Virus record (IMG/VR): IMGVR_UViG_3300023074_000001
Coordinates: 62,001-126,000 of that record
From: a virus
Strand: one strand, 5' to 3'
Length of the DNA: 64,000 nt
Under the pieces are notes generated by a model. The model searched no databases. It worked only from the letters and a program-made list of their open reading frames with translations, and was not told the origin of the DNA. Made by a program: the position numbers and the translations under genes. Below, piece after piece: positions 1 to 64,000 of the stretch; within the stretch, counting starts at the first letter, position 1; every line of letters starts with the position of its first letter.

Positions 1-2
1 GT

Positions 3-101
3 AGCGGCGACATGGTGCGTAAGCACATTCTGATGGAAATGCTCGATGATGTTGAGCCGACTTACGCTGACACCCTTGACAGGATCGAATATGCCAGCTA
101 G
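3..101 (+). CDS. C-terminal end of a gene entering from the left
   Basis: Open frame with no start inside the window; 32 codons remain, ending TAG at 99-101. The tail ends in ...DTLDRIEYAS and is not recognisable. The last 26 bases also form a promoter, and the stop codon TAG is the first half of its -10 hexamer, as at other genes in this region. Confidence 0.6.
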   Translation, partial: SGDMVRKHILMEMLDDVEPTYADTLDRIEYAS

Positions 102-104
102 GCT
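76..104 (+). promoter_or_regulatory. Early promoter TTGACA-17-TAGGCT
   Basis: TTGACA at 76-81 and TAGGCT at 99-104 with a 17-base spacer. Same form as the other early promoters here. The downstream leader (111-223) can fold: 138-145 pairs with 188-195 (GTGTGGGC/GCCCACAT, one G-U). Confidence 0.8.
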
Positions 105-223
105 GTAACCTGAAAGACCTGCTGAGCTAGCTCGGTAGTGTGGGCGGGGGAGTGGATTCCCATAGTGGGATGATACCTAGATCCGTGGCCCACATCCAAT
201 TTTCCTGAAAAGGATTATGAATA

Positions 224-589
224 GTGCCTCACAGTTTACGCGCACCTAAAGTGAGAAAGTATTTACTGGAAAAGTACGGTCCTGTTTGCCAGATTTGCCT
301 TGAGTGGAAACGTACTGGTAGGGTAACGCTTATCGATCTTACAATCGATGGCGGGCCGCTATCGTATTCCGTTGACCATAAGATTGCTCGCGCCGATGGC
401 GGGCCGAATACCAAAGAAAATATGCAGCCAGCACATAGGTTGTGCAATGAAGTTAAGGGCAGCAGTATTGACAATAGGCTAGGCAATATGCCTAAGATGC
501 CGAGACGCAACACAGCGCCGCCACAGACAATCATCCGTGGATCTGAGTTGCGCTACACCTCAGCTAGTGCTAAGCTAGTTTCAGCTTAA
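224..589 (+). CDS. HNH endonuclease-like protein
   Basis: 121 residues from a GTG at 224 with AAAGGA (209-213) in front. Visible HNH pattern: a CxxC knuckle at C22/C25, D51-H52 in SVDHKIAR, then N66, H71 and C74-N75. This is the beta-beta-alpha metal finger of HNH nucleases, which cut DNA using one metal ion. In tailed phages such enzymes help packaging or act as free-standing homing nucleases; this one lies among early genes, so a homing or host-DNA role is as likely as packaging. Function is inferred from motifs only. Confidence 0.8.
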   Translation: MPHSLRAPKVRKYLLEKYGPVCQICLEWKRTGRVTLIDLTIDGGPLSYSVDHKIARADGGPNTKENMQPAHRLCNEVKGSSIDNRLGNMPKMPRRNTAPPQTIIRGSELRYTSASAKLVSA

Positions 590-685
590 GACATTCACAC
601 CTAGAAAGGCGCAACAATTTATGGTACCTACTAATTCGGATAGTAAAGAGATCATCTCTCCTCTCCTTCCAAAGAAGGAAACTAA

Positions 686-1090
686 GTGACTGACTATGCT
701 AGGCTCAGCCTTGACGCACTCAAGTTGAAGGCTGCTGATCTGAAGATCAAGGGTCGCAGCAAGATGAATAAGGCAGAGCTTATTGCAGCTATCGAGGCTA
801 CTCAGCCTCTTAAGGCTGAGTCTGTCGTCGATGCAATTGTTGCCGGTATTCGTAACGACCGTGAGGCTCGTAGCAATAAGGGCCGATCTGCTGGTAATGC
901 ATCGCCTAAGACCAAGAAGATGCACCCTGACACCAAGGCTGTACAGTATCGTCTGTCGCGTGGTAGTATGACTGCAAAGCTTACTCCTAAGCAGTCTAAG
1001 CGAGTTCGCAAAGCTGAAGCTAAGTTCTACAATGCTCAGCGGTACAACGTGTGTACTGGTATGGGTGCCAATAACTTCACCTACGCCTAA
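686..1090 (+). CDS. SAP-like small protein, paralogue 1
   Basis: 134 residues, GTG start at 686 after AAGGAAAC. Residues 8-36 (LDALKLKAADLKIKGRSKMN, then KAELIAAIE) match the helix-extended-helix pattern of SAP or Rho-N domains, which usually bind nucleic acid. The C-terminal part has KLTPKQSKRVRK, like KLTPAQWRRTRK in the gene at 10011. The central part is basic. With the genes at 10011 and 13076 it forms a paralogous set. A DNA- or RNA-binding role is likely; the target is unknown. Confidence 0.65.
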   Translation: MTDYARLSLDALKLKAADLKIKGRSKMNKAELIAAIEATQPLKAESVVDAIVAGIRNDREARSNKGRSAGNASPKTKKMHPDTKAVQYRLSRGSMTAKLTPKQSKRVRKAEAKFYNAQRYNVCTGMGANNFTYA

Positions 1091-1102
1091 GGATTGAGTA
1101 CA

Positions 1103-1366
1103 ATGGCTAAGGCCAGTCGGCGCAAGTTTCTTTGTCTTGATTGTGGTATTGACACAGCTCGAAACAATGAGCTGTACATGTTGATTAATCAGACATGGGC
1201 GTTGACTGGCCTTAGTAAGTTTGGTATGCTCTGCGTGCTCGACGTTGAACGTCGTATCGGCCGTAAGCTGGTAAAATCAGACTTCAACGCTAGTTACCTC
1301 AACGACTTGCGGACAGCCAGCAAGAGTGCTAGGCTGATCAGCAGAATGACAAACCAAGGAGAGTAA
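1103..1366 (+). CDS. Conserved small zinc-binding-like phage protein
   Basis: 88 codons from ATG 1103; AAGGA at 1089-1093 is well placed, so the TTG at 1094 is not needed. An N-terminal CLDCG knuckle is followed by GMLC and a pattern like VERRIGRKLVKSDFN, which I recognise from many actinophage and actinobacterial hypothetical proteins (DCGxDT...GMLC...E.RLGR.L..DF). A metal-binding fold is likely. No function known to me. Confidence 0.7.
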   Translation: MAKASRRKFLCLDCGIDTARNNELYMLINQTWALTGLSKFGMLCVLDVERRIGRKLVKSDFNASYLNDLRTASKSARLISRMTNQGE

Positions 1367-1372
1367 ATCATT

Positions 1373-1732
1373 ATGGGTGGAATGCACAGCCTCTACGATA
1401 CCCCTGAGCAGTGGATCGGCCGTCAGGTAACTTATAGCGGCGTCAACCGTCCTGAGCTTGCTGGGCGAAAGGGAAAGATCGTTAGTTTTAGCAAAAACTC
1501 CAACAACATCACCTACGGTGTAGCCTTCCCGGGGCACCCTAAGATTGAGTTTGGCTCAGAGTGGGCCTGGAAGTTGGTCCCACAGAGCGAAGCTGACCAG
1601 ACTGCGGCACTTGATGCCTTGCTCACCGATGCTGCGGGTGGTAAGCTTCAGGTAGCTAAGAAGGAAATCGAACGTCTTGAGGAACGTATTGCGGAACTTC
1701 GCATGTTCGTCAAGGTTCACGAGTCTCTGTGA
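1373..1732 (+). CDS. SH3-like/coiled-coil small protein
   Basis: 119 residues, ATG after AAGGAGAG. Residues about 14-65 (GRQVTYSGVN...GRKGKIVSFS...YGVAFPG) resemble an SH3/KOW barrel; residues 82-115 are rich in K/E heptads and form a coiled coil. The stop overlaps the next start (GTGA), so the pair is likely co-translated. Function unknown. Confidence 0.65.
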   Translation: MGGMHSLYDTPEQWIGRQVTYSGVNRPELAGRKGKIVSFSKNSNNITYGVAFPGHPKIEFGSEWAWKLVPQSEADQTAALDALLTDAAGGKLQVAKKEIERLEERIAELRMFVKVHESL

Positions 1733-1884
1733 TTCTGCCACGATTGATGGCAGGCGTAGTATTTTTGGTGGTAGGGTGGGTTATTGCACAGTTTCCAAGT
1801 ACTTGGATTCCAATAGCTCACCTTATTCCATTTACTGCGCTAGCTATATTCGTTTACGGTGTCTACAGGGTATGGAAGGCTTAG
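1729..1884 (+). CDS. Small two-helix membrane protein
   Basis: 51 residues from GTG 1729, overlapping the upstream stop by GTGA and ending one base before the next ATG. Two hydrophobic segments (about residues 8-22 and 26-45) separated by a PSTW turn, ending in a basic tail, suggest an inner-membrane hairpin. Tight overlaps on both sides support the gene although it is short. Function unknown. Confidence 0.6.
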   Translation: MILPRLMAGVVFLVVGWVIAQFPSTWIPIAHLIPFTALAIFVYGVYRVWKA

Positions 1885-2070
1885 ATGTTTACCAAAGGTA
1901 GTCGAGTAATAATCTCTCGCCCGATAAAGGCATGGGGAGACTACCTTAAAGGTAAAACAGGAAAGCTAATTACCGTATCTAAGACGCAACGTCATGCTAC
2001 TATGGTGCTAGACGGTGACCCTCTCACAGAAGAGATGTGGGTTGCTATTCGAGAATTGGATTTGCTGTGA
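1885..2070 (+). CDS. KOW/SH3-like small protein
   Basis: 61 residues starting directly after the upstream stop, with GGAAGG in front. The pattern GSRVIISRP...LKGKTGKLITVSKTQRHATMVLDG resembles a single KOW/SH3-like barrel, as in 1373 and 6098. Stop overlaps the next gene's GTG. Confidence 0.6.
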   Translation: MFTKGSRVIISRPIKAWGDYLKGKTGKLITVSKTQRHATMVLDGDPLTEEMWVAIRELDLL

Positions 2071-2723
2071 GTATCCTTGATTTGACAAATCTAAGTTATT
2101 CAAGGTCTGCTTATGATGTTGATCCTGCTGAGCTAATCGCTAACGCTGAGACTCAGCTCTACGGGCATAGAGTAGACTTTGATTCTATGGTTGGCGTTGG
2201 GCTTAGTGGTCTGTTAGTATTGCCCTTGCTGGCTAGACATTTCGATGTACCTTTTTTCGGCTGTCGAAAGCGTAATGAGCCTAGCCACAACAGTTTGTTG
2301 CCTCAAGGTGGAGGTAGGATTGGGCAAAAGTGGATTCTGATAGATGATGCTAAGGTGACAGGTAATACTGTCGCTAAGGTGCAGCGTACTATTTCTCTCG
2401 TAACACGTAAACACAATTTCAAGACCACCTATAAAGGTGCCTACTTTTATAACAGCTACGCTAATACTCCTGGCGCATTTCAAGGGCCTGAGGACGACGC
2501 TAAGCAATCTTCTTTGCAGCGGTATACTGATGATGCAGGCAATGTTAAATACATTCCTAGCGACATGTATTTCCGAATTAAATCTGTGTTTGATGTCTAC
2601 GCTCCTGATCGTACTTGCGTAGTAGATAAAACTATGGAACACTTCAGGCGAACAGACTACCGAGGATGGGGCCATGATCAGGTACTCAAGATCGTGGAGC
2701 ACCTAGACAGAGTTGCATCCTGA
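2067..2723 (+). CDS. Phosphoribosyltransferase-like protein
   Basis: 218 residues from GTG 2067, overlapping the upstream stop (GTGA). Residues 41-60 (VGVGLSGLLVLPLLARHF) and 90-101 (ILIDDAKVTGNT) match the type I phosphoribosyltransferase fold; the second is the PRPP-binding loop (usually VDDVxxTGxT) with a lysine in place of one acidic residue. Such enzymes move phosphoribose between PRPP and a base. The substrate cannot be read. The C-terminal 80 residues hold a family-specific part rich in Y and D. Nucleotide salvage or base modification is inferred. Confidence 0.7.
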   Translation: MSILDLTNLSYSRSAYDVDPAELIANAETQLYGHRVDFDSMVGVGLSGLLVLPLLARHFDVPFFGCRKRNEPSHNSLLPQGGGRIGQKWILIDDAKVTGNTVAKVQRTISLVTRKHNFKTTYKGAYFYNSYANTPGAFQGPEDDAKQSSLQRYTDDAGNVKYIPSDMYFRIKSVFDVYAPDRTCVVDKTMEHFRRTDYRGWGHDQVLKIVEHLDRVAS

Positions 2724-2741
2724 CGTCGTATCGTGTAGAGT
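2713..2741 (+). promoter_or_regulatory. Early promoter TTGCAT-17-TAGAGT
   Basis: The -35 lies inside the last codons of the phosphoribosyltransferase gene; the -10 is at 2736-2741. It serves the membrane protein gene at 2778. Confidence 0.7.
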
Positions 2742-2777
2742 TCTTCTTACCAGCTCACCTGACAAGAAAGAGTCGCT

Positions 2778-3071
2778 ATGTATCTTGCTATTGTTCTCAC
2801 TGCTGTTGCCTGGATTTCTTGGGTCGTGAGTATCAATTACTCAAATAAGGATTTCAACATTCGCAATCTGCGAGTCAAGTTTGTTTCTCATCTGGTGTCT
2901 ATGCTTGCTGTTGCTATTCTCGCATCTCTTTGCCTCAGTAATGCCTTGAGTGTCGATCACTCCATTTTCGTATCCTTCGCGGGGTATGTTATTGTTCTCG
3001 GGTACTTGGGTGTGCGGCTGAACGGCATTATGAATCAGTTTGATGAATTGGAAAGCAAGCCCATCATTTAA
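2778..3071 (+). CDS. Three-helix membrane protein
   Basis: 97 residues, ATG after AAGAAAGAG. Hydrophobic segments at about residues 3-19, 36-56 and 63-80 predict three membrane helices, with a basic loop NIRNLRVK between the first two and a charged tail. First gene of its own transcript (promoter 2713-2741). No family recognised. Confidence 0.65.
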   Translation: MYLAIVLTAVAWISWVVSINYSNKDFNIRNLRVKFVSHLVSMLAVAILASLCLSNALSVDHSIFVSFAGYVIVLGYLGVRLNGIMNQFDELESKPII

Positions 3072-3089
3072 TCAGTAAGGATGTCTATT

Positions 3090-3218
3090 ATGGCAGAAAA
3101 GAAGCCTAAGGCTGGTTTTTGGCCGATCGAGGATCGTGCTAAGGCAATGGAAAAAGAAGCCAAAGTTGGAAAGGTCAAGAAAACAATTCTTGACTACCGT
3201 AAGCGCATTAAGAGTTGA
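3090..3218 (+). CDS. Small basic protein
   Basis: 42 residues from ATG 3090 with AAGG nine bases upstream; an in-frame ATG at 3081 is too close to that site. Very lysine-rich (KKPKAG...KEAKVGKVKK). Followed at once by a terminator hairpin. Function unknown. Confidence 0.55.
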   Translation: MAEKKPKAGFWPIEDRAKAMEKEAKVGKVKKTILDYRKRIKS

Positions 3219-3222
3219 TTTA

Positions 3223-3255
3223 GCCAGGCATTAGGATTGTCTCCTAATGCCTGGC
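3223..3255 (+). terminator. Perfect 14-bp hairpin after 3218
   Basis: GCCAGGCATTAGGA (3223-3236) pairs perfectly with 3242-3255 around a 5-base loop. Only a short T-poor tail follows, so it may be a weak terminator or an mRNA 3' stabiliser. Confidence 0.7.
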
Positions 3256-3266
3256 TACTTTCGTTG

Positions 3267-3295
3267 TTGCGCTACCTTGACAGCTGTGCTAGGCT
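3267..3295 (+). promoter_or_regulatory. Early promoter TTGCGC-17-TAGGCT
   Basis: -35 at 3267-3272, -10 at 3290-3295. A TTGACA at 3278 lies only seven bases before the -10 and cannot serve it. Confidence 0.6.
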
Positions 3296-3323
3296 CTAGC
3301 CATACCAACTGAGAGAGGTAACC

Positions 3324-3524
3324 ATGGGCGACAACACAATCGATCCTGCCGACATTCCTACCATCCGGCACATGCTGGAAGACTACGGCGTGGATGACTA
3401 CCTGACTCCGGCGAACTTTGAGAATCTGGTAGCCTCACTGGAGGAGCGAGAGAGCATCATGATCAAGGAACTTGGTCCTGAAGTCTACCGGCTAGGACTT
3501 GACAGGATCATCTCAGAGCACTAA
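3324..3524 (+). CDS. Small acidic protein
   Basis: 66 residues, ATG after AGAGAGG. Acidic and mostly helical (IRHMLEDYGVDDYLTP...LVASLEERES). No family recognised. The end of the gene, including the stop TAA, forms the promoter 3499-3527. Confidence 0.6.
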   Translation: MGDNTIDPADIPTIRHMLEDYGVDDYLTPANFENLVASLEERESIMIKELGPEVYRLGLDRIISEH

Positions 3525-3527
3525 GCT
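3499..3527 (+). promoter_or_regulatory. Promoter TTGACA-17-TAAGCT fused to a stop codon
   Basis: TTGACA (3499-3504) is coding sequence of the gene at 3324; the -10 TAAGCT (3522-3527) starts with that gene's stop TAA. Confidence 0.75.
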
Positions 3528-3709
3528 ACATGAATAAGGCAAGCACAGAAACTAAGAAGCTTGCACAGGATAGAGCTAATTGATATATTTCTGATTTAGA
3601 CATAGTTCACCTCCCACTCATATCTTACTGTCTTGCTACATTATATTAGGTGTGCAGCAATACTCTATTTATACTCTACTGTGCAAACTTTTATGAACGG
3701 AAAACTCTC
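3528..3709 (+). other. 182-base gap with a second promoter
   Basis: Holds a second promoter TTGCAC-17-TATATT at 3561-3589. A 17-codon ORF at 3530 has no ribosome site. The rest is A/T-rich with no clear gene. Likely the leader for the zinc-finger ORF at 3710. Confidence 0.4.
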
Positions 3710-3805
3710 TTGAAGATTCTAAGATTTATCCTCAAACATTGTGACATTTGTGGTAATGTATTCAAGGCCGGTAAGTGCATCAATAAGCTCTGTCCTAACA
3801 GTTAG
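3710..3805 (+). CDS. Tiny zinc-ribbon-like protein
   Basis: 31 residues from TTG 3710, with GGAA eight bases upstream. Contains HCDICG then GKC...KLC, four cysteines in a CxxC...CxxxxC arrangement typical of small zinc ribbons. Short and with a rare start, so only moderately sure. Confidence 0.45.
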   Translation: MKILRFILKHCDICGNVFKAGKCINKLCPNS

Positions 3806-3814
3806 GATGTTACT

Positions 3815-3970
3815 GTGGTTACCTTGACAGTAGTTCTCTCCAACCGTAAGCTGCGAGAGTCTTTTGAAGTCAGCGCCGAAACTGCCCGGGAAGCTAGAAA
3901 CCTGGCTTTCTGTATCGCCGGGCGAGATTTTGCTGATCTGACTGTTGTCAAACTTCAGCGTAAGCGCTAG
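3815..3970 (+). CDS. Small hypothetical protein
   Basis: 51 residues from GTG 3815 with AGGA (3804-3807) at good spacing. Beta strand, then helix (AETAREARNLAFCIAG), then a basic end. The stop TAG is the first half of the next -10 hexamer. No family recognised. Confidence 0.6.
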   Translation: MVTLTVVLSNRKLRESFEVSAETAREARNLAFCIAGRDFADLTVVKLQRKR

Positions 3971-3973
3971 GAT
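3945..3973 (+). promoter_or_regulatory. Promoter TTGTCA-17-TAGGAT fused to a stop codon
   Basis: -35 inside the gene at 3815; the -10 (3968-3973) begins with its stop TAG. Drives 4024. Confidence 0.7.
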
Positions 3974-4023
3974 TTTGTCATAACTAATTTTTGGGAAATC
4001 AGCAACCGATAGAGGGAGTCGCT

Positions 4024-4269
4024 ATGAGCCAGGGTGTTCGTCCGCTGAGTGTTATTGCTCTTGATATTCAGAGCACGTGGGGGACCAAGGTCAACTTTGC
4101 TGCCAAACCTTATCTTGCAGCTATGCTCACGCTTGACAAGATTACTGACACCTACTACGCTGACAGCGCACGTAGCGTTGTTCGCTACTTTCTCAGCAAT
4201 GCGAACTATTGGCGAGGCGACGACGCGAAACGTATTAAGGCTGAGCTGAAAGCTTTGCTTGCCAACTAG
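4024..4269 (+). CDS. Conserved actinophage small helical protein
   Basis: 81 residues from ATG 4024 behind GAGGGAG. The pattern ALDIQSTW...YLAAMLTLDKITD.Y..D.A..VVRYFLSNA..WRG..A+RIKAELKALL is one I recognise from many actinobacterial phages as a conserved small protein of unknown role. All helical. Own promoter at 3945-3973. Confidence 0.75.
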   Translation: MSQGVRPLSVIALDIQSTWGTKVNFAAKPYLAAMLTLDKITDTYYADSARSVVRYFLSNANYWRGDDAKRIKAELKALLAN

Positions 4270-4287
4270 AACTTGATCTGCTAGGCT
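4259..4287 (+). promoter_or_regulatory. Early promoter TTGCCA-17-TAGGCT
   Basis: -35 overlaps the last codons of the gene at 4024; -10 at 4282-4287. Drives 4317. Confidence 0.7.
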
Positions 4288-4316
4288 CCATCTAACTTAG
4301 AGAAAAGAGATTATCG

Positions 4317-4568
4317 ATGCGACTTATTACTTGGTCAACTAACCTCGCTGGTGAGCCAGTAAACCTCATGGACAACACAGAAGTTGAGGTCTCCTCGTTC
4401 GCCGAGGCTACTGCTGTCCTCGCCAGTAATCTTGCTGAGACTGCATCCGATGATTTCCTTCACGATGCCTTGAAGCAATGGTTTGATTCTGGTAAGATCG
4501 AAAAGCTGCCGGAGGGCGGCGAGGTTTTCTGGAATGTCGAGCTTGACGCGACGGAAGACAAAGGCTAA
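4317..4568 (+). CDS. Small hypothetical protein
   Basis: 83 residues, ATG after AGAGAAAAGAG. Mixed alpha/beta with the segment SSFAEATAVLASNLAE and a charged end. No family recognised. Own promoter. Confidence 0.6.
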   Translation: MRLITWSTNLAGEPVNLMDNTEVEVSSFAEATAVLASNLAETASDDFLHDALKQWFDSGKIEKLPEGGEVFWNVELDATEDKG

Positions 4569-4607
4569 GCTTTACCTATAAAAGCAATAAGCCGGGGCGA
4601 CGGTTAA

Positions 4608-4672
4608 AGTAGTACTCGAATTCTTTAAGATCCTGTCGCTAAAGGATCGGGCAGAAATAGTAGTACTCGAAT
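4608..4672 (+). repeat. 14-bp direct repeat flanking a hairpin
   Basis: AGTAGTACTCGAAT occurs at 4608-4621 and 4659-4672, 51 bases apart. Between them GATCCT (4629-4634) pairs with AGGATC (4643-4648). The pair sits in front of the lipoprotein gene at 4719, which has no clear TTGACA promoter, so an activator or repressor site is likely. Confidence 0.6.
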
Positions 4673-4718
4673 ACTGCTCTCATAACAGACCATTTAATTT
4701 CTCTTGAGAGGTAACGCC

Positions 4719-5060
4719 TTGCGTAATAAGAAGTCTGTTGGAGCGCTCGCCGCTATTGCAGGCATGAGTATTGTTCTGCTGCTGTCGGGTTGCGGAAGCA
4801 CACGACAGATTGATCCTGCGGACACTAAGTCCTGGCAGATTACGGGTACCTCATGGTATGCTTTCTGCGATGGGCGAAACGCCTTTATTTGGGTGCCTAG
4901 CCGTACAGACAGCGACCCTGATGAGCTTGAGGCCGTGGTTTACGATCACTGGCGCTGCATTAAGACTGTTGACATCAACCCGGGCTCAAGCCCTAGTGTT
5001 GCACCGAGCAGCAAGCCAGATGCTGATCCTGATGGAATCATCGACGACAACGACGATTGA
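4719..5060 (+). CDS. Predicted lipoprotein
   Basis: 113 residues from TTG 4719; GAGAGG sits just upstream, which rules out the earlier TTG at 4704. A basic N-terminus (LRNKKS) and hydrophobic stretch end in the lipobox LLSGC, so the protein should be exported and lipid-anchored. The mature part has a few cysteines (FCDG, WRCIK) and a disordered acidic end (DADPDGIIDDNDD). Phage lipoproteins of this kind can block superinfection, but nothing specific shows this here. Confidence 0.65.
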   Translation: MRNKKSVGALAAIAGMSIVLLLSGCGSTRQIDPADTKSWQITGTSWYAFCDGRNAFIWVPSRTDSDPDELEAVVYDHWRCIKTVDINPGSSPSVAPSSKPDADPDGIIDDNDD

Positions 5061-5085
5061 CAGCAGTAAGCGTTTAAGGTAAGTT
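5057..5085 (+). promoter_or_regulatory. Promoter TTGACA-17-TAAGTT fused to a stop codon
   Basis: The stop TGA of the lipoprotein gene (5058-5060) lies inside TTGACA. -10 at 5080-5085. Drives 5120. Confidence 0.7.
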
Positions 5086-5119
5086 AACCGCAACAACCTA
5101 AATCAAGGAGAACAAAACA

Positions 5120-5314
5120 ATGGCACGAAAGAAGCCTGTTACCCGTACCCGTCAGGTTAAGAAGACCCGTCGCAACTCTGCTGGTGAGACTGAGGTTTAT
5201 TACGACACCGAAAGTTTTACTGAGTATGTGACCGACACGTCGTCTGGCTATGACTCCGGCAGCTCTAGTGGAAGTTCTGATTACGGATCTTCCGGCGGAT
5301 ACAGCGGAGAGTAA
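5120..5314 (+). CDS. Small protein with basic head and Ser/Gly tail
   Basis: 64 residues, ATG after AAGGAG. Residues 1-20 are strongly basic (RKKPVTRTRQVKKTRR), the rest is a low-complexity S/G/Y tail. Such a shape fits a nucleic-acid-binding or disordered early protein. No family recognised. Confidence 0.6.
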   Translation: MARKKPVTRTRQVKKTRRNSAGETEVYYDTESFTEYVTDTSSGYDSGSSSGSSDYGSSGGYSGE

Positions 5315-5354
5315 GTGATAAACGTTCTGCCAGGGTCTTAACACCTTGCGTAGA

Positions 5355-5424
5355 CTGACTGAGCTAATAGGTAGCGCCAATTCGTTAAGGGATTGGTTAT
5401 CAGGTTCGAACCCTGACAGTTAGC
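5355..5424 (+). tRNA. tRNA-like element, anticodon unclear
   Basis: Acceptor CTGACTG (5355-5361) pairs with CAGTTAG (5417-5423); T-arm TCAGG-TTCGAAC-CCTGA (5400-5416) is canonical. The D-arm is short (GCT/AGC) and the anticodon stem CAATT/GATTG encloses eight bases (CGTTAAGG), so no standard anticodon with U33 can be placed. Could be a decayed tRNA, an eight-base-loop tRNA, or a mimic. Confidence 0.5.
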
Positions 5425-5575
5425 TTATCCCATTGATGTATAAGCATCCCTTAAGGGTGAAAGCATATTCTGATCTATAATCAGGATTGAGCGGAATTAA
5501 CCGCATGGGGCAAACTCGCCAGTTAGTCTAACAGAGTACCTTCCGGAGGGTACGTAATTCTGCTAGACTCTGTGC
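5425..5575 (+). other. Noncoding stretch full of hairpins
   Basis: Between the two tRNA-like elements. CTGAT/ATCAG and GCGG/CCGC form small hairpins, and a longer imperfect one spans 5526-5568 (GTCTA...TAGAC outside, GTACC...GGGTAC inside). No ORF with a ribosome site. Probably part of one noncoding transcript. Confidence 0.45.
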
Positions 5576-5576
5576 G

Positions 5577-5651
5577 CGGCCCTTAGCATGAAGGACAAAT
5601 GCACTCTGACGGTAAATCAGAGAGATACAGGTTCAAATCCTGTAGGGCCGC
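5577..5651 (+). tRNA. tRNA-like element, possibly Tyr(GUA)
   Basis: Acceptor CGGCCCT (5577-5583) pairs with AGGGCCG (5644-5650). D-stem GCAT/ATGC; T-arm ACAGG-TTCAAAT-CCTGT. The anticodon stem is six pairs (CTCTGA/TCAGAG) around CGGTAAA; this would give GUA, but position 33 is G instead of the near-invariant U. Either an unusual tRNA-Tyr or a non-decoding mimic. Confidence 0.55.
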
Positions 5652-5678
5652 TTTTATGGTAAAATAAGGAAGGCTACT

Positions 5679-5855
5679 ATGGGTCAACGTAGAGGCGGAA
5701 GCAACAATCAGACAGGTTCAGCAGTAGGGCAACAAAAGGGCAGTAAACTTGACAGAACTTGCCCCGTCTGTAATGCTAGACCTAATCAACGTTGCTTCAA
5801 GACAGGATCTAACAACTACGGTGAGACAATGAGTCACCAACACCCGCAAAGGTAG
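5679..5855 (+). CDS. Small zinc-finger phage protein
   Basis: 58 residues from ATG 5679 behind AAGGAAGG. CPVCNARPNQRCF followed by HQHPQR is the common actinophage zinc-binding pattern CPxCxAxPxxxC...H..R. The first 25 residues are basic and disordered. Role unknown; zinc binding likely. Confidence 0.7.
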   Translation: MGQRRGGSNNQTGSAVGQQKGSKLDRTCPVCNARPNQRCFKTGSNNYGETMSHQHPQR

Positions 5856-5863
5856 GTTAGAAT

Positions 5864-6007
5864 ATGCCAGGTAGGCACAGAGAGAAATATCAAAAAGAGC
5901 ACCCTACTCCTGTTGCAGAACCTAGGGGTAAGAAGTACGGTACTAGGAAGGAAAAGCCAACCCCACCATCACCCCTTACTGATCGTGAAGGCGAATACGA
6001 TAAGTAA
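5864..6007 (+). CDS. Small charged, probably disordered protein
   Basis: 47 residues from ATG 5864 with AAAGG upstream. Very rich in K, R, E and P; no fold visible. Follows the zinc-finger gene by eight bases, so probably co-transcribed. Confidence 0.5.
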   Translation: MPGRHREKYQKEHPTPVAEPRGKKYGTRKEKPTPPSPLTDREGEYDK

Positions 6008-6012
6008 GGCAG

Positions 6013-6041
6013 TTGACAGCGTTCGGTAGGCAGTATAGGGT
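6013..6041 (+). promoter_or_regulatory. Promoter TTGACA-17-TAGGGT
   Basis: -35 at 6013-6018, -10 at 6036-6041. The -10 lies inside the left arm of the 15-bp inverted repeat 6034-6079. Confidence 0.75.
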
Positions 6042-6079
6042 CTAGTTATTAAGTCAAGCGCTGGTAACTAGACCCTATA
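6034..6079 (+). repeat. Perfect 15-bp inverted repeat overlapping a -10
   Basis: TATAGGGTCTAGTTA (6034-6048) is the exact reverse complement of 6065-6079, with a 16-base loop. The left arm contains the -10; the right arm lies six bases before the ribosome site of 6098. It could be an operator or a leader stem. Confidence 0.75.
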
Positions 6080-6097
6080 ATTTTAGGAGAGTTGCAC

Positions 6098-6310
6098 ATG
6101 TTCCGTATCGGTGATAGAGTCAAGCTCGTTAACGACTTCAACAATGAGCCCGGCATCATTCCTGCTGGCACGATGGGGGTTGTTCGCTCGTTCTCTACTG
6201 AGTATGTTGTTACTGAGTTTGATGATGTGAGCGATCTTGAGCCACACGCTCAGATCAATAACGCTGAAGGCGGATTGTTTATGTTTGCTCACGAAATTGA
6301 AAAGGTCTGA
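6098..6310 (+). CDS. SH3/KOW-like small protein
   Basis: 70 residues from ATG 6098; AGGAGA eight bases upstream favours this over the TTG at 6092. FRIGDRVKLVNDF...GIIPAGTMGVVRSFS...VVTEFDD is a typical SH3-like barrel of phage early proteins. Its leader contains the 15-bp inverted repeat. Confidence 0.65.
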   Translation: MFRIGDRVKLVNDFNNEPGIIPAGTMGVVRSFSTEYVVTEFDDVSDLEPHAQINNAEGGLFMFAHEIEKV

Positions 6311-6323
6311 GAAAGGTAACACT

Positions 6324-6518
6324 ATGTTCTGCTTGGATATTTGGTTTGTCAGTCGCCCTACGCCTTTGCAAATAGTCTTTAGCGATGCAGAGACCCGCGA
6401 TAGTGCATTCAACGTACTTAGCGAGTTAATGCAAGATCCTAAGGCTGTATGGCAGAATCATAGCCATACGATCCGCCTGAGTGCTGTATCGAATGTGGTT
6501 AGAGGCTTGACACCCTGA
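6324..6518 (+). CDS. Small hypothetical protein
   Basis: 64 residues from ATG 6324 behind GAAAGG, 13 bases after the previous stop. Mixed alpha/beta, with a W/F-rich first strand and helix SAFNVLSELM. No family recognised. Confidence 0.55.
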   Translation: MFCLDIWFVSRPTPLQIVFSDAETRDSAFNVLSELMQDPKAVWQNHSHTIRLSAVSNVVRGLTP

Positions 6519-6535
6519 TTTTCCTCTGATAGTGT
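6507..6535 (+). promoter_or_regulatory. Early promoter TTGACA-17-TAGTGT
   Basis: -35 overlaps the end of the gene at 6324. -10 at 6530-6535. Leader TTTCTCTCATCAGCAGG continues to the ATG at 6576. Confidence 0.8.
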
Positions 6536-6575
6536 TTCTCTCATCAGCAGGTCAGCACACAAGGAGATAATCGTT

Positions 6576-6893
6576 ATGGCTAGTCATGGTGCCGCATACG
6601 ATCAGACCATTCTCGACTTGGAAAACTGCACTCCTTTCCAGCGACGTGGTTATGGTCTTTCTCTTGTAACCGGTAAGTGGAGTGGGTCGGGTAGGTTGCA
6701 GGGTGATGCTCTGAAGGAATACTACGGAGCTGAGGATATCGCCTATACTGCTCTTAGCTATGGCACTCCGATTGCGTGGGTTTTGCAGGACGGAAACGTG
6801 ATTGTACCTGAGGATACCTACAGCACAACGACCAGCCAGCATCAAAGGATGTGCCGAGAACACCTCAATGTGTTTGGTCGTCCTGTGAAGTAA
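6576..6893 (+). CDS. Conserved small phage protein
   Basis: 105 residues, ATG after AAGGAG. The segment TALSYGTPIAWVLQDGNVIVP followed by YSTTTSQHQRM is a pattern I know from many phage proteins of unknown function (LSYGTPIA...YS.TTs.H). Likely a small alpha/beta fold. Ends at a combined terminator-promoter. Confidence 0.7.
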   Translation: MASHGAAYDQTILDLENCTPFQRRGYGLSLVTGKWSGSGRLQGDALKEYYGAEDIAYTALSYGTPIAWVLQDGNVIVPEDTYSTTTSQHQRMCREHLNVFGRPVK

Positions 6894-6895
6894 TT

Positions 6896-6935
6896 AACAC
6901 CCCTGAGAACTTGACACTGAGTTCTCAGGGGTGTT
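6896..6935 (+). terminator. Perfect 16-bp hairpin merged with the next promoter
   Basis: AACACCCCTGAGAACT (6896-6911) pairs exactly with 6920-6935. The loop holds the -35 TTGACA and the right arm fills the spacer of the following promoter. Confidence 0.8.
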
Positions 6936-6940
6936 AGTGT
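6911..6940 (+). promoter_or_regulatory. Promoter TTGACA-18-TAGTGT inside a hairpin
   Basis: -35 at 6911-6916, -10 at 6935-6940. Drives 6977 through the leader CATCAGCAAGACAACGAG. Confidence 0.75.
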
Positions 6941-6976
6941 TTACCCATCAGCAAGACAACGAGCTAGGGAGTCACT

Positions 6977-7720
6977 ATGGAAACCACCAACGAGCTGTCT
7001 CGCTTCGACCAGCTGGTCGGTAACGGACATGAAATTGTCGCTACGGCTATGGTTGAGTACGGTGTTGACATTCTCGCTGTTGTCGATGAAATCGATGCTA
7101 AGATCTCTCACAACGTGATCGGGTTCAACAACCCTGATGCTCTCTGGTATCTTCACGCAAATGCATTCGCTCACCAACTGGCGAATAAGTACGACACCAC
7201 CTTTACGATTGCCGCTGGCATTATCTCTGCGGTTTCTCCGCGTATGCCCTGGCTGCGCAATAAGCGAGTCGCTGAATCTATTCTGAAAAACTTCCGTAAG
7301 TACGATAGCCTTTCCGCTCTTGATGCCGCTAAGGCTATTAAGTTGGGTATGGGTGCTAACGTTGCTATGGCTATCAAGATTGCCCGGGGCGAAAGCATTT
7401 CTGATACCCTTACCGGAACTAAGCGCCGAAGCTTTTACAACAACATCGTTGAGCCGTTGACCGGTATTGACTCGGTTACCGTCGATACTTGGATGCTTAA
7501 CGCCTTTGTCAATGCATGTGGTATCACCAAAAAGGATGCCGAAAAGTTCGTGCGAGCCAACTACCGAGCGCTTGGTGGCACGGGTGCTGGCTACTACGTG
7601 ATGGCTGAAGCTGTCAGAATGGTTGCTCAGGCTCACGATGTACCCGCCAACTTTGTTCAGGCTGCCTATTGGTGCGCGGTTAGTGGATCGGCTGATGGCG
7701 GCCGGTCGGACATCAGCTGA
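6977..7720 (+). CDS. Conserved actinophage protein, possibly helix-hairpin-helix type
   Basis: 247 residues, ATG behind TAGGGAG. Helical. The block IISAVSPRMPWLRNKRVAE, then LTGTKRRSFYNNIVEPLTG, then SVTVDTWMLNAFV recurs in many actinophage proteins (S..W..N...A...G.K...F..N...P...VTVD.W). The lay-out, with a conserved VDTW late in a helical domain, recalls the HhH-GPD glycosylase superfamily, whose catalytic Asp is in a similar place; that link is my inference. Long for this region, so probably an enzyme acting on DNA or RNA. Confidence 0.6.
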   Translation: METTNELSRFDQLVGNGHEIVATAMVEYGVDILAVVDEIDAKISHNVIGFNNPDALWYLHANAFAHQLANKYDTTFTIAAGIISAVSPRMPWLRNKRVAESILKNFRKYDSLSALDAAKAIKLGMGANVAMAIKIARGESISDTLTGTKRRSFYNNIVEPLTGIDSVTVDTWMLNAFVNACGITKKDAEKFVRANYRALGGTGAGYYVMAEAVRMVAQAHDVPANFVQAAYWCAVSGSADGGRSDIS

Positions 7721-7729
7721 AATTAGTTG

Positions 7730-7758
7730 TTGACAGTGCTTGGTTGCCCTGGTAGTGT
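7730..7758 (+). promoter_or_regulatory. Promoter TTGACA-17-TAGTGT overlapping an inverted repeat
   Basis: -35 7730-7735, -10 7753-7758. TGCTTGGTTGCCCTG (7737-7751, the spacer) is repeated inverted and perfect at 7768-7782, so the mRNA leader cannot include both arms; as DNA it is a 15-bp operator-like palindrome. Confidence 0.75.
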
Positions 7759-7801
7759 TCTTCACATCAGGGCAACCAAGCACTTAGCGAGAGGCAAGAA
7801 A

Positions 7802-8041
7802 ATGAAGAAAGCTACTCTTACGGTTTCCCTCTCCACCAATCCCGCTACCGCCCACATCGGCCCGTATTTCGCTGACTTGCGAGTCGGTAAGCGACAGAAT
7901 ACTAAGGTGGGTAGTGTTGCCGAAGTTCGCGATTACATCAAAAAGGCAAAGATGTCTGCGGAAGCTTTTGGTATTGAACTTGACATCACGGATGAGACCC
8001 TGAACAATGAGTTCACCGCTAAGGGCGGCATTCCTGACTGA
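7802..8041 (+). CDS. Small hypothetical protein
   Basis: 79 residues from ATG 7802 behind GAGAGGCAAG. Alpha/beta: KATLTVSLS..., then EVRDYIKKAKMSAEAFGIE and an acidic end. Earlier starts would lie in the promoter. No family recognised. Confidence 0.6.
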   Translation: MKKATLTVSLSTNPATAHIGPYFADLRVGKRQNTKVGSVAEVRDYIKKAKMSAEAFGIELDITDETLNNEFTAKGGIPD

Positions 8042-8062
8042 AAGATCTTTATCGAGTAGGGG

Positions 8063-8091
8063 TTGACAACTGATTCCTACTTCGGTAATGT
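8063..8091 (+). promoter_or_regulatory. Early promoter TTGACA-17-TAATGT
   Basis: -35 8063-8068, -10 8086-8091. Drives 8132. Confidence 0.75.
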
Positions 8092-8131
8092 TCGTTTAGT
8101 CAAAACAGCACAACATGAAAGGCACCACATC

Positions 8132-8281
8132 ATGTCGGTTATCCTGAAGGCTCACTGCAATTCCGCTCTTGCTTTCGGCGAGGTTGTGGATATGCCGTCC
8201 CCAAACACCTATCGCGTTGAGCTAAGTGATGGTAAGGTTGTGGTGGTACATGATTCTCTGATCAAAAAGTTCTACATGTGA
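8132..8281 (+). CDS. Small beta-rich protein
   Basis: 49 residues from ATG 8132 behind GAAAGG; the start is fixed because the in-frame TTG at 8063 is the -35 itself. The pattern FGEVVDMPSPNTYRVELSDGKVVVVHDSLIK resembles an SH3-like barrel. Function unknown. Confidence 0.6.
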   Translation: MSVILKAHCNSALAFGEVVDMPSPNTYRVELSDGKVVVVHDSLIKKFYM

Positions 8282-8292
8282 GCTAGCTCACC

Positions 8293-8321
8293 TTGACAGG
8301 ATGCCAGTCAGCTACTAGAGT
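8293..8321 (+). promoter_or_regulatory. Early promoter TTGACA-17-TAGAGT
   Basis: -35 8293-8298, -10 8316-8321. Drives 8353. Confidence 0.75.
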
Positions 8322-8352
8322 TTGTTTCATCACCAACCGAGAGGGTAAGAAA

Positions 8353-8538
8353 ATGAAGCTCACCTTTGACACTGAGGCTCAGGACATCGTGCCCGGTCAG
8401 GTCTACACTGACGGTAAGATCGTTTTTACTGCTCACCGCGTCGCCCCGATCACTCTGACTGCTATGGTGGTGGTTACCCGTACCGGTCGGCGCATCCTGA
8501 CCTCCAACACCACTAAGGTTGCCCCGATCAATAAGTGA
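8353..8538 (+). CDS. Small beta-rich protein
   Basis: 61 residues from ATG 8353 behind GAGGGTAAG. Mostly strands (KLTFDTEAQ, GKIVFTAHRV, TAMVVVTRTGRRILT). No family recognised. Single-gene transcript. Confidence 0.6.
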   Translation: MKLTFDTEAQDIVPGQVYTDGKIVFTAHRVAPITLTAMVVVTRTGRRILTSNTTKVAPINK

Positions 8539-8559
8539 CACAGCTCACAGTTTCTTAGC

Positions 8560-8588
8560 TTGTGCTTTGGGGCCAACTCGACTAGGGT
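8560..8588 (+). promoter_or_regulatory. Early promoter TTGTGC-17-TAGGGT
   Basis: -35 8560-8565, -10 8583-8588. Heads the group 8637-9363, whose three genes share the same 18-base leader. Confidence 0.65.
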
Positions 8589-8636
8589 TGGTCTCATTGC
8601 AAGACCTAAGAGATTCTGAGAGAAAGAGAATCCATC

Positions 8637-8849
8637 ATGAGTATTGTTGGTCTCGCTCCGCACGGGGGTTGCAACTATGAAGGATGTAAGATATGCTTCC
8701 CTCACTTGCAGGGTAAGCTGCCCGTAACAGATAGAGATTATTACGACCGGGCTATGGAAATCCTTGCTGGTGCCAGACCACGTGATACTGAGTACATCGA
8801 TGCTCTTGCGGTTGCTCGACACTGTGCTAAGCTCTTGCGTAACCGCTGA
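8637..8849 (+). CDS. Small cysteine-containing protein
   Basis: 70 residues, ATG behind the repeated leader. An N-terminal zinc-like group HGGCNYEGCKICFPH (H, C, C, C, H) is followed by a helical half (DYYDRAMEILAG...ALAVARHCAKLL). Zinc binding likely, role unknown. Confidence 0.6.
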   Translation: MSIVGLAPHGGCNYEGCKICFPHLQGKLPVTDRDYYDRAMEILAGARPRDTEYIDALAVARHCAKLLRNR

Positions 8850-8872
8850 TTCTGAGAGAAAGAGAAATCGCT

Positions 8873-9181
8873 ATGGCTATCGTTATCAATCCTCACGCCG
8901 CTAAGTTTGTTGCCGGGCTCAACGCTAAGTGGCCTGCTTACGGCACCTTTACCGTCAACCCTGGTAAGAAGTATGATAAAATCGTTGTAGCGACTAAGCC
9001 TGATGATTCTGTCAGGGTCTATGCTTTCGTTGACCAGGATGGTAACGTCTACAAGGCAAACGGTTGGGCTGCACCCGCTAAGGGTGTTCGGTATGCTAGT
9101 GTGGAAGCTGCACTCCAACACGCGGACAGGTTCGGAGCATTTCTCTACACTGAGTATGTCAAAAAGATTTCTCAGCAGTAA
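8873..9181 (+). CDS. Conserved small actinophage protein
   Basis: 102 residues behind the second leader copy. The pattern KYDKIVV...SVRVYAFVDQDGNVYKANGWAAPAKGVRY is one I recognise from many actinophages (FVD..G..YKA.GW..PAKG.R). Small alpha/beta fold, function unknown. Confidence 0.7.
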   Translation: MAIVINPHAAKFVAGLNAKWPAYGTFTVNPGKKYDKIVVATKPDDSVRVYAFVDQDGNVYKANGWAAPAKGVRYASVEAALQHADRFGAFLYTEYVKKISQQ

Positions 9182-9204
9182 TTCTGAGAGAAAGAGAAAC
9201 CATC

Positions 9205-9363
9205 ATGGCAGTCGGTACGCTTGTGTGCTATAAGACTTACCCTGGCGAGGCAGTTGATCTTTCTATCGGTATCATCAGGGATGTGCTTGACGAAACGTTT
9301 CTGGTAGAGTGGGATGACGGTTACATAACTTGGTATGGTGCAGTCGCGCTGATCAAGGTCTAA
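9205..9363 (+). CDS. Small SH3-like protein
   Basis: 52 residues behind the third leader copy. VGTLVCYKTYP...IGIIRDVLDETFLVEWDDG looks like a short SH3-type barrel. Below usual size limits, but leader and position support it. Confidence 0.6.
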   Translation: MAVGTLVCYKTYPGEAVDLSIGIIRDVLDETFLVEWDDGYITWYGAVALIKV

Positions 9364-9371
9364 GAAAGTTC

Positions 9372-9400
9372 TTGACAGTTTCCTCCTCACAGACTAAGGT
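9372..9400 (+). promoter_or_regulatory. Promoter TTGACA-17-TAAGGT for a leaderless mRNA
   Basis: -10 at 9395-9400; the ATG of 9408 lies eight bases after it, exactly where transcription should start. Confidence 0.75.
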
Positions 9401-9407
9401 TGTTCAC

Positions 9408-9617
9408 ATGACCAACGAAATGCTCATTCAGAACATGCTCACTGAGGTCCGTGACTTCAACGTTTCGATGATGGCTAAGGCACATGAGCTTTACCGGTCG
9501 ATCGATGACCAGGACAGCGAAGAGTGGCAGACTGCATACCAGATCTTCCTTGACAGTAGGAAGGCAGCAGAGGAAGCTGAACGCGCACTGATGTACGGTA
9601 TGCCTGGGGTCGAGTGA
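9408..9617 (+). CDS. Small helical protein, leaderless mRNA
   Basis: 69 residues from ATG 9408, all helical (MLIQNMLTEVRDFN..., SRKAAEEAERALMYG). There is no ribosome site, and the ATG coincides with the predicted +1, so the message is probably leaderless, as is common in actinobacteria. No family recognised. Confidence 0.6.
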   Translation: MTNEMLIQNMLTEVRDFNVSMMAKAHELYRSIDDQDSEEWQTAYQIFLDSRKAAEEAERALMYGMPGVE

Positions 9618-9629
9618 TAGTGTAGGATC

Positions 9630-9720
9630 ACCCTTATAGCTCACTGGGAGAGCACACAGCCCCGGCTAACAACCGGATTCTGGCTAGTGGTTAGGGCAGG
9701 TTCAAATCCTGCTAGGGGTA
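9630..9720 (+). tRNA. tRNA-like element with extended anticodon arm
   Basis: Acceptor ACCCTTA/TAGGGGT, D-arm GCTC-ACTGGGA-GAGC and T-arm GCAGG-TTCAAAT-CCTGC are all good. The middle 42 bases are abnormal: CCGG-CTAACAA-CCGG gives a loop like CU-AAC-AA (Val), but eight extra bases precede it and AGCC/GGCT could extend the stem around a bulge. 91 bases in all. Decoding ability uncertain. Confidence 0.5.
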
Positions 9721-9830
9721 CTTTTTAGACGTACAGTCTGCTATAGTCGCGGGTAGCCTTGTAATGACTGTGCCAGGGTGTTGACCAACCTAGGATAAGG
9801 TTGATGCCTTGAAATTGCCGCGGCCTAAAC
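9721..9830 (+). other. Noncoding gap between tRNA-like element and small RNA
   Basis: 110 bases with no ORF. A TATAGT at 9742 has no matching -35. GCGGG (9749) may pair with a later CCGCGG, giving another small folded RNA; not convincing by eye. Confidence 0.3.
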
Positions 9831-9859
9831 TTGCAAAATCAGTTTTCACCTGTTAGGGT
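9831..9859 (+). promoter_or_regulatory. Promoter TTGCAA-17-TAGGGT for a small RNA
   Basis: -35 9831-9836, -10 9854-9859. The predicted +1 (about 9866) is the first base of the stem of the RNA at 9866-9949. Confidence 0.75.
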
Positions 9860-9865
9860 TACGTA

Positions 9866-9949
9866 GCAAGGCGAGGGATAACCGAAATGTAAGGTTGGTT
9901 ATCTTAAACAACAGCTTAGGCTCTCAACCTAGACCGTGCCTCGCCTTGC
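9866..9949 (+). ncRNA. Structured small RNA, three-way junction
   Basis: 84 bases. Outer stem GCAAGGCGAGG (9866-9876) pairs perfectly with 9939-9949 (11 bp). Inside, GATAACC pairs with GGTTATC (7 bp) and TTAGG with CCTAG around a 7-base loop CTCTCAA. So a three-way junction starts at the predicted +1 of its own promoter. It has no T-arm and is no tRNA. No ORF. The 3' arm overlaps the -35 of the next promoter (9946-9974). I know no family for it. Confidence 0.65.
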
Positions 9950-9974
9950 AAGATCAGCTTTCACCTGGTAGTGT
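9946..9974 (+). promoter_or_regulatory. Promoter TTGCAA-17-TAGTGT overlapping the small RNA end
   Basis: -35 9946-9951 lies in the 3' arm of the RNA stem; -10 9969-9974. Drives 10011. Confidence 0.75.
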
Positions 9975-10010
9975 TCTCCACATCAGCAACGACAAGCGGA
10001 AGGCAACACC

Positions 10011-10412
10011 ATGAAGACTTACGCGGACTATCTCAACACCCTGACGGTCAAGGCTCTGCGCGAGATTGTTTCCCAGTTTGGCTACAAGGGTACCTCTAAG
10101 TTCCTTAAGGCTAAGTTGGTTGAGATTGTTGACATGGAGGCCGGGGTCGCCTACGATGACGCGGTGAGTGAGAACCGTAAGCGCGTCGTGACCAAGATCG
10201 CTGCCGGTGCTTCGCTCAAGCTGGGAGGATTCGACTCCAGCGCATTCACCAATCACGTGCTGCCTATCGAGCGTGTGGAGCGTAAGGTGAACAACTACAT
10301 GCGTCAGAACAACAGCGATAAGCTTACTCCGGCTCAGTGGCGGCGTACCCGCAAGGCGATGCGTAAGGCTGGCATCAAGACCCTCAGTGAGTTGACTCTC
10401 ACCTTCCCCTGA
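10011..10412 (+). CDS. SAP-like small protein, paralogue 2
   Basis: 133 residues, ATG behind GGAAGG. Residues 11-40 (LTVKALREIVSQFGYKGTSK, then LKAKLVEIVD) match the SAP/Rho-N pattern and the same region of the genes at 686 and 13076. The C-terminal KLTPAQWRRTRKAMRKAG is basic. Probably binds DNA or RNA. Confidence 0.65.
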   Translation: MKTYADYLNTLTVKALREIVSQFGYKGTSKFLKAKLVEIVDMEAGVAYDDAVSENRKRVVTKIAAGASLKLGGFDSSAFTNHVLPIERVERKVNNYMRQNNSDKLTPAQWRRTRKAMRKAGIKTLSELTLTFP

Positions 10413-10439
10413 TCTATCTTGACAGAATAGGAAACTGAC

Positions 10440-10631
10440 GTGAAAATCACTCAGATGCTCTTTCCTGTCCCCACTCCTGCCCTCTACGTCGGTAGTATGG
10501 AAGAGTGGCATGGGGATGTTACGGTGACCGGCCCCTATCCTCACTTTGGCGGAGATCGCTGGCGAGTAGAGCTTCCTTGCGGTGAGGTGCTATGGTGTCC
10601 AAACCGTAGTTCGTTCGTCACCAACGATTGA
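10440..10631 (+). CDS. Small hypothetical protein
   Basis: 63 residues from GTG 10440 behind AGGAAAC. Beta-rich (GDVTVTGPYPHF, RWRVELPCGEVLWCPN) and SH3-like in spacing. Possibly co-transcribed with 10011. Function unknown. Confidence 0.55.
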   Translation: MKITQMLFPVPTPALYVGSMEEWHGDVTVTGPYPHFGGDRWRVELPCGEVLWCPNRSSFVTND

Positions 10632-10648
10632 GCTATCCTGTGACCTAG

Positions 10649-10693
10649 ACCACACACCCTCATTTGCCTCACGGTAAAGGTGTGTGGTAGTGT
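10649..10693 (+). promoter_or_regulatory. Hairpin-embedded promoter TTGCCT-18-TAGTGT
   Basis: ACCACACACC (10649-10658) pairs exactly with 10679-10688. The -35 (10664-10669) is in the loop, the right arm is in the spacer, the -10 is 10688-10693. Combines a hairpin after 10631 with the promoter of 10729. Confidence 0.7.
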
Positions 10694-10728
10694 TCTCCCA
10701 TCAAGTCAGAACGAGTTAGGGAGTCACC

Positions 10729-11637
10729 ATGACGGATACGCGAGCACACACCTTTGACTGCGACTGCACCAGCTGCAACGCTCAGGATGCCGCTACTCCG
10801 GTTGGTATGGATCTCTTCCGCAAGCCGACTGCCATCCGTAATATCACTCCGGTAACGACTCAGACGACCGGGCCGGTTCGTCACCTGAAAGCTGGTCAGC
10901 GAGTCGGTAACGGTCGGGTTCGCAAGATCAGCGACAAACAGGAGTGGTACATCAATAAGCTGATCAATGAGCGTGACCTGACTGACCTCAAGATCCTTTC
11001 GAATCAGACCATAGACCCGGATGAGATTCCCTACATGGGGTTGCCTGCCGCTAAGGCTCTCATCGAGAAGTTGCTCGGAATGCCCTTCAAGGGAACTGAT
11101 TCCCCCGTTCCCGCTAAGCAGGCTATTCCGGGTTCCCCCAAACAGCAGAAACTCATTTCCGATCTCGCAACCGAGCGTAATCTGTCAGAATCAGATCTCG
11201 CGGCAATGGTCAAGATCTTCCCTAACGCAAGCAACCTGATTACGGCGCTGTTCAAGCTGCCTAAGCCCAACAAAGCTGATATGCTCAAAGAGGAAATCGC
11301 TAAGGCTACCGACAACGACGAATACATTCCGACCAAAATCATTCCTGGTTTCTACAAGGACAACAACAACGATGTGTGGAAAGTACAATTCAATAAGGCA
11401 CAGACGGGAATGTACGCTCTGCTGCGCATTACCCCTAAGAAGTACGAATACACACCGGGTGCTATCAACAGCATCACTCCTGAGATGTTCGTCAGTCTCA
11501 ATCCTCTCGATATCACGCTGGAGGAAGCTAAGGCATACGGTCGTAAGACTGGCTCCTGTTACATGTGTGGTCGGGAGCTGACCAAGCAGGAAAGCATTGA
11601 TGCTGGTATCGGACCTATCTGTGCCGGTAAGTTCTGA
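10729..11637 (+). CDS. DUF6011-like zinc protein
   Basis: 302 residues, ATG behind TAGGGAG. The C-terminus (SCYMCGRELTKQESIDAGIG then PICAGKF) is the DUF6011 zinc motif: CxxCGRxLT...S...GIGPxC. Residues about 60-180 hold two repeated helical segments beginning QEWYINKLINERDL and QQKLISDLATERNL, a pattern also seen in actinobacterial helicase-associated proteins. Residues 200-265 form a beta-rich part. A nucleic-acid role is likely; no catalytic motif is visible. Confidence 0.7.
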   Translation: MTDTRAHTFDCDCTSCNAQDAATPVGMDLFRKPTAIRNITPVTTQTTGPVRHLKAGQRVGNGRVRKISDKQEWYINKLINERDLTDLKILSNQTIDPDEIPYMGLPAAKALIEKLLGMPFKGTDSPVPAKQAIPGSPKQQKLISDLATERNLSESDLAAMVKIFPNASNLITALFKLPKPNKADMLKEEIAKATDNDEYIPTKIIPGFYKDNNNDVWKVQFNKAQTGMYALLRITPKKYEYTPGAINSITPEMFVSLNPLDITLEEAKAYGRKTGSCYMCGRELTKQESIDAGIGPICAGKF

Positions 11638-11646
11638 CAGAATAGG

Positions 11647-11678
11647 AATGGGAGGCAATGTCAATAAGCCCTCCCATT
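11647..11678 (+). terminator. Hairpin after the DUF6011-like gene
   Basis: AATGGGAGG (11647-11655) pairs exactly with CCTCCCATT (11670-11678). No long T run follows, so strength is uncertain. Confidence 0.6.
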
Positions 11679-11712
11679 CTGCTAGAATCAGATATCAGAG
11701 GTGACTATCATA

Positions 11713-11955
11713 ATGTACAAAGGATTAGCTCAAGAGATCACTATGTATAGCGAGGCTTGTAGCGAGGGAAGGATTACGGTAGAGCAATACTATTCATTGG
11801 TAGATCTGGCTATCGAATGGCATAAGCTGTTGGAGTCAGCACCTATACCGCGTTTTGTTCTTACTGCTCTAGCAAGGATTAATCACCGCAATTTCCGTCG
11901 CAGCCTTTCCCCAACCGTCCCTCAATCGCCTTCCACAAACCACTCTCCATCCTGA
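11713..11955 (+). CDS. Small helical protein
   Basis: 80 residues from ATG 11713, with GAGG upstream (the GTG at 11701 is part of that site). N-terminal helices (AQEITMYSEACSEGRITVEQ, ...DLAIEWHKLLE), then a proline/serine tail. No family recognised. Confidence 0.55.
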   Translation: MYKGLAQEITMYSEACSEGRITVEQYYSLVDLAIEWHKLLESAPIPRFVLTALARINHRNFRRSLSPTVPQSPSTNHSPS

Positions 11956-12192
11956 TCCTCCCTTCACACTCCCCTTTAGCTGTTCTATAACACTCTCCAC
12001 AACGAGTTACTGCGAGTAATAAAATAAAAACTGAGAGTGATGTCCAATATGATCTTGATACCTACACAGACACAACTCACTAGAGAGCCCGTTTAAGGCA
12101 CCTGAGAGCCAATCTGAGCAATGTTTACCCCCTACCCTATGTCTCAGGTAGCAAAGGCTCTAATTAGCTCTCTAAAACCCTCTCTGAGCCGT
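11956..12192 (+). other. Noncoding stretch with nested stems
   Basis: No ORF with a ribosome site. Possible weak promoter TTCACA-17-TATAAC near 11964-11992. At 12082-12173 AGAGAGC pairs with GCTCTCT and, nested inside, ACCTGAG (12100-12106) pairs with CTCAGGT (12143-12149). CACTCTC/GAGAGTG form another pair upstream. It may encode another small structured RNA. Confidence 0.4.
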
Positions 12193-12221
12193 TTGACATA
12201 CTGGCTTTACTCGACTAGTGT
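12193..12221 (+). promoter_or_regulatory. Promoter TTGACA-17-TAGTGT
   Basis: -35 12193-12198, -10 12216-12221. The predicted +1 falls on the ATG at 12229. Confidence 0.8.
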
Positions 12222-12228
12222 TGGCACC

Positions 12229-12366
12229 ATGGTTATTCGATGCATGTGGCTGGCATATGACATAGCCTTTCTGATCAACAATCTGCGCACATATGCCGTT
12301 CTCGGCTATGGATCTGGCGTATGTTTACGGAAAAGCGTTGACTCTCTGTGTATGCTACTGTCTTAA
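12229..12366 (+). other. Small RNA with possible pseudoknot, or leaderless 45-codon ORF
   Basis: Transcript from promoter 12193. GGCATATG (12252-12259) pairs with CATATGCC (12290-12297) and CATAGCC (12261-12267) with GGCTATG (12304-12310); the order a-b-a'-b' makes an H-type pseudoknot or two exclusive folds. The same stretch is open from ATG 12229 to TAA 12366, giving a 45-residue protein of no known family, and this ATG coincides with +1 like the other leaderless starts. Both readings stay open. Confidence 0.5.
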
Positions 12367-12452
12367 TGTACCTACATCCTCGCCAGGTCAGAGCGTTTTG
12401 GGATGGCACCTCACACCTATAGACTAAGCCAGATGCTCACTCAAAGTAGTTG
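12367..12452 (+). other. Short noncoding gap
   Basis: 86 bases up to the next promoter; nothing recognisable. Confidence 0.3.
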
Positions 12453-12481
12453 TTGACAACTTCAGCAGGCTCGACTAGTGT
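12453..12481 (+). promoter_or_regulatory. Promoter TTGACA-17-TAGTGT
   Basis: -35 12453-12458, -10 12476-12481, followed by the shared leader type (ATCAGCACAACGACCTAAGG). Confidence 0.8.
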
Positions 12482-12516
12482 TCTTCCTATCAGCACAACG
12501 ACCTAAGGGAGTCATC

Positions 12517-12714
12517 ATGAAGCTCAAGACGTGGGACATGATCGAACTGTTCGGTACCACTCACGTTCGCATCCCGCAGAGCACGATGGCGGTTTGTGAG
12601 GCTACCCTCAACCCCAACATTGAGGTAACCGTGATCGACAACATCCGTCAGAGCATCACGTGTGACCGTTGTCTCACTACTCTCCAGAGTCTCCAGATTC
12701 CCACTAGCGTGTGA
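12517..12714 (+). CDS. Small protein with CxxC
   Basis: 65 residues from ATG 12517 behind AAGGGAG. Beta-rich start (TTHVRIPQST), then TCDRCLTTLQ near the end, a single CxxC that might bind metal as a dimer. No family recognised. Confidence 0.55.
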   Translation: MKLKTWDMIELFGTTHVRIPQSTMAVCEATLNPNIEVTVIDNIRQSITCDRCLTTLQSLQIPTSV

Positions 12715-12725
12715 CCTAGTTCACA

Positions 12726-12763
12726 GGATGGGGGTTGCAAGATCGGCCCCCATCCACTAGGGT
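12726..12763 (+). promoter_or_regulatory. Hairpin-embedded promoter TTGCAA-17-TAGGGT for a small RNA
   Basis: GGATGGGGG (12726-12734) pairs with CCCCCATCC (12747-12755). The -35 is in the loop (12735-12740), the -10 at 12758-12763. Predicted +1 near 12770, the first base of the RNA below. Confidence 0.75.
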
Positions 12764-12770
12764 TTGTGTT

Positions 12771-12912
12771 GTAAGGCAAGCGGGACGCGGTAGGCGACAC
12801 AAACACCGGTAAGCAGAAGCAAGGCACAGGATGTCTTGGGGATGTAATCGGTGAAGAAAGCCTAGTAGTTCTCGAAAAGCAGATGATCGCTACTTTCCTC
12901 CGCTTGCCTTAC
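12771..12912 (+). ncRNA. Structured small RNA closed by a 13-bp stem
   Basis: 142 bases. GTAAGGCAAGCGG (12771-12783) pairs perfectly with 12900-12912, and begins at the predicted +1 of its own promoter. The interior has no open frame with a ribosome site. The 3' arm contains the -35 (TTGCCT) of the next promoter. A long closing stem at the 5' end recalls 6S-like or regulatory RNAs only in outline; I recognise no family. Confidence 0.65.
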
Positions 12913-12932
12913 CAGACAACCTCTGATAGTGT
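12904..12932 (+). promoter_or_regulatory. Promoter TTGCCT-17-TAGTGT
   Basis: -35 12904-12909 within the stem of the preceding RNA; -10 12927-12932. +1 near 12939 matches the start of the next stem. Confidence 0.7.
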
Positions 12933-12937
12933 TTCTC

Positions 12938-12998
12938 TCAGAATCAGATACCGACGTAACCGCGCAATGCGGGCTAACACAACTGGTGAAGATTCTGA
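12938..12998 (+). ncRNA. Structured small RNA, 61 bases
   Basis: TCAGAATC (12938-12945) pairs exactly with GATTCTGA (12991-12998); inside, CCGC/GCGG (12960-12972) forms a hairpin. It starts at the predicted +1 of its promoter and stops ten bases before the next -35. No ORF. Confidence 0.55.
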
Positions 12999-13008
12999 CA
13001 GATTCAAC

Positions 13009-13037
13009 TTGCACGGCAACCGCAAGCCTGGTAGTGT
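13009..13037 (+). promoter_or_regulatory. Promoter TTGCAC-17-TAGTGT
   Basis: -35 13009-13014, -10 13032-13037; leader with ATCAGCAAGTCAACGAG leads to 13076. Confidence 0.75.
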
Positions 13038-13075
13038 TCTCCATATCAGCAAGTCAACGAGCTAGGGAGTGCATC

Positions 13076-13765
13076 ATGTCGGAAGCCCTGAAGACCTACT
13101 ACAGCCTCAGCGCGAAGCTCCCCCGCACCAACTCGGTTCGTGCTGCCGCCGCCAGCTTGGTCCAGTCTTCCGCCATGGGCACCAACGAGGAGGTCATCCG
13201 CAAGGCGAACGGCTGGCTCCTCCAGGAAATCTTGGAAATGGGCTTGACGACCGATGACGGCTCGACTAGTGTTGACCACAACAGCAACGACAACGCCTCG
13301 GAGGACACCATGTACGCCGACACCCTGAACTCGAAGAACTACACCGTCAAGGCTCTGAAGGAGATCGCTAAGCGGATGGGGCTCAAGCGGTACTCGGCGC
13401 TCCGTAAGGCTGACCTGGCGAACCTGATCGCGGAGAACATCGAGATTCCGGTGATCCTGAGCACCGAGGTTGAGGCTGACATCGTGCCGATCAGCGAGAT
13501 CATGGAGGCGGTCAAGGCTGAGCTTGCCGCTAGCACCCCCGTTAAGGCTCCTCAGATGGCCGCTACCGAGACAGATGCGGATGAGGATGCTCCCCTGACG
13601 GTAGAGGAGATCGTGACCGCCTACACGAACATGAAGCGCACGTGGAACCGTGCAACCGGCAAGCTTGCCCTGAGCCTGATGACCAAGCTGATCAAGATGC
13701 GCACTGAGGTCAAGGCCATGGGGTTCAACCCGGTGGCCGTGGGTATGGGTTACTCGGTAGCGTGA
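13076..13765 (+). CDS. Two-part SAP-like protein, paralogue 3
   Basis: 229 residues from ATG 13076 behind AGGGAG. Residues 1-60 are helical with no known match; residues 79-229 (from MYADTLNSKN) are a full SAP-like paralogue of the genes at 686 and 10011 (VKALKEIAKRMGLKRYSALR, then KADLANLIAE). The codons are far more G/C-rich at third positions than in neighbours, suggesting recent transfer. A complete promoter and ribosome site lie inside the frame at 13244-13309, so the C-terminal part is probably also made alone. Confidence 0.65.
   Translation: MSEALKTYYSLSAKLPRTNSVRAAAASLVQSSAMGTNEEVIRKANGWLLQEILEMGLTTDDGSTSVDHNSNDNASEDTMYADTLNSKNYTVKALKEIAKRMGLKRYSALRKADLANLIAENIEIPVILSTEVEADIVPISEIMEAVKAELAASTPVKAPQMAATETDADEDAPLTVEEIVTAYTNMKRTWNRATGKLALSLMTKLIKMRTEVKAMGFNPVAVGMGYSVA
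13244..13272 (+). promoter_or_regulatory. Internal promoter TTGACG-17-TAGTGT within a gene
   Basis: -35 13244-13249, -10 13267-13272, then CGGAGGACACC before an in-frame ATG at 13310. The leader (CACAACAGCAACGACAACG) is like that of 10011. Probably an old intergenic region turned into coding sequence. Confidence 0.65.
13310..13765 (+). CDS. Nested SAP-like protein from the internal start
   Basis: 151 residues, same frame as the gene at 13076, from ATG 13310 with GGAGG seven bases upstream and its own promoter. Domain layout equals the stand-alone paralogue at 10011, which argues that this was once, or still is, a separate gene. Confidence 0.5.
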   Translation: MYADTLNSKNYTVKALKEIAKRMGLKRYSALRKADLANLIAENIEIPVILSTEVEADIVPISEIMEAVKAELAASTPVKAPQMAATETDADEDAPLTVEEIVTAYTNMKRTWNRATGKLALSLMTKLIKMRTEVKAMGFNPVAVGMGYSVA

Positions 13766-13779
13766 CATACCTCACAGGA

Positions 13780-13815
13780 TAGGGGTTGCATACGGTAGCC
13801 CCTACCTACTAGGGT
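13780..13815 (+). promoter_or_regulatory. Hairpin-embedded promoter TTGCAT-18-TAGGGT
   Basis: TAGGGG (13780-13785) pairs with CCCCTA (13799-13804); -35 13786-13791 in the loop, -10 13810-13815. Drives 13856. Confidence 0.65.
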
Positions 13816-13855
13816 AGTACCTAGATAGCTTACCTACACAGAATGGATACCCACC

Positions 13856-14245
13856 ATGATCGCACGTATCATCGCCCTACTGCTCACCCTACTGGTAGCG
13901 GGTACCGTAGCCACCGCATGTAGCACCCCTGAGAGTGCCGTACAGACCATGGTCAGTGTCACCCCTACTGCTACCCCTAGCCTGCCTGTGTGTGTGGTGG
14001 AGGATGGTGCAGGGCAGGCACTGTGTATGTGGGATGCGCACAGGGCAGGCAATGGCATGGGTACTGATGTGGTCAGTGGTGACTGTGCTCTCACTCTCAC
14101 ACACGATGACATGACACAGGGCATGTGCCTCAACGTGCATCACGATGGGGTTGACGGGCCTGATGCGGTACGGGAATGCAATGACATTTACGAGCAGGCT
14201 AAGGGCAAAGTCAATTTGCTCGAATGTTATCGGGCAATGCTTTGA
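13856..14245 (+). CDS. Predicted exported lipoprotein
   Basis: 129 residues. Signal peptide (IARIIALLLTLLVAGTVA) with a lipobox-like VATAC at residue 22, then a T/P-rich linker and a domain with several cysteines (PVCVV, ALCMW, GDCAL, GMCLN, RECND, LECYR) that could form disulfides outside the membrane. Last gene of the rightward early block, followed by a strong terminator. Possibly a superinfection or envelope protein; not shown. Confidence 0.65.
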   Translation: MIARIIALLLTLLVAGTVATACSTPESAVQTMVSVTPTATPSLPVCVVEDGAGQALCMWDAHRAGNGMGTDVVSGDCALTLTHDDMTQGMCLNVHHDGVDGPDAVRECNDIYEQAKGKVNLLECYRAML

Positions 14246-14265
14246 CAATAAAAGAATGGTAATGC

Positions 14266-14324
14266 AATTGCACCGGAAAAGGGGAATGCGAAAAACACTC
14301 CTCAATTCCGGTGCAATTTTTTTT
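14266..14324 (+). terminator. Strong intrinsic terminator
   Basis: AATTGCACCGGAA (14266-14278) pairs perfectly with 14306-14318 and runs into eight T (14317-14324). Ends the rightward early block before the leftward one. Confidence 0.9.
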
Positions 14325-14422
14325 ATGCCCGCGACAGCTGTTGGGATTTTTATAGTTAATTCCTACTAAACCGATAGGATATCCTCTGAGTTCTCCACAA
14401 CTAATATAATACAGAACAGGGA

Positions 14423-14505
14423 GTTTCCAAGGAAACCAACCCTAAAATCTGCTGGAAACCTCAAGGAAACTCCCCTGGAAACGTTCTGGAAACCACCTTG
14501 GAAAC
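14423..14505 (+). repeat. Phased GGAAAC repeats
   Basis: GGAAAC begins at 14431, 14454, 14465, 14477, 14488 and 14500: steps of 23, 11, 12, 11, 12, one or two helical turns. An inverted copy GTTTCC lies at 14423. The array ends at the stop codon of the translocase gene (14506), between convergent genes. This looks like a protein-binding array: transfer locus, origin or partition site. Confidence 0.75.
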
Positions 14506-16485
14506 TTAGCCTAAATAGCGCCAGAATCCTTCCGGTGTCTTCTCCAGTCTACCCTCTGACTGCATAGCGGTGAGCCTCTTACTGACCCATGATTTACCTC
14601 TGTCTGCCGTCATGGATTCCTGTATTTCCTTGTTGACGAAGGTAGTCTTTCCTTCGGCTTTCCAGGACTCCAGAATATTGTAAACCTCCGCAATAGCTGA
14701 AGCAGTCTCATAAGGATCTGTACCTAAATTCCCAGTAGTTTGCGCCTTGGTAGGAATTACTTGAGTAGGTTGTGCGGGACTCAAGTCTATAGTTTCTAGA
14801 TCCTCCAATGTCAATACTTGCGTATCAGGTGCTACCGGCCAATCCTTTGTGGTGTCTCTGAATCCTCTGTTGGATCTCATTTCCTGCCAGGAGGTACTAC
14901 CCGCAGCTACACTATCTCTATAAGCCTGGTAATCCAAACCTAATGCATCAGCGGTAATATTGTCCATAGGATACTCAGGATATGAATCCACATGCTGCTC
15001 TAGATTTCTTACATCTATCCAGTCACTAAGAAGCTGATGAGACGCTAGTCTCTGATCTATCCCAGCAGCCTCTAGATAGAAATGGCCGGGGAATCTATCC
15101 TGCCATAAATGCGGGCTAGCTCCCGATGAACGAGCATACTCCGATAACCCGAACTCAGCATCTCTTTTAGCTTTGACGCCGAAACACATATTACCGCCGA
15201 GGTTATAGCGAGCTGAGGTATTGATACGGTCAGCAGTAGCACGCTGAAGACTAAGCACAATAGTTATTCCAGCAGAACGAGCAGCCTCTAGAAGTTCGAT
15301 CAAATCATTGACCTTAGCAAAACGAGCAGCCTCCTCCAGATGGAAAATCAAGAAGTTAAGACCGCAACCTGACTCCCAATGAGATAATCCTATGCTGGTA
15401 AGGTAATTAGTACGAGCCTCAACAGCATTGATGACAGCATCAATCTGTTTCAGACAATCATCCTCGGTCCAGGCGAACCAAGCCAGCTTAGAAGCCAGAG
15501 GCCCCCCTGTCTGCATACCTTTAGCAGGATCTCCATAGATGACAGACACCTCACTACGAGCCAATACGGTACCATAAATAGCCTGCCAAGCCTTTGACTT
15601 ACCTGTTCCTGGCATTCCTACAGTAAGGAAATGCTGAGATGAGCCTCCATCTTTTCCAGCAATATAGATGACACCACGCTGACCTGTGTCATAAGTAGCG
15701 AATCCTACAGGAGCAACAATCGATTGACCAGGGTATTCTGGCCCCAGCCAAGGATTCTTAGTCTTAAAAGGATTCTCATCGAGAATAGTAATATCTACTT
15801 CACCTTCGATACCGGAATCTGTTTCTGAAACGTGTACTAGAGTACGAGGCTTACCAGCTATTTGAGCCATCTCGATAGCCTTACTCTTAGCATCCTCTAT
15901 TCTTTTACCTAAGCTAAGTTTCATACGGTAGACAGCACCATTACTGGTTTTGTAGCTCTTTTCCTTGTTGATATGGGTAGATTCACCCAGACCGATAGCA
16001 GCAAAGGGATTCTCACTTTTAGTGCTGTTCTCGTTGTCTTCACCTCTGTAGGCCCACCTGCGAATACACCAGGATAAACCTAGAACAGCTCCACCGTACA
16101 TGAAAGTATAGACCGTAGGCATACCGAACATCCACTCACCGAGATCCTGCCATACTGCAATAATCATCCATACGTGTACTAATACAGAAGTAACAGCAGC
16201 ATGTACAGAAATGAAGTGATGAAATTGGTCTCTAGGTCGAAAAAGTTTCCAGGCTAATGCTGATAAAATCAGCATACTAACAACAATAATAATTGTCAGT
16301 ACCTGACTAGCATCTACTGCGGAGGTATCCCCCCAATTCACCTGTGCCCATACACCTAATCTACTGATAACAGCCATGAGAAAAGCTAAACCCGCCCCGA
16401 TGAGCATAGCAATATACGGTAAAGCTTTACCGAACAGTGCGTATTCATCATCGTAGCGGGTTACGTTAATGTTTCTTGTTGCCAC
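14506..16485 (-). CDS. TraB/FtsK-like DNA translocase
   Basis: 659 residues from GTG 16485 behind AGGAGTCGCT (an upstream ATG at 16536 lacks a site). Four N-terminal membrane helices (about residues 20-45, 62-82, 93-115, 122-142), then a RecA-like motor: Walker A GMPGTGKSK near 290, Walker B FLIFHLEE near 380, and the FtsK/TraB-like segment LSLQRATADR. The last 60 residues form a winged helix (VNKEIQESMTADRGKSWVSK...), as in FtsK gamma or TraB, which bind short repeats. In Streptomyces plasmids TraB alone moves double-stranded DNA between cells. The repeats 14423-14505 lie directly beyond its stop. Role in this phage inferred. Confidence 0.75.
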   Translation of the reverse strand: MATRNINVTRYDDEYALFGKALPYIAMLIGAGLAFLMAVISRLGVWAQVNWGDTSAVDASQVLTIIIVVSMLILSALAWKLFRPRDQFHHFISVHAAVTSVLVHVWMIIAVWQDLGEWMFGMPTVYTFMYGGAVLGLSWCIRRWAYRGEDNENSTKSENPFAAIGLGESTHINKEKSYKTSNGAVYRMKLSLGKRIEDAKSKAIEMAQIAGKPRTLVHVSETDSGIEGEVDITILDENPFKTKNPWLGPEYPGQSIVAPVGFATYDTGQRGVIYIAGKDGGSSQHFLTVGMPGTGKSKAWQAIYGTVLARSEVSVIYGDPAKGMQTGGPLASKLAWFAWTEDDCLKQIDAVINAVEARTNYLTSIGLSHWESGCGLNFLIFHLEEAARFAKVNDLIELLEAARSAGITIVLSLQRATADRINTSARYNLGGNMCFGVKAKRDAEFGLSEYARSSGASPHLWQDRFPGHFYLEAAGIDQRLASHQLLSDWIDVRNLEQHVDSYPEYPMDNITADALGLDYQAYRDSVAAGSTSWQEMRSNRGFRDTTKDWPVAPDTQVLTLEDLETIDLSPAQPTQVIPTKAQTTGNLGTDPYETASAIAEVYNILESWKAEGKTTFVNKEIQESMTADRGKSWVSKRLTAMQSEGRLEKTPEGFWRYLG

Positions 16486-16561
16486 AGCGACTCCTGTCTT
16501 ATTGTCCTCTACTCTAGAGAGCATAAGAGTCAGCATAGCACGATTATTTCTTAGTGTGCAA

Positions 16562-16750
16562 CTATCTGTCTTTGCGAGAATCCCAGGCCACGGAAGCTAT
16601 AAGCCCACAAATTACCCCAGAGGGTAGGATTCCTATTAAGGTAAAAAACCAATAAAAGGAATCCGTTAGACCAAGGTAGATGCAGAAGCCTATGACTATC
16701 GCAAAAATGCAAGTCAAAATAGAGAACCCTGCGAATATTAAGTTTTCCAT
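16562..16750 (-). CDS. Small two-helix membrane protein
   Basis: 62 residues from ATG 16750 behind AGAAAGTG, one base after the stop of the next gene upstream. Two hydrophobic helices (FAGFSILTCIFAIVIGFCIY and FFTLIGILPSGVICGLIASV). Small Spd-like membrane proteins accompany TraB in plasmids; position fits, sequence alone does not prove it. Confidence 0.6.
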   Translation of the reverse strand: MENLIFAGFSILTCIFAIVIGFCIYLGLTDSFYWFFTLIGILPSGVICGLIASVAWDSRKDR

Positions 16751-16751
16751 G

Positions 16752-17633
16752 TTACACTTTCTGTCTGGCTCTATGTACAGCCTTGTACATAGAGCCGTAT
16801 TGAATGTCCGAACCCTTGACAATTCTTGCCCAGGACAAAATAGTATTGATGTCCAGTTGACCATTCTGTACACAGATCTCTGCGATTTTTGCCAAGGACA
16901 TGGTTGGCTCTCTGGGAAGCCAGTCGGGAAGGATGACTAGTTCACCCTCGTACACAACATCATCGATGTCTTGTTCTGTTCTTGGCATGACAAGTTCTGT
17001 CTTTTCAACAATCTGTACATTGTTAGTCGCTGTCTCAGACATGTCCAGCTGTGGGATGTCTATAATGTCTTCTTGTACGACAGCCTTCCCAACAAAAATG
17101 GCATGTCTATCCTCAGGAATGTCAAGCTTGTCAGCGGCATCTACCAGGCGTTTCTGCATAGAAATACTCATCAACTGCCATGTTTGTTTACGATACCTAA
17201 CCCATGTCAATATTCCCACTCTTGGCAATCTTGGCACTAGTGTACCAGCTGTGCGGCGTTGCTGCCTTGTCATGAAGGACAACATGACCTTCAACATGAC
17301 ACCCGCAATAACAGGAGCAGCCCCAAACATGACCATGCCAACAATTCCGTAGTCATTGACTAGAGCATGTTGTACATTGATGTAAACACTTGTCAGGACA
17401 AAAGTAAATGCCCACAACTCAGGCCAGACACCGCTGTCGTCTGTCTTGGCATATTCAATAGCCATCATGCCAAGCCAAATGGCACCCAGGTCAAATGCTA
17501 AGGATACACCGGCGGACAAAAGCCAAGGAAGGTCAAACCCATTAGTTGCCAAGTCGGTCATAGAATACCAAGACATAGACAAAGCAATGACAACAACTAC
17601 AGCAAATAAAATCCAGTGATACCATCTGATCAT
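16752..17633 (-). CDS. DUF2637/Spd-like membrane protein
   Basis: 293 residues. Four membrane helices in the first 125 residues, with the segment LATNGFDLPWLLSAGVSLAF and DLGAIWLG like the DUF2637 family of actinobacterial plasmids, often encoded beside TraB and replication genes. The soluble part has LPRLPRVGILTWVRYRKQ and an acidic linker; residues 245-290 (PTMSLAKIAEICVQNGQLD) look like a small DNA-binding helix-turn-helix. With the translocase and 16562 it forms a plasmid-transfer-like unit. Confidence 0.6.
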   Translation of the reverse strand: MIRWYHWILFAVVVVIALSMSWYSMTDLATNGFDLPWLLSAGVSLAFDLGAIWLGMMAIEYAKTDDSGVWPELWAFTFVLTSVYINVQHALVNDYGIVGMVMFGAAPVIAGVMLKVMLSFMTRQQRRTAGTLVPRLPRVGILTWVRYRKQTWQLMSISMQKRLVDAADKLDIPEDRHAIFVGKAVVQEDIIDIPQLDMSETATNNVQIVEKTELVMPRTEQDIDDVVYEGELVILPDWLPREPTMSLAKIAEICVQNGQLDINTILSWARIVKGSDIQYGSMYKAVHRARQKV

Positions 17634-17642
17634 GCGGACTCC

Positions 17643-17987
17643 CTAATAACTATCATTTTGCGCTAGAGCTACACCTCGATCTACACCTTCGGCATATGCC
17701 TTGTCCAATTCTGTTTCTAGTTCTGTTATTCTCTCTTCAAGGTCTTGGATTTGCTGATCGTATTCTTCTTCCATCTGCTCCTGCATAGAAGCCTCGCCAT
17801 CTTCAACACCGAGTTGATAAGCAGTATCACGCTCATTATCGATTCTGTCAGAATACTGAGCAACAAGTACTTCTAGCTTTTCCAGCAGCCATTTACGATC
17901 AATACTTAATGGCTCTGACGGATTTTCATCTATCAGAGCCATAACGTCTTCTGCAAATTTATAAGCAGTATTATCTTGAGTAGTCAT
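17643..17987 (-). CDS. Coiled-coil protein, leaderless mRNA
   Basis: 114 residues, acidic. Residues 65-100 (QMEEEYDQQIQDLEERITEL...) are a strong coiled coil. The promoter TTGACA-17-TATGCT (17994-18022) puts +1 on the ATG, with no ribosome site, so the message is probably leaderless. Function unknown. Confidence 0.6.
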   Translation of the reverse strand: MTTQDNTAYKFAEDVMALIDENPSEPLSIDRKWLLEKLEVLVAQYSDRIDNERDTAYQLGVEDGEASMQEQMEEEYDQQIQDLEERITELETELDKAYAEGVDRGVALAQNDSY

Positions 17988-17993
17988 CTAGCC

Positions 17994-18022
17994 AGCATAG
18001 TGTTCAATGGGGGCTATGTCAA
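17994..18022 (-). promoter_or_regulatory. Minus-strand promoter TTGACA-17-TATGCT
   Basis: -35 at 18022-18017, -10 at 17999-17994, six bases before the ATG at 17987. Probably also serves the transfer-like genes downstream. Confidence 0.75.
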
Positions 18023-19110
18023 GCCTGAAAAGATTTCATAGCGTCTAAACTCATAGCAGCAGACGTAGGAGGTACTATTTGAGGCTGAGGTTCTACTATT
18101 GCTCCCGCAAATGCCTCACCAACAATGGAAAAAGCCATTTCTAGGCTCCTCATGGGGTCGTTAAGGGCTAACTTAGTCTGCAACTCCCACATAATCTTCA
18201 TAGCCTTCAATAATTGCCCCAAATTAAGCTTACTAGCCAGCATTTGACGCTCAGCAAGAGCATTTCCTTCGTAACAGGAGGTAATTCCCGCCTTCAGCAG
18301 CATAATATCCTTGATAGTTTCGATGATTCTGTCTGCAATTTCATCAGAATTAACGTAATAAGCAGTCTCTTCGAGCTTTTTCAAGGCCGAAATAGGGCCT
18401 CCTACGGCACTCAGCAACAATGTTGGCCCAAAATCAATATTCCCGTGAAGAAGGTTGTATTGCTCTACAGAAGTAATTTCTGCTAACCACACCTGCTCCA
18501 AAAGCATTAAACTCTCTCTAAATGAGCCCTCAGAGCGCTGGGCTATGAGATTAACAAGAGAATCATCGATATTAATACCCTCTTGCTCGATAACATAGGT
18601 CAAACGGCTTTTCAAATCCTCTAATGAGGCTCTTTTGAAGAAATATCTATCGCATCTATGCCTGATAGCAGGCTCAAGTGCCTGAGGTTCTGTCGTGCAA
18701 AGAATAATTATTACATTTTTAGGAGGAAACTCCAACAAATGCAACAAAGCATCAAATGCTTGGTCGCTGATGGAGTGTACCTCATCGATAATAACTACTT
18801 TATTTCCTGCTGAGGAGTAGTTGAGGTTCCTTTTCAACTCTCGAATAGCGTCTACGGAGCCGTTGGAGGCTGCATCGATCTCGATGACTGCTGGATGCCT
18901 GCCTTCATGTACCTCCTGCGCGCCCTCAGAATTAATCTGAGAGGCTACGATGCGTGCCATGCTAGTCTTACCTACCCCCGATGGGCCGGTAAATAATAAA
19001 ACCTGTGAGAGCTTGTCTTTAGCAATCATGGCAGACAGAATAGCGGCAGTAGCGTGCTGACCTACGACATCCTTAAACTCTTTTGGCCTGTACTTCAAGG
19101 CTAGTGTCAT
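18019..19110 (-). CDS. dnaX: DNA polymerase III gamma/tau-like clamp loader
   Basis: 363 residues, ATG behind TAGGAG. AAA+ ATPase: YRPKEFKDVVGQ start, Walker A GPSGVGKT at 42-49, Walker B VVIIDE at 105-110, sensor region LCTTEPQALEPAIRHRCDRY with the SRC-like arginine, and a C-terminal helical collar. The host protein loads the beta clamp onto primed DNA. The four-cysteine zinc module usually between Walker A and B is missing and the tau tail is absent, so this is a compact phage version. No delta subunit or polymerase lies in this window. Confidence 0.85.
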   Translation of the reverse strand: MTLALKYRPKEFKDVVGQHATAAILSAMIAKDKLSQVLLFTGPSGVGKTSMARIVASQINSEGAQEVHEGRHPAVIEIDAASNGSVDAIRELKRNLNYSSAGNKVVIIDEVHSISDQAFDALLHLLEFPPKNVIIILCTTEPQALEPAIRHRCDRYFFKRASLEDLKSRLTYVIEQEGINIDDSLVNLIAQRSEGSFRESLMLLEQVWLAEITSVEQYNLLHGNIDFGPTLLLSAVGGPISALKKLEETAYYVNSDEIADRIIETIKDIMLLKAGITSCYEGNALAERQMLASKLNLGQLLKAMKIMWELQTKLALNDPMRSLEMAFSIVGEAFAGAIVEPQPQIVPPTSAAMSLDAMKSFQA

Positions 19111-19132
19111 TTAAATCTCCTAAAATGAAGAA

Positions 19133-19156
19133 AGCTCTACTCAATTGAGTAGAGCT
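19133..19156 (-). terminator. 24-bp perfect palindrome between genes
   Basis: AGCTCTACTCAA joins its exact complement TTGAGTAGAGCT with no loop. Lies between the small gene at 19161 and dnaX; likely a terminator, processing site or protein-binding palindrome. Confidence 0.6.
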
Positions 19157-19160
19157 ACTA

Positions 19161-19310
19161 TCACTTCTGCTTGGTTTCAATATCCTTTGCAGATACCTTG
19201 CGATCCTTATTACCAGAATAACCATTGCCTGTCTGCGGGCCACCATGACGAGGAATATGCCCATCCTTTGTCTTAGCGGTCTTCAACTGATCCTTGTGCT
19301 TACCAGCCAC
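19161..19310 (-). CDS. Small charged protein
   Basis: 49 residues from GTG 19310 behind AAAGGTAATTAA. Lysine- and glycine-rich, probably disordered (KHKDQLKTAKTKDGHIPRHG). Follows the 46-residue ORF at 19455. Function unknown. Confidence 0.55.
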   Translation of the reverse strand: MAGKHKDQLKTAKTKDGHIPRHGGPQTGNGYSGNKDRKVSAKDIETKQK

Positions 19311-19314
19311 TTAA

Positions 19315-19455
19315 TTACCTTTCGTTGTACCGGCTACCTGGAGTGGTGTTATTTGTGTTTTTAGGCTCTGTAGCCTTACTTCCTTTGCTTTGCCTGGTAA
19401 TTCCCCCAGGCAAACTAACTCCACAATAATTAGATTTCTTACGTTTAACGCCCAT
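19315..19455 (-). CDS. Tiny basic protein starting at a tRNA 3' end
   Basis: 46 residues from ATG 19455, two bases beyond the last tRNA base (19457). Basic, probably disordered (GVKRKKSNYCGVSLPGGITR). GGAA within the tRNA acceptor is the only ribosome site. See the finding on tRNA-linked starts. Confidence 0.45.
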   Translation of the reverse strand: MGVKRKKSNYCGVSLPGGITRQSKGSKATEPKNTNNTTPGSRYNER

Positions 19456-19456
19456 G

Positions 19457-19567
19457 TTCCGCGACCAGGATTCGAACCTGTACCTCTAGATTATCAGTCT
19501 AGTATGCTAACCCATTAGGCTTACTTAAGGCTCCGGCGACCTCGTTTTCAGCTTACATCATCGCGGA
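19457..19567 (-). tRNA. tRNA-Ile(GAU) with a 47-base D-loop
   Basis: Anticodon arm CTAGA-CTGATAA-TCTAG is canonical. T-arm CAGG-TTCGAAT-CCTG. The matching 5' acceptor strand is TCCGCGA at 19567-19561 (pairs with TCGCGGA), followed by T8, G9 and ATGT, which pairs with GCAT next to the anticodon stem. This leaves 47 bases in the D-loop instead of 7-11, with hairpins of its own (TAAGCC/GGGTTA). The outer T-stem pair is A-G. Functional only if the extra bases are tolerated or removed. Confidence 0.55.
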
Positions 19568-19818
19568 TAGAATTGCTAGCCATGGTGCCTTCCTGCTAGC
19601 TGTAGACCTTACAAGACCCGATCTCGTATGTCTACTGTCTGCGGCCAGACAACAGAGCGTCCTTAAAGACGGGTGTTATACATTCCATAATGTCGGGTAG
19701 TATGTTCAGGACTCATCCCTACCTGAACTGTGCGGGCCTCCTACTCGGCCTTCCGCTTCGGTGGACAGTTTAAAGTTTTATTGAAAGGTCGTCATGAACT
19801 GACAATTTATCGACCTCG
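19568..19818 (-). other. Structured noncoding stretch
   Basis: About 250 bases without an ORF. On the minus strand GTTCAGG pairs with TCCTGAAC, GGTAG with CTACC and GGTCG with CGACC, so it is rich in hairpins. No T-loop is visible. It may contain further tRNA-like or small RNAs. Confidence 0.35.
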
Positions 19819-19898
19819 TGGAATCAGCGGAATTCGAACCCACATCTCCGGCATTAAATCCGGCGTTTTATCCTTTTACACTTTTAAACTATGACCCC
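19819..19898 (-). tRNA. tRNA-like element, anticodon unclear
   Basis: Acceptor GGGGTCA/TGATTCC (with G-U pairs), T-arm GTGGG-TTCGAAT-TCCGC. The anticodon stem CCGG/CCGG encloses eight bases (ATTTAATG), and the D-arm is long, so the anticodon (UAA or UUA) cannot be fixed. Confidence 0.5.
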
Positions 19899-19989
19899 AG
19901 GTACTAGTTTTATATGAATACACAACCTTTTAAGGGCATGTAACTCTGGACTTTACGTGTATCTTCGTAAAACTAGCAAAAACGGAGCG

Positions 19990-20122
19990 TGCCAGGTAGA
20001 GGAATCGAACCCCATAGACCTTGCAAGGTCAGCGTACGTCATTACTTCGCGCGAACTAGTAAGAGCGGTATGCAGCCTATGCACCTTGTAGGTTCTTGAT
20101 ACTCAAAAGTATCCCACCAGGC
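19990..20122 (-). tRNA. Possible tRNA with large insertion
   Basis: T-arm GGGG-TTCGATT-CCTC and 3' strand ACCTGGC are clear. The best 5' strand, GCCTGGT at 20122-20116, pairs at six of seven positions but lies 133 bases from the 3' end. GACC-TTGCAA-GGTC may be the anticodon arm (Cys GCA or Ala UGC). Uncertain, listed because of the clear T-arm. Confidence 0.35.
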
Positions 20123-20139
20123 CCGGCTAGATTTGTTAA

Positions 20140-20313
20140 TTAGTGCATGGTTTTTACATGATAGTAAAGGGCATCCTTGGCGGCCTTACGAGAGTTTTTA
20201 TTGTAAGCCAAGTTAATCGTCAGGCCACATTGAGGGCATCTTGCAGCCCATCTTTTTTGCTTTCTTGTCCAATAATCAGAATAAGCTCGTTTAATAATAG
20301 TGCAGTCAGACAT
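20140..20313 (-). CDS. Small zinc-finger protein
   Basis: 57 residues, ATG behind AAAGGAAAC. RCPQCG followed 26 residues later by YYHVKTMH gives a C2H2-type zinc finger, like those seen in many phage small proteins. Flanking residues are basic. Likely binds nucleic acid. Confidence 0.65.
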   Translation of the reverse strand: MSDCTIIKRAYSDYWTRKQKRWAARCPQCGLTINLAYNKNSRKAAKDALYYHVKTMH

Positions 20314-20345
20314 AATGTTTCCTTTTTAGTTTAGTATCAGGCTCG

Positions 20346-20426
20346 TCACCTACCTGACATGGTTGCCCTCCTATTACCGCGCAACTTCTCTTCTCGCACC
20401 AAATGAACGCGATATCTCAGACGCAT
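20346..20426 (-). CDS. Very small basic ORF
   Basis: 26 residues from ATG 20426 with AAGG ten bases upstream: very basic (RLRYRVHLVREEKLRGNRRA). Ends with a second ribosome site GGAGGG and ATG in frame. Another 18-codon ORF with a CPH group (20417-20473) overlaps it. Both are uncertain. Confidence 0.35.
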   Translation of the reverse strand: MRLRYRVHLVREEKLRGNRRATMSGR

Positions 20427-20493
20427 TCGGCTGTAGCCTTGTTCACTAATGCCTTATGAGGGCAGTCAAACATGGAGATATACTCGGCTTAAG

Positions 20494-20564
20494 CTGACCC
20501 ACAAGGATTCGAACCTCGATAGACAGTGCCAAAAACTGTCGTCCTGCCGTTAGACGATGGGTCA
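20494..20564 (-). tRNA. tRNA-Gln(UUG)
   Basis: Canonical: acceptor TGACCCA/TGGGTCA, D-arm GTC/GAC, anticodon arm ACAGT-TTTTGGC-ACTGT, T-arm CGAGG-TTCGAAT-CCTTG. No CCA encoded. Reads CAA, a codon that high-GC hosts use rarely. Confidence 0.9.
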
Positions 20565-20613
20565 TCGTATTCTTAATCCCAGGTCGCATCTATTTTCATA
20601 GAATTACCTCTCA

Positions 20614-20766
20614 TCATTTACACTCACACTGCTTCCAATGAAAGTTAGTGCCCAGACCTAAAGCAGGGCAACCCTTTTTATGCTTTAACTGATGAGTCCT
20701 AGCGGTACTCATGGGTCGTTTTGCTCCATCAGATTCTACTGCTGCTGGCCCCTTACTCTTTTTCAC
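20614..20766 (-). CDS. Small cysteine/histidine protein starting at a tRNA 3' end
   Basis: 50 residues from GTG 20766, two bases beyond tRNA-Gln(CUG). C and H residues (THQ, KHKKGCP, FHWKQCEC) suggest metal binding. An internal ATG at 20712 with GGAG in front would give 32 residues. The longer form matches the spacing seen at two other tRNAs. Confidence 0.5.
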   Translation of the reverse strand: MKKSKGPAAVESDGAKRPMSTARTHQLKHKKGCPALGLGTNFHWKQCECK

Positions 20767-20767
20767 G

Positions 20768-20839
20768 CTGCCTACCCAGGATTCGAACCTGGACTAAGAG
20801 AGTCAGAGTCTCTTGTGCTGCCAATTACACAAATAGGCA
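20768..20839 (-). tRNA. tRNA-Gln(CUG)
   Basis: Acceptor TGCCTAT/GTAGGCA, D-stem GTGT/GCAC, anticodon arm AGAGA-CTCTGAC-TCTCT, T-arm CCAGG-TTCGAAT-CCTGG. No CCA encoded. Confidence 0.9.
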
Positions 20840-20926
20840 TTGCAGTTAATTTGTTTTTCAGAGATCCTGTTGGTTAAGGGGCGTGCCCGATTATCTCTGT
20901 CGGTTAAATTAACAAATATCCGAGGC

Positions 20927-21001
20927 GTGCCACAGATGGGATTCGAACCCACAACAAACAGTTTAGGAAACTGCTACTCTATCCTTTGAGCTACTGCGGC
21001 A
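20927..21001 (-). tRNA. tRNA-Arg(CCU)
   Basis: Acceptor TGCCGCA/TGTGGCA, D-arm GCTC/GAGT, anticodon arm GCAGT-TTCCTAA-ACTGT, T-arm GTGGG-TTCGAAT-CCCAT. Reads AGG, rare in high-GC hosts. First tRNA after the small RNA at 21004-21087. Confidence 0.9.
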
Positions 21002-21003
21002 AG

Positions 21004-21087
21004 TGTGAGGGAACCTGAACAAGAAGGGTAATCTCAACCACATTCCGGCTGCCATCCTAAGGTCAGCGAAGTCCTTGCTCCCTCACA
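21004..21087 (-). ncRNA. Structured RNA at the head of the tRNA transcript
   Basis: TGTGAGGGA (21004-21012) pairs perfectly with TCCCTCACA (21079-21087). On the minus strand this 9-bp stem starts at the predicted +1 of promoter 21094-21122 and ends three bases before tRNA-Arg. The inside holds a small hairpin (AAGG/CCTT). Same design as the early small RNAs at 9866 and 12771. Confidence 0.6.
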
Positions 21088-21093
21088 TCAACT

Positions 21094-21122
21094 ACATTAC
21101 ATCATCTTGCTGCACTTGTCAA
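21094..21122 (-). promoter_or_regulatory. Minus-strand promoter TTGACA-17-TAATGT for tRNAs
   Basis: -35 at 21122-21117 contains the stop TGA of the gene at 21119; -10 at 21099-21094. Confidence 0.8.
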
Positions 21123-21856
21123 CCTTGACGCACATGAGTTAACACTGTATCCCAGAAATCTTCAGGAGGTAGAGTATTATAAGGATTGTAGTCCTCACCC
21201 AGAGCGTCTGGCGTTAGGTAAATTAAACCAGCTCTACGCCTGCGTGTCAAGGCCAGGACATCATCTAGGTGAGTTACACCATACACTATATGCCAGAATC
21301 GACTTGAGGGATAGTTAATCTGCCATGGCGCAGGTGTATGACTTGCATAATCTGCTTCTGAGCCTTCAAAAGTAGAAATAGCATCACCAGCAAGCATATA
21401 AGATTCATCAGGAATGGTACCACAGTTCAAAATTACTGTATTTGCTCCTGATGACCCATTGTTTAAATCACCGATCCTGTTACGCAAATCAACATAGAAT
21501 GGCTGCTTACTCTTTTCTGAAGAGACCTCATCGAAGAAAATTCCATCTACTTTGTACCAGTTGATGTACTTAACTACTTCAGCCATAATAGCTGTCTTGG
21601 TTTTGTTCGTGTAAGAAGTAGTTACATAACCAACTATCTTAATGCCAGCCGCCTGAGCACGTTTGACTTGAGTAGCCCATTCAGCAGACTTTGTAGTTCC
21701 AGGGCTTGATGCAGGATTTAGCACAGCATATTTTACATAGGGTGCATCAGTTTGCATACGTTCCCATTCTGCATCTGGATTATTTTGCATCCAGGTAGCA
21801 TAGAAATAGGCAGGAACTGCAATTCTTTGTACGGCATCACCGTATTCAGTCGTCAT
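21119..21856 (-). CDS. Spherulin-4-like glycan hydrolase (GH135-type), tail-associated
   Basis: 245 residues. A TIM-barrel pattern: VPAYFYATWM, NPASSPGT, GIKIVGYVTTSYTNKT, then YKVDGIFFDE (residues 102-110) with the DE pair, typical of the spherulation-specific family 4 (fungal Sph3-like enzymes that cut galactosamine-containing polymers). In phages such domains act as depolymerases on host surface glycans. No signal peptide, so it should be virion-borne. It is the last gene of a three-gene unit with 21869 and 22949. Exact substrate unknown. Confidence 0.75.
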   Translation of the reverse strand: MTTEYGDAVQRIAVPAYFYATWMQNNPDAEWERMQTDAPYVKYAVLNPASSPGTTKSAEWATQVKRAQAAGIKIVGYVTTSYTNKTKTAIMAEVVKYINWYKVDGIFFDEVSSEKSKQPFYVDLRNRIGDLNNGSSGANTVILNCGTIPDESYMLAGDAISTFEGSEADYASHTPAPWQINYPSSRFWHIVYGVTHLDDVLALTRRRRAGLIYLTPDALGEDYNPYNTLPPEDFWDTVLTHVRQG

Positions 21857-21868
21857 GGTATCTCCACT

Positions 21869-22939
21869 TCAAATAAAGGGCGCAGCAGCATAAATAGTTT
21901 TCAGACCATCAAGACCTGCCTGCTTAGGGTTAAGTGTTCCCCAGCCATCGTTGGAATTAAAATAATTAAGCAACACAAACTTACCTGTAGTTGATTCCCT
22001 ATTAATTCTTTGGATTGCTGCTGGAACTGTTTTAATCCACGTAGCCTGGTCATTGAGGCTCATGGGAGTACCCCATTCTGCCACAATGATGCCCTTAGAT
22101 TTAGCTATAGGCCCAAGATCCTGGTCTATCCACACCTTAGCTCTGTTAAAAATCTCATAAGCTGTATGGCTAGCAACTCTACGGTAACAATTGAATTGCA
22201 TATAACCAAGTTTAGCCACCAGCGCCTCAGGATGAATTCTTTTATAGGCTGCCCTGTTGATGCCATTAGCGTTATAGCCTGCCATACCCACTGTGAAAGT
22301 GATATTAGCAGGAATGCCATAGTTCCTAAAGTAGTCAATCATATAATGAGCTGCATCTACAGCTCTATAGTCTGACTGCTCCCACGTATAGTTAACTCCA
22401 GCTTCGCTAGTACCTGATTCATGATCTGTATCAAATTCAGAAGCTATTTGCACATTTACTTTACCAGATAACGTTTTCAACTGTGCGGCTGCGCGATGAA
22501 GTAATCCATCTAGCTGTCCTGCTAGCATTTGACCATACCCATAAGCCTTAGGAGAACCTAATTGCTTTTGAATAATCATTGCTGGTGCAGGAACGGTATA
22601 GGTTCTGCCCTCTACGGTAAAAGTCTGTGCATTCTGATTAGCTGCCCCGTAATGCTTAAGCTCTAACACATAGTTACCCAGCATACCACGATTAGCAGTA
22701 AAATCTTTTAAGTAATCTTTACCGTAACCAGGAAATGTATTACCGTCAGCAAGCGAGCGATACTGAGTAAATCCTTTTAGATTCATTGCCTGATTGATAG
22801 TATCAGCTCTCATGTCTCCGTTACCAGAAACATAATAGCCTCCACCTACTACAACTTCAGGTGTCTGTTCAACAATTTCTACACTCTTAGTTGCCGCATT
22901 ACCAGCTTTGTCTTTTACAGTAACATTTACTGTCAGCAT
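21869..22939 (-). CDS. Glycosidase-like tail protein with Ig-like start
   Basis: 356 residues. The first 28 (TVNVTVKDKAGNAATKSVEI) are the end of an Ig-like strand set like that in 22949. The rest has TIM-barrel-like strands and acids at family-typical places (VQIASEFDTDHE, then GIIVAEWGTP), resembling glycoside hydrolase clan A enzymes such as GH26-like. Probably a second surface-glycan enzyme or receptor-binding protein. Catalytic pair not proven. Confidence 0.6.
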   Translation of the reverse strand: MLTVNVTVKDKAGNAATKSVEIVEQTPEVVVGGGYYVSGNGDMRADTINQAMNLKGFTQYRSLADGNTFPGYGKDYLKDFTANRGMLGNYVLELKHYGAANQNAQTFTVEGRTYTVPAPAMIIQKQLGSPKAYGYGQMLAGQLDGLLHRAAAQLKTLSGKVNVQIASEFDTDHESGTSEAGVNYTWEQSDYRAVDAAHYMIDYFRNYGIPANITFTVGMAGYNANGINRAAYKRIHPEALVAKLGYMQFNCYRRVASHTAYEIFNRAKVWIDQDLGPIAKSKGIIVAEWGTPMSLNDQATWIKTVPAAIQRINRESTTGKFVLLNYFNSNDGWGTLNPKQAGLDGLKTIYAAAPFI

Positions 22940-22948
22940 TTAATCACC

Positions 22949-23224
22949 TCACACAACAAAGAAGTGATTTGGCATTGCTGGGTCTTGAGTTACTGTAGCG
23001 CCAGATGCAGTAGCAGTATAAGTTAGTGGATCGCTTTGAACAATTTCAACAGTTTGAGGAGCTGATGTGTTTCCACCAGTATCCTTTACTGTTAAAGTAA
23101 CAGTTACAGTAACGCTATCAGCGTCTACCGCATCGATAAAGAGTTCTGCTGCTTCACCTGGAAGTTTGTAACCCTTATTGCCTGCGTACTTAACTGTTAC
23201 TCCGCGAATAATTGGGTTTGCCAT
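22949..23224 (-). CDS. Ig-like virion protein
   Basis: 91 residues from ATG 23224 behind AGAGAGGA (an earlier frame extension lacks one). Beta strands with VTVTVTLTVKDTGGNTSAPQ, an Ig-like/BIg pattern found on phage surface proteins. Separated from 21869 by nine bases; the shared Ig-type pattern suggests joint assembly. Confidence 0.6.
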   Translation of the reverse strand: MANPIIRGVTVKYAGNKGYKLPGEAAELFIDAVDADSVTVTVTLTVKDTGGNTSAPQTVEIVQSDPLTYTATASGATVTQDPAMPNHFFVV

Positions 23225-23285
23225 GAAAAAATCCTCTCTAGAAAATACCTTCAACTTGTTGTATCGGGTACCTCCAGAGAGGATT

Positions 23286-23669
23286 TCAGTACATTTCCCA
23301 CAAAGCGGAATGACGATTTTGATAACTTTTTACATCGTAATCTTCCATGTCTTCAGGATCGAGCTTAAGCATATCCTGACGAGCCTTACGCCATTTTGCT
23401 CGATTCGCTCCCTCCATAAGATTACGAATTTCTTTTCCGCGAGGAGGACGAGCATAAAAACCATTATTCCAGCCATAGTAACTTACGTCATAAGCACAGG
23501 AGCCTCTACGCTGCCAGTAGAAGATGTTAGGCTTTTCAACATCATCAATATCACAGATGATGTAGCCGTCTTCATCTTTTTTGGTGTGATCGTGGTATTC
23601 TTTAATTTCAGGAGAATCCTTACGCAAGGCTTTTACCCAGCTAGGATCTGTCTTATCAGTTTTACTCAT
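23286..23669 (-). CDS. Conserved hypothetical protein
   Basis: 127 residues, ATG behind AAAGGAAC. Hydrophilic, with a W/Y-rich middle (IFYWQRRGSCAYDVSYYGWN) and a basic stretch (GANRAKWRKARQD). No family recognised. A mini-ORF with a perfect AAGGAGG site precedes it (23718 region). Confidence 0.55.
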   Translation of the reverse strand: MSKTDKTDPSWVKALRKDSPEIKEYHDHTKKDEDGYIICDIDDVEKPNIFYWQRRGSCAYDVSYYGWNNGFYARPPRGKEIRNLMEGANRAKWRKARQDMLKLDPEDMEDYDVKSYQNRHSALWEMY

Positions 23670-23741
23670 GAGTTCCTTTCATATGCAGTACTTCTGCACC
23701 TAAAGTATTCTCATGGCTACCTCCTTGAATATATGCTAATT

Positions 23742-23816
23742 GAGCCCTACGAAGGAATCGAACCCTCATCTACTCCGTACGAAGGAGTTATTCTGTACCG
23801 TTAAAATAGTAGGGCT
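23742..23816 (-). tRNA. tRNA-Thr(CGU)
   Basis: Acceptor AGCCCTA/TAGGGCT, anticodon arm ACTCC-TTCGTAC-GGAGT, T-arm GAGGG-TTCGATT-CCTTC. D-arm weak. No CCA encoded. Confidence 0.85.
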
Positions 23817-24024
23817 TGTGCGTGCTCGGCTGCGTTGGGTCCTTGCCAGCTAAAAAGGTTTTCCACTTCAAGACCGCGAATCTTGAGAGTACCTTACCGC
23901 GTGGTTGTATGATCTCTCGACAACTCCTCTGTCCCATCTGTCGAGAATGCGAAAAGTATTTAACAAAGGGTATACTTTTCACTACTACTCTATCTGATCC
24001 TCATACGACTTAGACCAACAATGC
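23817..24024 (-). other. Gap between two tRNA-Thr genes
   Basis: 208 bases. An open frame on the minus strand has no ribosome site. GAAAAGTAT (23950 region) pairs with ATACTTTTC. Nothing else seen. Confidence 0.3.
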
Positions 24025-24101
24025 GAGCCTCCAGTAGGATTCGAACCCACGGCCTGCGCATTACAAGTGCGCCGCTCTGACCAAACTGAGCTATGGAGGC
24101 T
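24025..24101 (-). tRNA. tRNA-Thr(UGU)
   Basis: Acceptor AGCCTCC/GGAGGCT, D-arm GCTC/GAGC, anticodon arm GCGCA-CTTGTAA-TGCGC, T-arm GTGGG-TTCGAAT-CCTAC. Fully canonical. Confidence 0.95.
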
Positions 24102-24129
24102 GGTAGCCCACCGAAGTGAGCTTGGTTTA

Positions 24130-24258
24130 TTACTTCTTCTTTTTCTTGTCCTCATACACACCACGAGCTGCGTCACCAGCAAGAATAGCTCCACCTACGG
24201 CGGCGGCACCCTTCAGGCCAGTCTTGATAGCTTCACGACGAGTAGTTTCCTTTGCCAC
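24130..24258 (-). CDS. Small basic protein with hydrophobic centre
   Basis: 42 residues from GTG 24258 behind TTAGGAG. Gly/Ala-rich centre (GLKGAAAVGGAILAGDAARG) and a polylysine end. May bind membrane or nucleic acid. Confidence 0.6.
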   Translation of the reverse strand: MAKETTRREAIKTGLKGAAAVGGAILAGDAARGVYEDKKKKK

Positions 24259-24292
24259 GTTTTACTCCTAATTAGTTTGTCTTGCTGACAAG

Positions 24293-24721
24293 TTATACTC
24301 TAGCACGCCAGACTTGGCGTTGCAAGTTACGTTCCTTACGTTGTTGCTGCGCTACGTACAGCGGAAGCCTACCATGGTTCTTGGTGTTGTGTACATAGTT
24401 GTAAACTGGTTTATTCCACTTGATAACTATCTCTTCGAGAAGATCGAGCCAGAAATCAGGAAGCTTGACTTTACAGACAACTCTAATTTCAGGAGAAAGA
24501 TCAGACCACGGCTGAGCCTTACCTACCTTACCACGGTAGCCCGCTCCCATGTGCTGATTATACCGAGCAATCAGCTCCTGTCTAGTCTGTCCTGCATAAC
24601 CCCACCAGATACGATGACCTGTGTACGGGTACTCTAACATAGAAAAAGCATAGATGAAACCTGGCCTGAAAATAATATACCTATACAGCCAGTTTCTTAA
24701 TTTCTTAGGTAAATGTTTCAT
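24293..24721 (-). CDS. GIY-YIG-like nuclease
   Basis: 142 residues. WWGYAGQTRQELIARYNQHM matches the second half of the GIY-YIG motif (YIGqT...L..R...H), then EEIVIKWNKPVYN carries the metal-binding Glu and terminal Asn region. These nucleases make one-metal DNA cuts; in phages they are homing or restriction-like enzymes. The first GIY strand is unclear (YPYTGHRI). Lies between tRNA-Thr and the ribonucleotide reductase, where homing enzymes are common. Confidence 0.65.
   Translation of the reverse strand: MKHLPKKLRNWLYRYIIFRPGFIYAFSMLEYPYTGHRIWWGYAGQTRQELIARYNQHMGAGYRGKVGKAQPWSDLSPEIRVVCKVKLPDFWLDLLEEIVIKWNKPVYNYVHNTKNHGRLPLYVAQQQRKERNLQRQVWRARV
24297..24325 (-). promoter_or_regulatory. Minus-strand promoter TTGCAA-17-TAGAGT
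   Basis: Inside the 3' end of the nuclease gene; the spacer holds CGCCA/TGGCG. Serves 24258 and tRNA-Thr(UGU), probably also tRNA-Thr(CGU). Confidence 0.7.
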
Positions 24722-24742
24722 CTATGCTTTCTCGTTATCGTC

Positions 24743-26806
24743 TCACCTGATGGGACATGCTCCTGTAGCACATTCCTCATCGGTTGAATCCTCTACTACC
24801 TTGATACCTGTAGCCGCATCAAACTCTTCTTTAGTAAGTCGAGTATACGGTGCCTGCTCTCGGGTACCATCCACCATTATAGTAGTTCCCTTCAAGGTTG
24901 GCAAGTACTTCTTGATTATAGTCATCGCTTCATCTACTGAATATTTACCTTCAGGAACATTAGCAGTATAAGAAACTGCGTTATCTACATAGTTAGTCTG
25001 GTACATCTCCTGGAAAGCCAGCATGTCATCTAAGGTCAGCTCATCTTGAGATTCAACAATGTCCTCAGCGTTAAAGCCTAGGTTTTCCACTTCTTCGACT
25101 AGCTTTTCCTTAACCAGAGAAACTACAACCATAGTATTAGCAGAGTAAACACTAGGCTCTACACGATAGCCCTGATCGATATACTCTTGTAGCTTTTCCT
25201 TATGATTAATAGTAGAGAACTGAATACGACGCTCATAGTACTTAGCATAGATGCTCTGCGCGCCCTCAGGTGCACCCACTAGCTTAGCAATACTGCCTGT
25301 AGGAGCCATAGTAGTATTTTTCACCGGAGCCGGAATGCGGAGCTGGAATGAATAATCCAAAGCTTCCTGCTTTACTACTTCATACATCTGACGAAGCAGG
25401 TTAGGGTAGAAATTACCTTTAGGAGCCTGACTATACTTGATGCCAAGCTTATTCAAGAATCCTTGTACGCCAAAATGGCCTACGCCGATTCGTCTGTTTT
25501 TATTTACCATGTCCTGTTGTTTGGGATCAGCTTTATCACCAAAGGATGCACGGATAAGGAAACGAGTCATAAGCTGGTGAGCCTGAATCATTCCTTGAAT
25601 ATCGTAGAAGCCGCCGTGCTCTTTCTTCGGCGCAAAGGCGTCCATATTTACGTGACCGAGAATACAGGCTTCCCACTCTTGAAGAGTAATTTCGCCACAA
25701 GGATTGGTACATACTACTTCTGCTATTTCACCATGCTGGGAAAGTGAGTGATTCCAGAAACCGGGCTCTCCATTATCGAGCATTCCTCTAACCGCAGCTT
25801 TATAAACTAATTTAGCTTGCATAGATTGAGGAGAATTACCGGAACCTTCTTCGGCAACATACTCAATAAACTGATCATCGATTACTACAGAAATGTTGGT
25901 AGTCCAGTGCTTACCAGAATCCTTTTTGCAGTTGATGAATTCAAAAATGTAAGGATCATCCCATGCAACCATAGACATACGAGCTGATCTGCGGTTTCCA
26001 CCAGATACGACACACATAGCCATCGAATGATCGATTTCCATCATATCAATAGGGTTAAGCTTCTCACCAGTAGAGGCTCGCTTATTGATGATTTCAGAAA
26101 TTTCCTGCATCATAACAGCAAAAGGCAATGGACCTGATGCTGTACCACCAAACGATACTAGAGGGCGACCCTCCTCGCGTACACCTGTAACATTGTATAC
26201 GCGATCGTAATGCTTTACGTCATCGATAAAATATGTGTTAATAAGATCACACAAACCTTCGGACCAACCTTCACGGCTATCTCCGATCTGAAATGCTCCT
26301 GCCCACTCATGAGAGAACTCTGTAGAAATAATACCAGCAGCTAGCATTTTCTCATAATCAGGGTGGCTAGGATCGCAGACAATATGAACCTTCAATTCAC
26401 GCTTAGGAGCCTCGTATCTATCAATATACTTAGTAGAGTAGTTAGTGCCTACTCCTCCACCCTCCATTAGGCGCATGAAAGTAAAATCGAAATGATCGGT
26501 TAATTTCGCATTCCAGTGGCTGACGTGGCAGTTGAATAAAAACTGGCGTCCCTGGACACCTGAGGCCCACAGATGACGCCCTCCAGGGATGATCTGGAAG
26601 TTGTCCATCATCTCCTTGAGCATATCATATTCGAGCTGAACCTTATCGTTCCATTTATCAGGACTACCATAGACTAAACCTAGATTACCCTTGATGACAC
26701 GATCTGTTGTCTGGAACCAAGTTTCCTTACTTCCATCAGGATTAGTCCTCGCATAAGACCTATCAAAAACTACTTCTCCACTCGGACCCCAATTAGGTTT
26801 ATTCAT
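24743..26806 (-). CDS. Class II (adenosylcobalamin-dependent) ribonucleotide reductase
   Basis: 687 residues from ATG 26806 behind AGGGAG. Visible: LFNCHVSHWN (redox Cys near residue 92), GVGTNYS, NPCGEITLQEWEACILGHVN near 370 (radical-site Cys and Glu), IGVGHFGVQGFLNKLG, APTGSIAKLVGAPEG, and C-terminal ATGACPIR with two redox cysteines. The size and NPCGEI form fit the monomeric B12-dependent triphosphate reductase. It makes deoxynucleotides for phage DNA and needs host vitamin B12. No small subunit gene is present, as expected for class II. Confidence 0.9.
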   Translation of the reverse strand: MNKPNWGPSGEVVFDRSYARTNPDGSKETWFQTTDRVIKGNLGLVYGSPDKWNDKVQLEYDMLKEMMDNFQIIPGGRHLWASGVQGRQFLFNCHVSHWNAKLTDHFDFTFMRLMEGGGVGTNYSTKYIDRYEAPKRELKVHIVCDPSHPDYEKMLAAGIISTEFSHEWAGAFQIGDSREGWSEGLCDLINTYFIDDVKHYDRVYNVTGVREEGRPLVSFGGTASGPLPFAVMMQEISEIINKRASTGEKLNPIDMMEIDHSMAMCVVSGGNRRSARMSMVAWDDPYIFEFINCKKDSGKHWTTNISVVIDDQFIEYVAEEGSGNSPQSMQAKLVYKAAVRGMLDNGEPGFWNHSLSQHGEIAEVVCTNPCGEITLQEWEACILGHVNMDAFAPKKEHGGFYDIQGMIQAHQLMTRFLIRASFGDKADPKQQDMVNKNRRIGVGHFGVQGFLNKLGIKYSQAPKGNFYPNLLRQMYEVVKQEALDYSFQLRIPAPVKNTTMAPTGSIAKLVGAPEGAQSIYAKYYERRIQFSTINHKEKLQEYIDQGYRVEPSVYSANTMVVVSLVKEKLVEEVENLGFNAEDIVESQDELTLDDMLAFQEMYQTNYVDNAVSYTANVPEGKYSVDEAMTIIKKYLPTLKGTTIMVDGTREQAPYTRLTKEEFDAATGIKVVEDSTDEECATGACPIR

Positions 26807-26928
26807 GTAAAACTCCCTGATAGATAGAAGAAGACCCCAACAGAAACCTGTTGAGGCCAACGTTAGTTGTTATTATTGAATCGGACCTTGACACGAACTT
26901 TCAGCGTCAAATCCAAGAATGTGGGATA
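26807..26928 (-). other. Leader of the reductase gene
   Basis: A hairpin CAACAG...CTGTTG lies in the leader. I looked for a B12 riboswitch and saw no B12-box. No clear promoter. Confidence 0.35.
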
Positions 26929-27171
26929 CTACTTTTTGTTGATGTTAGCGAACACTCCAGGCCAAAATAGTGTAGCAGTAATAAAGATTACTAGTTTAGG
27001 GTTTTTTACTTTTAGCCCCAACAACTGAATAAGTTTTTCTTGCTCTTGCCTGTCCTCAGAATGCTCAAGACACTCTTTTTCAGTAAGAGAAAAAGATAAC
27101 ATTGTGATTCCTGCAAGTATGAGGCCAACAGCAAGATACATTGCTAGGGCTAAGCTTAGAGTAGTCAGCAA
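26929..27171 (-). CDS. Two-helix membrane protein
   Basis: 80 residues from TTG 27171. Membrane helices at about 3-30 and 62-78 with a charged cytoplasmic loop (TEKECLEHSEDRQEQEKL). The start is uncertain; an ATG at 27138 is possible. Function unknown. Confidence 0.5.
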   Translation of the reverse strand: MLTTLSLALAMYLAVGLILAGITMLSFSLTEKECLEHSEDRQEQEKLIQLLGLKVKNPKLVIFITATLFWPGVFANINKK

Positions 27172-27177
27172 GGAAAA

Positions 27178-27357
27178 TTACTTTCCGTCTCGGGTTCGGG
27201 TACCATCATCGTTAATAAGCGCATGATTACTTCTTGTGCCACGTTTGTGATCGATTACATCAAAATCACCGTTAGGATAACTGATCTGAGTCTTATTTTT
27301 CGTTACGGTGATTTCAGTACCATTAGGTCCCTTGTAAATCTTTTTTCTAGAAAACAT
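27178..27357 (-). CDS. Small hypothetical protein
   Basis: 59 residues from ATG 27357. Basic, beta-rich (KIYKGPNGTEITVTKNKTQI...). No family recognised. Six bases before 27171, so probably co-transcribed. Confidence 0.55.
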   Translation of the reverse strand: MFSRKKIYKGPNGTEITVTKNKTQISYPNGDFDVIDHKRGTRSNHALINDDGTRTRDGK

Positions 27358-27671
27358 AAAGTTATCTTTCTCGTTAATTTTTATAAGTTTGAGGGCTCAA
27401 GGTGTCCTCGATATCCTCTCCCGTATGCAACACCGCCTATGCGGACCAACATCTTGTTCGAGAAGATCACCCACAGTTACCTTGAGCTTTACCCTGGTCG
27501 CGGCACTCTGTTCCCACCAGGATTCGGTTAGATGGCCTTTGAGTGTTTATCCATCCATAGCTTAATCCGAAAGCGTCTAAATACTAGCCACGACGGGGAA
27601 TCCTTGTCTGCTAGCATTCGGTTCGACCTTAACCCCGTTTCCCCAACGAGTCAGTCGGCTACACCGAAAGC
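27358..27671 (-). other. 314-base stretch without a clear gene
   Basis: No frame with a good ribosome site. A GTG frame on the minus strand (GDLLEQDVGPHRRCCIRER) and a 16-codon ORF overlap near 27440-27500, neither convincing. Several short inverted repeats; likely noncoding, part of the tRNA transcript. Confidence 0.35.
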
Positions 27672-27745
27672 GTGCCTACCGGAGGTTTCGATCCCCCGAC
27701 TCCTGGACTTCACTCAGGTACGTTCCCTATTACGCTAGGTAGGCA
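27672..27745 (-). tRNA. tRNA-Phe(GAA), slightly irregular
   Basis: Acceptor TGCCTAC/GTAGGCA; anticodon arm CCTGA-GTGAAGT-CCAGG with an A-C at the loop end; T-arm GGGGG-ATCGAAA-CCTCC (A where T54 is usual). Confidence 0.75.
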
Positions 27746-27756
27746 TTATTACTGCG

Positions 27757-27831
27757 TCCTCGCAGATGGATTTGAACCATCGACCGTTCGTGTATCAGAC
27801 GAATGCTCTAACCAGACCGAGCTATACGAGG
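27757..27831 (-). tRNA. tRNA-Ile(GAU)
   Basis: Acceptor CCTCGTA/TGCGAGG, D-arm GCTC/GAGC, anticodon arm TTCGT-CTGATAC-ACGAA, T-arm GATGG-TTCAAAT-CCATC. Canonical, in contrast to the odd Ile form at 19457. Confidence 0.95.
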
Positions 27832-27834
27832 TTG

Positions 27835-27900
27835 TTATCTTTTAGGCCCAGAGGGAGATGAAGGTGTTGCTGGTCTGGGTTTAGAAGTATTATCTTTCAC
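27835..27900 (-). CDS. Tiny ORF starting at a tRNA 3' end
   Basis: 21 residues from GTG 27900, two bases beyond tRNA-Asn. Pro/Ser/Lys-rich. Ribosome site would be GAGAG in the tRNA acceptor. Weak alone, but spacing equals that at 19455 and 20766. Confidence 0.35.
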   Translation of the reverse strand: MKDNTSKPRPATPSSPSGPKR

Positions 27901-27901
27901 G

Positions 27902-27974
27902 CTCTCACAATAGGATTCGAACCTATAACCTTGGAGTTAACAGCTCCCTGCTCAGCCAATTGAGCTATGCGAGA
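27902..27974 (-). tRNA. tRNA-Asn(GUU)
   Basis: Acceptor TCTCGCA/TGTGAGA, D-arm GCTC/GAGC, anticodon stem GGAG/CTCC around CTGTTAA, T-arm ATAGG-TTCGAAT-CCTAT. Confidence 0.95.
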
Positions 27975-27979
27975 TTGAT

Positions 27980-28005
27980 GTAAGGACTTACTTGATTTGC
28001 CTTAC
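27980..28005 (-). ncRNA. Leader hairpin at +1 of the tRNA-Asn transcript
   Basis: GTAAGG (28005-28000) pairs with CCTTAC (27985-27980), starting at the predicted +1. Again a stem opens the transcript. Confidence 0.5.
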
Positions 28006-28010
28006 TGTGT

Positions 28011-28039
28011 ACTCTACTCGTCTTACCTTTAATTGTCAA
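28011..28039 (-). promoter_or_regulatory. Minus-strand promoter TTGACA-17-TAGAGT for tRNAs
   Basis: -35 28039-28034, -10 28016-28011. Serves tRNA-Asn, Ile and Phe. Confidence 0.8.
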
Positions 28040-28041
28040 CC

Positions 28042-28100
28042 CCTGCTTGAAACATTTATCAAGCTATCGGGCTACTGTGGTATCCATCGTGTTTGTACAT
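28042..28100 (-). other. Very short transcript between two promoters
   Basis: Promoter 28106-28134 starts a transcript near 28099; a hairpin GCTTGA/TCAAGC (28045-28064) follows and the next -35 lies at 28034. A 13-codon ATG frame begins at 28100, again at +1. Either a ~60-base RNA or a leaderless peptide. Confidence 0.4.
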
Positions 28101-28105
28101 CTATT

Positions 28106-28134
28106 ACTCTAACAGATCCTCGTGCTGGTGTCAA
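28106..28134 (-). promoter_or_regulatory. Minus-strand promoter TTGACA-17-TAGAGT fused to a stop codon
   Basis: -35 28134-28129 contains the stop TGA of 28131; -10 28111-28106. Confidence 0.75.
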
Positions 28135-28235
28135 ATTTCCCTGGGCTTAGGCATAGTGCCGGTACGGTGACACCAACTTTGATGCTTCTCGCCTGCTCGT
28201 GCTAGGCAAGTTGAACATAAATCATTTGGATTCAT
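28131..28235 (-). CDS. Tiny zinc-binding protein
   Basis: 34 residues, ATG overlapping the upstream stop (ATGA). LCSTCLARAGEKHQSWCHRT holds C, C, H, C, H and fits a small zinc finger of the common phage type. Translational coupling with 28232. Confidence 0.55.
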   Translation of the reverse strand: MNPNDLCSTCLARAGEKHQSWCHRTGTMPKPREI

Positions 28236-28405
28236 TTCTTCTTCCTTCGCTCAAGGGCTTTTCTAATCATTCGCTCCTGAAGTTCGGGAGAACCTCTTAG
28301 CATAGCCTTGGAGGCTGCTTTACTATCTCCCTTTTTGACAGCCGCAGCATACTCATCTAATACACCAAGATCGTTAATAGCTTTTTCAGCTTCATGCCAG
28401 CCCAT
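28232..28405 (-). CDS. Small helical basic protein
   Basis: 57 residues. Helical and basic at the end (ERMIRKALERRKKK). ATG two bases before the stop of 28408. Function unknown. Confidence 0.6.
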   Translation of the reverse strand: MGWHEAEKAINDLGVLDEYAAAVKKGDSKAASKAMLRGSPELQERMIRKALERRKKK

Positions 28406-28407
28406 AT

Positions 28408-28794
28408 TCAATCAGGCCAAACTAGCTGAGGTTCGATTACTTCTACCTTACCATCTTTTACTCGAAGACGCCAGATGTCAGGTACATTAGAATCATGACC
28501 TTCACCGATAATATGCAAAAAGCCTGTATACTGCCTCTTTGGTCCTAGCAAATCTACTAGCGCTTGCAAGTCTTCGATAAGAGTATACGCCTTATATGGG
28601 TCGTCGGTCGAAGGAAGAATTGAATCAATTTCGTCTTCAGGATAGGCGACATCCCCAAAGCTTTCAAGTTGCACATCTTTATCAACATAGTTCTGATTAG
28701 GTTCGTTGATAACGAACCCTGAATCTTTTACTTCTGCGTATGTTATAGCGGGGCTAAAGACAATCCTGCCACTGACTCTAGATAAATATCCCAT
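28408..28794 (-). CDS. DUF6205-like phage protein
   Basis: 128 residues. The start MGYLSRVSGRIVFSPAITY matches the pattern GY...VsG.I..sPpl of a family common in actinophages (DUF6205-type). Alpha/beta; second half has YTGFLHIIGEGHD...WRLRVKDGKVE. Function unknown. ATG overlaps 28794. Confidence 0.65.
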   Translation of the reverse strand: MGYLSRVSGRIVFSPAITYAEVKDSGFVINEPNQNYVDKDVQLESFGDVAYPEDEIDSILPSTDDPYKAYTLIEDLQALVDLLGPKRQYTGFLHIIGEGHDSNVPDIWRLRVKDGKVEVIEPQLVWPD

Positions 28795-29117
28795 TACTGT
28801 TCCATGAACCCCATTCTATCAAACTGCTGATCATCCATGATTTCACCCTCGCCATCAGCATAGACTACAACCCAACACCCAGGATCGACCTCCTGATCAT
28901 CTCCCCAAGCCTCAAACTGAAGAACATAATAACCTGGGTTGGCATGGGTCTTTCCTGAGTAATTATTAAAATAAGACTCAACATGACTTCGATAAACGCA
29001 TGGGTCACCATCGAGATCATCTTCTACAATACCTTTGAGGAGCCACTTCATCTGCTGGATATTTTCTCCATCCCAGCGAACAGCTCGGACATGGATAGTT
29101 GTTACAAAATCAAACAC
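28794..29117 (-). CDS. Conserved phage protein
   Basis: 107 residues. RAVRWDGENIQQMKWLLKGI, then CWVVVYADGEGEIMDDQQFD, is the frequent phage pattern V.AvqWtG.N...v..F...GdWvv...G....d..F. Small alpha/beta fold. Role unknown. Confidence 0.65.
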   Translation of the reverse strand: MFDFVTTIHVRAVRWDGENIQQMKWLLKGIVEDDLDGDPCVYRSHVESYFNNYSGKTHANPGYYVLQFEAWGDDQEVDPGCWVVVYADGEGEIMDDQQFDRMGFMEQ

Positions 29118-29315
29118 TTAAGCTCCTTCAATTTCGCCTGGGTGGCCTGGACACCACGTATTGCCTTCGTTTACTTGATGATTATCGTGAGCTAATGCAG
29201 GTCTGACCAGATGTTCAGGCCAAAACTTTATACTTCGCTCAGCAAACTCACACCAAGGCCATGGTTGCCCAGGCCAGGGCCACTTTTCTTCATACTGCAC
29301 AATTGCTTTTGCCAT
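29118..29315 (-). CDS. Small W/P-rich protein
   Basis: 65 residues from ATG 29315 overlapping the kinase stop (TGATG). WPWPGQPWPW near the start, then a helix. Co-translated with 29315-30232. No family recognised. Confidence 0.55.
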   Translation of the reverse strand: MAKAIVQYEEKWPWPGQPWPWCEFAERSIKFWPEHLVRPALAHDNHQVNEGNTWCPGHPGEIEGA

Positions 29316-30232
29316 CAAAAATCACCAGGAGCGACCTGGAAAGTATTCAGACCCAGCTTGCGCCACATACGGACAACCTGGTCACGGTCATCCAGCACGT
29401 ACTTGACATGAAACTTATCTCGTACGTGAGTATTGAACAGTTCGTGCTTTACCAGGTCATCTCTACGGTTGTCACCTTCTGCTCGCATAAACAGGTGAAA
29501 ATTGTGACCCAGTTCCTTGATCAGCCATGTGTTCGTCACATCGTAGCACGAACCATCGCGACCTGACATGACAACAATAGCGTGTCCTGCCAGAACAGCG
29601 CTGTTTACAGCATCAATTACTGCTGCAACAGGAGTATCCTCGCCGACTCGCTTCCAGTCGTACGGAGAACGATCAGACATTTTAGCCAGGGTACCATCAA
29701 TGTCAACAATAACAACAGAAGGCAGCTCAGTAGGATTGCTGTACGGTTCGACTACCAGTTCAGGAACATCAGGAATAGGCAGAGGTAGGCTACGACCCTT
29801 GATGTAGCGATCATGCATCCCTCGGATAACCTTTTCACCGACAGCCTGACTCAAGTTACTTTCTCCTGCATTCCTGCGAGCTTCGTCACGGTGCAGGCAT
29901 TCTTCCAGAGACACATCAGTGAAATCCTGGAAAACAATTTCGGCATCATGCTTACGAGCAATCAACATCAGAGTTTTGACGCCGCGAGCAAAAAAATTGG
30001 TGTCATCGACGACAACATTGTGACCTGCGGCTAGAGCCTTGTCAACTGCACCATGCTGAGCTGCGGTAACCATGTCCTCCTGAGGAGGAGACAGTACCGG
30101 CTTACCGAACATCATCTGTCGGAAATCATCACGGTTGCACCGGATGAAACTTGGGTCCGATTCTACCAGCTTACGCGCCCAGGTGCTCTTGCCAGAAGCA
30201 GGAAGACCTCGGGTCAGGATCATCTTTGTCAT
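29315..30232 (-). CDS. Polynucleotide 5'-kinase / 3'-phosphatase
   Basis: 305 residues, T4 PseT-like order: N-terminal kinase with P-loop GLPASGKST (9-17), then a HAD phosphatase with DIDGT (177-181), SGRD near 220 and the late DDRDQVV. It heals cut RNA ends by phosphorylating the 5' OH and removing the 2',3' phosphate so that RNA ligase can join them. Partners are probably the ligase at 32352 and the RlaP-like enzyme at 31536. The mRNA appears leaderless. Confidence 0.9.
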   Translation of the reverse strand: MTKMILTRGLPASGKSTWARKLVESDPSFIRCNRDDFRQMMFGKPVLSPPQEDMVTAAQHGAVDKALAAGHNVVVDDTNFFARGVKTLMLIARKHDAEIVFQDFTDVSLEECLHRDEARRNAGESNLSQAVGEKVIRGMHDRYIKGRSLPLPIPDVPELVVEPYSNPTELPSVVIVDIDGTLAKMSDRSPYDWKRVGEDTPVAAVIDAVNSAVLAGHAIVVMSGRDGSCYDVTNTWLIKELGHNFHLFMRAEGDNRRDDLVKHELFNTHVRDKFHVKYVLDDRDQVVRMWRKLGLNTFQVAPGDF

Positions 30233-30239
30233 GTTCAGT

Positions 30240-30268
30240 AGCCTAACTCATGTGGGCTGTGTTGTCAA
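30240..30268 (-). promoter_or_regulatory. Minus-strand promoter TTGACA-17-TAGGCT for a leaderless mRNA
   Basis: -35 30268-30263, -10 30245-30240; ATG 30232 lies at the predicted +1. Confidence 0.8.
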
Positions 30269-30274
30269 CCTCGA

Positions 30275-30294
30275 CCGATTAATGCCTATAAACT
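30275..30294 (+). promoter_or_regulatory. Candidate late promoter CCGATTA-N5-TATAAACT
   Basis: One of a set of similar sites in front of virion and lysis genes (34181, 39435, 40133, 48324, 54248). Serves the collagen-like gene. Confidence 0.6.
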
Positions 30295-30316
30295 ATCTTT
30301 GTAAGGAGGAGTAACC

Positions 30317-31342
30317 ATGTCAAATGGTGACTTAGACGACGAACCCCTTGAAAGATCAGACTCGTCTGCCAGAATTGTGTGGCGTAGACTTATGCGCTAT
30401 AACAATTCTGGATTAGGTAGTAAGGGACCTCAAGGAGATGCTGGCCCTCAAGGAGCAACTGGCCCTAAAGGTGATAAGGGTACGGCAGGAAAAGATGGAA
30501 CTAATGGGGCTACGGGCCTGGATGGCTCTGATGGAAAATCTGCATTCGATATTGCTAAAATGCATGGATTTGCTGGAAGTGAAGCCCAATGGGTTGAATC
30601 ACTTCAAGGTGAACAAGGAACTACAGGGCCTAAGGGTAGCACAGGTGCTACCGGCGCGAAAGGTGATAAGGGAGACCAAGGAGATCCTGGTCCTCGCGGC
30701 GCGCAGGGTGATCAAGGTATTCAAGGCGAACAAGGCTTGATGGGCCCAGTAGGGCCTGTAGGCTTACAGGGTACACCAGGTTTAACTGGTCCGCAAGGTA
30801 TTCAAGGAATAAAAGGTGATAAGGGTGATCCCGGCGCAGCAGGATTAATAGGTGCTCCCGGCTTGAAAGGTGACCAGGGAATTCAAGGACCTAAAGGCGA
30901 TACCGGAGCTACTGGATCTCAAGGAGTTCAGGGTCCTCAAGGATTAAAGGGTGACCAAGGTATTCAAGGCCCTAAGGGTGACATAGGCCCGCAGGGTATT
31001 CAAGGAATAAAGGGCGATCAGGGCGTAACGGGAGCTACAGGAGCCACCGGAGCAAAAGGTGATACTGGAAATAATGCCACAGTGCAATTAGAAGTTGGAG
31101 CTGCCGCTATTCCTGCACTATTGTTGGGTGCCTCAACTACTGTCAACGTTACATTGTCTGGCACATTTCCAGACACTAATTACCAGGTTAAGCCGGTAGC
31201 TATTGCGGGTACTAGCATTCTCAGTATGATTCAGATAACTAACATAGTAAAATCCGTTGGCTCTGTATCGGTAACAATCAAAGCCAACGGATTAGCGTCT
31301 GGGGCGGGAGTTCTTATTGTTAATGCCTACAGAAGTGCGTAG
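30317..31342 (+). CDS. Collagen-like fibre protein
   Basis: 341 residues, ATG behind AAGGAGGAG. About 60 GXY triplets (GPQG, GPKGDKG, GIQGPKG) in two blocks separated by a 24-residue insert, SAFDIAKMHGFAGSEAQWVE..., a module often seen in phage collagen fibres. The last 85 residues are a beta-rich head (VQLEVGAAAIP...). It should form a trimeric triple helix on the virion. It is the only + strand gene in a minus-strand block, with its own late-type promoter. Confidence 0.85.
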   Translation: MSNGDLDDEPLERSDSSARIVWRRLMRYNNSGLGSKGPQGDAGPQGATGPKGDKGTAGKDGTNGATGLDGSDGKSAFDIAKMHGFAGSEAQWVESLQGEQGTTGPKGSTGATGAKGDKGDQGDPGPRGAQGDQGIQGEQGLMGPVGPVGLQGTPGLTGPQGIQGIKGDKGDPGAAGLIGAPGLKGDQGIQGPKGDTGATGSQGVQGPQGLKGDQGIQGPKGDIGPQGIQGIKGDQGVTGATGATGAKGDTGNNATVQLEVGAAAIPALLLGASTTVNVTLSGTFPDTNYQVKPVAIAGTSILSMIQITNIVKSVGSVSVTIKANGLASGAGVLIVNAYRSA

Positions 31343-31555
31343 GTTTTCAGGAATACCACGCCTGTTCAGTTCTGCATCGATAGCTAGAGCAAACCATAAA
31401 GTAGTCTGTCCTGCTTGTGACGGAGGAGCCGCACCCTTTTCTCCTGCCGTATGAAATGTGTTGTTATCAAGGGATTCAGCAACTTTATCGAATCCCTTGA
31501 TAACATTGTTCCATGTAGTAATCAGTGTTGCTGTATCAGTATTGATAAAGTTCAT
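31292..31555 (-). CDS. Small protein overlapping the fibre gene end
   Basis: 87 residues. Helical (TLITTWNNVIKGFDKVAESL; AGQTTLWFALAIDAELNRRG). Its 3' end overlaps the fibre gene by 51 bases on the opposite strand, and its start overlaps 31536. Looks like a real protein by composition. Function unknown. Confidence 0.55.
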   Translation of the reverse strand: MNFINTDTATLITTWNNVIKGFDKVAESLDNNTFHTAGEKGAAPPSQAGQTTLWFALAIDAELNRRGIPENLRTSVGINNKNSRPRR

Positions 31556-32198
31556 GGCGCACCTTCCTCAGCCAATTATCAATTGGTACAGGATTAGGAA
31601 CCTCTGGCAATACACACGGTGCGTTGTTAAACATTTCTTTGTACAGAGCTAAGGTGTCTGTGGCAAGTTGTAGATTACCCGCTGCAATCTCTTCACCAAA
31701 ATCGATGAACTTCTGCGGCTCAGCTAGTCTCACAGAATAGGTTCCTGTCGTATACAACTCATAACCCTGATGCAGCAGACGAAACATATGACGTGCCTGC
31801 TTCGGCTTGCTAGACGCAGTTAGCTCTTTAAGTTGTTCAGTAGCATAACCTATATAGGAGTTGCGTACGTACTTGCGAGATAAAAAGTTATTTCTCAGTT
31901 CTACAAGTTCTGTACCTAAAACTGTGCGAACGTTATAATCTTTAATCCACAGCAAATCTAGGACGGTAGGATTGCACTTGAGAGCGAGCCTGCAATACTT
32001 GCCTACTTCATGATAAGTAGTGTCAGGATTCTTGAAAACAAAAGATTCCTGAACTGTACCCATACCATGAAACATTATAGTAGGGGCCGCGTAAATCCCA
32101 AGGAAATCTTCGTCGGAATGTTCATTATGGAGCCCGAAGGCTCGGGAGCCAACACGAGCTTTTAACAACGTGTTGGCTCCCGGGTTAACTATCATCAT
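31536..32198 (-). CDS. RlaP-like nucleotidyltransferase
   Basis: 220 residues. VGSRAFGLHNEHSDEDFLGI (16-35) is the GS...DxD pattern of the DNA polymerase beta superfamily, closest to the RlaP type linked to RNA repair (PF10127); the metal acids would be D29 and D31. The rest is helical. Members are often encoded near RNA ligase and kinase-phosphatase, as here. May add nucleotides to damaged tRNA. ATG overlaps the upstream stop. Confidence 0.75.
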   Translation of the reverse strand: MMIVNPGANTLLKARVGSRAFGLHNEHSDEDFLGIYAAPTIMFHGMGTVQESFVFKNPDTTYHEVGKYCRLALKCNPTVLDLLWIKDYNVRTVLGTELVELRNNFLSRKYVRNSYIGYATEQLKELTASSKPKQARHMFRLLHQGYELYTTGTYSVRLAEPQKFIDFGEEIAAGNLQLATDTLALYKEMFNNAPCVLPEVPNPVPIDNWLRKVRHELYQY

Positions 32199-32362
32199 GC
32201 TATTAGTTCCTTAATATGCCCACACCGGCATTCATAAATTTTAATATCGATAGTAGGCGGCATAAACGGGTAAAAGAAAAGTAGAGTCAAGTACTTAAGG
32301 GGATTAGCCTTTGACTCTACTTTCACAAACTTATGCCAATGAATATGAAACTTAGTCGGCAT
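32195..32362 (-). CDS. Small protein with CxC-H end
   Basis: 55 residues, ATG inside the last codons of the ligase gene, stop overlapping 32198. Begins with HIHWHKF and ends YECRCGHIKELIA, so metal binding is possible. Translationally coupled between ligase and nucleotidyltransferase. Confidence 0.6.
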   Translation of the reverse strand: MPTKFHIHWHKFVKVESKANPLKYLTLLFFYPFMPPTIDIKIYECRCGHIKELIA

Positions 32363-33440
32363 CGTTGGACACCTTTACAGGAGAATAATCATGCTTAGGC
32401 TTACAACGACGCAACCACTCTGGACGAATGTTCTTACCATCGTAAAGATTAAACAGAGCCCAAGCATAGTTATGATCCTTTGCCTTCATAGCAAATTCCT
32501 TCTTGCTCGGGTTGACTCCAATTTCAGTAAGAATTCGATCATAGCTGATGCAGCAATACTCTACAAACTCATCAACCTCAGTATCAATGTCGTCCTGAAC
32601 TCCGCGAACAAAGCCGTGGAACTCATCCGGTACCTTCTCGATAAGTTCATCAACAGTACCATCTACCATAGCCTGCCACACAGAACGAGCATTCAGTCCT
32701 GTAACAATACGGTGAAGTGCGATGTAATCCTCCTGCTTAATCTTGACACGAACATCATGATTGTACAGGTTGACAACAAAGCCTTCCTTACCTGCGCGTG
32801 GAGGTGCCTCTAGTGCCTCTCGAAAAGTAGTGTACGGAAAAGACTCAGCCTTAGGTCCGGGCCAACTCCAATCCAGTACACCAGCATCCCAGTTGTCGCC
32901 GGTTGAGATATCTACTGAAGCCAGAAGAATTAAATCATCCATGTCGCCGTAATCACACACAATACGGTTCTCGGGATAGATAATTTCAAACAACAGAGTA
33001 ATACCCTTAGGAGGAACATAATTTGCGTACTTGGTACGGAACAACTTAGTAGCATGGATAGCCTGCTCGGAAGCGAAACTACCGCGAGTAGCAATAGCGT
33101 ATTCACCACTCAGAGGTTCACGATACAAAATACCCAGGGAACCATCCATCTTGTCAGAAACAACAGCAGGCTCATCAAGATCGATAGTAGGACAACCTAC
33201 CTGGCCGTAGTTGAAGAACTTAGGTAGCGGACGAGCAACAATCCAATTGAAGGCATCCACAATAAGCCCACGACAATTCATGGTGACCTTATTCCAAACA
33301 CCGTCGAATGCTGCTTTTTCGGTGTAGTTAAGGATAAACAGTTCAGGATTGTCAGGGTGAGTATTAACACGGACATAGCCCTGCTCAAGCATGTTAGCAA
33401 ATGCATCCTCTCGAAAGAGGATGTTAGTGTGATCCTTCAT
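32352..33440 (-). CDS. RNA ligase, T4 Rnl1-like
   Basis: 362 residues from ATG 33440 behind GAGGAGTAACACC. Nucleotidyltransferase motifs in order: I KMDGS (K97 takes AMP), III/IIIa FEIIYPENRIV (151-161), IV EGFVV (219-223), V VKIK (232-235). It seals 5'-phosphate and 3'-OH RNA ends with ATP. With the kinase-phosphatase at 29315 it forms the pathway that rebuilds tRNAs cut by anticodon nucleases. Confidence 0.9.
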   Translation of the reverse strand: MKDHTNILFREDAFANMLEQGYVRVNTHPDNPELFILNYTEKAAFDGVWNKVTMNCRGLIVDAFNWIVARPLPKFFNYGQVGCPTIDLDEPAVVSDKMDGSLGILYREPLSGEYAIATRGSFASEQAIHATKLFRTKYANYVPPKGITLLFEIIYPENRIVCDYGDMDDLILLASVDISTGDNWDAGVLDWSWPGPKAESFPYTTFREALEAPPRAGKEGFVVNLYNHDVRVKIKQEDYIALHRIVTGLNARSVWQAMVDGTVDELIEKVPDEFHGFVRGVQDDIDTEVDEFVEYCCISYDRILTEIGVNPSKKEFAMKAKDHNYAWALFNLYDGKNIRPEWLRRCKPKHDYSPVKVSNDAD

Positions 33441-33451
33441 GGTGTTACTCC

Positions 33452-33760
33452 TCACCTAGCGATTTGTGTACCAAGCACCACCCAACGAAGGTCATCGCCT
33501 GTGAGTGTTACTAGGTCTGAATGTCTACGGTCATCTTGACCCTGTTCGATGCTTACTCCGGCAGAGCCTACCACAACAGGTGTGAATCTCCAAACGCCGT
33601 CCTCATCGCGTCGAACTCGCAGAAGCGTACCATCTGATACTGCCAGAATCAAGCTGTCTGAGGGGGTGTCAAGATAAACATTGAACTCCTCTGCGGGAAA
33701 GCTCGTCCCGTCAATCTCAATAAGATCATCGCTTGCACCATAAATTGTTAATTCATCCAT
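33452..33760 (-). CDS. Small beta-rich protein
   Basis: 102 residues. Strand-rich and acidic (SLILAVSDGTLLRVRRDEDG). Overlaps 33753 by eight bases. Sometimes seen near ligase genes in phages; function unknown. Confidence 0.6.
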   Translation of the reverse strand: MDELTIYGASDDLIEIDGTSFPAEEFNVYLDTPSDSLILAVSDGTLLRVRRDEDGVWRFTPVVVGSAGVSIEQGQDDRRHSDLVTLTGDDLRWVVLGTQIAR

Positions 33761-33956
33761 CAGTTCCCAATCTTATTACTGTGTGAGTTCCTTCACTGAT
33801 CCACCGGTTTACTTGCGTATCACCGTAAAAGGGGCAAGCCCAGCCTTCAGTACCTATCCAGTATTCTTCAAAATCTCGATAGCCAACTTCACGACGCTTC
33901 TTAATGTAGGCCATTTTATTAGAGGCAACCACAGTACCTACAGGATATTCACTCAT
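33753..33956 (-). CDS. Small hypothetical protein
   Basis: 67 residues, ATG overlapping the stop of 33949. GTVVASNKMAYIKKRREVGY, WACPFYGDTQ. No family recognised. Confidence 0.55.
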   Translation of the reverse strand: MSEYPVGTVVASNKMAYIKKRREVGYRDFEEYWIGTEGWACPFYGDTQVNRWISEGTHTVIRLGTDG

Positions 33957-34110
33957 TGGTAAACTTCTTCGCCTCCTTGAAAAGGTGCTGAAACGGAGCT
34001 AGCAACTCCATTTTTACAGTTGGCACATGCTTATAATCGTAGCGAATAGCAAAATAAAGTAGGGTCAAACCTATAGGAAATACGGTCAAAAAGTAAATTA
34101 AGGTTTCCAT
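33949..34110 (-). CDS. Small membrane protein, leaderless mRNA
   Basis: 53 residues, one membrane helix (LIYFLTVFPIGLTLLYFAI) and an amphipathic basic tail. ATG at the predicted +1 of promoter 34117-34145; no ribosome site. First gene of the leftward run down to the ligase. Confidence 0.55.
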   Translation of the reverse strand: METLIYFLTVFPIGLTLLYFAIRYDYKHVPTVKMELLAPFQHLFKEAKKFTNE

Positions 34111-34116
34111 GCCATG

Positions 34117-34145
34117 AGTTTAACACACCAGAAGTTGCTGGTCAA
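34117..34145 (-). promoter_or_regulatory. Minus-strand promoter TTGACC-17-TAAACT for a leaderless mRNA
   Basis: -35 34145-34140, -10 34122-34117, six bases before ATG 34110. Confidence 0.7.
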
Positions 34146-34180
34146 CTAGCTTTATGTCTCTAGTTCATATAGTGAAATTG

Positions 34181-34200
34181 CCGATAACCTCTTATGAATT
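34181..34200 (+). promoter_or_regulatory. Candidate late promoter CCGATAA-N5-TATGAATT
   Basis: Same motif as at 30275, 40133 and 48324. Serves 34215 and the lysin. Confidence 0.6.
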
Positions 34201-34214
34201 AATAAGGAGGCAAG

Positions 34215-34559
34215 ATGGAAGAAACACTATACGAAGGATTAGCCATAGGCGGGCCTATGGATGGTCGTGAAATAGAGAGTCGATTCCCGGGCGGCGTACT
34301 GTTTATCAGTAAGGCGACAAATAAGTGCTGGCTTTATGACTACTATGCAGAATCTGCAAGATACATTGCACGTCCTGCAAGTTATGATGCTGTATGGGAT
34401 CAAATGGGCGACGAACAGAAAATGAAGGTTCTTCAGGAAACTGTTCTTTCCGGCGTAGATCCTACCAGAGAATTAGATTATGAATCTCGTCTTGCAGCAG
34501 CAGAAAGCTTCAACACCGAGGTTCGAGCCTTACCTGATGAGGCTAGGGAGGTTGTATAA
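34215..34559 (+). CDS. Conserved phage protein with GGPMDG motif
   Basis: 114 residues behind AAGGAGG. LAIGGPMDGREIESRFPGG is a motif shared by many phage proteins of unknown function, often near lysis or tail genes. The stop overlaps the lysin start (TAATG). Confidence 0.65.
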   Translation: MEETLYEGLAIGGPMDGREIESRFPGGVLFISKATNKCWLYDYYAESARYIARPASYDAVWDQMGDEQKMKVLQETVLSGVDPTRELDYESRLAAAESFNTEVRALPDEAREVV

Positions 34560-35422
34560 TGGCTACCTTATCCACATCAAGTATCAACTGGCTTGCTGAT
34601 CAGTGGGAGGCTGCGTATGGCTCAGCAGTACTATCTGGAATAGTTGGTGATTTAGCTCACAAATCCAGGGGTGGTTATCATATCTCCCGCCAGGATCAGG
34701 GCTCATCTAACTACAGTGTAACACGAGCAGATGACCGTAGTGGTCCTAGCGATAGGGCTGCCGCTATTGATATGACCATGAGTACCGCTGACATGATCAG
34801 ATGTCATAAACGCCTGAGAGCAATCTGGGAAAATCGTTCCAGCGACCCTCGCATGAAATATATTAATGCGTGGAATGGCTGGGATGGTCAAGGAGATGCG
34901 GGTCGTTATGATGTTGTTACAGGATCAGTCAGTTTTGCTACCGCAGACCACAAGTGGCACATTCATTTAGAAATTCGCCGTAGATATGTTAACGATATGA
35001 ATGCTATGAGGGCAATTCTATCTATGCTGAAAGGCGAGACAAGTTTAGTAGCAGGAGATGATGACGATATGGCTCTAACAGACGCAGAAATTAGTAAGGT
35101 AGCTACCGCAGTATGGGCTAAGGCTCTTAATATTGAAACAGATTCAAAGAAGCCTGACAACCCTCAGCCAGCAGGAGGTATTCTACGATACATCTCCTCT
35201 GAGCACCACACTATTATGGATCAGAATAGAGATATTCTTGCCAAACTTGGTACAGATAACGTAGATGAATCAGCTATCGCCAGTGCTATAGCCGGTAATG
35301 CAGGATTTGTTAATGCACTAGCTCAAGCAGTATCAGCTAAGCTTCCTACCGGCGTGCAAGTAACAGCAGCAGAACTAACAGCTGCATTGAAGACAGCATT
35401 TCGTGAAGGCGTAGCAAGTTAA
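34559..35422 (+). CDS. M15-type peptidase lysin
   Basis: 287 residues. Residues 34-71 (HKSRGGYHISR..., DRAAAIDMTM) and 131-140 (HKWHIHLEIR) give the zinc site of peptidase M15 enzymes: H41, D71, H136, with H134 nearby. Such lysins cut peptide cross-links in the cell wall. The second half (about 160-287) is helical with AAELTAALKTAFREG, perhaps a binding part. Starts one base inside the stop of 34215. A strong terminator follows. Confidence 0.75.
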   Translation: MATLSTSSINWLADQWEAAYGSAVLSGIVGDLAHKSRGGYHISRQDQGSSNYSVTRADDRSGPSDRAAAIDMTMSTADMIRCHKRLRAIWENRSSDPRMKYINAWNGWDGQGDAGRYDVVTGSVSFATADHKWHIHLEIRRRYVNDMNAMRAILSMLKGETSLVAGDDDDMALTDAEISKVATAVWAKALNIETDSKKPDNPQPAGGILRYISSEHHTIMDQNRDILAKLGTDNVDESAIASAIAGNAGFVNALAQAVSAKLPTGVQVTAAELTAALKTAFREGVAS

Positions 35423-35433
35423 GATAATATGTT

Positions 35434-35480
35434 AAAGCTCTAATCTGCTATAATACAGTAGGTTAGAGCTTTTTCTTTAT
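35434..35480 (+). terminator. Strong intrinsic terminator
   Basis: AAAGCTCTAATCTGCT pairs with the inverse at 35457-35472 (two G-U pairs) around ATAATAC, followed by T-rich sequence. Confidence 0.85.
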
Positions 35481-35490
35481 AAGGAGTAAT

Positions 35491-36198
35491 ATGCAATTAA
35501 ACGATGATGAATATGAACTGACTATGTACGTACCTACAAAAGGTAGACCTGAAAATGCATTGAGACTCCAGGACGCCTTCGACAAAACTACTACTGCAAT
35601 AAGCAGGATCGTGTTCATTAACTCCGATAACGATCAGGAACTTGATCGTTATCATGGGCTAGAAAATACCGTACTAGTTTCCCCTGCTGTTCCTGGCTTT
35701 GTCAATCCTCTGAACTTAGGGTTCAAACAGGACAGCAATAATGTCTATAGTTATGCCGTAGGGTTTATGGGCGATGATCATCTTCCACGTACAAGAGGCT
35801 GGGATGAAAGATTTCTAGAAGCCTTAAAAATTCCTGGTTTTGTTTATGGAAATGACAAGTTCCAAGAATCTAAAATTCCAACTCAGGTAGCCATGACTTC
35901 TGACATTCCTCGAACATTAGGATTCATGACCTTGCCACAATTAAGTCATCTGTATGCGGATAACTGGTGGCTGGCTGTAGGAGAAGCCTTGGGCAGAATT
36001 ACTTATCTTGATGATGTAGTTATTGAACATATGCATCCTGCGGCTGGTAAAGCCTCCAACGATAAGGGCTACGAATTCTCAAGTTCATTTTCACTAGATT
36101 TACAAGACCGAAGTATCTATTACAGTTACCTTAACTCAGGTTTAGATACCGATGTTAAAAAAATTAAGAGCATGTTAAAAAGAACAGGAAAACTATGA
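35491..36198 (+). CDS. Glycosyltransferase-like protein (GT-A)
   Basis: 235 residues behind AAGGAG. TMYVPTKGRPENALRLQDAF opens a GT-A fold (GT2-like); VGFMGDDHLPRTRGWDERFL carries the DxD-like DDH for metal and nucleotide-sugar. A second acidic site is in YLDDVVIEHMHP. It would move a sugar to an acceptor, perhaps virion proteins or phage DNA. Overlaps the next glycosyltransferase by four bases. Confidence 0.75.
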   Translation: MQLNDDEYELTMYVPTKGRPENALRLQDAFDKTTTAISRIVFINSDNDQELDRYHGLENTVLVSPAVPGFVNPLNLGFKQDSNNVYSYAVGFMGDDHLPRTRGWDERFLEALKIPGFVYGNDKFQESKIPTQVAMTSDIPRTLGFMTLPQLSHLYADNWWLAVGEALGRITYLDDVVIEHMHPAAGKASNDKGYEFSSSFSLDLQDRSIYYSYLNSGLDTDVKKIKSMLKRTGKL

Positions 36199-36899
36199 AC
36201 AGAGATTTAGTTTTTACCGCCTACAATCGTCCTGAGTACCTTCAACAGACTATATCAAGCTGGAACAATGTTCGCAACCTGGATCGATGGAATACTACTT
36301 TCTACATAGAACCATCTGAGGAACAAGAACTTGTATCCAGTATTGCCATGAACTTGAGCACTACAGTTACTACGCGAATTAATTCTGAGAGATTAGGTGT
36401 GTTAGTTAATCCTTGGAATGCTATCAATACATCGTTTGAGAATGGTTCTGATTTTGTAGTATTAGCAGAAGATGATGTTATCGTTAGTCAAGATATCTTA
36501 GAATACTTTGAATGGACCTCGGTAGAGTATGAAACTGCAAAAAGCATTCTTGTTATCAATGCATTCTCTAAGCTAGGTGGTAAGGCTAATCAAATTACGC
36601 AGGACCCGCAATTCAGCCCTCTGATCTGGGGGGTAAGTCGTAAAAACTGGGAAACTTATCTACGAGATACCTGGGATAAGGATTACTCCTCAGGAAAAGC
36701 TGACGGTTCTGAGGCTGGCTGGGATTGGAATATCAACAGAATACTCGCATCCTATGCTATGTATACTATCAAGCCTATGCAAAGTAGATCAAACCATATA
36801 GGATTGTTTGGAACGCATATGACCCCCGACCTCATGGAATCAAGTCAGGGACAAGATTTTACTGAAATCAGGGGTCGTCAGCGTTACAACGAAGTTTAA
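36195..36899 (+). CDS. Glycosyltransferase-like protein (GT-A)
   Basis: 234 residues, start overlaps 35491's stop. DLVFTAYNRPEYLQQTISSW is a GT-A start; FVVLAEDDVIVSQD holds the metal DD. Resembles the GNT-I/GT2 type. Probably works with the gene before it in one pathway. Confidence 0.75.
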   Translation: MNRDLVFTAYNRPEYLQQTISSWNNVRNLDRWNTTFYIEPSEEQELVSSIAMNLSTTVTTRINSERLGVLVNPWNAINTSFENGSDFVVLAEDDVIVSQDILEYFEWTSVEYETAKSILVINAFSKLGGKANQITQDPQFSPLIWGVSRKNWETYLRDTWDKDYSSGKADGSEAGWDWNINRILASYAMYTIKPMQSRSNHIGLFGTHMTPDLMESSQGQDFTEIRGRQRYNEV

Positions 36900-36902
36900 G
36901 TT

Positions 36903-37553
36903 TTACAGCGGAGGCTGGGCATCAGGTAATGATACTGGTGTGCCAGCCTTTTGCGTACCCAGAACATATGCTCCTGCGATAGCGGAGTTCAGACGAGGGT
37001 CTGTAGCATACACCAAGTCTCCTGGAGTTACATCCATAGGCATTCTGCCATCATCGAACAATCTGAAACCTAGCGGGTTAGGATGCCAGTTACCTTTAAT
37101 GTACTTTCCTCCACCGTTGACTAGATAATCAGCAAGCTGACTACAAATCTGATGACCAAACTTCTGAATAGCTCTCTTCAAGAAAAATGAAGGAACACCC
37201 CAATGCTTGAGAGCTAGATAAAGATAATCAGCAAAGCTGTATTTAATTCCTCCAGGACGGGCAATTAACTCCCGTGCAGTCTGGACTACCAGTTGCCTTT
37301 GTTCGTCGCTCAGCGGCAATCTGGAGTACATTACATCGGTCTTGTACTCGCGATCCAGTGGAGCGAATCTAGCTCCTCCTGGCATCGCCTCAATTACTGT
37401 GTCATCATCCATGACTACGAACACATGTGTGAATCTGTTAGAGTCACCTGTAAGTGCCTGACCTAGATTTACCCACCATCCGGTGAATCCTGTAATTCTC
37501 GTGAATCCTAAGTCTCCAGGCTTGAGATTCATACGATCTGCTATTACTCCCAT
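36903..37553 (-). CDS. Permuted papain-like (YiiX/NlpC-type) hydrolase
   Basis: 216 residues. GDLGFTRITG, then RFTHVFVVMDDDTVIEAMPG (His and Glu) and later HQICSQLADYL (Cys) follow the permuted order H-E-C of the YiiX/lecithin retinol acyltransferase group. Could cleave amide or ester bonds in wall or lipid. Convergent to the glycosyltransferases. Confidence 0.7.
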   Translation of the reverse strand: MGVIADRMNLKPGDLGFTRITGFTGWWVNLGQALTGDSNRFTHVFVVMDDDTVIEAMPGGARFAPLDREYKTDVMYSRLPLSDEQRQLVVQTARELIARPGGIKYSFADYLYLALKHWGVPSFFLKRAIQKFGHQICSQLADYLVNGGGKYIKGNWHPNPLGFRLFDDGRMPMDVTPGDLVYATDPRLNSAIAGAYVLGTQKAGTPVSLPDAQPPL

Positions 37554-37620
37554 AACTACTTCCTCTCCTAAAATCTACTAGAAGTATCGGAGGATCGAAG
37601 TGTAGGTAAGTATCTTCCCC

Positions 37621-38016
37621 TTAGAAGGGGCGCTCTCTATCCTCAGACAGTTCCTCTAAGATTGCTTCATCAATGTAGGCAGCATTAGCATCTTCTTGTG
37701 CCTGACGATAACGTTCTAGTTTAAGTCTCTGCTTTTCAATTGAAAGAAGTTGTGCGTCAACAGCATTTTCAACTGAGCCGTATCGAGTCACACTAGCCTT
37801 AGCTCCTCGTGCTAAGCTTCTAGCACTTGTAGATTTGAGTTTATCTTTATTATCGATCCACCACTGACAAGTAACTCTGACGTGGTATAGTGTTTCTAGA
37901 TCAGCTTCAGTAAGTTCATGCTGGGCGATCGAGAAAAAGCTAGCCCTGAGTTGATTCACCCAGGCTATCTGCTTGTCTGTTCCTGTACGTAGATCAGGTA
38001 GGGATGTAAGATTCAT
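37621..38016 (-). CDS. Helical protein
   Basis: 131 residues, all helical, with a basic centre (STSARSLARGAKASVTRYGS) and an acidic end. Ends inside the first copy of the 24-bp repeat; the second copy lies just before its start. No family recognised. Confidence 0.55.
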   Translation of the reverse strand: MNLTSLPDLRTGTDKQIAWVNQLRASFFSIAQHELTEADLETLYHVRVTCQWWIDNKDKLKSTSARSLARGAKASVTRYGSVENAVDAQLLSIEKQRLKLERYRQAQEDANAAYIDEAILEELSEDRERPF

Positions 38017-38079
38017 GACTTGAGTCTAGCAAACATGCTACAATATTCCAAGTGTAGGTAAGTATCTTCCCCTGGGGAT

Positions 38080-38108
38080 TTGACATCCTCCTAGATATGA
38101 GTTAAGCT
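38080..38108 (+). promoter_or_regulatory. Promoter TTGACA-17-TAAGCT
   Basis: -35 38080-38085, -10 38103-38108, seven bases after the second 24-bp repeat. Confidence 0.75.
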
Positions 38109-38140
38109 TATACATGTAACCCACGAAAGAGTTTTTAGTA

Positions 38141-38177
38141 AAGGCCCCGGAGTAGCTACCGGGGTCTCGCCTTTTTT
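38141..38177 (+). terminator. Terminator in the leader of 38218 (attenuator)
   Basis: CCCCGG (38145-38150) pairs with CCGGGG (38159-38164), with AAAGGC/GCCTTT as an outer pair, then six T (38172-38177). It lies between promoter and gene. Confidence 0.75.
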
Positions 38178-38217
38178 GTAGGGTGCCAAGGCGATTACTG
38201 AAAATGAAAGGAATATT

Positions 38218-39138
38218 GTGGGAAGCAAGGTAGATAAGTCTAAGGCTTATTCCTGGGTTGCGTACATGTTGACGCATCAACCAGAAGAGATGGCGAAGTT
38301 GCTTCGATATGGCACCCCATCTGACAGATTAATCAAAATTGCTGAACAGCCTTTCATCATGACTCTTTCTGATGGTCGTAGGATTCCTGTGTTTTTCCCA
38401 GAATCGCTCAACAAATCTTCCGGTCAGAAACTTCTTTACACTACAGCTAAGGCTGTATCTCAGTACATTCGTACGGCACCTATCCAGGCTTTCTACCTTT
38501 ACGAGGACATCAAGAAGAACTTTGTCGTTCGTCGTAAAGATACTCGTGAAAACTATCTTCAGGTTGCTGAAGCAGTTTGTCATCGTGCAGCCTCAGAATA
38601 CAAGCATGAGGTTCTTTTCTCCTTCGATTCCATTATTGCCTGGGTGAAATCTGTCTACGGCAAAGAATTAGGTTATGTCACTATCCGTAGGGCATTGGAA
38701 ACTCTAGAGGCTCAGAACTTCTTAAGAGTCAATGAGTGGGGCAGAAGAGGAATAAGAAACAGAGCTACTAAGATTGAACTTATCACCCACCCTAAGGAAT
38801 ATATACTTACCTACACTTCAAAAATAGACTCATGGTTGGATTCTGCTGTTCACGGCATGATGGCTGTTTATCGTAGAGAATCCACTACCAGGCAGGATGT
38901 GCTTGAGGCTCAGATTCATCATTATGCTGAGCAGGTAGTTAATGAGGATTCCCGATATGCTGAAGGCAGAAGACTTTTTGCATCAGTTACGACAGAAAAG
39001 GAATTAGAGGATGAAACAACTAACATTGATAGACTTCTGGGCGAGCTGGTGTCAACCATGCAAGAAGCTGAGCCCGATAGTGGACGAATTAGCACTGAAT
39101 TTCTCAGACTCCTTGAGTCTACTAAAAATAGATGCTGA
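38218..39138 (+). CDS. Winged-helix-like DNA-binding protein
   Basis: 306 residues from GTG 38218 behind AAAGGA. Residues about 95-190 (LYEDIKKNFVVRRKDTRENY..., GYVTIRRALETLEAQNFLRV) form a winged-helix type domain; such proteins act in replication initiation or as regulators. Residues 200-300 are helical and charged. Its promoter is next to the 24-bp repeat and a third, inverted copy lies in the gene, so it may bind these sites. Overlaps thioredoxin by 128 bases. Confidence 0.55.
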   Translation: MGSKVDKSKAYSWVAYMLTHQPEEMAKLLRYGTPSDRLIKIAEQPFIMTLSDGRRIPVFFPESLNKSSGQKLLYTTAKAVSQYIRTAPIQAFYLYEDIKKNFVVRRKDTRENYLQVAEAVCHRAASEYKHEVLFSFDSIIAWVKSVYGKELGYVTIRRALETLEAQNFLRVNEWGRRGIRNRATKIELITHPKEYILTYTSKIDSWLDSAVHGMMAVYRRESTTRQDVLEAQIHHYAEQVVNEDSRYAEGRRLFASVTTEKELEDETTNIDRLLGELVSTMQEAEPDSGRISTEFLRLLESTKNRC

Positions 39139-39301
39139 TCATCCTGCTAGTAGTGATTTACTAGAGAAGTATGAGGTAAAATCTATCCCCACTCTGATTC
39201 TGCTAGATGAGAATGATGAATATCTAGATAGAGTAGTAGGATTAAAGTCCAAGACTGATTTGACTCTGTGGATCGAAGAATATCTAGGTATTTTGTTTTG
39301 A
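39011..39301 (+). CDS. Thioredoxin-like protein
   Basis: 96 residues. LTLIDFWASWCQPCKKLSPI with active site WCQPC (13-17), cis-proline SIPT (59-61) and GLKSKTDL near the end: a complete thioredoxin fold. It can recycle the ribonucleotide reductase's cysteines, fitting the class II enzyme at 24743. The first 128 bases are read in another frame than the gene at 38218. Confidence 0.85.
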   Translation: MKQLTLIDFWASWCQPCKKLSPIVDELALNFSDSLSLLKIDADHPASSDLLEKYEVKSIPTLILLDENDEYLDRVVGLKSKTDLTLWIEEYLGILF

Positions 39302-39450
39302 TAAGAGAATATATCAAATTTTATACTCGGTGTGAGATCTGTGAAATGCGTCGCTGTAGTGTTTGGGCGGTATTTGGTAATAAACCAGTAAGCCCAGCCA
39401 TAGCAGTTATGCATAGAGGATTTCAAATTAGCAACCGATATTTTCAGTAA
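39298..39450 (+). CDS. Small CxxC protein, glutaredoxin-like region
   Basis: 50 residues from TTG 39298 overlapping the thioredoxin stop. REYIKFYTRCEICEMRRCSV: a CxxC after a beta strand (KFYTR), as at the start of glutaredoxins, but the protein stops too early for a full fold. May be a fragment or zinc-binding. Confidence 0.5.
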   Translation: MIREYIKFYTRCEICEMRRCSVWAVFGNKPVSPAIAVMHRGFQISNRYFQ

Positions 39451-39454
39451 AAGG
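39435..39454 (+). promoter_or_regulatory. Candidate late promoter CCGATAT-N6-TAAAAGG
   Basis: Weaker member of the late motif set, inside the end of 39298, just before 39466. Confidence 0.4.
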
Positions 39455-39465
39455 AGGTATCGACT

Positions 39466-39900
39466 ATGACAAACATGGGTCCAGAGTTCTTAGAATCAGC
39501 ATTCGAACTGGGGGACGAGGGTGTTCCGATGAAGTACACACTACTTCATACTGCTATTATGCAGAAGATGCTCGAAGAAGCTAAAAATGTTCCGATGACG
39601 ACTGCTAATTATATTCTCATCGAACGTATAGCTACTAACTACATCATCATCAAGATGCGCGAAGCAGCAGGATTTGATATGATCAACCCTATTGCTCAGG
39701 ATAAACAGAACACCTATTTACTTTCCGTTCTGGCACAATTCCAGAAGATGCTGGCTAAGGCTACTGCTCAAGAGGACCGTGAGGCTACTCTACGCGAGGT
39801 TCGTGATATAATCGCCAAGGTATTTAAGGCATCTAGCAATCCTGCAAAAGAAGAAGTATTGCAGGATCTTATTCAAGAGTTCAAGAAGGTTGGCATTTAA
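39466..39900 (+). CDS. Helical protein, possible terminase small subunit
   Basis: 144 residues behind AAAGGAGG. All helical, with ILIERIATNYIIIKMREAAG and LQDLIQEFKKVG. The place two genes before the large terminase suits a small terminase subunit, but no motif proves it. Confidence 0.5.
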   Translation: MTNMGPEFLESAFELGDEGVPMKYTLLHTAIMQKMLEEAKNVPMTTANYILIERIATNYIIIKMREAAGFDMINPIAQDKQNTYLLSVLAQFQKMLAKATAQEDREATLREVRDIIAKVFKASSNPAKEEVLQDLIQEFKKVGI

Positions 39901-40085
39901 TGCATTGTACTTGTTCAAGGTCCCACTTTACACCTCGCAGGTGGAATTCGCCGGATGGACGTACTACGTTCAGGATGAATCAACATGGCATGACAGATAT
40001 GTCTCCGGGGCCGAATCATGATTTCTTTAAATGGTTGTACAGCACCGAACAAGATTGTACAACTGAGATATCCAAGAAAGACTGA
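39900..40085 (+). CDS. Small Cys/His protein
   Basis: 61 residues, ATG overlapping the upstream stop. HCTCSRSHF at the start. Function unknown. Confidence 0.5.
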   Translation: MHCTCSRSHFTPRRWNSPDGRTTFRMNQHGMTDMSPGPNHDFFKWLYSTEQDCTTEISKKD

Positions 40086-40089
40086 GATA

Positions 40090-40130
40090 GGGCGATCTGG
40101 CTTAGCGGCTGGGTCGCCTTATTTTTGTTT
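40090..40130 (+). terminator. Hairpin with T-run
   Basis: GGCGA (about 40091) pairs with TCGCC (about 40114), followed by TTATTTTTG. Moderate. Confidence 0.5.
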
Positions 40131-40132
40131 TA

Positions 40133-40152
40133 CCGATAACACAGTAAGATTT
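40133..40152 (+). promoter_or_regulatory. Candidate late promoter CCGATAA-N5-TAAGATTT
   Basis: Directly behind the terminator and before the terminase genes. Confidence 0.65.
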
Positions 40153-40170
40153 GAAAGTAAGGAGATTATT

Positions 40171-40704
40171 GTGTTAACACAAGGCGATGACGAGCTGATT
40201 CTGCACCTAGCAGGATGCTCACTTGCGCGTACACCCGGGAAAAACAACTGGGTTGAGGAAGACGCCGTAGGTGGTCTTCCAGAATACATTTGTCGTATTG
40301 CTAGAGCTGTTCACCGCGATGGAAGTCATTCCATTTCTCAGTCCATTGCTATTGCAGTAGGCAGAGTTAAAACATGGGCTCGTGGTGGAGGCGGAGTAAC
40401 CGCTAAAACTCGTGCGCAAGCAGCAAAGGCATTAGCTCAATGGGAATCTAAGAAGAAAGCAGCAAAATTAGACAACAAGGTAAAGACTTCTGATTCTAGT
40501 ACAATCGATACTGCCCTGACAGATCATCAGCTAGAGATGGCGGGGCTCATTCCATGCACTGAGAAAACTAATCGTAGTTTGCTGGAAAATGTCAAATTAG
40601 CTTATGAATTAAAAGAAGAAAAACTAGCCATTTTAACTTCTCTGGCAGACAAGCCTCACCTGCTGGCGTTATCAAAACAACAATTAACTGAGGGCTCGCA
40701 ATGA
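40171..40704 (+). CDS. Conserved actinophage packaging-region protein
   Basis: 177 residues from GTG 40171 behind AAGGAG. Residues about 35-95 (YICRIARAVHRDGSHSISQS, IAIAVGRVKTWARGGGGVTA) follow a pattern common in actinophages (IA..i...GhS.S.AIa.Ai..vk.WA.G...V...tqA.AakAvA.WE). Often next to terminase or capsid genes; a DNA-binding or small-terminase role is possible. Confidence 0.6.
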   Translation: MLTQGDDELILHLAGCSLARTPGKNNWVEEDAVGGLPEYICRIARAVHRDGSHSISQSIAIAVGRVKTWARGGGGVTAKTRAQAAKALAQWESKKKAAKLDNKVKTSDSSTIDTALTDHQLEMAGLIPCTEKTNRSLLENVKLAYELKEEKLAILTSLADKPHLLALSKQQLTEGSQ

Positions 40705-42530
40705 GCCTCTCTGATCTACTGGTCGGAGCATTCGATGACAACCCTAAGTCAGGACTTGATGACATCTTTGCCGAGGAACCAGTTAGTCTAGATATTTTTG
40801 TCAGAGATAAGAAGTTCATGGGTGCAGGAGATGCGTGGGCATTATCTCCTGTGCAATTTGAGGCTGTAAAGTATGCTGAACGAATTTTCTATCCTGATCT
40901 TTATCCTTTGATGGGAGAATACTTTGATCCTTACTGGGCTGAACCTATCAGAATGGTTAACTTCGTTAATCTTCAGTGGGGAAAGGGCTCAGGTAAGGGT
41001 CACGTCTGTAGAACTATTTCTCTTCGTGTAGCTTATTTACTTCTGTGCCTGCGTTCTCCTCAGGAATATTTTGGTATGCCAGCTCAGGACTCTATTCACC
41101 TACTTAATGTTGCTATGAATGCACAGCAGGCACAAAGAGCATTCTTCGATCCTGTAGAAAAACTAGTACGCACCTCTCCATGGTTTAGAGATAAGGCTGC
41201 ACCTACTCGCGGCGCTATTGTTTATGCTAAAAACATCGAAGCTATTTCAGGTCACTCAGAAGCAGAATCTCAGGAAGGTCTTAACCTTCTTCTAGGTGTA
41301 GCTGACGAGGTTGATGGATTCAAGTCAAAGGAGGAGGTAAGAGGAAATACTACAGGAAGGGTTCCGCAGAATACTGTAGAGGGTATTCTAGATATGATGA
41401 GAACATCTTCTTCTACACGTTTTCCTGTAACATTTAAGAACGTACGTATCTCCTACCCTAGGTACCTTGGTTCCGCAATTCAGCGTTTAACTCAGCAGTC
41501 TAGAGACGACATCGAGAAGAGAGGCGAGAAGTCTCGTCACTATGTATCTGGCCCCCTACCTACCTGGGTTGTCAACCCGAACTTCAAGAGATTCGAAAAG
41601 GTTTCTGTGCCTGGCACTGATGAATTGGTACCGGAGATTTATCGTGAGGATTATGAAGAAGATGTTTCTATGGCGAAGGCTAAGTATGAGTGTAAGCCAT
41701 CAAAGGCATCTAACCCATTCTTCCGTAATGAGTTTCTTGTTCGTAGATCCTTTACGCCAACATTACATCAGCCTGTAGAAATTCAATACTATAAGCAAGG
41801 CAACAGTTGGGAAGTTAAATATCACTTCTCTGATGATTTAAAGCCCATCAAGGGTGCTCAATATGCTATGCACGGTGATTTAGCTGTAACCGCTGACCGT
41901 GCTGGAATAGCTATGGCTCACGTTGTACGCAAGGAGGAGTTCGAGTCCACCGTAACATTAGAAAATGGTGAAACTACTTCTATCAGAGAGATGCGTCCTA
42001 TTGTTAAGGTAGACTTTGTTTTCAGCTTCGAATCAGCTAAGGGTGAAAACCCTCCACGTGAGATCCAGATTCGCTGGGCACGTGAATTGGCTTATGAGCT
42101 GAAAAAGAGGGGGTTCAGGATAAAGCGATTTACCTTCGATGGATTCGAGTCACGCGACTCTATGCAAATTCTAGAGAAGTCTGGAATCGAATCAAGTAAG
42201 GTATCTACGGATAGGTCTAATGAGCCCTGGAGAAACCTGATGGATGTTATGTACGATGGCAGGCTTATTGCTCAGCATAGGGATCTTCTGGTAGATGAAT
42301 TGCTAGGTTTGACTATTCTTCCGAACGGTAAAGTTGACCATCCTAGAATGGGATCTAAAGATGAAGCTGATGCATTAGCTTGTGCAGTTTTTGGAGCTGT
42401 TGAGCAAGGTGGACGAGAAAATGAAGCCGGAGAAACAGCTTTTTATACTCCAGCACAGTTTTTTATGGGTCCAAGAGTAGAATTACCTATGGGTATGTCA
42501 CATACTTTGATGCATCAACAAGAAATTTGA
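40701..42530 (+). CDS. Terminase large subunit
   Basis: 609 residues, start overlapping 40171's stop. ATPase: Walker A GKGSGKG (94-100), Walker B LLLGVADEVD (195-204). The C-terminal nuclease has ALACAV late and acids in HGDLAVTADRAG and FTFDGFESRD. Packs DNA into the prohead. A perfect 15-bp hairpin follows its stop by one base. Confidence 0.9.
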   Translation: MSLSDLLVGAFDDNPKSGLDDIFAEEPVSLDIFVRDKKFMGAGDAWALSPVQFEAVKYAERIFYPDLYPLMGEYFDPYWAEPIRMVNFVNLQWGKGSGKGHVCRTISLRVAYLLLCLRSPQEYFGMPAQDSIHLLNVAMNAQQAQRAFFDPVEKLVRTSPWFRDKAAPTRGAIVYAKNIEAISGHSEAESQEGLNLLLGVADEVDGFKSKEEVRGNTTGRVPQNTVEGILDMMRTSSSTRFPVTFKNVRISYPRYLGSAIQRLTQQSRDDIEKRGEKSRHYVSGPLPTWVVNPNFKRFEKVSVPGTDELVPEIYREDYEEDVSMAKAKYECKPSKASNPFFRNEFLVRRSFTPTLHQPVEIQYYKQGNSWEVKYHFSDDLKPIKGAQYAMHGDLAVTADRAGIAMAHVVRKEEFESTVTLENGETTSIREMRPIVKVDFVFSFESAKGENPPREIQIRWARELAYELKKRGFRIKRFTFDGFESRDSMQILEKSGIESSKVSTDRSNEPWRNLMDVMYDGRLIAQHRDLLVDELLGLTILPNGKVDHPRMGSKDEADALACAVFGAVEQGGRENEAGETAFYTPAQFFMGPRVELPMGMSHTLMHQQEI

Positions 42531-42531
42531 G

Positions 42532-42574
42532 TTTCCTCCTGCCGATGATTAAAAAAGAAATCGGCAGGAGGAAA
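42532..42574 (+). promoter_or_regulatory. 15-bp hairpin hiding the portal ribosome site
   Basis: TTTCCTCCTGCCGAT (42532-42546) is the exact inverse of 42560-42574, which contains AGGAGG, the ribosome site of the portal ATG at 42577. It starts one base beyond the terminase stop. Confidence 0.85.
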
Positions 42575-42576
42575 AC

Positions 42577-44361
42577 ATGGCAAGAGACGACATGGCAACA
42601 CCTAAACCTCGTCCTCTAATAGAGCGAGGCTTTAGTGACTACATGCCTTTCACGGAACCTTATGAAGGTTCTCATTTAGTTTATAAACCATCTGAGGTTA
42701 GTATTGACCAATTGGTCAGAATGCGACAGACAGATGGTCAGGCACGCGCATTGTATCGATTAGTAACACTTCCTATTAGGGCAGCATTGCAGAATGCTAC
42801 ATTCGTACCCGCAGATAATGTAGAGGGCGGCGAGGAGGAAGCTGAGTTTGTCGATCAATTATTCAACCTTCCTCCTAATGCTGGTGGAATGAGTGTGCCC
42901 TTTACTCGCGTAGTAGCTCAGATGCTTCAGGCAATCTTTGATGGTTACGCTCCTTTTGAAATGGTTTATTTCCAGCCCGCAATTGGGCCGTTAAAGGGTA
43001 AGTGGACCCTGAAGAAGATGAACTACTTACCAGCTAACACAGTAAAGTTTTTAGTAACTGAGGATGGTAGCTTTGATGGATTCAGACAGATTACTCAAAA
43101 GCCCGGCGGTAAGATCCTTGATGTTAAGATTCCTAGAGATGCTTGTGTATATTATGCCGCCCAAGAGGAAGAAAACCGTTTCTATGGGTTATCTTATTTC
43201 CAAAGTGCGTACTATCATTACGACAAGAAAGTTAAACTCTACTACTTAATGCATCTGGCTGCACAGCGTTCTGCCGTAGGAACCCGTGTCGGAACGGTCC
43301 CTGAGGATCACTCAACAGATGAATTAAATGCTTTCCGTGCAGGTCTATCTGACTTAGGTGTAGCTCAGTGGATGACAAAGCCTGAGGGTTATGAGGTGGA
43401 GTTGCTTAAGGAAGGTGGTTCATTCGACTTCTTGTCTTATATTAATCATCACAATTCTCAAATGTCTAAATCTATTCTTGCTGCATTCTTTGATGAAAAC
43501 CAGGGTACAGGTGGAGATGCATCCTTAGTAGATTTTGGTAAGCAGACTGACTCCTTGTTCGTCATGATGCTCCAGACTATTATGACAGAAATTGCTTCTA
43601 TCATAAATCATTACATCATTCCTCGCTTCGTAGACTGGAATTACAACTCCAGTAAGTATCCTGAGTTTCGTTGGGGACCATTCACCGACGACCAAAAAGA
43701 TGCTATTCAAGATGTCTTCAAGGCTATTGCTGGCATTCAGGGTGGAAACTTCACCAAGGAGTTTGCTCGTGAAATCGAGAAGAAGGTTTCTTCCGAGTTT
43801 GGTCTTGAAATTGATTATGAAACCATCGAAGAGGAGGAGAAGGCAGCTGAAATGGCGTCTGCCGTAGATGCTGGAGGGGAGTTATCTCCTGAGGGTGAAA
43901 TTTCTCCAGAGAATACTATTCCGACAGAGTTCTTACCGGAAGGATTCGCCTTGTCTAATGTTGAGTTAGCAGGAATCCGTAAAGTTAATTCACAAGAAGG
44001 TGTTCGTCGTTATGGTTTACCCATTGGAACTCCGCTAGGTACAGGCCAAGGAGGAGCACCACAGCCTAGAAGTTCTTCGATAGCTCCAGCTAAGGGAACT
44101 ATTCAGAAATCAAGTGACCCGAGAGTTTCACAAGGCAAGGATACTACTCCAGTAAAGGGTAAGGCTGAGGAGAAAGAAGCTGTTCAAAGAATTCTGACAC
44201 ACCCTAGTCCAAAACTGAAGAACGCTAAGGTTCTTGTTTACTCTAATGGTACTGTGCAGATCCAATTCCCTGACGGAACTAAATCTGCAAAAATAGCTAT
44301 TGACTGGAGACTGTTCCGCTCTAAGGGTTGGACAGCCTCTATTACCAGGGAGAAAGATTAA
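42577..44361 (+). CDS. Portal protein, DUF935/Mu gp29-like
   Basis: 594 residues. Segments VRMRQTDGQARALYRLVTLP, IRAALQNATF, EDACVYYAAQ-type core and FQSAYYHYDKKVKLYYLMHL follow the DUF935 portal pattern. The last 170 residues (from EGVRRYGLPIGTP) are a disordered linker and a small domain. Forms the dodecamer through which DNA passes. Translation is probably controlled by the hairpin in front. Confidence 0.85.
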   Translation: MARDDMATPKPRPLIERGFSDYMPFTEPYEGSHLVYKPSEVSIDQLVRMRQTDGQARALYRLVTLPIRAALQNATFVPADNVEGGEEEAEFVDQLFNLPPNAGGMSVPFTRVVAQMLQAIFDGYAPFEMVYFQPAIGPLKGKWTLKKMNYLPANTVKFLVTEDGSFDGFRQITQKPGGKILDVKIPRDACVYYAAQEEENRFYGLSYFQSAYYHYDKKVKLYYLMHLAAQRSAVGTRVGTVPEDHSTDELNAFRAGLSDLGVAQWMTKPEGYEVELLKEGGSFDFLSYINHHNSQMSKSILAAFFDENQGTGGDASLVDFGKQTDSLFVMMLQTIMTEIASIINHYIIPRFVDWNYNSSKYPEFRWGPFTDDQKDAIQDVFKAIAGIQGGNFTKEFAREIEKKVSSEFGLEIDYETIEEEEKAAEMASAVDAGGELSPEGEISPENTIPTEFLPEGFALSNVELAGIRKVNSQEGVRRYGLPIGTPLGTGQGGAPQPRSSSIAPAKGTIQKSSDPRVSQGKDTTPVKGKAEEKEAVQRILTHPSPKLKNAKVLVYSNGTVQIQFPDGTKSAKIAIDWRLFRSKGWTASITREKD

Positions 44362-44363
44362 AA

Positions 44364-44672
44364 ATGAATCAATTCACATTAGAGATGCGCGACGCCTTAG
44401 TATCTCTTGGTGATAAAGTAATTACTTTTGAGGCCAAGGAGCCTGAGTTTGTGCAACTTGCAGGCAAGCAATTGAAACCTGGTAGATACGGAAGGGCTAG
44501 GGGATACGCCAAAGCATTCCTCATAGTAGACGCATCAGGAACAGCGTTCTATCAGAACAAGCAAGGAGAGATCAGCAATAGATTAACAACCAAGGCGTTT
44601 CTAACCCACTGGGATGCTGGAATGTCTACTTATCTTGGTAAAATTAATGCCGATTTAAATGTCGAACAGTAA
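44364..44672 (+). CDS. Small protein between portal and protease
   Basis: 102 residues from ATG 44364 behind AGGGAG. Beta/alpha (KVITFEAKEPEFVQLAGKQL..., YAKAFLIVDASGTAFYQNKQ). Possibly a minor head protein. No family recognised. Confidence 0.6.
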   Translation: MNQFTLEMRDALVSLGDKVITFEAKEPEFVQLAGKQLKPGRYGRARGYAKAFLIVDASGTAFYQNKQGEISNRLTTKAFLTHWDAGMSTYLGKINADLNVEQ

Positions 44673-44688
44673 CTAGCGGAGGAATAAT

Positions 44689-45828
44689 ATGAGTAATGAT
44701 TTAGTAATCATTCCTAGTAGGGACGGAGAAGCTTATAACGAGATTGAAAGTACTGTTGAATTATCTCGCAAGGCTTCCGGCACCCTATTCAGGAAACACA
44801 TTCTTACTAAGGGTGAGCTTATTCATCCTGTAACAAAGTCACGTATCCAAATCGATGATGCTTTCGTCACCAAACTCAAGGCTAACTTTGATAACAAGGT
44901 TTGTCCTATCGTACAGGTGCCTTTGGCAAATGACTCGAATCAGCATGTAGAAGATCCTGACAGAAATGTCGGAGAGGTTATCGATATCGAAGTCAAGGAT
45001 AATAGAGTTTATGCTGTTATCGATGCCCGCAGGAATGCTGAGCGTTTCAAGGATAAAACTTACATAGGTGCATCAGCAATGTTGTCTCTTGACTATGAGG
45101 ATACTAGTACAGGAAAGAAGTCTGGTCCTACTCTTTGCCATGTTGCGGTGACGAATCGTCCCTACATTACAAACTTAGAAGATTATGAAGAAATTATAAA
45201 GGCGTCTGCCGATAATTCAGAAGAAGCGGTTCTTCTGACTGAGCCGACTGTCGAAGACAATCAAGGTTCCGAGAAAGAACCAGAAGAAGTAGAGGGGCAC
45301 ACAAAGATGACTAAAGACGAGCTTCTTGCAGCTCTGAAGAATGAGCACGGCATTGATGTTGCTGCTCTACAAGCAGATGCAGAAAAGCCAAAGGACACAC
45401 CAGTAACAGATGTTACTGCTGAATTGTCTAACAAACTAGTTGCCGCACTTACTGATGCAGGAGTAGTAAAGCTATCCTCAGATAATTCTGACGCTAACGT
45501 TGAGCAAGTAGTTGGCGCAGTAGTAGAGCTGGCAAATGATAATGTAGCTTTAACTAGCCGTATTGGTGCGCTTGAATTGTCTAACAAGACAATTATTGCC
45601 AAGGCTGAAGTAGCTACAAAGGTTCGAGAGGGTTTCATCGAGCCAGCCCAGGAAGATGCCATGGTTGAACTATTCTTAACCAACCAAGATCTGTATGCCA
45701 AGTTACTTCCTGCTGAGCCTAAGGTAGAACTTAGTGTGCAGCGTGGAAGCTCTACTGGAGCTGACGACAAAAAGGTTGAGCTTGACGTAGACGCCGAAGT
45801 CGCCCGCATCCTTGGGCTAAATGCCTAA
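44689..45828 (+). CDS. Prohead protease with scaffold tail (Mu I-like)
   Basis: 379 residues behind GGAGG. Residues 30-165 (HILTKGELIHPVTKSRIQID, YIGASAMLSLDYED, CHVAVTNRPYI) match Mu-like I proteases, with the HVAVTNRP end. Residues 200-379 are acidic and coiled, as a scaffold. It should assemble the prohead and then cut itself out. Confidence 0.8.
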   Translation: MSNDLVIIPSRDGEAYNEIESTVELSRKASGTLFRKHILTKGELIHPVTKSRIQIDDAFVTKLKANFDNKVCPIVQVPLANDSNQHVEDPDRNVGEVIDIEVKDNRVYAVIDARRNAERFKDKTYIGASAMLSLDYEDTSTGKKSGPTLCHVAVTNRPYITNLEDYEEIIKASADNSEEAVLLTEPTVEDNQGSEKEPEEVEGHTKMTKDELLAALKNEHGIDVAALQADAEKPKDTPVTDVTAELSNKLVAALTDAGVVKLSSDNSDANVEQVVGAVVELANDNVALTSRIGALELSNKTIIAKAEVATKVREGFIEPAQEDAMVELFLTNQDLYAKLLPAEPKVELSVQRGSSTGADDKKVELDVDAEVARILGLNA

Positions 45829-45860
45829 AATAGGAATTAATTCAGAAAGAGGTTAAAAAT

Positions 45861-46253
45861 ATGGCAACGGATTCTTTTGAGAGAATTCCTTCACCTGGCT
45901 ATTCTAGTCCTACACATTCTTATGCTCCAACAGAGATTCTTTACTCTACTGCTGGATTTACTCAGAAGGGTGTAACACTAGCTGCCAACCAAGGAATTCT
46001 ACCAGCAGGTACAGTACTAGCACAGAATACTGTAACCAAGCGCTATGTAGTTTACACTAACGGCGGCTCTAACGGAGCTGGTACTCCGGTAGGTATTCTT
46101 CGTCGCGCAGTAGACACACGTACAGGTGAGCAGCAGGGTAATATTGTTATTCAGGGTATCCTGAAGCTTTCCCTAGTTTCTGGAGCTGATTCAAACGCTA
46201 TTACTACTTTGAACGCAGCTACTAACGCAGCTATGGGCACCTTCAAGTTCTGA
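45861..46253 (+). CDS. Head decoration protein, lambda D-like
   Basis: 130 residues, ATG behind AGAGG. GILPAGTVLAQNTVTKRYVV, GTPVGILRRAVD and GILKLSLVSG match HDPD/lambda gpD proteins that form trimers on the capsid surface. Followed by a strong terminator. Confidence 0.8.
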   Translation: MATDSFERIPSPGYSSPTHSYAPTEILYSTAGFTQKGVTLAANQGILPAGTVLAQNTVTKRYVVYTNGGSNGAGTPVGILRRAVDTRTGEQQGNIVIQGILKLSLVSGADSNAITTLNAATNAAMGTFKF

Positions 46254-46274
46254 CCTTTATGTAGTTTATCTGAT

Positions 46275-46304
46275 AAAACCACTTCCAATTGGAAGTGGTT
46301 TTTT
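46275..46304 (+). terminator. Intrinsic terminator
   Basis: AAAACCACTTCC pairs with 46291-46302 around AATT and leads into T-run. Confidence 0.9.
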
Positions 46305-46345
46305 CTTTATGTCGATATTTAATTTGGAAAGGAAGGAGGTTCTTA

Positions 46346-46669
46346 ATGCGAGACTCAACAACCTCAGCCCCGTTATTGGTAGAGCAAAAACTTCTTCAAC
46401 TTATTGCAGATGGCATTACACCAGATATGGTAGAGCAATCTATTCAAGACTATATTTCTGAGCATGGGGTGGTTCCTGGCTTTACCTATCAAAGATTGAA
46501 TGATCCTGCCTCTAACTGGATTATAGATCATAACCTCAATAAATATCCTCAAATTACTTTACTTGATGATGAGGGCAACATGATCGAGGCCGATGTTTTC
46601 TATAACAATGTAAACCAGGTTACTGTTGTTTTTGCAGAACCAATTTCTGGTAAGGCGGTATTGATATGA
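46346..46669 (+). CDS. Fibre-type protein
   Basis: 107 residues from ATG 46346 behind AAGGAAGGAGG. N-terminal helix, then GFTYQRLNDPASNWIIDHNL, a short beta domain typical of phage fibre adaptors (NWIIdHnL..yP.itl.D..G). With 46666 and 47600 it forms a fibre unit between decoration protein and capsid. Confidence 0.65.
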   Translation: MRDSTTSAPLLVEQKLLQLIADGITPDMVEQSIQDYISEHGVVPGFTYQRLNDPASNWIIDHNLNKYPQITLLDDEGNMIEADVFYNNVNQVTVVFAEPISGKAVLI

Positions 46670-47607
46670 CTACCAAATATCTTGGTACAGGTAAAAACTT
46701 TGGTAACCAAAGACTTATAGCTATTGCAGATCCTCAGGCTGATACTGATGCTATCAACTTGCAATCAGCCCGTAGATTAGTTCAAGGTGTTACTAACCGT
46801 AAGGAAGCTGTTCGTGTAGCGGCATTAACTAACATTACTATCGCTACTCCTGGAACAGCTATCGATGGAGTAACACTGTCTAACGGGGATCGTGTACTTC
46901 TTACTGCGCAATCAACAGGAAGCCAGAACGGTATCTATGACTTTAACGGATCAGCTTCTCCTCTAACACGATCAGCAGACGCAGATAGCGACGCAGAAGT
47001 AAAACCAGGTACTCAAGTATTCGTATCTGAGGGTACAGCCAGTGGGAACTCCAGTTATCAATTAACTACAGATGGCCCTATTGTTGTTGGTACTACTACA
47101 TTAACCTGGGCACAGACAGGCGCAGGATCAACCTACACCGCAGGTAATGGTCTTACTTTGACAGGATCATCTTTTGCAGTTACTGCAAAAACTAACGGTG
47201 GAATTGTTGTTGATGGCACCGGAGTATCTGTATTAGCTGCTGGCGGTCTAACTGTCGGAGCTACTGGTGTTGTTATTGCATCAGGTGCCGCAGGTAATGG
47301 TTTGACTTTAACTTCTGGTGTATTGGCCGTAGGCGCGGGAACAGGTATTAGTGTATCTGCGGATGCTATTGCTATCGATACCGCAGTTGTTGTCAGGAAA
47401 TATTCTGCATCTATAGGTAACGGTGCATCGACAGCTATTGCTGTATCTCATGCTTTAGGAACTCGTGACATTACTTGGTCGGTATATGATTCAGCAACAT
47501 ATGAGTTTGTAGAAGTTGATGGAGTAGCCACAGATACCAACACACTAACACTAACGTTTGCTACTGCGCCAGTAGCAAGCGCATACAGGGTGGTTGTTCA
47601 TGGCTAA
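46666..47607 (+). CDS. Head or tail fibre protein
   Basis: 313 residues, start overlapping the previous stop. The first 150 residues contain VRVAALTNITIATPGTAIDG and DRVLLTAQSTGSQNGIYDFN, a known phage fibre module; then Gly/Ala-rich beta repeats (AGNGLTLTGSSFAVTA, AGNGLTLTSGVLAVGA) and a beta C-domain. Its place in the head block suggests a head fibre. Confidence 0.75.
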   Translation: MTTKYLGTGKNFGNQRLIAIADPQADTDAINLQSARRLVQGVTNRKEAVRVAALTNITIATPGTAIDGVTLSNGDRVLLTAQSTGSQNGIYDFNGSASPLTRSADADSDAEVKPGTQVFVSEGTASGNSSYQLTTDGPIVVGTTTLTWAQTGAGSTYTAGNGLTLTGSSFAVTAKTNGGIVVDGTGVSVLAAGGLTVGATGVVIASGAAGNGLTLTSGVLAVGAGTGISVSADAIAIDTAVVVRKYSASIGNGASTAIAVSHALGTRDITWSVYDSATYEFVEVDGVATDTNTLTLTFATAPVASAYRVVVHG

Positions 47608-48289
47608 GTTTCTTAATAGATTTCGTCTACCCTCAGTAACAGGAGATCCTTCTACTCCGGATGATGGCGAAATGTGGTACAACTCTACGCTGAATACTTT
47701 TCGATTGAAGCCTAATAGTTCTTATCCTATGCCTATAGGCGCAGGGACAAGATTTGCTGATTATGCCTTTGGTACATGGTACATGGCCCAGAACGGTGCA
47801 GCTAACACCGCTAACGCTAACGTCAGCAGGGCATTTACTAATCCATTTGTTTTACCGAGAAAGGCAACTCTATCAGGTATAGCTTATGAAATTTCTACGG
47901 CATGGGGTACAACAGGTAATACACGTCTAGGTTTATACAACGATGATGGTGGTAGATTGCCTACAGCCTTAGTAGCTGATTATGGAACGGTGACTGCTAC
48001 CGCAGGAATTAAAGCTATTTCTGTTTCTACAGTATTGAACCCTGGAATGTATTGGATAGTAGTTGTCAACCAAGGTGGCGCAGGATCTCCGACAGGACAA
48101 TTCAGATCTGTCGGTGGTGAACACGAATTTATAGGAGACCCCGGCTCGACTCCAAGCTCCTCATTTTTTAATGGATCTTTAAATTGCTACTACAGCGATA
48201 CAGGTTTTACTGGAGCATTACCTTCAACTTTTGGAACAGTCGCCGGAATTACGCTAGGTCCAAGATTTGCTGTGAGATTTTCAGCTTAA
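47600..48289 (+). CDS. Fibre protein
   Basis: 229 residues from ATG 47600, overlapping the end of 46666. PSTPDDGEMWYNSTLNTFRL is the common short module of phage fibres; the rest is one jelly-roll-like domain (YAFGTWYMAQNG...GMYWIVVVNQGG). Probably the tip of the fibre unit. Confidence 0.7.
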   Translation: MAKFLNRFRLPSVTGDPSTPDDGEMWYNSTLNTFRLKPNSSYPMPIGAGTRFADYAFGTWYMAQNGAANTANANVSRAFTNPFVLPRKATLSGIAYEISTAWGTTGNTRLGLYNDDGGRLPTALVADYGTVTATAGIKAISVSTVLNPGMYWIVVVNQGGAGSPTGQFRSVGGEHEFIGDPGSTPSSSFFNGSLNCYYSDTGFTGALPSTFGTVAGITLGPRFAVRFSA

Positions 48290-48323
48290 TTGAAAAGGTT
48301 TTAAACTTTAGCAAAAAGTTTTG

Positions 48324-48343
48324 CCGATAAGTAACTAAGAATA
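48324..48343 (+). promoter_or_regulatory. Candidate late promoter CCGATAA-N5-TAAGAATA
   Basis: In the 170-base gap before the capsid gene. Downstream, TTATCAGGG (48395-48403) pairs with CCCTGATAA (48440-48448), three bases before the capsid ribosome site AAGGAG. Confidence 0.65.
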
Positions 48344-48461
48344 CAAAAAGATAGACCAGCTAGTTGAGCCATATGTGGCGGCGCAGGTCGGGCCTTATCA
48401 GGGTCGCTGAACTATTTTGGGAATGCAAATAACTGCGGCCCCTGATAACTAAGGAGACATC

Positions 48462-49460
48462 GTGCCAGATATTAGCTTACTAGAGCCTTTGGTTCTGTTG
48501 GGCGTCGTAGAAAAACTCCCAGCTCCTCAGAATATGATTCTGTTGAACAGCACACCAAAGCGCCAGGTTCCTACTCAGACAGTTACCTGGGATATTATTC
48601 GTGGTTCTCGCCAGATGGCAAAGCCTAACGTACCGAACTCTGAAGCCCACATCGTAGGTCGTCTAGGCCGCGAGCAGGCATCTGCTAGTTTGCTATACGT
48701 ACGTGAAAAGAAGGTTTTCGAACCTACTACACTTATGTGGCTTCGTGAGGTTGGAACCGTTAACGGTAAGATTAACGCAGAGCGTGAAATTACCCGTGAA
48801 CTTCAGGACTTGAACAACCGTATTGATGCATTCGTAGAGTATACTCTATGGAAGGCTCTTAGCGGCAACCTTGTACTAGACTTCCCAGATGTTCAGGCAA
48901 GTATTGACTACAAGTTCCCAGCAGACCACAAGGTTACTGCTGCGGTTTCTTGGGCATCAGCTACACCTATCCAGATCGTTGAGAACATTGCAGCTTGGAA
49001 GAAGCTTATTCTTAACCATGGTAAGGTAGCTGCAAATAAGGCTTACGCTACACAGAACACCCTAGACCGTATTATCCACTCATTCGTAGCTAATGGATCA
49101 ACCCCAGGTTATCTTCTTTCTGATAGAATGCGTGACCAGTACTACACTAACGGTACTATCCCAGGATTCCTAGGACTTGACTGGTCTCCAGTTGAGCACG
49201 TATATGAGACAGACGCAGGAGACCAGATCGGTTACTTGGCTGATGATACTCTTATCCTAGGTAACTTCGATGCCAACCGTCCTATGGAAGTTCTAGAAGG
49301 CCCTACCGCAGACTTCTCAGCTCCTAACAACTTCATTGGTCGTTACACAAAGAGCTGGTTCGAGCCAGACCCATCAGGTCGTCAGGTTCTTATTGAGTAC
49401 AACTTCCTACCCATTATAACTCGTCCTGAGCAATTTATTGTGGCTGACTTGACCCCATAA
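48462..49460 (+). CDS. Major capsid protein, lambda E-type
   Basis: 332 residues from GTG 48462 behind AAGGAG. Family signs: TVTWDIIRGSRQMAKPN, FEPTTLMWLREVGTVN, RITRELQDLNNRIDAFVEYT, and the C-terminal GRYTKSWFEPDPSGRQVLIE, matching PF03864 (Phage_cap_E). Forms the HK97-fold shell. Long leader with a stem next to the ribosome site. Strong terminator after it. Confidence 0.9.
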   Translation: MPDISLLEPLVLLGVVEKLPAPQNMILLNSTPKRQVPTQTVTWDIIRGSRQMAKPNVPNSEAHIVGRLGREQASASLLYVREKKVFEPTTLMWLREVGTVNGKINAEREITRELQDLNNRIDAFVEYTLWKALSGNLVLDFPDVQASIDYKFPADHKVTAAVSWASATPIQIVENIAAWKKLILNHGKVAANKAYATQNTLDRIIHSFVANGSTPGYLLSDRMRDQYYTNGTIPGFLGLDWSPVEHVYETDAGDQIGYLADDTLILGNFDANRPMEVLEGPTADFSAPNNFIGRYTKSWFEPDPSGRQVLIEYNFLPIITRPEQFIVADLTP

Positions 49461-49492
49461 GTCCGATTTGACTTAGGTCGGAACAACTGATA

Positions 49493-49526
49493 AAGTAGGC
49501 CAAGATTAATCTTGGCCTACTTTTTT
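49493..49526 (+). terminator. Intrinsic terminator after the capsid gene
   Basis: AAGTAGGCCAAGAT pairs with 49509-49522 around TA, then T-run. Confidence 0.9.
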
Positions 49527-49613
49527 GTGCCTAGACGCCAGACAACTAGATGTGCTATGCTAGACCGAATGCTCACATAAGAAACGAGCAACATAAACTA
49601 AGGACTTTACACA

Positions 49614-50924
49614 TTGAAGATTGAATGGACGTATGAGAATATTCAAAGTCTTCTCAACGCAAACACAGACGAAGAAATTCAACTTGCTTTTCCAGGAGCC
49701 AATCTAGAAACACTTAAGCGTCGTAAGCGTGAGTTTAAGAATAACGGAACGGTTTATCAGTTGACCGAAGAAATTGCTGATGAAGATACTTCTGAGGGAA
49801 GTATTTCCCTTACTGGTGATTCTGGTGTAATTAAGACTGGTGCTGTTGCCGAACCCATTACTGATTGGACAGACACCATCAAGCTTTGGGGTCTTGATCC
49901 TGAAGTATTTGAGGTTATTCAACCAGTAACAATGAAGGCTTGGGGTAAAAAAGGAGATTTTAGGTACAGCTATGCTGCCAGGATTCAAAAGAAAGCAGAT
50001 GCTCCAGCACCTATTGAGGACACCTTAGACATCGAAGGGTGGAGGCAATCTTTACAAAGTGTTCAATTTACTCCTCAGCCACAAAAGAAAGATGGTTTAA
50101 GTTACCTTATTATGGTAGCTGATCCTCAGCTAGGTAAGCCTGGAACACAGGAATCTTTGGATAACTGGCGTAGAGGTATTTCTGGGCATGAAGATAGAAT
50201 TATCAATCTCATTAATTCTGGTTATCCTATCGAGCGAATTGCTCTAGCTTTCATGGGTGATGAGCATGAGGGTGCCGTAGGTAATTACGCCTCTCAGCCT
50301 TATGAGATCGAACTTAACTATTCTGATCAAATTACTCTTGATTTTGATATGCGTACCTGGAGCATTAAAGAACTACTTGATCACGATCTGCCGCTGTCTA
50401 TTGCGTCTGTACCGTCTAATCATGGTGAGCACACAAGGTTCGGAAGTAATAAGGTTCTGACAAGTATCTATGACAACTCTTCCACTATGGTTGCAAAGCT
50501 TGTTAAGCAGGTATTTAACAGTGCTGATGCAGCTAATACTATTCATTGGGACATTGCTACTGACAGACAGGATGCTAATCTTGAACTGTCTGGTATTAAG
50601 GTGAACTTTACTCACGGACACATTGCTAATGGCTCAGGATCTAAGACTGGTGGAGTAAGTTCTAAGAGTGCTATTGAGAAGCAGATTCTTGGACGTACCG
50701 AAGAAATGGTAGATATGAGATTGTTTGTCTCAGCTCATTACCATCACTTTAATGTTATTGAGGACCGAGGCCGTACCTTCTTCGGCTGTCCTGCGCTAGA
50801 GGCTGAGAAATCCTCTCAGTGGTTCTACGACTCATCTGGTGTGTGGTCCAAGCCAGGCATGTTGGGAATGGTAGTTGGAGAGCACGCAGATAGGCGAGGT
50901 TGGACTGAACTAGCAATAATTTAA
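49614..50924 (+). CDS. Calcineurin-like metallophosphoesterase
   Basis: 436 residues from TTG 49614. Metal motifs in order: VADPQLGKPG (near 167), GDEHEG (215), NHGEH (268), HGH (333), HYHH (374), as in Mre11/SbcD-type phosphoesterases. The first 60 residues (ANLETLKRRKREFKNN) look like a helix-turn-helix. Likely a nuclease or phosphatase on nucleic acids; why it sits among head genes is unclear, although similar enzymes occur there in other actinophages. Confidence 0.8.
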   Translation: MKIEWTYENIQSLLNANTDEEIQLAFPGANLETLKRRKREFKNNGTVYQLTEEIADEDTSEGSISLTGDSGVIKTGAVAEPITDWTDTIKLWGLDPEVFEVIQPVTMKAWGKKGDFRYSYAARIQKKADAPAPIEDTLDIEGWRQSLQSVQFTPQPQKKDGLSYLIMVADPQLGKPGTQESLDNWRRGISGHEDRIINLINSGYPIERIALAFMGDEHEGAVGNYASQPYEIELNYSDQITLDFDMRTWSIKELLDHDLPLSIASVPSNHGEHTRFGSNKVLTSIYDNSSTMVAKLVKQVFNSADAANTIHWDIATDRQDANLELSGIKVNFTHGHIANGSGSKTGGVSSKSAIEKQILGRTEEMVDMRLFVSAHYHHFNVIEDRGRTFFGCPALEAEKSSQWFYDSSGVWSKPGMLGMVVGEHADRRGWTELAII

Positions 50925-50967
50925 TATCTACACACTTACAGCCGATTTAAAGGTAGTAGGTGAATTG

Positions 50968-51003
50968 AAAGCCAGGTCACTTACAAAGTGACCTGGCTTT
51001 TTT
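50968..51003 (+). terminator. Intrinsic terminator
   Basis: AAAGCCAGGTCACTT pairs exactly with 50986-51000 around ACA, then T-run. Confidence 0.9.
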
Positions 51004-51054
51004 GCATCCTGACAAATTAATGGCAATCCCATAGTCACTAGGAGGATTTGCGGG

Positions 51055-51483
51055 ATGATTAATGTTGTTTCTAGAAAGCTAGGTAAACGAGGAGCATCCT
51101 GCCTCTGGTTTGGGATTGTCTTCATAGTTATTGGCTTGTCTTTTGTTATAGGAGATCCATCGCCGACCTTGCAATTAAACCTGCAATTTCTTTCCAGTGT
51201 ACTACCTCTAGAAGTATGGGGTAGCCTATGGACCTTAGGAGGAGTTGTATTTTTGGTAGCTGCGTTATGGAAACGTTTAGAACTCATCGCATTCATGGTT
51301 GGAATTGCTATCACAGCTAATTGGGGTGTTGGCTATGCGATTCAAGCTGCTTTAGGAGAATCATCACGCGGGTGGGTCAGCGCATCGATCTACGGGTTTT
51401 TTGCGGCACTCATTCTCTTGATCTCGACATGGGCAGAGCCAATTGCAGATGTCGAGATGGGAGAAGGGGACAATGGATCTTAA
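51055..51483 (+). CDS. Four-helix membrane protein
   Basis: 142 residues behind AGGAGG. Hydrophobic segments at about 15-35, 50-70, 75-95 and 105-125. Could be a holin-like protein, though far from the lysin. Overlaps the next gene by 11 bases. Confidence 0.6.
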   Translation: MINVVSRKLGKRGASCLWFGIVFIVIGLSFVIGDPSPTLQLNLQFLSSVLPLEVWGSLWTLGGVVFLVAALWKRLELIAFMVGIAITANWGVGYAIQAALGESSRGWVSASIYGFFAALILLISTWAEPIADVEMGEGDNGS

Positions 51484-51844
51484 TATAGTAGTCGTTGCAC
51501 TAATCAGTTTGGGTGGTCCAATTTTCCTGTACTTCCAAAATAAGTCAAATAATAAAAGACTTCAGGTTAACGATAAAAATGTTATAGCATTAGAAAAAGA
51601 AAAACTAGATGGTTTAGTGCTGGACAGAGCTAAAACTCTATACGAGGGAATGATTTCTCAACTTGAGGCTCAAGCTTCCAAACTTAGAGCGGTAATAGAC
51701 GATTTAGAAAAAGATCTTGCTGAAGAGAGAGAAGATAACGTTAGGTTACGTCAGCGTATTCGAGAACTTGAAATGAAAGTCGCTGATCTAGAAGACCAGC
51801 GATATAAACTTAAGGTACAGCTAGATAGATTGAATAATTCTTAA
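51473..51844 (+). CDS. Membrane-anchored coiled-coil protein
   Basis: 123 residues from ATG 51473 behind GAAGGGG. One N-terminal helix (LNIVVVALISLGGPIFLYFQ) and a long coiled coil (SQLEAQASKLRAVIDDLEKD onward). Pairs with the four-helix protein before it. Possible holin partner or virion protein. Confidence 0.6.
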   Translation: MDLNIVVVALISLGGPIFLYFQNKSNNKRLQVNDKNVIALEKEKLDGLVLDRAKTLYEGMISQLEAQASKLRAVIDDLEKDLAEEREDNVRLRQRIRELEMKVADLEDQRYKLKVQLDRLNNS

Positions 51845-51865
51845 TGTGTGAAAGAGGTGGGTTTT

Positions 51866-52441
51866 GTGGCAGGAGCAAAGGCTAAGAAGTCTGCACCAAA
51901 AGTAGATGAGCCAGTAGTAAATCAAGAGAATCCAGGTACATCAGAAACAGAACGTCCCTCTACGGAGGAGAGCACCGAGGCATATGTGCCTAAGATGGCA
52001 CCAGCTAATAAGGTAGATGAGACTGTTGAAAACCAGGAAAGCCCTGGAACCCATGAAGCAGTTAATCGTCAACCCGAGCCTCTGATTGTAGAGGATTCTG
52101 CTGGCATTAAGTATGACCTTAGTAAGACTCCTCAGCCGGAGTTAGTTCAAGAGGATAGATCCGCTGAGCAGAATCGTATTCGCCAAACAGAGGGTGCTCT
52201 AAATGCAGCCGACTGGCGCGAGGAGGATTCTGATTCTGACAAAATCTATGTAGAGGTTGAGTTTGTAGACTCTGGTTTTACTGTTGCTCGTAAGGTTTGG
52301 AAAGTTGGAGAGGTTCTCAAAGTAGAGGATACCGAAGAACTCCGCAGAGACAGTGATGATGGTGAGGGTAACCTCTGGTATGACCAGAGTGCTGATCAGC
52401 AGCGTAAGCGTTATGGACGAGTATTCTTCGAAAAGAGGTAA
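51866..52441 (+). CDS. Disordered acidic structural protein
   Basis: 191 residues from GTG 51866 behind GAGGTGG. The first 100 residues are low complexity with a repeat (KVDEPVVNQENPGTSE and KVDETVENQESPGTHE). The C-terminal third (IYVEVEFVDSGFTVARKVWK) is a small beta domain. Probably a minor head or connector protein. Confidence 0.6.
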   Translation: MAGAKAKKSAPKVDEPVVNQENPGTSETERPSTEESTEAYVPKMAPANKVDETVENQESPGTHEAVNRQPEPLIVEDSAGIKYDLSKTPQPELVQEDRSAEQNRIRQTEGALNAADWREEDSDSDKIYVEVEFVDSGFTVARKVWKVGEVLKVEDTEELRRDSDDGEGNLWYDQSADQQRKRYGRVFFEKR

Positions 52442-52447
52442 GTAGCG

Positions 52448-52978
52448 ATGAGTTTAGTGCCACCTACAGTAATAGATTTCTCTACCTTTACAGGTAGGGC
52501 TAGTAATACTTTTGGCCCATTTGCGTATGAGGCACTAACTCAGGCAACTTTACTATTTTATCTCGCCTCAGGTATCGAGGAATACCCAGAAGATTTACAG
52601 TTAGCTAGACTTGCAAAATACGGAATACTTGATATGGCTGACAAAATTTACTTGAGTCAGCCATACAAGGAAGCTTCTATTTCTCCCTTCCAATCAGAGA
52701 CTATAGGATCATATTCCTACAGCAGGTTAACTCAAGCTGTGAAAAAGGGAGACTCTACTGGTGTTATGTGGTTTGATATGGCAGTAAACAAACTTAAGGC
52801 CGGTGGCACAGGAATAGGTGCTTCAGGTTCTATTCAAGGTATGGAGTGGGATGGGATTGAACATTCTGCTGAAGGGCGTAATAGAATTTCTGGTGGTGGC
52901 TTTAGTAGAGACAGATTTAGAAACTCTTGGGATATTGATACCATAGAAGAAGTAGTCCATCACCACCCTATTGTTTAA
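52448..52978 (+). CDS. Head-tail connector
   Basis: 176 residues. Helical N-domain (ALTQATLLFYLASGIEEYPE, ...LAKYGILDMADKIYL) and a flexible C-part, as in head completion adaptors. Position between head and tail genes supports this. Confidence 0.65.
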   Translation: MSLVPPTVIDFSTFTGRASNTFGPFAYEALTQATLLFYLASGIEEYPEDLQLARLAKYGILDMADKIYLSQPYKEASISPFQSETIGSYSYSRLTQAVKKGDSTGVMWFDMAVNKLKAGGTGIGASGSIQGMEWDGIEHSAEGRNRISGGGFSRDRFRNSWDIDTIEEVVHHHPIV

Positions 52979-52988
52979 GGAATCACTT

Positions 52989-53405
52989 ATGCGTCATCTT
53001 TTTCCTACTCGCGTCGAAATACTTGAGGCTACTACAGATATTGTAGATGGAGCTAGAGTACAGGCATGGGCAAAATCTAGCGCTAAGTTTGACAATACCC
53101 TTCCTCCCGGAGAAATGCTTTGCAGACTGGACCTTATTTTCCTTAGACCGGGAAAGGATCAGCCAGCTCCTATCGTTGCTGGCCGTACCCCCGATCGAAC
53201 AGGAATCATGTTTTGCAGCAATACTCCAGCACTTAAGGGTGGGCAAATAATTAAATGTGTTCAAGGGCCTAATACTGGTGCCTCCTTTTTGCTGAAGATG
53301 CGTCCCGATGAGGCACAGGGTTTTAGCGCCGCCCATCACATTGAGGTACAGGTATTTGAAATAGCTCAAGCAGGTTTGCACTATCCTTCAGGGGCACCTC
53401 AATGA
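52989..53405 (+). CDS. Head closure (stopper) protein
   Basis: 138 residues from ATG 52989 behind AAGGAATC. Beta-rich start RHLFPTRVEILEATTDIVDG and LPPGEMLCRLDLIF, typical of stopper proteins. Overlaps 53402 by four bases. Confidence 0.65.
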   Translation: MRHLFPTRVEILEATTDIVDGARVQAWAKSSAKFDNTLPPGEMLCRLDLIFLRPGKDQPAPIVAGRTPDRTGIMFCSNTPALKGGQIIKCVQGPNTGASFLLKMRPDEAQGFSAAHHIEVQVFEIAQAGLHYPSGAPQ

Positions 53406-53764
53406 TTAAACTACAATTATTAACAGACGGCATTACAGCAGAAATAGATAGATTGTCTGATGGACCGACAGCTAAAGACTTACTTCATTTTGAGGCAGTA
53501 CTGCAACGCCAATTCGCAGCTACTCAAGTTAAGGTTCACAAGATTACTCGATCTCTGGCTACGTCTGGAAAGATGTCTAGCGATATGAAGGGTAACAGCT
53601 GGCAAGCTGAAATTACTTATGGTGGTCCGTCAAGTGGAGTTCATAATCCTGTAGATTATGCTGAGTACGAACGAGAACGTGATGGCTCTCACGACTTCTT
53701 TAGTCCACTAGAAGGTATGAGTCATGAATATGTTGCGGCCATGGAAGCATTTTTGAGAGGATAA
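53402..53764 (+). CDS. Tail completion protein, HK97 gp10-like
   Basis: 120 residues. VHKITRSLATSGKMSSDMKG, then WQAEITYGGPSSGVHNPVDY and AEYERERDG, fit the gp10-like pattern (...YA.y.e.G...). Role in joining head and tail. Confidence 0.7.
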   Translation: MIKLQLLTDGITAEIDRLSDGPTAKDLLHFEAVLQRQFAATQVKVHKITRSLATSGKMSSDMKGNSWQAEITYGGPSSGVHNPVDYAEYERERDGSHDFFSPLEGMSHEYVAAMEAFLRG

Positions 53765-53767
53765 TTT

Positions 53768-54244
53768 ATGGAAGTGTTACAGGGTGCCGCAGTGAAATAT
53801 TTAAAGAGCCTGCCAGAAGTTGTCCAGGCTGTCGGTAAACTTACTACTAGCCAGACTCCCTTTATTTTTAGAGATGAAATGCTTGTTAACTTAGAGGACC
53901 ACCAATACCAAGCTGTCAGCGCTCTCGTAGTAGAGGACGGCGGCCCACTAGCCAATCCTACCCTTACCAGATTTAGGCTAAGGCGTCTCTCTATCTCGAT
54001 CTGGGCCAACGGTACAAGAGACGTAGATGGAAATTTAATAGCGGCCAGTAGCGTAGAAAACAAGATTTTTTCAACTTATGAAGTACTGGATAAATACTTA
54101 CACAGAACTGATCCTGCACCCGTATTGTGGAACACCTTGACTACCTATGCTTGTGAGAGAATAGGTGACATCAGTAAACCTATTTCTGTTATAGATGGAG
54201 ATGGCATTAAGCTAGCTACCGTTTACTATTCTGTTTTGATTTAA
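53768..54244 (+). CDS. Tail terminator
   Basis: 158 residues. Alpha/beta: VKYLKSLPEVVQAVGKLTTS, LSISIWANGTRDVDGNLIAA. Size, place and order fit the tail terminator (lambda U-like) that stops tube growth. Confidence 0.65.
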   Translation: MEVLQGAAVKYLKSLPEVVQAVGKLTTSQTPFIFRDEMLVNLEDHQYQAVSALVVEDGGPLANPTLTRFRLRRLSISIWANGTRDVDGNLIAASSVENKIFSTYEVLDKYLHRTDPAPVLWNTLTTYACERIGDISKPISVIDGDGIKLATVYYSVLI

Positions 54245-54247
54245 CTA

Positions 54248-54268
54248 CCGATAAAGCACGTATACATA
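54248..54268 (+). promoter_or_regulatory. Candidate late promoter CCGATAA-N6-TATACATA
   Basis: Between tail terminator and glycosyltransferase. Spacer one base longer than in the others. Confidence 0.5.
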
Positions 54269-54293
54269 TCTAGATCCCGAGAGGACAAGAAAT

Positions 54294-55409
54294 ATGGTAC
54301 GTGTTTTATTGAAGGCTCCTATGTCTGTCTATACAGGTTATGGAAATGACGGTATAGGAATAGCTAGAGCGCTAATAAATAATGGCGTAGATGTCTATCT
54401 ACAGCCTACTCATGTGGATGCTCCGCTTCCAGAAGATATAGCGCTACTTCTGACTAAGCGTCTAGTAGCTCCATTTGATGTAATGATCAATCATGTTGAT
54501 CCAGCTCAATTAGGAATACTCAAGCAGGAGAAGGCTGCTTGCTCAATAACTATTGGATGGACAATGTGGGAATACGATAGCCTAGCCAACCTTAAGGGTA
54601 AATCTAAGTTACGTAAGGCGTTACAAAATTATGATCTCATTCTAGGGTACGATCAAATAGCTATTGATGCCTTTAAGCCCTATTTAGGTAATACTGTAGG
54701 TGGAGTATTACAAGGTGGGTATCTTCCAGATAAGTGGCTGAAGATAGAACGAGACTGGTTCAGTCCTCGATTCGGCTTCGCTATGTGTGGAGTCCTGTCT
54801 GACAGAAAAGACCCGTTCGTATCTATCATGGCCTTTAAGGAATTGAAGGAGGAGTATCCAGAGGAGTTTGAACCAGCAGAATTACATTTAAAGACTACTG
54901 TACCCGGCCTTCATTCCATGATGGAGCAATGGGTACCTAAACTACGAGTTCATTATGACTCCTGGCCCGAAGATGTATTGAAAGAGTTTTATGGTGCTCA
55001 GCATGTATTGCTCGCCCCTTCGCGCGGCGAAGGAAAAAACATGCCAGCTCTAGAGTTTCAATCTACAGGCGGCGCAGTTATTGCGACTAATTGGGGTGGA
55101 CATACCGGGTGGCTTTCTTCTGAATATGCTTATCCTCTTGACTATGCTCTTATGCCTTTAGATGACAATCCTAGAGTAAGAAATGCTCGTGCAGACAAAG
55201 ATCATATGAAGGCTCTTATGCTACATACTTTTAGAAATAGAGCCGAAGTAAAGCATAAAGCAGAATTAGCTGCTGAAGTTATCCCGCAGACGATGAGCTG
55301 GGATAAGAAAATAAATACTCTTTTCGAAAAGTTGCCTGAATGGCTTCCTGAGACAGGAACAAAGGTTTATCAAAAATTTCTCATGTCAGGAGACAACAGT
55401 GGAGTATAA
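54294..55409 (+). CDS. Glycosyltransferase, GT-B (GT4-like)
   Basis: 371 residues behind GAGAGG. N-domain with GYGNDGIGIARALINNGVDV (donor/acceptor loop, as in GT4), TIGWTMWEYD, then C-domain FGFAMCGVLSDRKDP and APSRGEGKNMPALEFQSTGG with the EGKNMPALE sugar-nucleotide motif. Embedded among tail genes, so its target may be a virion protein. Confidence 0.8.
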   Translation: MVRVLLKAPMSVYTGYGNDGIGIARALINNGVDVYLQPTHVDAPLPEDIALLLTKRLVAPFDVMINHVDPAQLGILKQEKAACSITIGWTMWEYDSLANLKGKSKLRKALQNYDLILGYDQIAIDAFKPYLGNTVGGVLQGGYLPDKWLKIERDWFSPRFGFAMCGVLSDRKDPFVSIMAFKELKEEYPEEFEPAELHLKTTVPGLHSMMEQWVPKLRVHYDSWPEDVLKEFYGAQHVLLAPSRGEGKNMPALEFQSTGGAVIATNWGGHTGWLSSEYAYPLDYALMPLDDNPRVRNARADKDHMKALMLHTFRNRAEVKHKAELAAEVIPQTMSWDKKINTLFEKLPEWLPETGTKVYQKFLMSGDNSGV

Positions 55410-55680
55410 CGATAATTCAAATTTTAGATTACCTAAGTATTCTGAGCGTGATCCTGCATATGTTAAAGATGGTATAGAAGTTAGATGTCCTGGGAAGTTT
55501 AAAAAGCTTTTTCTTGTCCTGCTACAAGAACATATGCCTGAACCAGGAATGCTTATGGAAATAGCCTGTGCTGATTGTGCTAAACACGCAAGAGCTAACG
55601 GTGCTCCAGGGACTAAAAGATTCCTTCATTACTATGATAGTTCTGGAATCTGCGTCGCTAACAAGGTAACAGCTTACTAA
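55399..55680 (+). CDS. Small zinc-binding protein
   Basis: 93 residues from GTG 55399 behind AGGAGA, overlapping the previous gene. RCPGKFKKLF, IACADCAKHARANGAPGTKR, HYYDSSGICVAN: four cysteines and histidines fit a zinc fold. No clear role. Confidence 0.6.
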   Translation: MEYNDNSNFRLPKYSERDPAYVKDGIEVRCPGKFKKLFLVLLQEHMPEPGMLMEIACADCAKHARANGAPGTKRFLHYYDSSGICVANKVTAY

Positions 55681-55757
55681 AAAATATTGCCGATTAGTCT
55701 AGAGAGAACAATACCTAGGGCCATGTAAGGTTCCTAGATTTAGATAAGGAGTATTAC

Positions 55758-56315
55758 ATGGCGGGAACAAATTTCGAAGGCTTCTCAATTTCACATGCAG
55801 CTATTCTTAATGGTGCTACTGGTGTTGAAGAAGAATTCGGTGATATCTACGGTGTACGTTCAGGTACTATTGCTGCTGATACAGGTAACTACGATAACAC
55901 AGGTGACGACTACGTATTGTCATCTTGGTTCTGGCTGAACTTCGCTACCGTTACTGTTGAAGCTGGCTATCTACCGTTCAAGACTATTGCACTTCTTTCA
56001 GGTGCAACCCTAACTTCATCAGGAGCAGGTGCAGGAACAACCTATTCAATGGGTCTATGGGAAGATGATTCTGTAAACCAGCCAGCTCGTCCTATGCTTA
56101 TTAGAATTCCATCTAAAGACAGTGATGGTCTGGTTCGTGTTATGGACTTCATTCTTTACAAGGTTATCTTCGGTCCTATCAACTTTACTGGCCCATCTTA
56201 CAAGTCTGGTTTACTGCTTAACTACACAGGTCGAGCAGTTATCTCAGATAAAGACGAAAAGGGTGCTGTACTGACTAAGCGTGCTATTGGTCGTGTAGTT
56301 AACCGCGCAGCATAA
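55758..56315 (+). CDS. Major tail protein
   Basis: 185 residues behind AAGGAG. Beta-rich tube protein: SISHAAILNGATGVEEEFGD, YLPFKTIALLSGATLTSSGA, MDFILYKVIFGPINFTGPSY. The place before G/GT chaperones and tape measure supports it. A partial late motif (CCGATTA at 55690) lies upstream. Confidence 0.8.
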   Translation: MAGTNFEGFSISHAAILNGATGVEEEFGDIYGVRSGTIAADTGNYDNTGDDYVLSSWFWLNFATVTVEAGYLPFKTIALLSGATLTSSGAGAGTTYSMGLWEDDSVNQPARPMLIRIPSKDSDGLVRVMDFILYKVIFGPINFTGPSYKSGLLLNYTGRAVISDKDEKGAVLTKRAIGRVVNRAA

Positions 56316-56355
56316 AATAAATAAAAACTAAGTCCAAGAAGACCAGGAGTCAATA

Positions 56356-56901
56356 ATGGCAAAAGCAGCATCTCAAAAAGACGTAGAAGTAATAATTTAT
56401 GATGGAGAAGTAGTCACTCTAGAGTCAGGTACTCAAGTAAGGCTACTTCCTCTCAAGGCTCGTCAATTCTTTAAACTTCTTCGTATTGTTACACACGGCG
56501 CTAGTGGTTTACTTCTTAATGTAAAGTTCTCAGGTGACGATACCCCTGAGGAGTTTGGCGCTAAGCTAGCTGCGGTACTGGGTATGGCTATTCCCGATGC
56601 AGCAGAAGAAGTTTTCGATTTCCTTCTCTCTATGGTTGAACCTGTTGAGTTCAAGACGGGTAGGAAACTTACCAAAGAAGAGAAGGAAAAGAACGAGAAA
56701 CTTAATGAGGATCTATTCTATGAATTAGACAATCCTGAGCTAGAAGATGTTGTTACTCTTCTCGAAGCTATCGTAAAGCGAGAAGCAGAGGATCTTCAAG
56801 CATTGGGAAAACGTCTAATGTCTCTGTTCAATCTAGCGAACAAGACAGGTCAAATTCCAGAGGAAATGATCGAGAAGAAGGAAGTAGCCTCAGCAACGTA
56901 A
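56356..56901 (+). CDS. Tail assembly chaperone G
   Basis: 181 residues. Mixed fold (EVIIYDGEVVTLESGTQVRL..., AARQFFKLL), acidic end. Two-protein chaperone of long-tailed phages, made alone or fused to the next frame through a slippery site at 56805. Holds the tape measure during tube assembly. Confidence 0.8.
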   Translation: MAKAASQKDVEVIIYDGEVVTLESGTQVRLLPLKARQFFKLLRIVTHGASGLLLNVKFSGDDTPEEFGAKLAAVLGMAIPDAAEEVFDFLLSMVEPVEFKTGRKLTKEEKEKNEKLNEDLFYELDNPELEDVVTLLEAIVKREAEDLQALGKRLMSLFNLANKTGQIPEEMIEKKEVASAT

Positions 56902-57359
56902 TTCCTAGCATTCCAGGATTAGATCTAGTCGGACCTATTTCAAGAGTATTTCATCTCATCAGTTCAACGTATGGTTGGACTGATGAGATGATTCTTGAAT
57001 ACACGTTGAAACGTATACGTCAAATTATTGCGGTCATCTCTGAAGATAAAATTGCCCGCAGTAAAGAGGAAAAACTAATGCTATCCTGGCAAACAAGAAG
57101 TTTAGCCATGGTTATGGCTGCGTCAGGAGGAAATCCCAGCGAGGACGTTATGAAGTTTGCTGCTAACTTGACGATAGATAATGAAGAATACCAAGCATTT
57201 AATAATGTAGCAGAAATACAAAATACGCCTAAGCCTCCTGTTCACGCAATTACGCAGGAGGAAGAAGCTGAAAAAAACTTTAATAATGCTGCGGATAAGA
57301 ACAATCTCGAAATGATGGGATTGTTTGGTATGAAGTTAGCAGAAGGTAAGCCAGGTTAA
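56356..57359 (+). CDS. Tail assembly chaperone GT, -1 frameshift fusion
   Basis: The slippery heptamer GGGAAAA (56805-56811) is in the right phase: G GGA AAA. After a -1 slip the frame is open from 56811 to 57359, giving 152 + 182 = 334 residues. The second part includes TLKRIRQIIAVISEDKIARS. The ATG at 56988 has no good ribosome site, so the downstream part is made only as a fusion. Confidence 0.8.
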
Positions 57360-57382
57360 AATATACCCAGGAGGTAAACACG

Positions 57383-60300
57383 ATGACATCCCCCGGTGGA
57401 GAACACATCAGTCGTTATCGTGCTCTTGGTGAGTTTGATAATCTTATCCGTGAAGCTAATAAAGCTAAGCGAGCGCTTCGTGAGCTACGAGAAGAAGAAG
57501 CTAAGTTAAACGCACAATCTTTATCTGATGATAAAAAGATAACAGCATCTAAGCTGGAGCGTGCAAAAGCTGAAAAGTCTAGTACTGATTCTGCTAAAAA
57601 AGCTACTGCTGATTTAAATCGTGGCGACCAAGCAGGTAAGTCTGGTGAGGATGCCGGAACATCATATACTCGTGGCCTTGGTAGAGGTATTGATAAAGGC
57701 AGGCAGTCACCAGAGAATCGTCGCTTTCTAGATGCAGCAACTCAAGCATTAAAGGGTGCCTTTGAAAAAGCAGGTACTGACTCTGGTACATCGTTTCAAG
57801 GAAACTTCGGGAAAGCATTAAGAGGTTCAGGCGGAAGCTCATCACCTCTTAATGCTGCTATGACTCAGAAGCTTCGTGAGTTACGTGAGCAAGCTGGTCC
57901 TGCTGGTCAGGATACAGGTAATCGTTATGTTATGGGTTTCGCTAGTAAAATTAGAGACCTCAATAACATTCTTCCACTATTAGGTCAAGATAAGCTTGAC
58001 CTAAATGTAGACATAACTGATGCACAACAATCGATGAAGGCGCTTGAGTTTGAGCTTAAGCGTCTATCTCATGTTACCGCTGAACCTCGTGTTCGTATTG
58101 ACGCTAGTCGCGCACTAGATAATTTACGTGCCATCCAAAAGCTGTTCAAGGATGAAGTAGCTGAGGACATCATCAAGGAGTCAAGACGTATTCAAGATGA
58201 GCTAAAGGTTATCGACAATCTGCCATCTGGTAAGGCTTTTAAGTTCTGGACTCTTACTGCACTTAGCGATATGAGTCGAGTATTCAAGGAAGCCGACAGA
58301 GGCACCTCGGTATTCCAAAGGCTACGTCAGTCTATTGCTGCATCAGGTTCAGGTGGCGGCGGCAATTATTTCAAGACTTTGATTTCTGGGTTCGATGATC
58401 TTTCTGGAGCCAGTTCCAGAGTTCTTCAGAGATTAGGTCGAGTTTCCGGTGAACTCTACCGTATGCCTGGAGTTATTGCTGTACTTCTATCTACTATTCC
58501 CGCATTAATTAGCGGTCTAGGTGGTCTGGTAGGTGCCGCAGGTAGTGTAGGTAGCGCATTAGGTTCATTGTCTGGATTCCTTGCGGCAGCACCTGGTCTG
58601 TCATTTGCATTTATTGGATCAATAGGCGCTATGTCCGCAACTATAGGTGGGCTATCTGATGTATTCAAGAATGCACAGAGGGCAGCCGACGCAGAAGCTG
58701 AGGCAAAAGAAAAGTCCCGACTTGGTACAGAGAAGGCTCTTACAGCTGCGCAGAAATATAAACTAAGTCTTGAATCTTTATCACCTGCTACTGAAGAGGT
58801 AACCTTAGCTCTTGTAAAGTTTTCTGAGAAATACGGAGAAGTTCAAAAAAGAGTTGGCGAAAACTTCTTCAAGGAGATTGCAAAAGATACAGGAAAGCTT
58901 AATGAAGTACTTCCTATTTTAGAAAAGTTCTTTGGCAAATCCGCTACTGCTTTAGGTAAGTTAGCTGACGAAGCTTTAAGAATGATTACTTCAGGACCGT
59001 TTAAGCGTGATTTCGGTATCATCGCCGAGAATAATGCTGGATATATTCAAGATATGGGTAAAGCAGGTTTGTCTCTTGTTACTTCTTTGAAGAACATAGC
59101 TATTGCTGCTGGACCGTTTACTGCTTGGGTAACAGGAGCCTTGAGAGAAGGTGCGGAGACCTTTGCTGATTGGTCAGCTCAGGCACGCTCAGATGGAACT
59201 ATTCAAGAATTCCTAGACGAAACTACAGAGTCTGGAAAGATTCTATGGCAGATTCTTAAGGATCTAGGTAATGTTATTAACTCATTTTTCCAGGCGACAG
59301 TAGACGAAGGACAGAGTTATCTTCAAAATCTACAGGACATCACTAGTGGTTGGGCAGATGTAGCTAAGGCGCAAGAGGGGGCTAATTCTCCTCTACGCAC
59401 CTGGCTAGTACAAATACGCCCAATTATGGCATCTTTGGGTGAATTAATTTCTGCATTGGCTAAGGGTATTGGTGGACTAGCCAGTAATCAAGACAATATC
59501 AAGACCATGATTGATTTGCTTGATACGTTGCGTACGAAGGTTCTTCCACCTATTCTTGATATTCTTCAGCATCTTAATGATTCTGGAATTGCTGTTACGG
59601 TAACAGAAGCTATTGGAACATTGCTAGAAGCTATTGCTAAATTCTTGGATAGCGGCGCTACTACAGCGTTGTCTGTCTTTGTTACAGTACTAGCTAATTT
59701 TGCTGAACTAATTTTTAGTTTTGCTAGTTTACCCGTCATCAGTGATATTCTAGGTGGTTTAGCTTCAGCTATTGCTACCCTAGCTGCGGTATCTATTGTG
59801 GCAAGATTTACAGGTCTATTCAAGCTGTGGGACTTCTTTACATGGATGGTACGTAATAAGGGTAACCTCTCTGGAGCATTCGCTGATGCCGCACGTGGAG
59901 CCGCCGGATTATCTCAAGTTGGTGGACAACAGGCGTTACCTTCAAGGGTTCCTTCACCAGTAACTAGTGTCGGGTCAGACGACTTTATTGTTAATCAGAC
60001 TAGGGCTACCGAAAAGCTAGGCGAGGCATCTCGCAGGGCTTCTGTTCAGACAGGTGCATTCAGTAGAACATTATCAGCTATTAGAGTTGCTGGCAATACA
60101 GCTCGTACGGCGCTATCTAGTCTATCAGGATTTATAGGCGGCCCCTGGGGTATTGCTTTAATTGGAGCAACGGTTGCTATTAGTGCAATTACCAGTAAGC
60201 TATCTGATAACAAGAGAGAAGCCGAAGATACTAAGACTGCATTCTTAGCCTTGAAGGGTGCCTACGGAGAGTTAAAAGAAGGTAATACGGAAAGTATCAG

Positions 60301-62257
60301 TAGCTTGGCTGAAACTGACGAAAAACTGAAAGAGATTATAAACTCAGCTGATAAGTATGGGTTAAGTCTTACTGACGTTGCTGGAGCACTGAATAATCAA
60401 GAACAAAATCTAAGTAGGTTCAACGCTCAAATTGATACTCAAATTAATGCATTAGTCAGTGCTAGAGATGCTCAAATTGAATATGCTCGATCAACTGGTG
60501 ATACTACTGGTGCATTCCAGGCAGATATTGATGTTGTTCAAAAGCAGATTGATACTGTTCAAGCATATAAGGACCAGGTTAACTCTACTGCTAAGGCTCA
60601 GAATAGACAGAACGAGATCCTTCAAGATTCTACTAAGCTGACAAGAACTTATCAGCAGAGACTTGCTGGCCTTACTCAGGAGCAGGTTGAAAACTCAGTA
60701 AGAGCAGGCGAGATGGATGGAAAAATTCGTCTACTTTCCGGTGCCTTGGATACTATGTCTAGTGCTACCTCGTCCGCGAGAGATCGTTCACGTGCATTAG
60801 CTAATATCATTTCTCATGAGACTGGAGAGATGGAATCAGCTAATGAGGCAGCCGAAAACTTTGCTGGTCAAATGCTTAATCTACAAGACGCAGTTAAGGC
60901 TAACGGTCGTACTTTAAGTATTCATACTCGTGAGGGCTTGAGAAACCGTGATGCGCTAGAAGATGCTGCAAAGGCTACTCGTGATCTGTATCTTGAGGAT
61001 ATTGCTTCAGGTCGTCCTATGGACGAATCTATCAAGAGGCATAAAGAGAGAATTACTGAGCTTAGAAAAGAAGCGAAGGACCTTAAGTTAAATAAGAAGG
61101 AAACTGAAAATCTTATTAAGACTTACGGTGATGTTCCTGATAGCGTAAAGACTGATATTCAGTCTGACAATAAGGGATTCGCGCAAGTTTATGCAGATTT
61201 AATGAAGCTCCAGGTTATGCAGAAGGCATTGCAAGAAGGTAAGTCTCTAGGTGAGGCTCAGAAATCTTGGAATGCTGAATCCAGTAAACTTTATCAGCGT
61301 TATATTCCACCTAAGGGAGATGGTCCAGGATTCAAGGAAGGCGGCCCTGTTTGGGGTGCAGGTACTAGGACATCTGACTCTATTAGAGCTTGGTTGTCTA
61401 ACGGTGAGTTTGTTCAGCCTACAGATGCAGTTGAGCATTACGGAATGCCCATCATGGAGGCATTACGTACTAAGAAGCTGGATAAGTCTGCGCTGAATGA
61501 AGCATTACCTGATGACAATATGTCAAACTTTAAATCAGGTGGTCACGCACACAGTACCAATTGTGCTGCTTGTGAATCAGGTGGACATAAGTTTGCCAAG
61601 GGTGGTACACCAACTTGGCCTTTCATAGTTACCCCAAAGGGCACAAAGATCGACAAGAATTGGGTTAACGAAGGGGCCATGGGTGATATTGGTTCAGGTG
61701 TTGGTGGTGGAGGTTATAAGTGGCAGATGGCGGTACTGAGAAAGCAGTTCCCAGGGTTGCCTTTGATTTCTGGGTTCCGTCCTGGATCTAGAACTCTTTC
61801 TGGTAACAGGTCTTATCACTCTGTAGGTAGAGCTGTTGACTTACCTCCACGCCGTGATGTTGCTGCGTGGATTAGGGCGACTTATGGGTCTAGGACTAAG
61901 GAACTTATTACTCCTTATAACGATCTCAACTTACACAACGGTAAGCCACACCGCTATACTGGAGCTATTTGGAACCAGCACAATTTCGCTGGTGGAAACG
62001 CTCACGATCACTGGGCATTCAAGCAGGGTGGTTTGGTTGATCTTATGAATATGATGGGAATGGATAATCTTGCTCCGCAGAAGCAGGCACCGTTACCAAC
62101 TACTCCAAGGTCTCTTTCTCCTGCTGCTAGCTCTGTAGTCAACAACTCAACAAACCAGGCAAGGACATTTGGCGATGTTATTATCAACAACCCAATGCCT
62201 GAGCGTGCAGGAGATTCAATTCGTGATTCATTGTATCGTACACAGATGCTATTATAA
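57383..62257 (+). CDS. Tape measure protein with M15-like peptidase end
   Basis: 1,624 residues behind CAGGAGG. Coiled coil at the start (NLIREANKAKRALRELREEE), hydrophobic helices near 365-430 and 790-815 and 925-945, long helical middle. Near 1477 SYHSVGRAVDLPPRRDVAAW and near 1540 HDHWAF give the H-D-H zinc set of M15-type peptidases, a wall-cutting part for DNA entry. Length sets tail length (about 1.5 A per residue gives roughly 240 nm). Confidence 0.9.
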   Translation: MTSPGGEHISRYRALGEFDNLIREANKAKRALRELREEEAKLNAQSLSDDKKITASKLERAKAEKSSTDSAKKATADLNRGDQAGKSGEDAGTSYTRGLGRGIDKGRQSPENRRFLDAATQALKGAFEKAGTDSGTSFQGNFGKALRGSGGSSSPLNAAMTQKLRELREQAGPAGQDTGNRYVMGFASKIRDLNNILPLLGQDKLDLNVDITDAQQSMKALEFELKRLSHVTAEPRVRIDASRALDNLRAIQKLFKDEVAEDIIKESRRIQDELKVIDNLPSGKAFKFWTLTALSDMSRVFKEADRGTSVFQRLRQSIAASGSGGGGNYFKTLISGFDDLSGASSRVLQRLGRVSGELYRMPGVIAVLLSTIPALISGLGGLVGAAGSVGSALGSLSGFLAAAPGLSFAFIGSIGAMSATIGGLSDVFKNAQRAADAEAEAKEKSRLGTEKALTAAQKYKLSLESLSPATEEVTLALVKFSEKYGEVQKRVGENFFKEIAKDTGKLNEVLPILEKFFGKSATALGKLADEALRMITSGPFKRDFGIIAENNAGYIQDMGKAGLSLVTSLKNIAIAAGPFTAWVTGALREGAETFADWSAQARSDGTIQEFLDETTESGKILWQILKDLGNVINSFFQATVDEGQSYLQNLQDITSGWADVAKAQEGANSPLRTWLVQIRPIMASLGELISALAKGIGGLASNQDNIKTMIDLLDTLRTKVLPPILDILQHLNDSGIAVTVTEAIGTLLEAIAKFLDSGATTALSVFVTVLANFAELIFSFASLPVISDILGGLASAIATLAAVSIVARFTGLFKLWDFFTWMVRNKGNLSGAFADAARGAAGLSQVGGQQALPSRVPSPVTSVGSDDFIVNQTRATEKLGEASRRASVQTGAFSRTLSAIRVAGNTARTALSSLSGFIGGPWGIALIGATVAISAITSKLSDNKREAEDTKTAFLALKGAYGELKEGNTESISSLAETDEKLKEIINSADKYGLSLTDVAGALNNQEQNLSRFNAQIDTQINALVSARDAQIEYARSTGDTTGAFQADIDVVQKQIDTVQAYKDQVNSTAKAQNRQNEILQDSTKLTRTYQQRLAGLTQEQVENSVRAGEMDGKIRLLSGALDTMSSATSSARDRSRALANIISHETGEMESANEAAENFAGQMLNLQDAVKANGRTLSIHTREGLRNRDALEDAAKATRDLYLEDIASGRPMDESIKRHKERITELRKEAKDLKLNKKETENLIKTYGDVPDSVKTDIQSDNKGFAQVYADLMKLQVMQKALQEGKSLGEAQKSWNAESSKLYQRYIPPKGDGPGFKEGGPVWGAGTRTSDSIRAWLSNGEFVQPTDAVEHYGMPIMEALRTKKLDKSALNEALPDDNMSNFKSGGHAHSTNCAACESGGHKFAKGGTPTWPFIVTPKGTKIDKNWVNEGAMGDIGSGVGGGGYKWQMAVLRKQFPGLPLISGFRPGSRTLSGNRSYHSVGRAVDLPPRRDVAAWIRATYGSRTKELITPYNDLNLHNGKPHRYTGAIWNQHNFAGGNAHDHWAFKQGGLVDLMNMMGMDNLAPQKQAPLPTTPRSLSPAASSVVNNSTNQARTFGDVIINNPMPERAGDSIRDSLYRTQMLL

Positions 62258-62272
62258 GAGGGGAGGATAAAG

Positions 62273-63118
62273 ATGTCTAATTCAAGCGATGAGTATTGGG
62301 AGATTAACGGAGTATCGTTAAATCAGTATTGCTGGGCCATCAAGACCTTAGGTGGTTCTAGATTAGCTGTACCTAAGTTGCGAGGAGATAATACACTTTA
62401 TCCTTTCCGCGATGGTAGAGCTTTTAGATCTAAGCTGGCTGACTCTAGGATAATAACGTTGGCAATGTTCGTAGCCGGAATTGACCCCGCTACGAACAAT
62501 CCTAGAACCAACGGAAACCAAGATGTGCAATTCAACGATAACTGGAGAACGTTACAGAAGCTTTTCTGGTCTCCGTCTCAACAGTTAACTTTAACTCGTA
62601 GATGGTGGCAGGGTGCAGCATCTCCTGTATTGAAGGAGGCTACTGCTTTATGTGAACTAGCAGGAACCATGGACCCTACTATGACAGGAAGAACTAGAGC
62701 TGATTTTGCAGTTGACCTACTGCTCTCAGACCCCTATTTCTACGGCCCTGAATTAACGGTGAATTTAGTTCCGGGCGTCCCCCTAGTAGTGAACAACCCA
62801 GGAGATATAGATGTTTATTCAACAATTAAAATACAATTAAACGGTGAACTTGTTTCTCCTGTAATTACTAACCAGACTGTTCAACCTAATGTATGGGTAC
62901 GTATCAATACTGCTGTAATAGCTAATCCTGTTAATGTTGATGTAGGGCAATTTACTGTAACCAATAGTTTCGACAATACGAATCTTGTAGGAGCAACTAC
63001 TCATTCAGGAGATAGAGCTTGGTTGAAATTAGCGCCCGGCAATAACACCTTGAAACTTACGTCGATAGGTAACAGTACAGGAAATGCCGTTCTAAAGTAT
63101 AAGCCAGCTTATATTTGA
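62273..63118 (+). CDS. Distal tail protein
   Basis: 281 residues behind GGGGAGG. Beta-rich, with WEINGVSLNQYCWAIKTLGG, the segment FRDGRAFRSKLADSRIITLA and RWWQGAASPVLKEA; order after the tape measure fits a Dit-type hub protein. Confidence 0.75.
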   Translation: MSNSSDEYWEINGVSLNQYCWAIKTLGGSRLAVPKLRGDNTLYPFRDGRAFRSKLADSRIITLAMFVAGIDPATNNPRTNGNQDVQFNDNWRTLQKLFWSPSQQLTLTRRWWQGAASPVLKEATALCELAGTMDPTMTGRTRADFAVDLLLSDPYFYGPELTVNLVPGVPLVVNNPGDIDVYSTIKIQLNGELVSPVITNQTVQPNVWVRINTAVIANPVNVDVGQFTVTNSFDNTNLVGATTHSGDRAWLKLAPGNNTLKLTSIGNSTGNAVLKYKPAYI

Positions 63119-63137
63119 TCCCCTTGGAGGATAATAA

Positions 63138-63950
63138 ATGAGGTACTATTCTAATGTAGCTGTTCTAACTACATTATCTAACGTAGGTGGAATTTCAACT
63201 GGAGCAGTTGAAATAACCCCAGCATCAACAACAGGATTCCCTTCCCAATACCCCTATACTTTACGCCTTGAGCCTGATACTTCCAACGAAGAATTAGTTA
63301 CAGTAACGGGGCCTAAGGGCGGCGCACCAGGAACATTAATCATTACTCGTGCATCCGACGGCACTACAGCAAAAACACATGCTGCTGGATCTCCTATTGT
63401 TCATGGAGTATCAGCTCGTGATTTTCAGGAGCCTCAGAATCACATTGCCCTGACTACTGTCGCATCCGTTCATGGATTGCCCCAGGCTGCATGGGAGGAT
63501 GAGTTTACTATCTATAAGGATGTAGATCAGTCTTACAGTTCTGATACGTCGTTAAACAACGATACTGTTCTTAAATTTAATGCTGAAGCTAATACAAAAT
63601 ATCGAGTTGAACTCTATGCTATGGCATCTGGCTCTGGCGGTAATATTGTATTGGCGTGGACTGTTCCATCTGGTGCTGGAGGATTGCGTGCAGTACTCGG
63701 CCCCGCCGCTAACTCGTCTAATCGTGACGATACTAACGTAAGAGTTGGCGCTCACCAGATGAACACAGTAATTTCTTACGGTCTTAATTCTGAAGCAAAC
63801 TATGTATGTATCCAGGAGAGGTTCGTTGTCTCTATTGCTGCTACTTCAGGTGTGGTTCAACTTCAGCACGCTCAGCAAGTAACTAATGGATCTAACACAA
63901 CAATGCGTGCAGCGTCATATATGGTAGTCAGAAAACTTGTAAACAACTAA
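63138..63950 (+). CDS. Minor tail protein
   Basis: 270 residues behind TGGAGG. First part TGAVEITPASTTGFPSQYPY..., RASDGTTAKTHAAGSPIVHG, a module common in actinophage tail proteins; second part a jelly-roll-like domain (NTKYRVELYAMASGSGGNIV). Likely at the baseplate. Confidence 0.7.
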   Translation: MRYYSNVAVLTTLSNVGGISTGAVEITPASTTGFPSQYPYTLRLEPDTSNEELVTVTGPKGGAPGTLIITRASDGTTAKTHAAGSPIVHGVSARDFQEPQNHIALTTVASVHGLPQAAWEDEFTIYKDVDQSYSSDTSLNNDTVLKFNAEANTKYRVELYAMASGSGGNIVLAWTVPSGAGGLRAVLGPAANSSNRDDTNVRVGAHQMNTVISYGLNSEANYVCIQERFVVSIAATSGVVQLQHAQQVTNGSNTTMRAASYMVVRKLVNN

Positions 63951-63965
63951 TAGGAGTGTAAGACC

Positions 63966-64000
63966 ATGAGTCTAGCGTCACTGCCTCACAAAATTCCTTT
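63966..64000 (+). CDS. Start of a gene running off the window
   Basis: ATG 63966 behind TAGGAGTG. Eleven codons visible (SLASLPHKIP). Position suggests a further minor tail protein. Confidence 0.6.
   Translation, partial: MSLASLPHKIP

What the first reader, a model, noticed from the sequence alone, without database searches (positions are those of the whole stretch)
14423..16485. Plasmid-transfer-like module in a phage: TraB/FtsK translocase plus phased GGAAAC repeats
The translocase has membrane helices, a RecA-like motor and a C-terminal winged helix, as TraB of Streptomyces plasmids, and is joined by Spd/DUF2637-like membrane proteins. Directly beyond its stop codon GGAAAC recurs six times at 11-12 or 23 bp steps, with one inverted copy. 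In Streptomyces plasmids TraB binds short repeats at its clt locus, which lies near traB. This phage may thus carry its own transfer, segregation or DNA-pumping system.
Basis: partly seen in the sequence, partly recalled or inferred. Interest (0 to 1): 0.87.

Follow-up and report, generated by a model that had tools for sequence, protein, structure and literature searches.

The report
Phage TraB pump with loading-site repeats
A large bacterial virus carries a DNA-pumping motor related to the one that Streptomyces plasmids use to move between cells, with a row of short evenly spaced repeats next to its gene where the motor probably loads; the pair recurs in all eight related viral genes found, so some viruses may carry their own DNA-transfer system.

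Summary
A TraB/FtsK-type translocase gene lies on the minus strand (14506-16485). Directly after its stop codon GTTTCC occurs six times at 11-12 or 23 bp steps, plus one inverted copy. This is the strongest phased array in the 135.7-kb phage genome.

The protein matches NCBI's plasmid TraB model over its whole length (E 6e-96), but below the model's cut-off (322 of 800 bits). AlphaFold2 predicts membrane helices, an FtsK motor and a C-terminal winged helix. Eight phage traB genes were examined (window plus seven IMG/VR contigs). All eight have a short-repeat array on their 3' side: six at or overlapping the stop codon, two 109 and 260 nt beyond it. The repeat word differs between phages, but the 10-12 bp step persists. 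One of the eight was found after the prediction was fixed. Six TraB plasmids, including pWTY27 with its proven clt, have the same layout.

Most likely this is a clt-like loading site for a phage TraB that pumps phage dsDNA through a membrane or septum. Whether that means cell-to-cell transfer, spread inside a filament or genome partition is not shown. New variant of a known kind, in a phage with no integrase, resolvase or ParA found.

The parts
14506..16485 (-). traB-like gene, 659 aa, GTG start (N-terminus aligns with the relatives; an in-frame ATG at 16536 is possible), stop TAA at 14506-14508
   Evidence: NF041214 plasmid_TraB E 5.9e-96 over residues 40-656, 322 bits, below the 800-bit cut-off; tblastn to Streptomyces plasmid TraB down to E 1e-50; phrog_24831 E 3e-65
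16033..16443 (-). four N-terminal, probably membrane-spanning helices (residues 15-151)
   Evidence: AlphaFold2 helices 15-51, 56-87, 92-112, 122-151; hydrophobic sequence read directly
14986..15678 (-). FtsK/SpoIIIE RecA-like motor (about residues 270-500), Walker A GMPGTGKSK, Walker B LIFHLEEA
   Evidence: FtsK motor 6t8g E 8.7e-14 and TcpA 6o1w E 1.2e-12 by fold; FtsK 2iuu E 2e-13 by profile
14515..14703 (-). C-terminal winged helix (residues 595-657), candidate repeat-binding domain
   Evidence: helix-helix-helix-strand-strand, pLDDT 87.7 in a separate model; best fold matches are winged-helix DNA-binding proteins, E 0.01-0.07
14423..14505 (-). phased array: GTTTCC at gene-strand positions +1, +13, +24, +36, +47, +70 after the stop, inverted copy at +78
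14417..14477 (-). hairpin inside the array (arms 14465-14477 CAGGGGAGTTTCC and 14417-14428 GGAAACTCCCTG), containing the inverted copy
   Evidence: I6; RNA fold z = -2.9
14352..14366 (-). GTAGGAATTAACTAT, non-coding element identical in the window, G005 and L058, once per sequence searched; role unknown
14266..14318 (.). bidirectional terminator-like hairpin between traB and the convergent gene 13856-14245; its stem is also present in G005 and L058 with different bases
16562..16750 (-). 62-aa small protein, probably two membrane helices, with counterparts in G005 and L058
16752..17633 (-). DUF2637 membrane protein, 293 aa (the domain family found beside traA/traB in pWTY27 and the NBC_00104 plasmid)
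   Evidence: PF10935 28.4 bits, cut-off 22.8; phrog_10376 E 2.6e-43
17643..17987 (-). coiled-coil protein in the same gene row, conserved in G005 and L058
18019..19110 (-). DNA polymerase clamp-loader subunit at the start of the row
   Evidence: PF13177 E 8e-23, phrog_5846 E 6e-66

Best explanation
The array is a clt-like loading site (TRS-type repeats) for the phage's own TraB-like translocase. The C-terminal winged helix reads the short word. Copies spaced about one helical turn apart put several protomers on one face of the DNA, so that a ring of the membrane-anchored motor assembles there. The motor then uses ATP to pump the phage's double-stranded DNA through a membrane or septum, helped by the DUF2637 and the small membrane proteins. 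The most likely purpose is to spread phage genomes across cross-walls or into neighbouring cells of an actinobacterial host. Shown by sequence and prediction: the gene, its homology, the domain fold, the array, and their co-inheritance. Inferred: binding, ring assembly, pumping, direction and purpose.
For: Full-length TraB homology. FtsK motor and winged helix predicted. Array strongest in the genome and unique. All 8 phage traB genes have an array on the 3' side, at the stop in window, L058, L071, L073 and L099, overlapping the last codons in G005, +109 nt in L070 and +260 nt in L072. L099 was found after the prediction was fixed and matched it (z 7.8). The word changes with the TraB lineage (with 110) while the 10-12 or 21-25 bp step stays. 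All six TraB plasmids examined have short direct repeats just after the traB stop; in pWTY27 that stretch (16 bp of the gene plus 159 bp) is the proven clt bound by its Tra protein (PMC3583192). [quoted passage not shown]). DUF2637-type genes lie near traB in window, G005, L058, L070 and L071, as in pWTY27 and NBC_00104. L070 has a different terminase, so the pairing holds in a second kind of phage.
Against: No binding or transfer data. The score is far below the equivalog cut-off (322 of 800 bits) and the phage proteins form a separate clade, so function may have drifted. The traA gene next to plasmid traB was not seen. The host is unknown; if it is unicellular, spread through hyphae does not apply. 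In L070 and L072 the array lies beyond a terminator and in the opposite orientation to L071/L073/L099. G005's array is degenerate (top 0.1%, not top in the 8-mer test). L058 is not exceptional if the window's own word is used, only with its own word.
Confidence: 0.66

Rival explanations
1. Same loading site and same pump, but used only inside the infected cell: TraB gathers, partitions or moves replicated phage genomes toward poles, septa or packaging sites, as FtsK/SpoIIIE do for chromosomes, without any cell-to-cell transfer.
For: FtsK-family motor; the row starts with a clamp-loader gene; the genome has DnaB, DNA polymerase A, RecA, beta clamp and sigma-70 domains and no integrase, resolvase or ParA found, so it looks virulent.
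Against: Nearest characterised relatives are transfer proteins. One local array instead of dispersed polar words as for FtsK/KOPS. DUF2637 neighbour as in transfer regions.
Confidence: 0.2
2. The array is a replication origin (iterons) or a centromere bound by another phage protein, and lies beside traB by chance of layout.
For: Phased direct repeats at 11-12 bp are also typical of iterons and partition sites (general knowledge). It lies in the intergenic stretch near which gene direction changes and GC skew has turned negative.
Against: The array stays with traB in different genome settings: the clamp-loader row in window, G005 and L058, and beside tail-region genes in L071, L073 and L099, plus a different terminase in L070. 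The same layout is found at plasmid traB genes, where clt is proven for pWTY27.
Confidence: 0.08
3. The array is an RNA 3'-end element (terminator or mRNA stabiliser) of the traB transcript.
For: Inverted copies form a stable hairpin in window (z -2.9), G005 (z -6.1) and L071 (z -5.9). In L071 and L099 the stem is followed by a run of T.
Against: L058 has no significant fold (z -0.45). In window, G005 and L058 a separate conserved terminator-like hairpin follows. In L070 and L072 a terminator precedes the array. Hairpins do not explain 5-9 phased direct copies. An inverted repeat is also a part of proven clt sites (PMC3583192).
Confidence: 0.05
4. The array arose by chance or by slippage and has no role.
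For: Short repeats do arise by slippage; no experiment excludes it.
Against: 0 of 12,612 background windows score as high. Arrays with different words but the same step sit beside all eight phage traB genes, one of them predicted in advance.
Confidence: 0.01

Closest known systems
Streptomyces plasmid TraB/clt transfer system (pSVH1, pIJ101, pJV1, pWTY27)
   Same: Full-length homologous translocase with membrane helices, FtsK motor and C-terminal winged helix; short direct plus inverted repeats directly at the 3' end of the gene; DUF2637 neighbour in pWTY27 and NBC_00104
   Different: In a 135.7-kb tailed phage with its own replication genes; separate TraB clade below the equivalog cut-off; repeat words unlike TGACACC or CCGCACA; 11-12 bp steps; traA not seen
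FtsK / SpoIIIE chromosome translocases with KOPS/SRS
   Same: Motor fold and winged-helix DNA-binding C-terminus
   Different: One local array instead of polar words along the genome; closer in sequence to TraB
Streptomyces plasmid-phages with a tra locus (pZL12)
   Same: Phage-related element that carries a transfer gene
   Different: Known here only from a citation (PMC3583192; J Bacteriol 192:3747, text not held). No integrase, resolvase or ParA was found in the present phage
FtsK-like translocases of Stanwilliamsviridae (e.g. Streptomyces phage Evy gp106)
   Same: Large actinobacterial phage with an FtsK-like motor and a DUF2637 membrane gene
   Different: That motor matches the window protein only weakly (E 1e-5, residues 284-425) and lies far from DUF2637 and beside other genes
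TcpA of Clostridium plasmid pCW3
   Same: FtsK-type conjugation motor fold
   Different: Works with a T4SS-like apparatus (PMC5365140); none was noticed among the genes examined here

Membership tests
Plasmid transfer protein TraB (NF041214) | Full-length match to the family profile | tested here: met
   Residues 40-656 on profile 19-631 of 639, E 5.9e-96
Plasmid transfer protein TraB (NF041214) | Score above the curated equivalog cut-off | tested here: not met
   322 bits against 800; separate clade with 100/100 support. It is a homologue, not an equivalog member
Plasmid transfer protein TraB (NF041214) | Membrane helices, RecA/FtsK motor, C-terminal wHTH | tested here: met
   By prediction:
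Plasmid transfer protein TraB (NF041214) | Hexamer that moves dsDNA between cells | not testable with these tools
   Needs biochemistry and a mating assay
clt locus with TRS-type repeats | Several short direct repeats at or beside the 3' end of the tra gene | tested here: met
   8 of 8 phage genes, six of them at or overlapping the stop; same layout in six plasmids and in the proven clt of pWTY27
clt locus with TRS-type repeats | Inverted repeat within the site | tested here: met
   Window, G005, L058, L071 and L073 and L099 by direct reading; not seen in L070 and L072
clt locus with TRS-type repeats | Bound by the cognate TraB and needed in cis | not testable with these tools
   Needs EMSA/footprint and transfer assay
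FtsK/KOPS orientation system | Word enriched and polar along the genome | tested here: not met
   67 copies outside the array against a median of 72 for same-composition words; no enrichment and no consistent polarity seen in 20-kb blocks
Phage-plasmid | Integration or partition genes beside phage genes | tested here: inconclusive
   No PF00589, PF00239 or PF13614 match in the record; other maintenance systems not excluded
Stanwilliamsviridae | Family-level relatedness of core genes | tested here: inconclusive
   Terminase 31-33% identical to members, but 48% to Microbacterium phage Magritte, whose record has no family assigned

The most novel reading that the evidence does not exclude
A lineage of large, apparently virulent actinobacterial phages has its own conjugation-like system: a phage TraB loads on its own clt-like array and pumps naked phage dsDNA into neighbouring cells or compartments, so that infection can spread without virions and perhaps past surface receptors.
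Probability: 0.33. Interest if true: 0.93.

Novelty: new variant of a known kind. Interest (0 to 1): 0.76.

Why it matters
TraB is the only plasmid protein needed for primary dsDNA transfer in Streptomyces (PMC5365140). A phage clade with its own TraB and matching loading site would link virus spread and conjugation in one genome, and would offer a natural series of motor-word pairs (GTTTCC, RTTTYA, GTTTTAGG, GTYCTAGG, CCTAGGAAT) for working out how the winged helix reads its repeats. The tblastn search found no match among 50,697 deposited phage records, so it seems to be known only from metagenomes.

Tried and rejected
Chance array: rejected. KOPS-like use of the word: rejected. RNA family at the array: no usable Rfam match; pure RNA-hairpin explanation weak. 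First single-protein scan of viral contigs with the window protein found nothing; alignments were needed. G007, G009, G010, G001 and G006 are partial contigs and gave no counterpart of the traB region, so they neither support nor contradict. The phased 8-mer score is a poor detector in GC-rich plasmids; the plasmid arrays rest on direct repeat listing and on the literature. The search of deposited phages with the window protein returned nothing even at E 10, which is odd for chance hits and was not relied on; the L058 protein gave only a weak Bacillus phage ATPase. A pairwise BLAST of the DUF2637 proteins of window and NBC_00104 is not significant; that link rests on the Pfam model. The C-terminal domain resembles winged helices in general; FtsK gamma was not among the best matches shown.

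Full report
WHERE IT IS. The window is positions 62001-126000 of G000, a 135,654-bp virus record. The record's two ends share an identical 127-bp stretch, as expected of a complete or circularly closed assembly. It is a tailed phage: terminase and portal matches at 40701-44361, and structural genes collinear with Microbacterium phage Magritte and several IMG/VR contigs. It encodes DnaB-like, RecA, DNA polymerase A, beta-clamp, sigma-70 and clamp-loader proteins. No tyrosine integrase, serine resolvase or ParA-type match was found. Host unknown; the nearest deposited relatives by terminase infect Microbacterium and Streptomyces.

OBSERVATION. The translocase gene is on the minus strand, 14506-16485. 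On the gene strand GTTTCC stands at +1, +13, +24, +36, +47 and +70 after the stop codon, with an inverted copy at +78. The array is the top-scoring site of the whole genome in the scoring schemes used. The word is not enriched elsewhere.

THE PROTEIN. It matches NCBI's plasmid TraB model over residues 40-656 (E 5.9e-96), but with 322 bits against a cut-off of 800: a homologue of TraB outside the equivalog family. tblastn finds Streptomyces, Amycolatopsis, Thermobispora and other actinobacterial plasmid TraBs at 25-35% identity. AlphaFold2 (22 sequences, mean pLDDT 78.7) gives four N-terminal helices, a RecA-like motor and a C-terminal helix-helix-helix-strand-strand domain. Fold search returns FtsK motors first (E 9e-14) and the conjugation motor TcpA. 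The C-terminal 79 residues alone (pLDDT 87.7) match winged-helix DNA-binding domains in general.

THE TEST THAT MATTERS: RELATIVES. Seven more phage-type TraB genes were found in IMG/VR contigs: G005 and L058 with 53-64% identity, L070-L073 with 32-38%, and L099. G005's reading frame is interrupted once between the membrane part and the motor part. The window protein, G005, L058 and L070-L073 form one clade (100/100) apart from 17 plasmid or IMG/VR element TraBs; L099 was found later and is not in the tree. Every one of the eight genes has an array of short repeats on its 3' side: window GTTTCC; G005 RTTTCC, overlapping the last codons; L058 RTTTYA; L071 GTTTTAGG; L073 GTYCTAGG; L099 GTTTTAGG, all at the stop; L070 and L072 CCTAGGAAT, 109 and 260 nt beyond the stop after a terminator hairpin. 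Steps are nearly all 10-12 bp, or 21-25 bp with one place skipped. In an 8-mer test the array is the best site of the whole sequence held in window, L058, L070, L071, L072, L073 and L099; G005's degenerate array is not. In the 6-mer test G005 and L058 each lie in the top 0.11% of windows. L099 was fetched after the prediction had been made and fits it, with z 7.8.

The arrays travel with the gene. In window, G005 and L058 traB lies in a row clamp loader - coiled coil - DUF2637 - small membrane protein - traB. In L071, L073 and L099 it lies beside homologues of window genes 51055-51844 near tail genes. In L070 it lies near a terminase of a different family, with a DUF2637-type gene between. A regulatory or replication site of the neighbourhood would not be expected to move with traB in this way (inference).

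PLASMIDS. The six TraB plasmids taken for comparison all have short direct repeats right behind the traB stop: CTGACACC in pRL1, GTGACACC in Thermobispora (13-bp steps), CCGCACA in NBC_00104, TGACACC in pWTY27. In pWTY27 the last 16 bp of the gene plus 159 bp are the proven clt; its Tra protein footprints on the four TGACACC copies and an inverted repeat (PMC3583192). [quoted passage not shown]). DUF2637 genes stand near traA/traB in pWTY27 and NBC_00104.

MECHANISM. Shown: gene, homology, predicted fold, array, phasing, co-inheritance. Inferred: the winged helix binds the word; one-turn spacing stacks protomers on one DNA face; a ring forms and pumps phage dsDNA through a membrane or septum. 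Whether the DNA goes to a neighbouring cell, to the next compartment of a filament or only to a place inside the cell cannot be told from sequence. Against a simple TraB copy: no traA seen, low family score, host unknown.

RIVALS. Intracellular partition by the same motor remains open (0.2). An origin or centromere unrelated to TraB is unlikely because the array follows traB into different gene settings. A pure RNA element is unlikely: hairpins occur in window, G005 and L071 but not significantly in L058, separate terminators exist, and a hairpin does not need 5-9 phased copies.

NOVELTY. FtsK-like genes and DUF2637 genes are annotated separately in Stanwilliamsviridae, and a Streptomyces plasmid-phage with a transfer locus, pZL12, is on record by citation. 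A TraB clade with its own clt-like arrays in large phages without detected lysogeny genes was not found in the deposited phages or in the papers searched. New variant of a known kind.

Noticed in passing
window 14352-14366 (-), L036:7088-7102, L058:6624-6638: GTAGGAATTAACTAT, identical in three phages whose TraB proteins are 53-64% identical, once per sequence searched, between array and terminator; role unknown.
   Followed up: partly
L036:5586-5595 (G005): The traB reading frame is interrupted once between the membrane part and the motor part; sequencing error or real split not decided.
   Followed up: no
L091/L093 and L092/L094: IMG/VR elements that carry both TraB and a large terminase (PF03354); possible phage-plasmids with TGACACC-type repeats behind traB.
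   Followed up: partly
L020:10661-10770 (Streptomyces phage Coruscant): Phased GTACATAT array (z 5.9) in a phage without TraB next to DUF2637; unrelated word, nature unknown.
   Followed up: no
L003:13780-15381: Ro60-type TROVE plus vWA protein in the phage; Magritte has an annotated Ro-like RNA-binding protein too.
   Followed up: no
window 13076-13765 (+): Protein with a Rho N-terminal domain (PF07498) in the convergent gene group.
   Followed up: no
window 21119-21856 (-): Spherulin-4 family protein (PF12138, E 8e-37) in a phage.
   Followed up: no
L072:4051-4500 and L071:5051-5400: Further dense repeats (CGAACAA; ATCAAAA/TTTGATA) upstream of traB in L072 and downstream in L071; not examined.
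   Followed up: no

What the first reader, a model, noticed from the sequence alone, without database searches (positions are those of the whole stretch)
42531..42580. Portal ribosome site locked in a perfect 15-bp hairpin
The AGGAGG of the portal gene lies in the right arm of a perfect hairpin that starts one base beyond the terminase stop. Translation should be blocked unless ribosomes ending the terminase gene open the stem, or a protein or RNA does. This would tie portal dose to terminase translation; portal must be made in exact amounts.
Basis: partly seen in the sequence, partly recalled or inferred. Interest (0 to 1): 0.75.

Follow-up and report, generated by a model that had tools for sequence, protein, structure and literature searches.

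The report
Hairpin gate on phage portal gene
In a group of related environmental phages, a conserved RNA hairpin between the terminase and portal genes hides the portal gene's ribosome site, and its position suggests that only a ribosome finishing terminase opens it; the principle is known, but its presence at this gene pair was not reported in the papers searched.

Summary
It is not chance, and portal has the least accessible SD of 88 starts scored. Hairpins as such are common here (44 perfect ones in 134 kb), but this is the only perfect one found over an SD in this genome. It recurs at the same junction in all nine distinct clade members examined. Flanking silent sites are nearly randomised (mean identity 0.49, chance 0.38), while the arms stay about 91% identical. 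A model of the element finds one copy per genome and none in outgroups. Three outgroups instead overlap terminase and portal by 11-23 nt. Modelling shows that a ribosome at the terminase stop would free the SD in all nine. Best reading: an SD-sequestering hairpin that couples portal to terminase translation, inferred and not measured. Unexplained: the inner stem and A-rich loop are conserved in sequence, unlike a nearby terminator whose stem is replaced between relatives, so a bound protein is a live rival. 'Exact dose' is speculation. One relative's SD is only partly hidden.

The parts
40701..42530 (+). terminase large subunit gene (upstream partner)
   Evidence: PHROG terminase large subunit E 4e-8; 48% identical to the annotated terminase of Microbacterium phage Magritte
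42528..42530 (+). terminase stop codon TGA
42532..42546 (+). left arm: outer half TTTCCTCCT pairs with the SD side, inner half GCCGAT is the inner stem
   Evidence: CTGCCGAT identical in all nine sequences
42547..42559 (+). A-rich loop; AAAAAG core in 8 of 9 sequences
42560..42574 (+). right arm holding AGGAGG
42566..42571 (+). portal Shine-Dalgarno AGGAGG, 5 nt before ATG
42577..44361 (+). portal protein gene
   Evidence: Pfam Portal_Mu E 5.8e-33, PHROG portal E 1.9e-36

Best explanation
It is an intercistronic RNA hairpin that hides the portal Shine-Dalgarno sequence. On terminase-portal mRNA the stem keeps 30S subunits off portal (inferred from folding). When a ribosome reaches the terminase stop, its leading edge covers the first 9-10 nt downstream, which is the anti-SD half of the left arm. 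AGGAGG is released while the inner GCCGA/TCGGC stem usually stays folded (computed). A new 30S subunit, or less likely the terminating one, then starts portal (inferred). Portal output would thus follow terminase translation. In relatives outside the clade the same end is plausibly reached by overlapping the two genes.
For: Lowest SD accessibility of 88 starts. Present at the same junction in nine distinct sequences with nearly saturated silent sites, stop-to-start gap 45-49 nt and SD-to-ATG 5-9 nt. In-silico masking of 9-10 nt after the stop raises mean SD exposure from about 0-0.14 to 0.58-1.0 in eight members and from 0.48 to 0.75-0.82 in L007. One copy per genome, none in outgroups. Outgroups overlap the genes by 11, 20 and 23 nt, and in two of them AAGGAGGTG lies inside terminase codons. 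No promoter-like site or T-run at the junction. Departures from Watson-Crick pairing are mostly G-U rather than A-C, as expected of a + strand RNA. Precedents with similar geometry: rpmI-rplT at +52 nt, MS2 coat-lysis, f1 VII-IX (PMC12548453).
Against: No expression data. Covariation is not significant (score 30/500 shuffles, pairs changed on both sides 184/500). L007 keeps the inner stem but its SD (AGAAGG) is only half hidden. The inner stem and loop are conserved in sequence beyond what pairing needs, so coupling may not be the whole function. Structure just after a stop codon has been found to lower coupling (Chemla et al., cited in PMC12548453), and same-ribosome reinitiation fades by +20 to +38 nt (PMC10666635).
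Confidence: 0.6

Rival explanations
1. Operator for an RNA-binding protein (portal, terminase or another phage protein) that recognises the invariant inner stem and A-rich loop and represses or licenses portal translation, like T4 gp43 or gp32 autogenous control.
For: Left-arm CTGCCGAT is identical in nine sequences even where its partner has changed (L006, L002), and the loop keeps an A-tract in 8 of 9. At a nearby terminator locus (46275) the stem sequence is replaced wholesale between relatives while the hairpin persists, so structure alone does not freeze sequence in this clade.
Against: No binder known; one copy only; SD and anti-SD needs explain about half of the conserved bases; L007 lacks the A-tract.
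Confidence: 0.2
2. Read-through block of the T4 gene e type: transcripts from upstream cannot be translated, but transcripts from a promoter inside the hairpin lack the left arm and can.
For: T4 e and I-TevI work this way (PMC3014915); other hairpins in this phage do bracket TTGACA-N17-TAGAGT promoters.
Against: No sigma70-like promoter in or near this hairpin; the left arm plus loop motif is not repeated clearly above chance elsewhere.
Confidence: 0.07
3. RNA processing or stability element (RNase III-like cut or decay barrier) that separates terminase and portal mRNA segments.
For: Stable perfect stem between two genes of one apparent operon.
Against: Does not explain why the SD lies in the stem or the nearly fixed 45-49 nt spacing.
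Confidence: 0.08
4. DNA-level site (packaging signal, protein operator) that happens to overlap the SD.
For: Strong sequence conservation, location beside terminase, one copy per genome.
Against: Mismatches are mostly G-T and rarely A-C; the right arm drifts in L006 and L002 while the left does not.
Confidence: 0.05

Closest known systems
E. coli rpmI-rplT translational coupling (spacing +52 nt)
   Same: Downstream RBS closed by RNA structure that upstream translation opens; spacing large enough for a second ribosome (PMC12548453)
   Different: Ribosomal protein genes with demonstrated coupling; here phage packaging genes, a simple hairpin lying wholly between the two genes, and coupling not measured
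Phage f1 VII-IX and MS2 coat-lysis coupling
   Same: Inhibitory structure at the second gene opened by ribosomes on the first (PMC12548453)
   Different: Those genes overlap; here they are separated by 46 nt filled by the hairpin
T4 e / soc / 49 / I-TevI and Aeh1 mobE SD-sequestering hairpins
   Same: Phage SD buried in a stem (PMC3014915)
   Different: In T4 e late transcripts from internal promoters lack the 5' arm; no such promoter seen here, and the stem here abuts a stop codon
T4 gene 26-25 intercistronic hairpin
   Same: Conserved intercistronic hairpin limited to one phage clade and absent from distant relatives (PMC3014915)
   Different: That hairpin lies between SD and AUG and enhances initiation; here the SD is inside the stem
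Magritte-type overlapping terminase-portal genes
   Same: Homologous gene pair, plausibly coupled
   Different: 23-nt overlap with AAGGAGGTG inside terminase and no hairpin of this kind

Membership tests
SD-sequestering hairpin coupled to upstream translation (RNA-unfolding model) | SD or start codon of downstream gene is inside a stable helix | tested here: met
   P(SD unpaired) about 0, -27 kcal/mol; only partial in L007
SD-sequestering hairpin coupled to upstream translation (RNA-unfolding model) | Helix lies where an upstream translating or terminating ribosome would disrupt it | tested here: met
   Core stem begins 1-5 nt after the stop in nine sequences; masking 9-10 nt exposes the SD
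SD-sequestering hairpin coupled to upstream translation (RNA-unfolding model) | Downstream translation depends on upstream translation and becomes independent when the helix is broken | not testable with these tools
   needs reporter experiments
SD-sequestering hairpin coupled to upstream translation (RNA-unfolding model) | Base pairing supported by compensatory evolution | tested here: inconclusive
   88% of cells paired, three pairs with double changes, not above shuffles
T4 gene e-type read-through block | Promoter within or just after the 5' arm | tested here: not met
   no promoter-like site at 42450-42580 on the + strand; sigma70 type only, a phage-specific promoter cannot be excluded
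Intrinsic terminator | Stem followed by U-run | tested here: not met
   followed by ACATGG; not in terminator list
Rfam RNA families | Match at gathering score | tested here: not met
   only tRNAs in the window

The most novel reading that the evidence does not exclude
The hairpin is the operator of a phage assembly protein (terminase or portal itself) that reads the invariant inner stem and A-rich loop, so that ribosome-driven opening and protein binding together set portal supply to packaging motors.
Probability: 0.12. Interest if true: 0.7.

Novelty: new member of a known kind. Interest (0 to 1): 0.5.

Why it matters
Portal occupies one capsid vertex as a 12-mer and is needed in small amounts next to the capsid protein (general knowledge). 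How phages set its level is rarely known. A conserved, clade-wide RNA gate at this junction, where distant relatives overlap the genes instead, would give a compact and testable example of translation-level control of head assembly. The sequence-frozen inner stem offers a lead to a possible new RNA-binding partner.

Tried and rejected
Read-through fusion of terminase and portal: gap lengths 45-49 nt vary modulo 3. Small ORF from the ATG in the loop: not kept in relatives. Repeat family or mobile element: one copy per genome, model finds no others. Late-promoter motif in left arm plus loop: near-matches elsewhere are only modestly above shuffled controls and show no pattern. Terminator: no T-run. 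Extra clade members by DNA pattern: the non-clade contigs of the last scan, scored with the model, gave only chance-level matches. Genome-contig scan with terminase found no relatives. Distant portal loci (about 30% identity): many had no callable SD start; where one could be called most SDs were fairly open, except L021 (0.07 free) with a much weaker fold. Literature searches gave no report of a portal SD hairpin, open-access papers only.

Full report
Observation. The window holds, at 42532-42574, a perfect 15-bp inverted repeat with a 13-nt loop. One base (42531) separates it from the terminase stop (42528-42530), and its right arm contains AGGAGG, 5 nt before the portal ATG at 42577. The RNA folds at -27.1 kcal/mol, z = -6.9, and the same stem forms in 251 nt of context. 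Among 88 scored starts in the window, portal has the least accessible SD. No repeat of this length arose in 100 Markov surrogates of the window. The upstream gene is a terminase large subunit (weak PHROG hit; 48% identical to the annotated terminase of phage Magritte). The downstream gene is a Mu-type portal (Pfam E 5.8e-33).

Background to be fair about. This phage (a 135.7-kb viral record, G000) carries 44 perfect inverted repeats with arms >=10 and loops of 3-20 in 134 kb, nearly half of them inside predicted ORFs. A T4 stretch of 49 kb has 3. A perfect hairpin is therefore not rare here. A perfect hairpin over an SD is: in G000 and in the stretches read from G002, G003, G005 and G006 the portal one is the only case my scan found.

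Conservation. Portal and terminase searches of IMG/VR gave about ten contigs that carry the junction, nine distinct sequences with the window. All have the hairpin in the same place. The gap is 45-49 nt, the core stem starts 1-5 nt after the stop, and the SD ends 5-9 nt before ATG. Portal identity to the window is 76-89%. Four-fold silent sites are on average 49% identical between pairs against 38% expected at random, while the arms average 91-92%. The arms are thus under strong selection. A covariance model finds one copy per genome at this junction and none in Magritte, L012, L014 or T4.

How it is conserved. Pairing is kept in 88% of cells, with G-U variants in L006 and L008 and one clear C-G to U-A double change at an SD pair in L007. 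This is not above shuffles, because the stem hardly varies. Mismatches are mostly G-U, rarely A-C, which suits a + strand RNA better than a DNA palindrome, although base composition also favours this. The left-arm segment CTGCCGAT is identical in all nine, even where the right arm has drifted (L006, L002), and the loop keeps an A-tract in eight. As an internal control, at the terminator at 46275 four genomes keep a perfect hairpin with an AATT loop but wholly different stem sequences. Structure alone therefore does not freeze sequence in these phages. The SD and its complement explain the outer half of the stem. The inner half and the loop need another reason, which I cannot name.

Mechanism. 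If a ribosome terminating on terminase covers 9-10 nt past the stop, the outer anti-SD half of the left arm is taken. The computed SD exposure rises from about 0-0.14 to 0.58-1.0 in eight members, and from 0.48 to 0.75-0.82 in L007, usually with the inner stem left folded. The +46 spacing resembles rpmI-rplT (+52), where a second ribosome can load while the first still holds the structure open (PMC12548453). Same-ribosome reinitiation is less likely, since it is nearly lost at +20 to +38 nt (PMC10666635). Supporting this, the outgroups overlap the same genes: Magritte -23 nt and L014 -20 nt with AAGGAGGTG inside terminase, L012 -11 nt without a canonical SD. The two arrangements look like alternative ways to tie the genes together; which came first is inferred, not shown. 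Shown: sequence, fold, conservation, geometry. Inferred: repression, opening by the ribosome, coupling, and any dosage role.

Rivals. A protein operator is the main one, because of the frozen inner stem. A T4 gene e-type read-through block is disfavoured, since no sigma70-like promoter lies in the hairpin. Terminator, read-through fusion and small-ORF readings are rejected. RNA processing and DNA-level roles remain possible at low odds.

Novelty. The principle is well known in bacteria and phages. A hairpin gate at a terminase-portal junction was not found in the open-access papers searched. I file it as a new member of a known kind, with function untested.

Noticed in passing
L197 15385-15438 (G000:C1:35385-35438), L196 15655-15712 and 16842-16896, window 7730-7784: Perfect hairpins interleaved with TTGAC(A)-N17/18-TAGAGT or TAGTGT promoters: the left arm lies in the promoter spacer or -10 and the right arm downstream, in two cases followed by a T-run. 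Only read-through transcripts could form the full hairpin, so these look like terminators or blocks that spare the local promoter.
   Followed up: partly
G000 whole record; relative G001: Unusual density of perfect inverted repeats (44 in 134 kb; 37 in 108 kb of G001), many with loops of 9-20 nt and nearly half inside ORFs, e.g. window 31462-31505 (16-bp arms) and 57814-57856 in the tape-measure gene; most of those checked are not conserved in relatives. Selection or a mutational template-switch origin not tested.
   Followed up: partly
window 46275-46302: Terminator whose stem sequence is entirely different in each of four genomes while a perfect stem and AATT loop persist.
   Followed up: yes
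L211 15746-15797 (G001), - strand: In a relative, a perfect 16-bp hairpin whose right arm covers a possible SD (AGAGAGG) and whose left arm lies in the spacer of TTGACG-N17-TAGATT: a T4 gene e-like arrangement.
   Followed up: no
window 56356-57110: Gene upstream of the tape-measure gene ends at 56901, and another frame continues to about 57110 (SNVIPSIPGLDLVGPIS...): probable tail assembly chaperone pair with programmed frameshift.
   Followed up: partly
window 52633-52665: 10-bp inverted repeat TATGGCTGAC/GTCAGCCATA inside an ORF, conserved in four relatives.
   Followed up: partly
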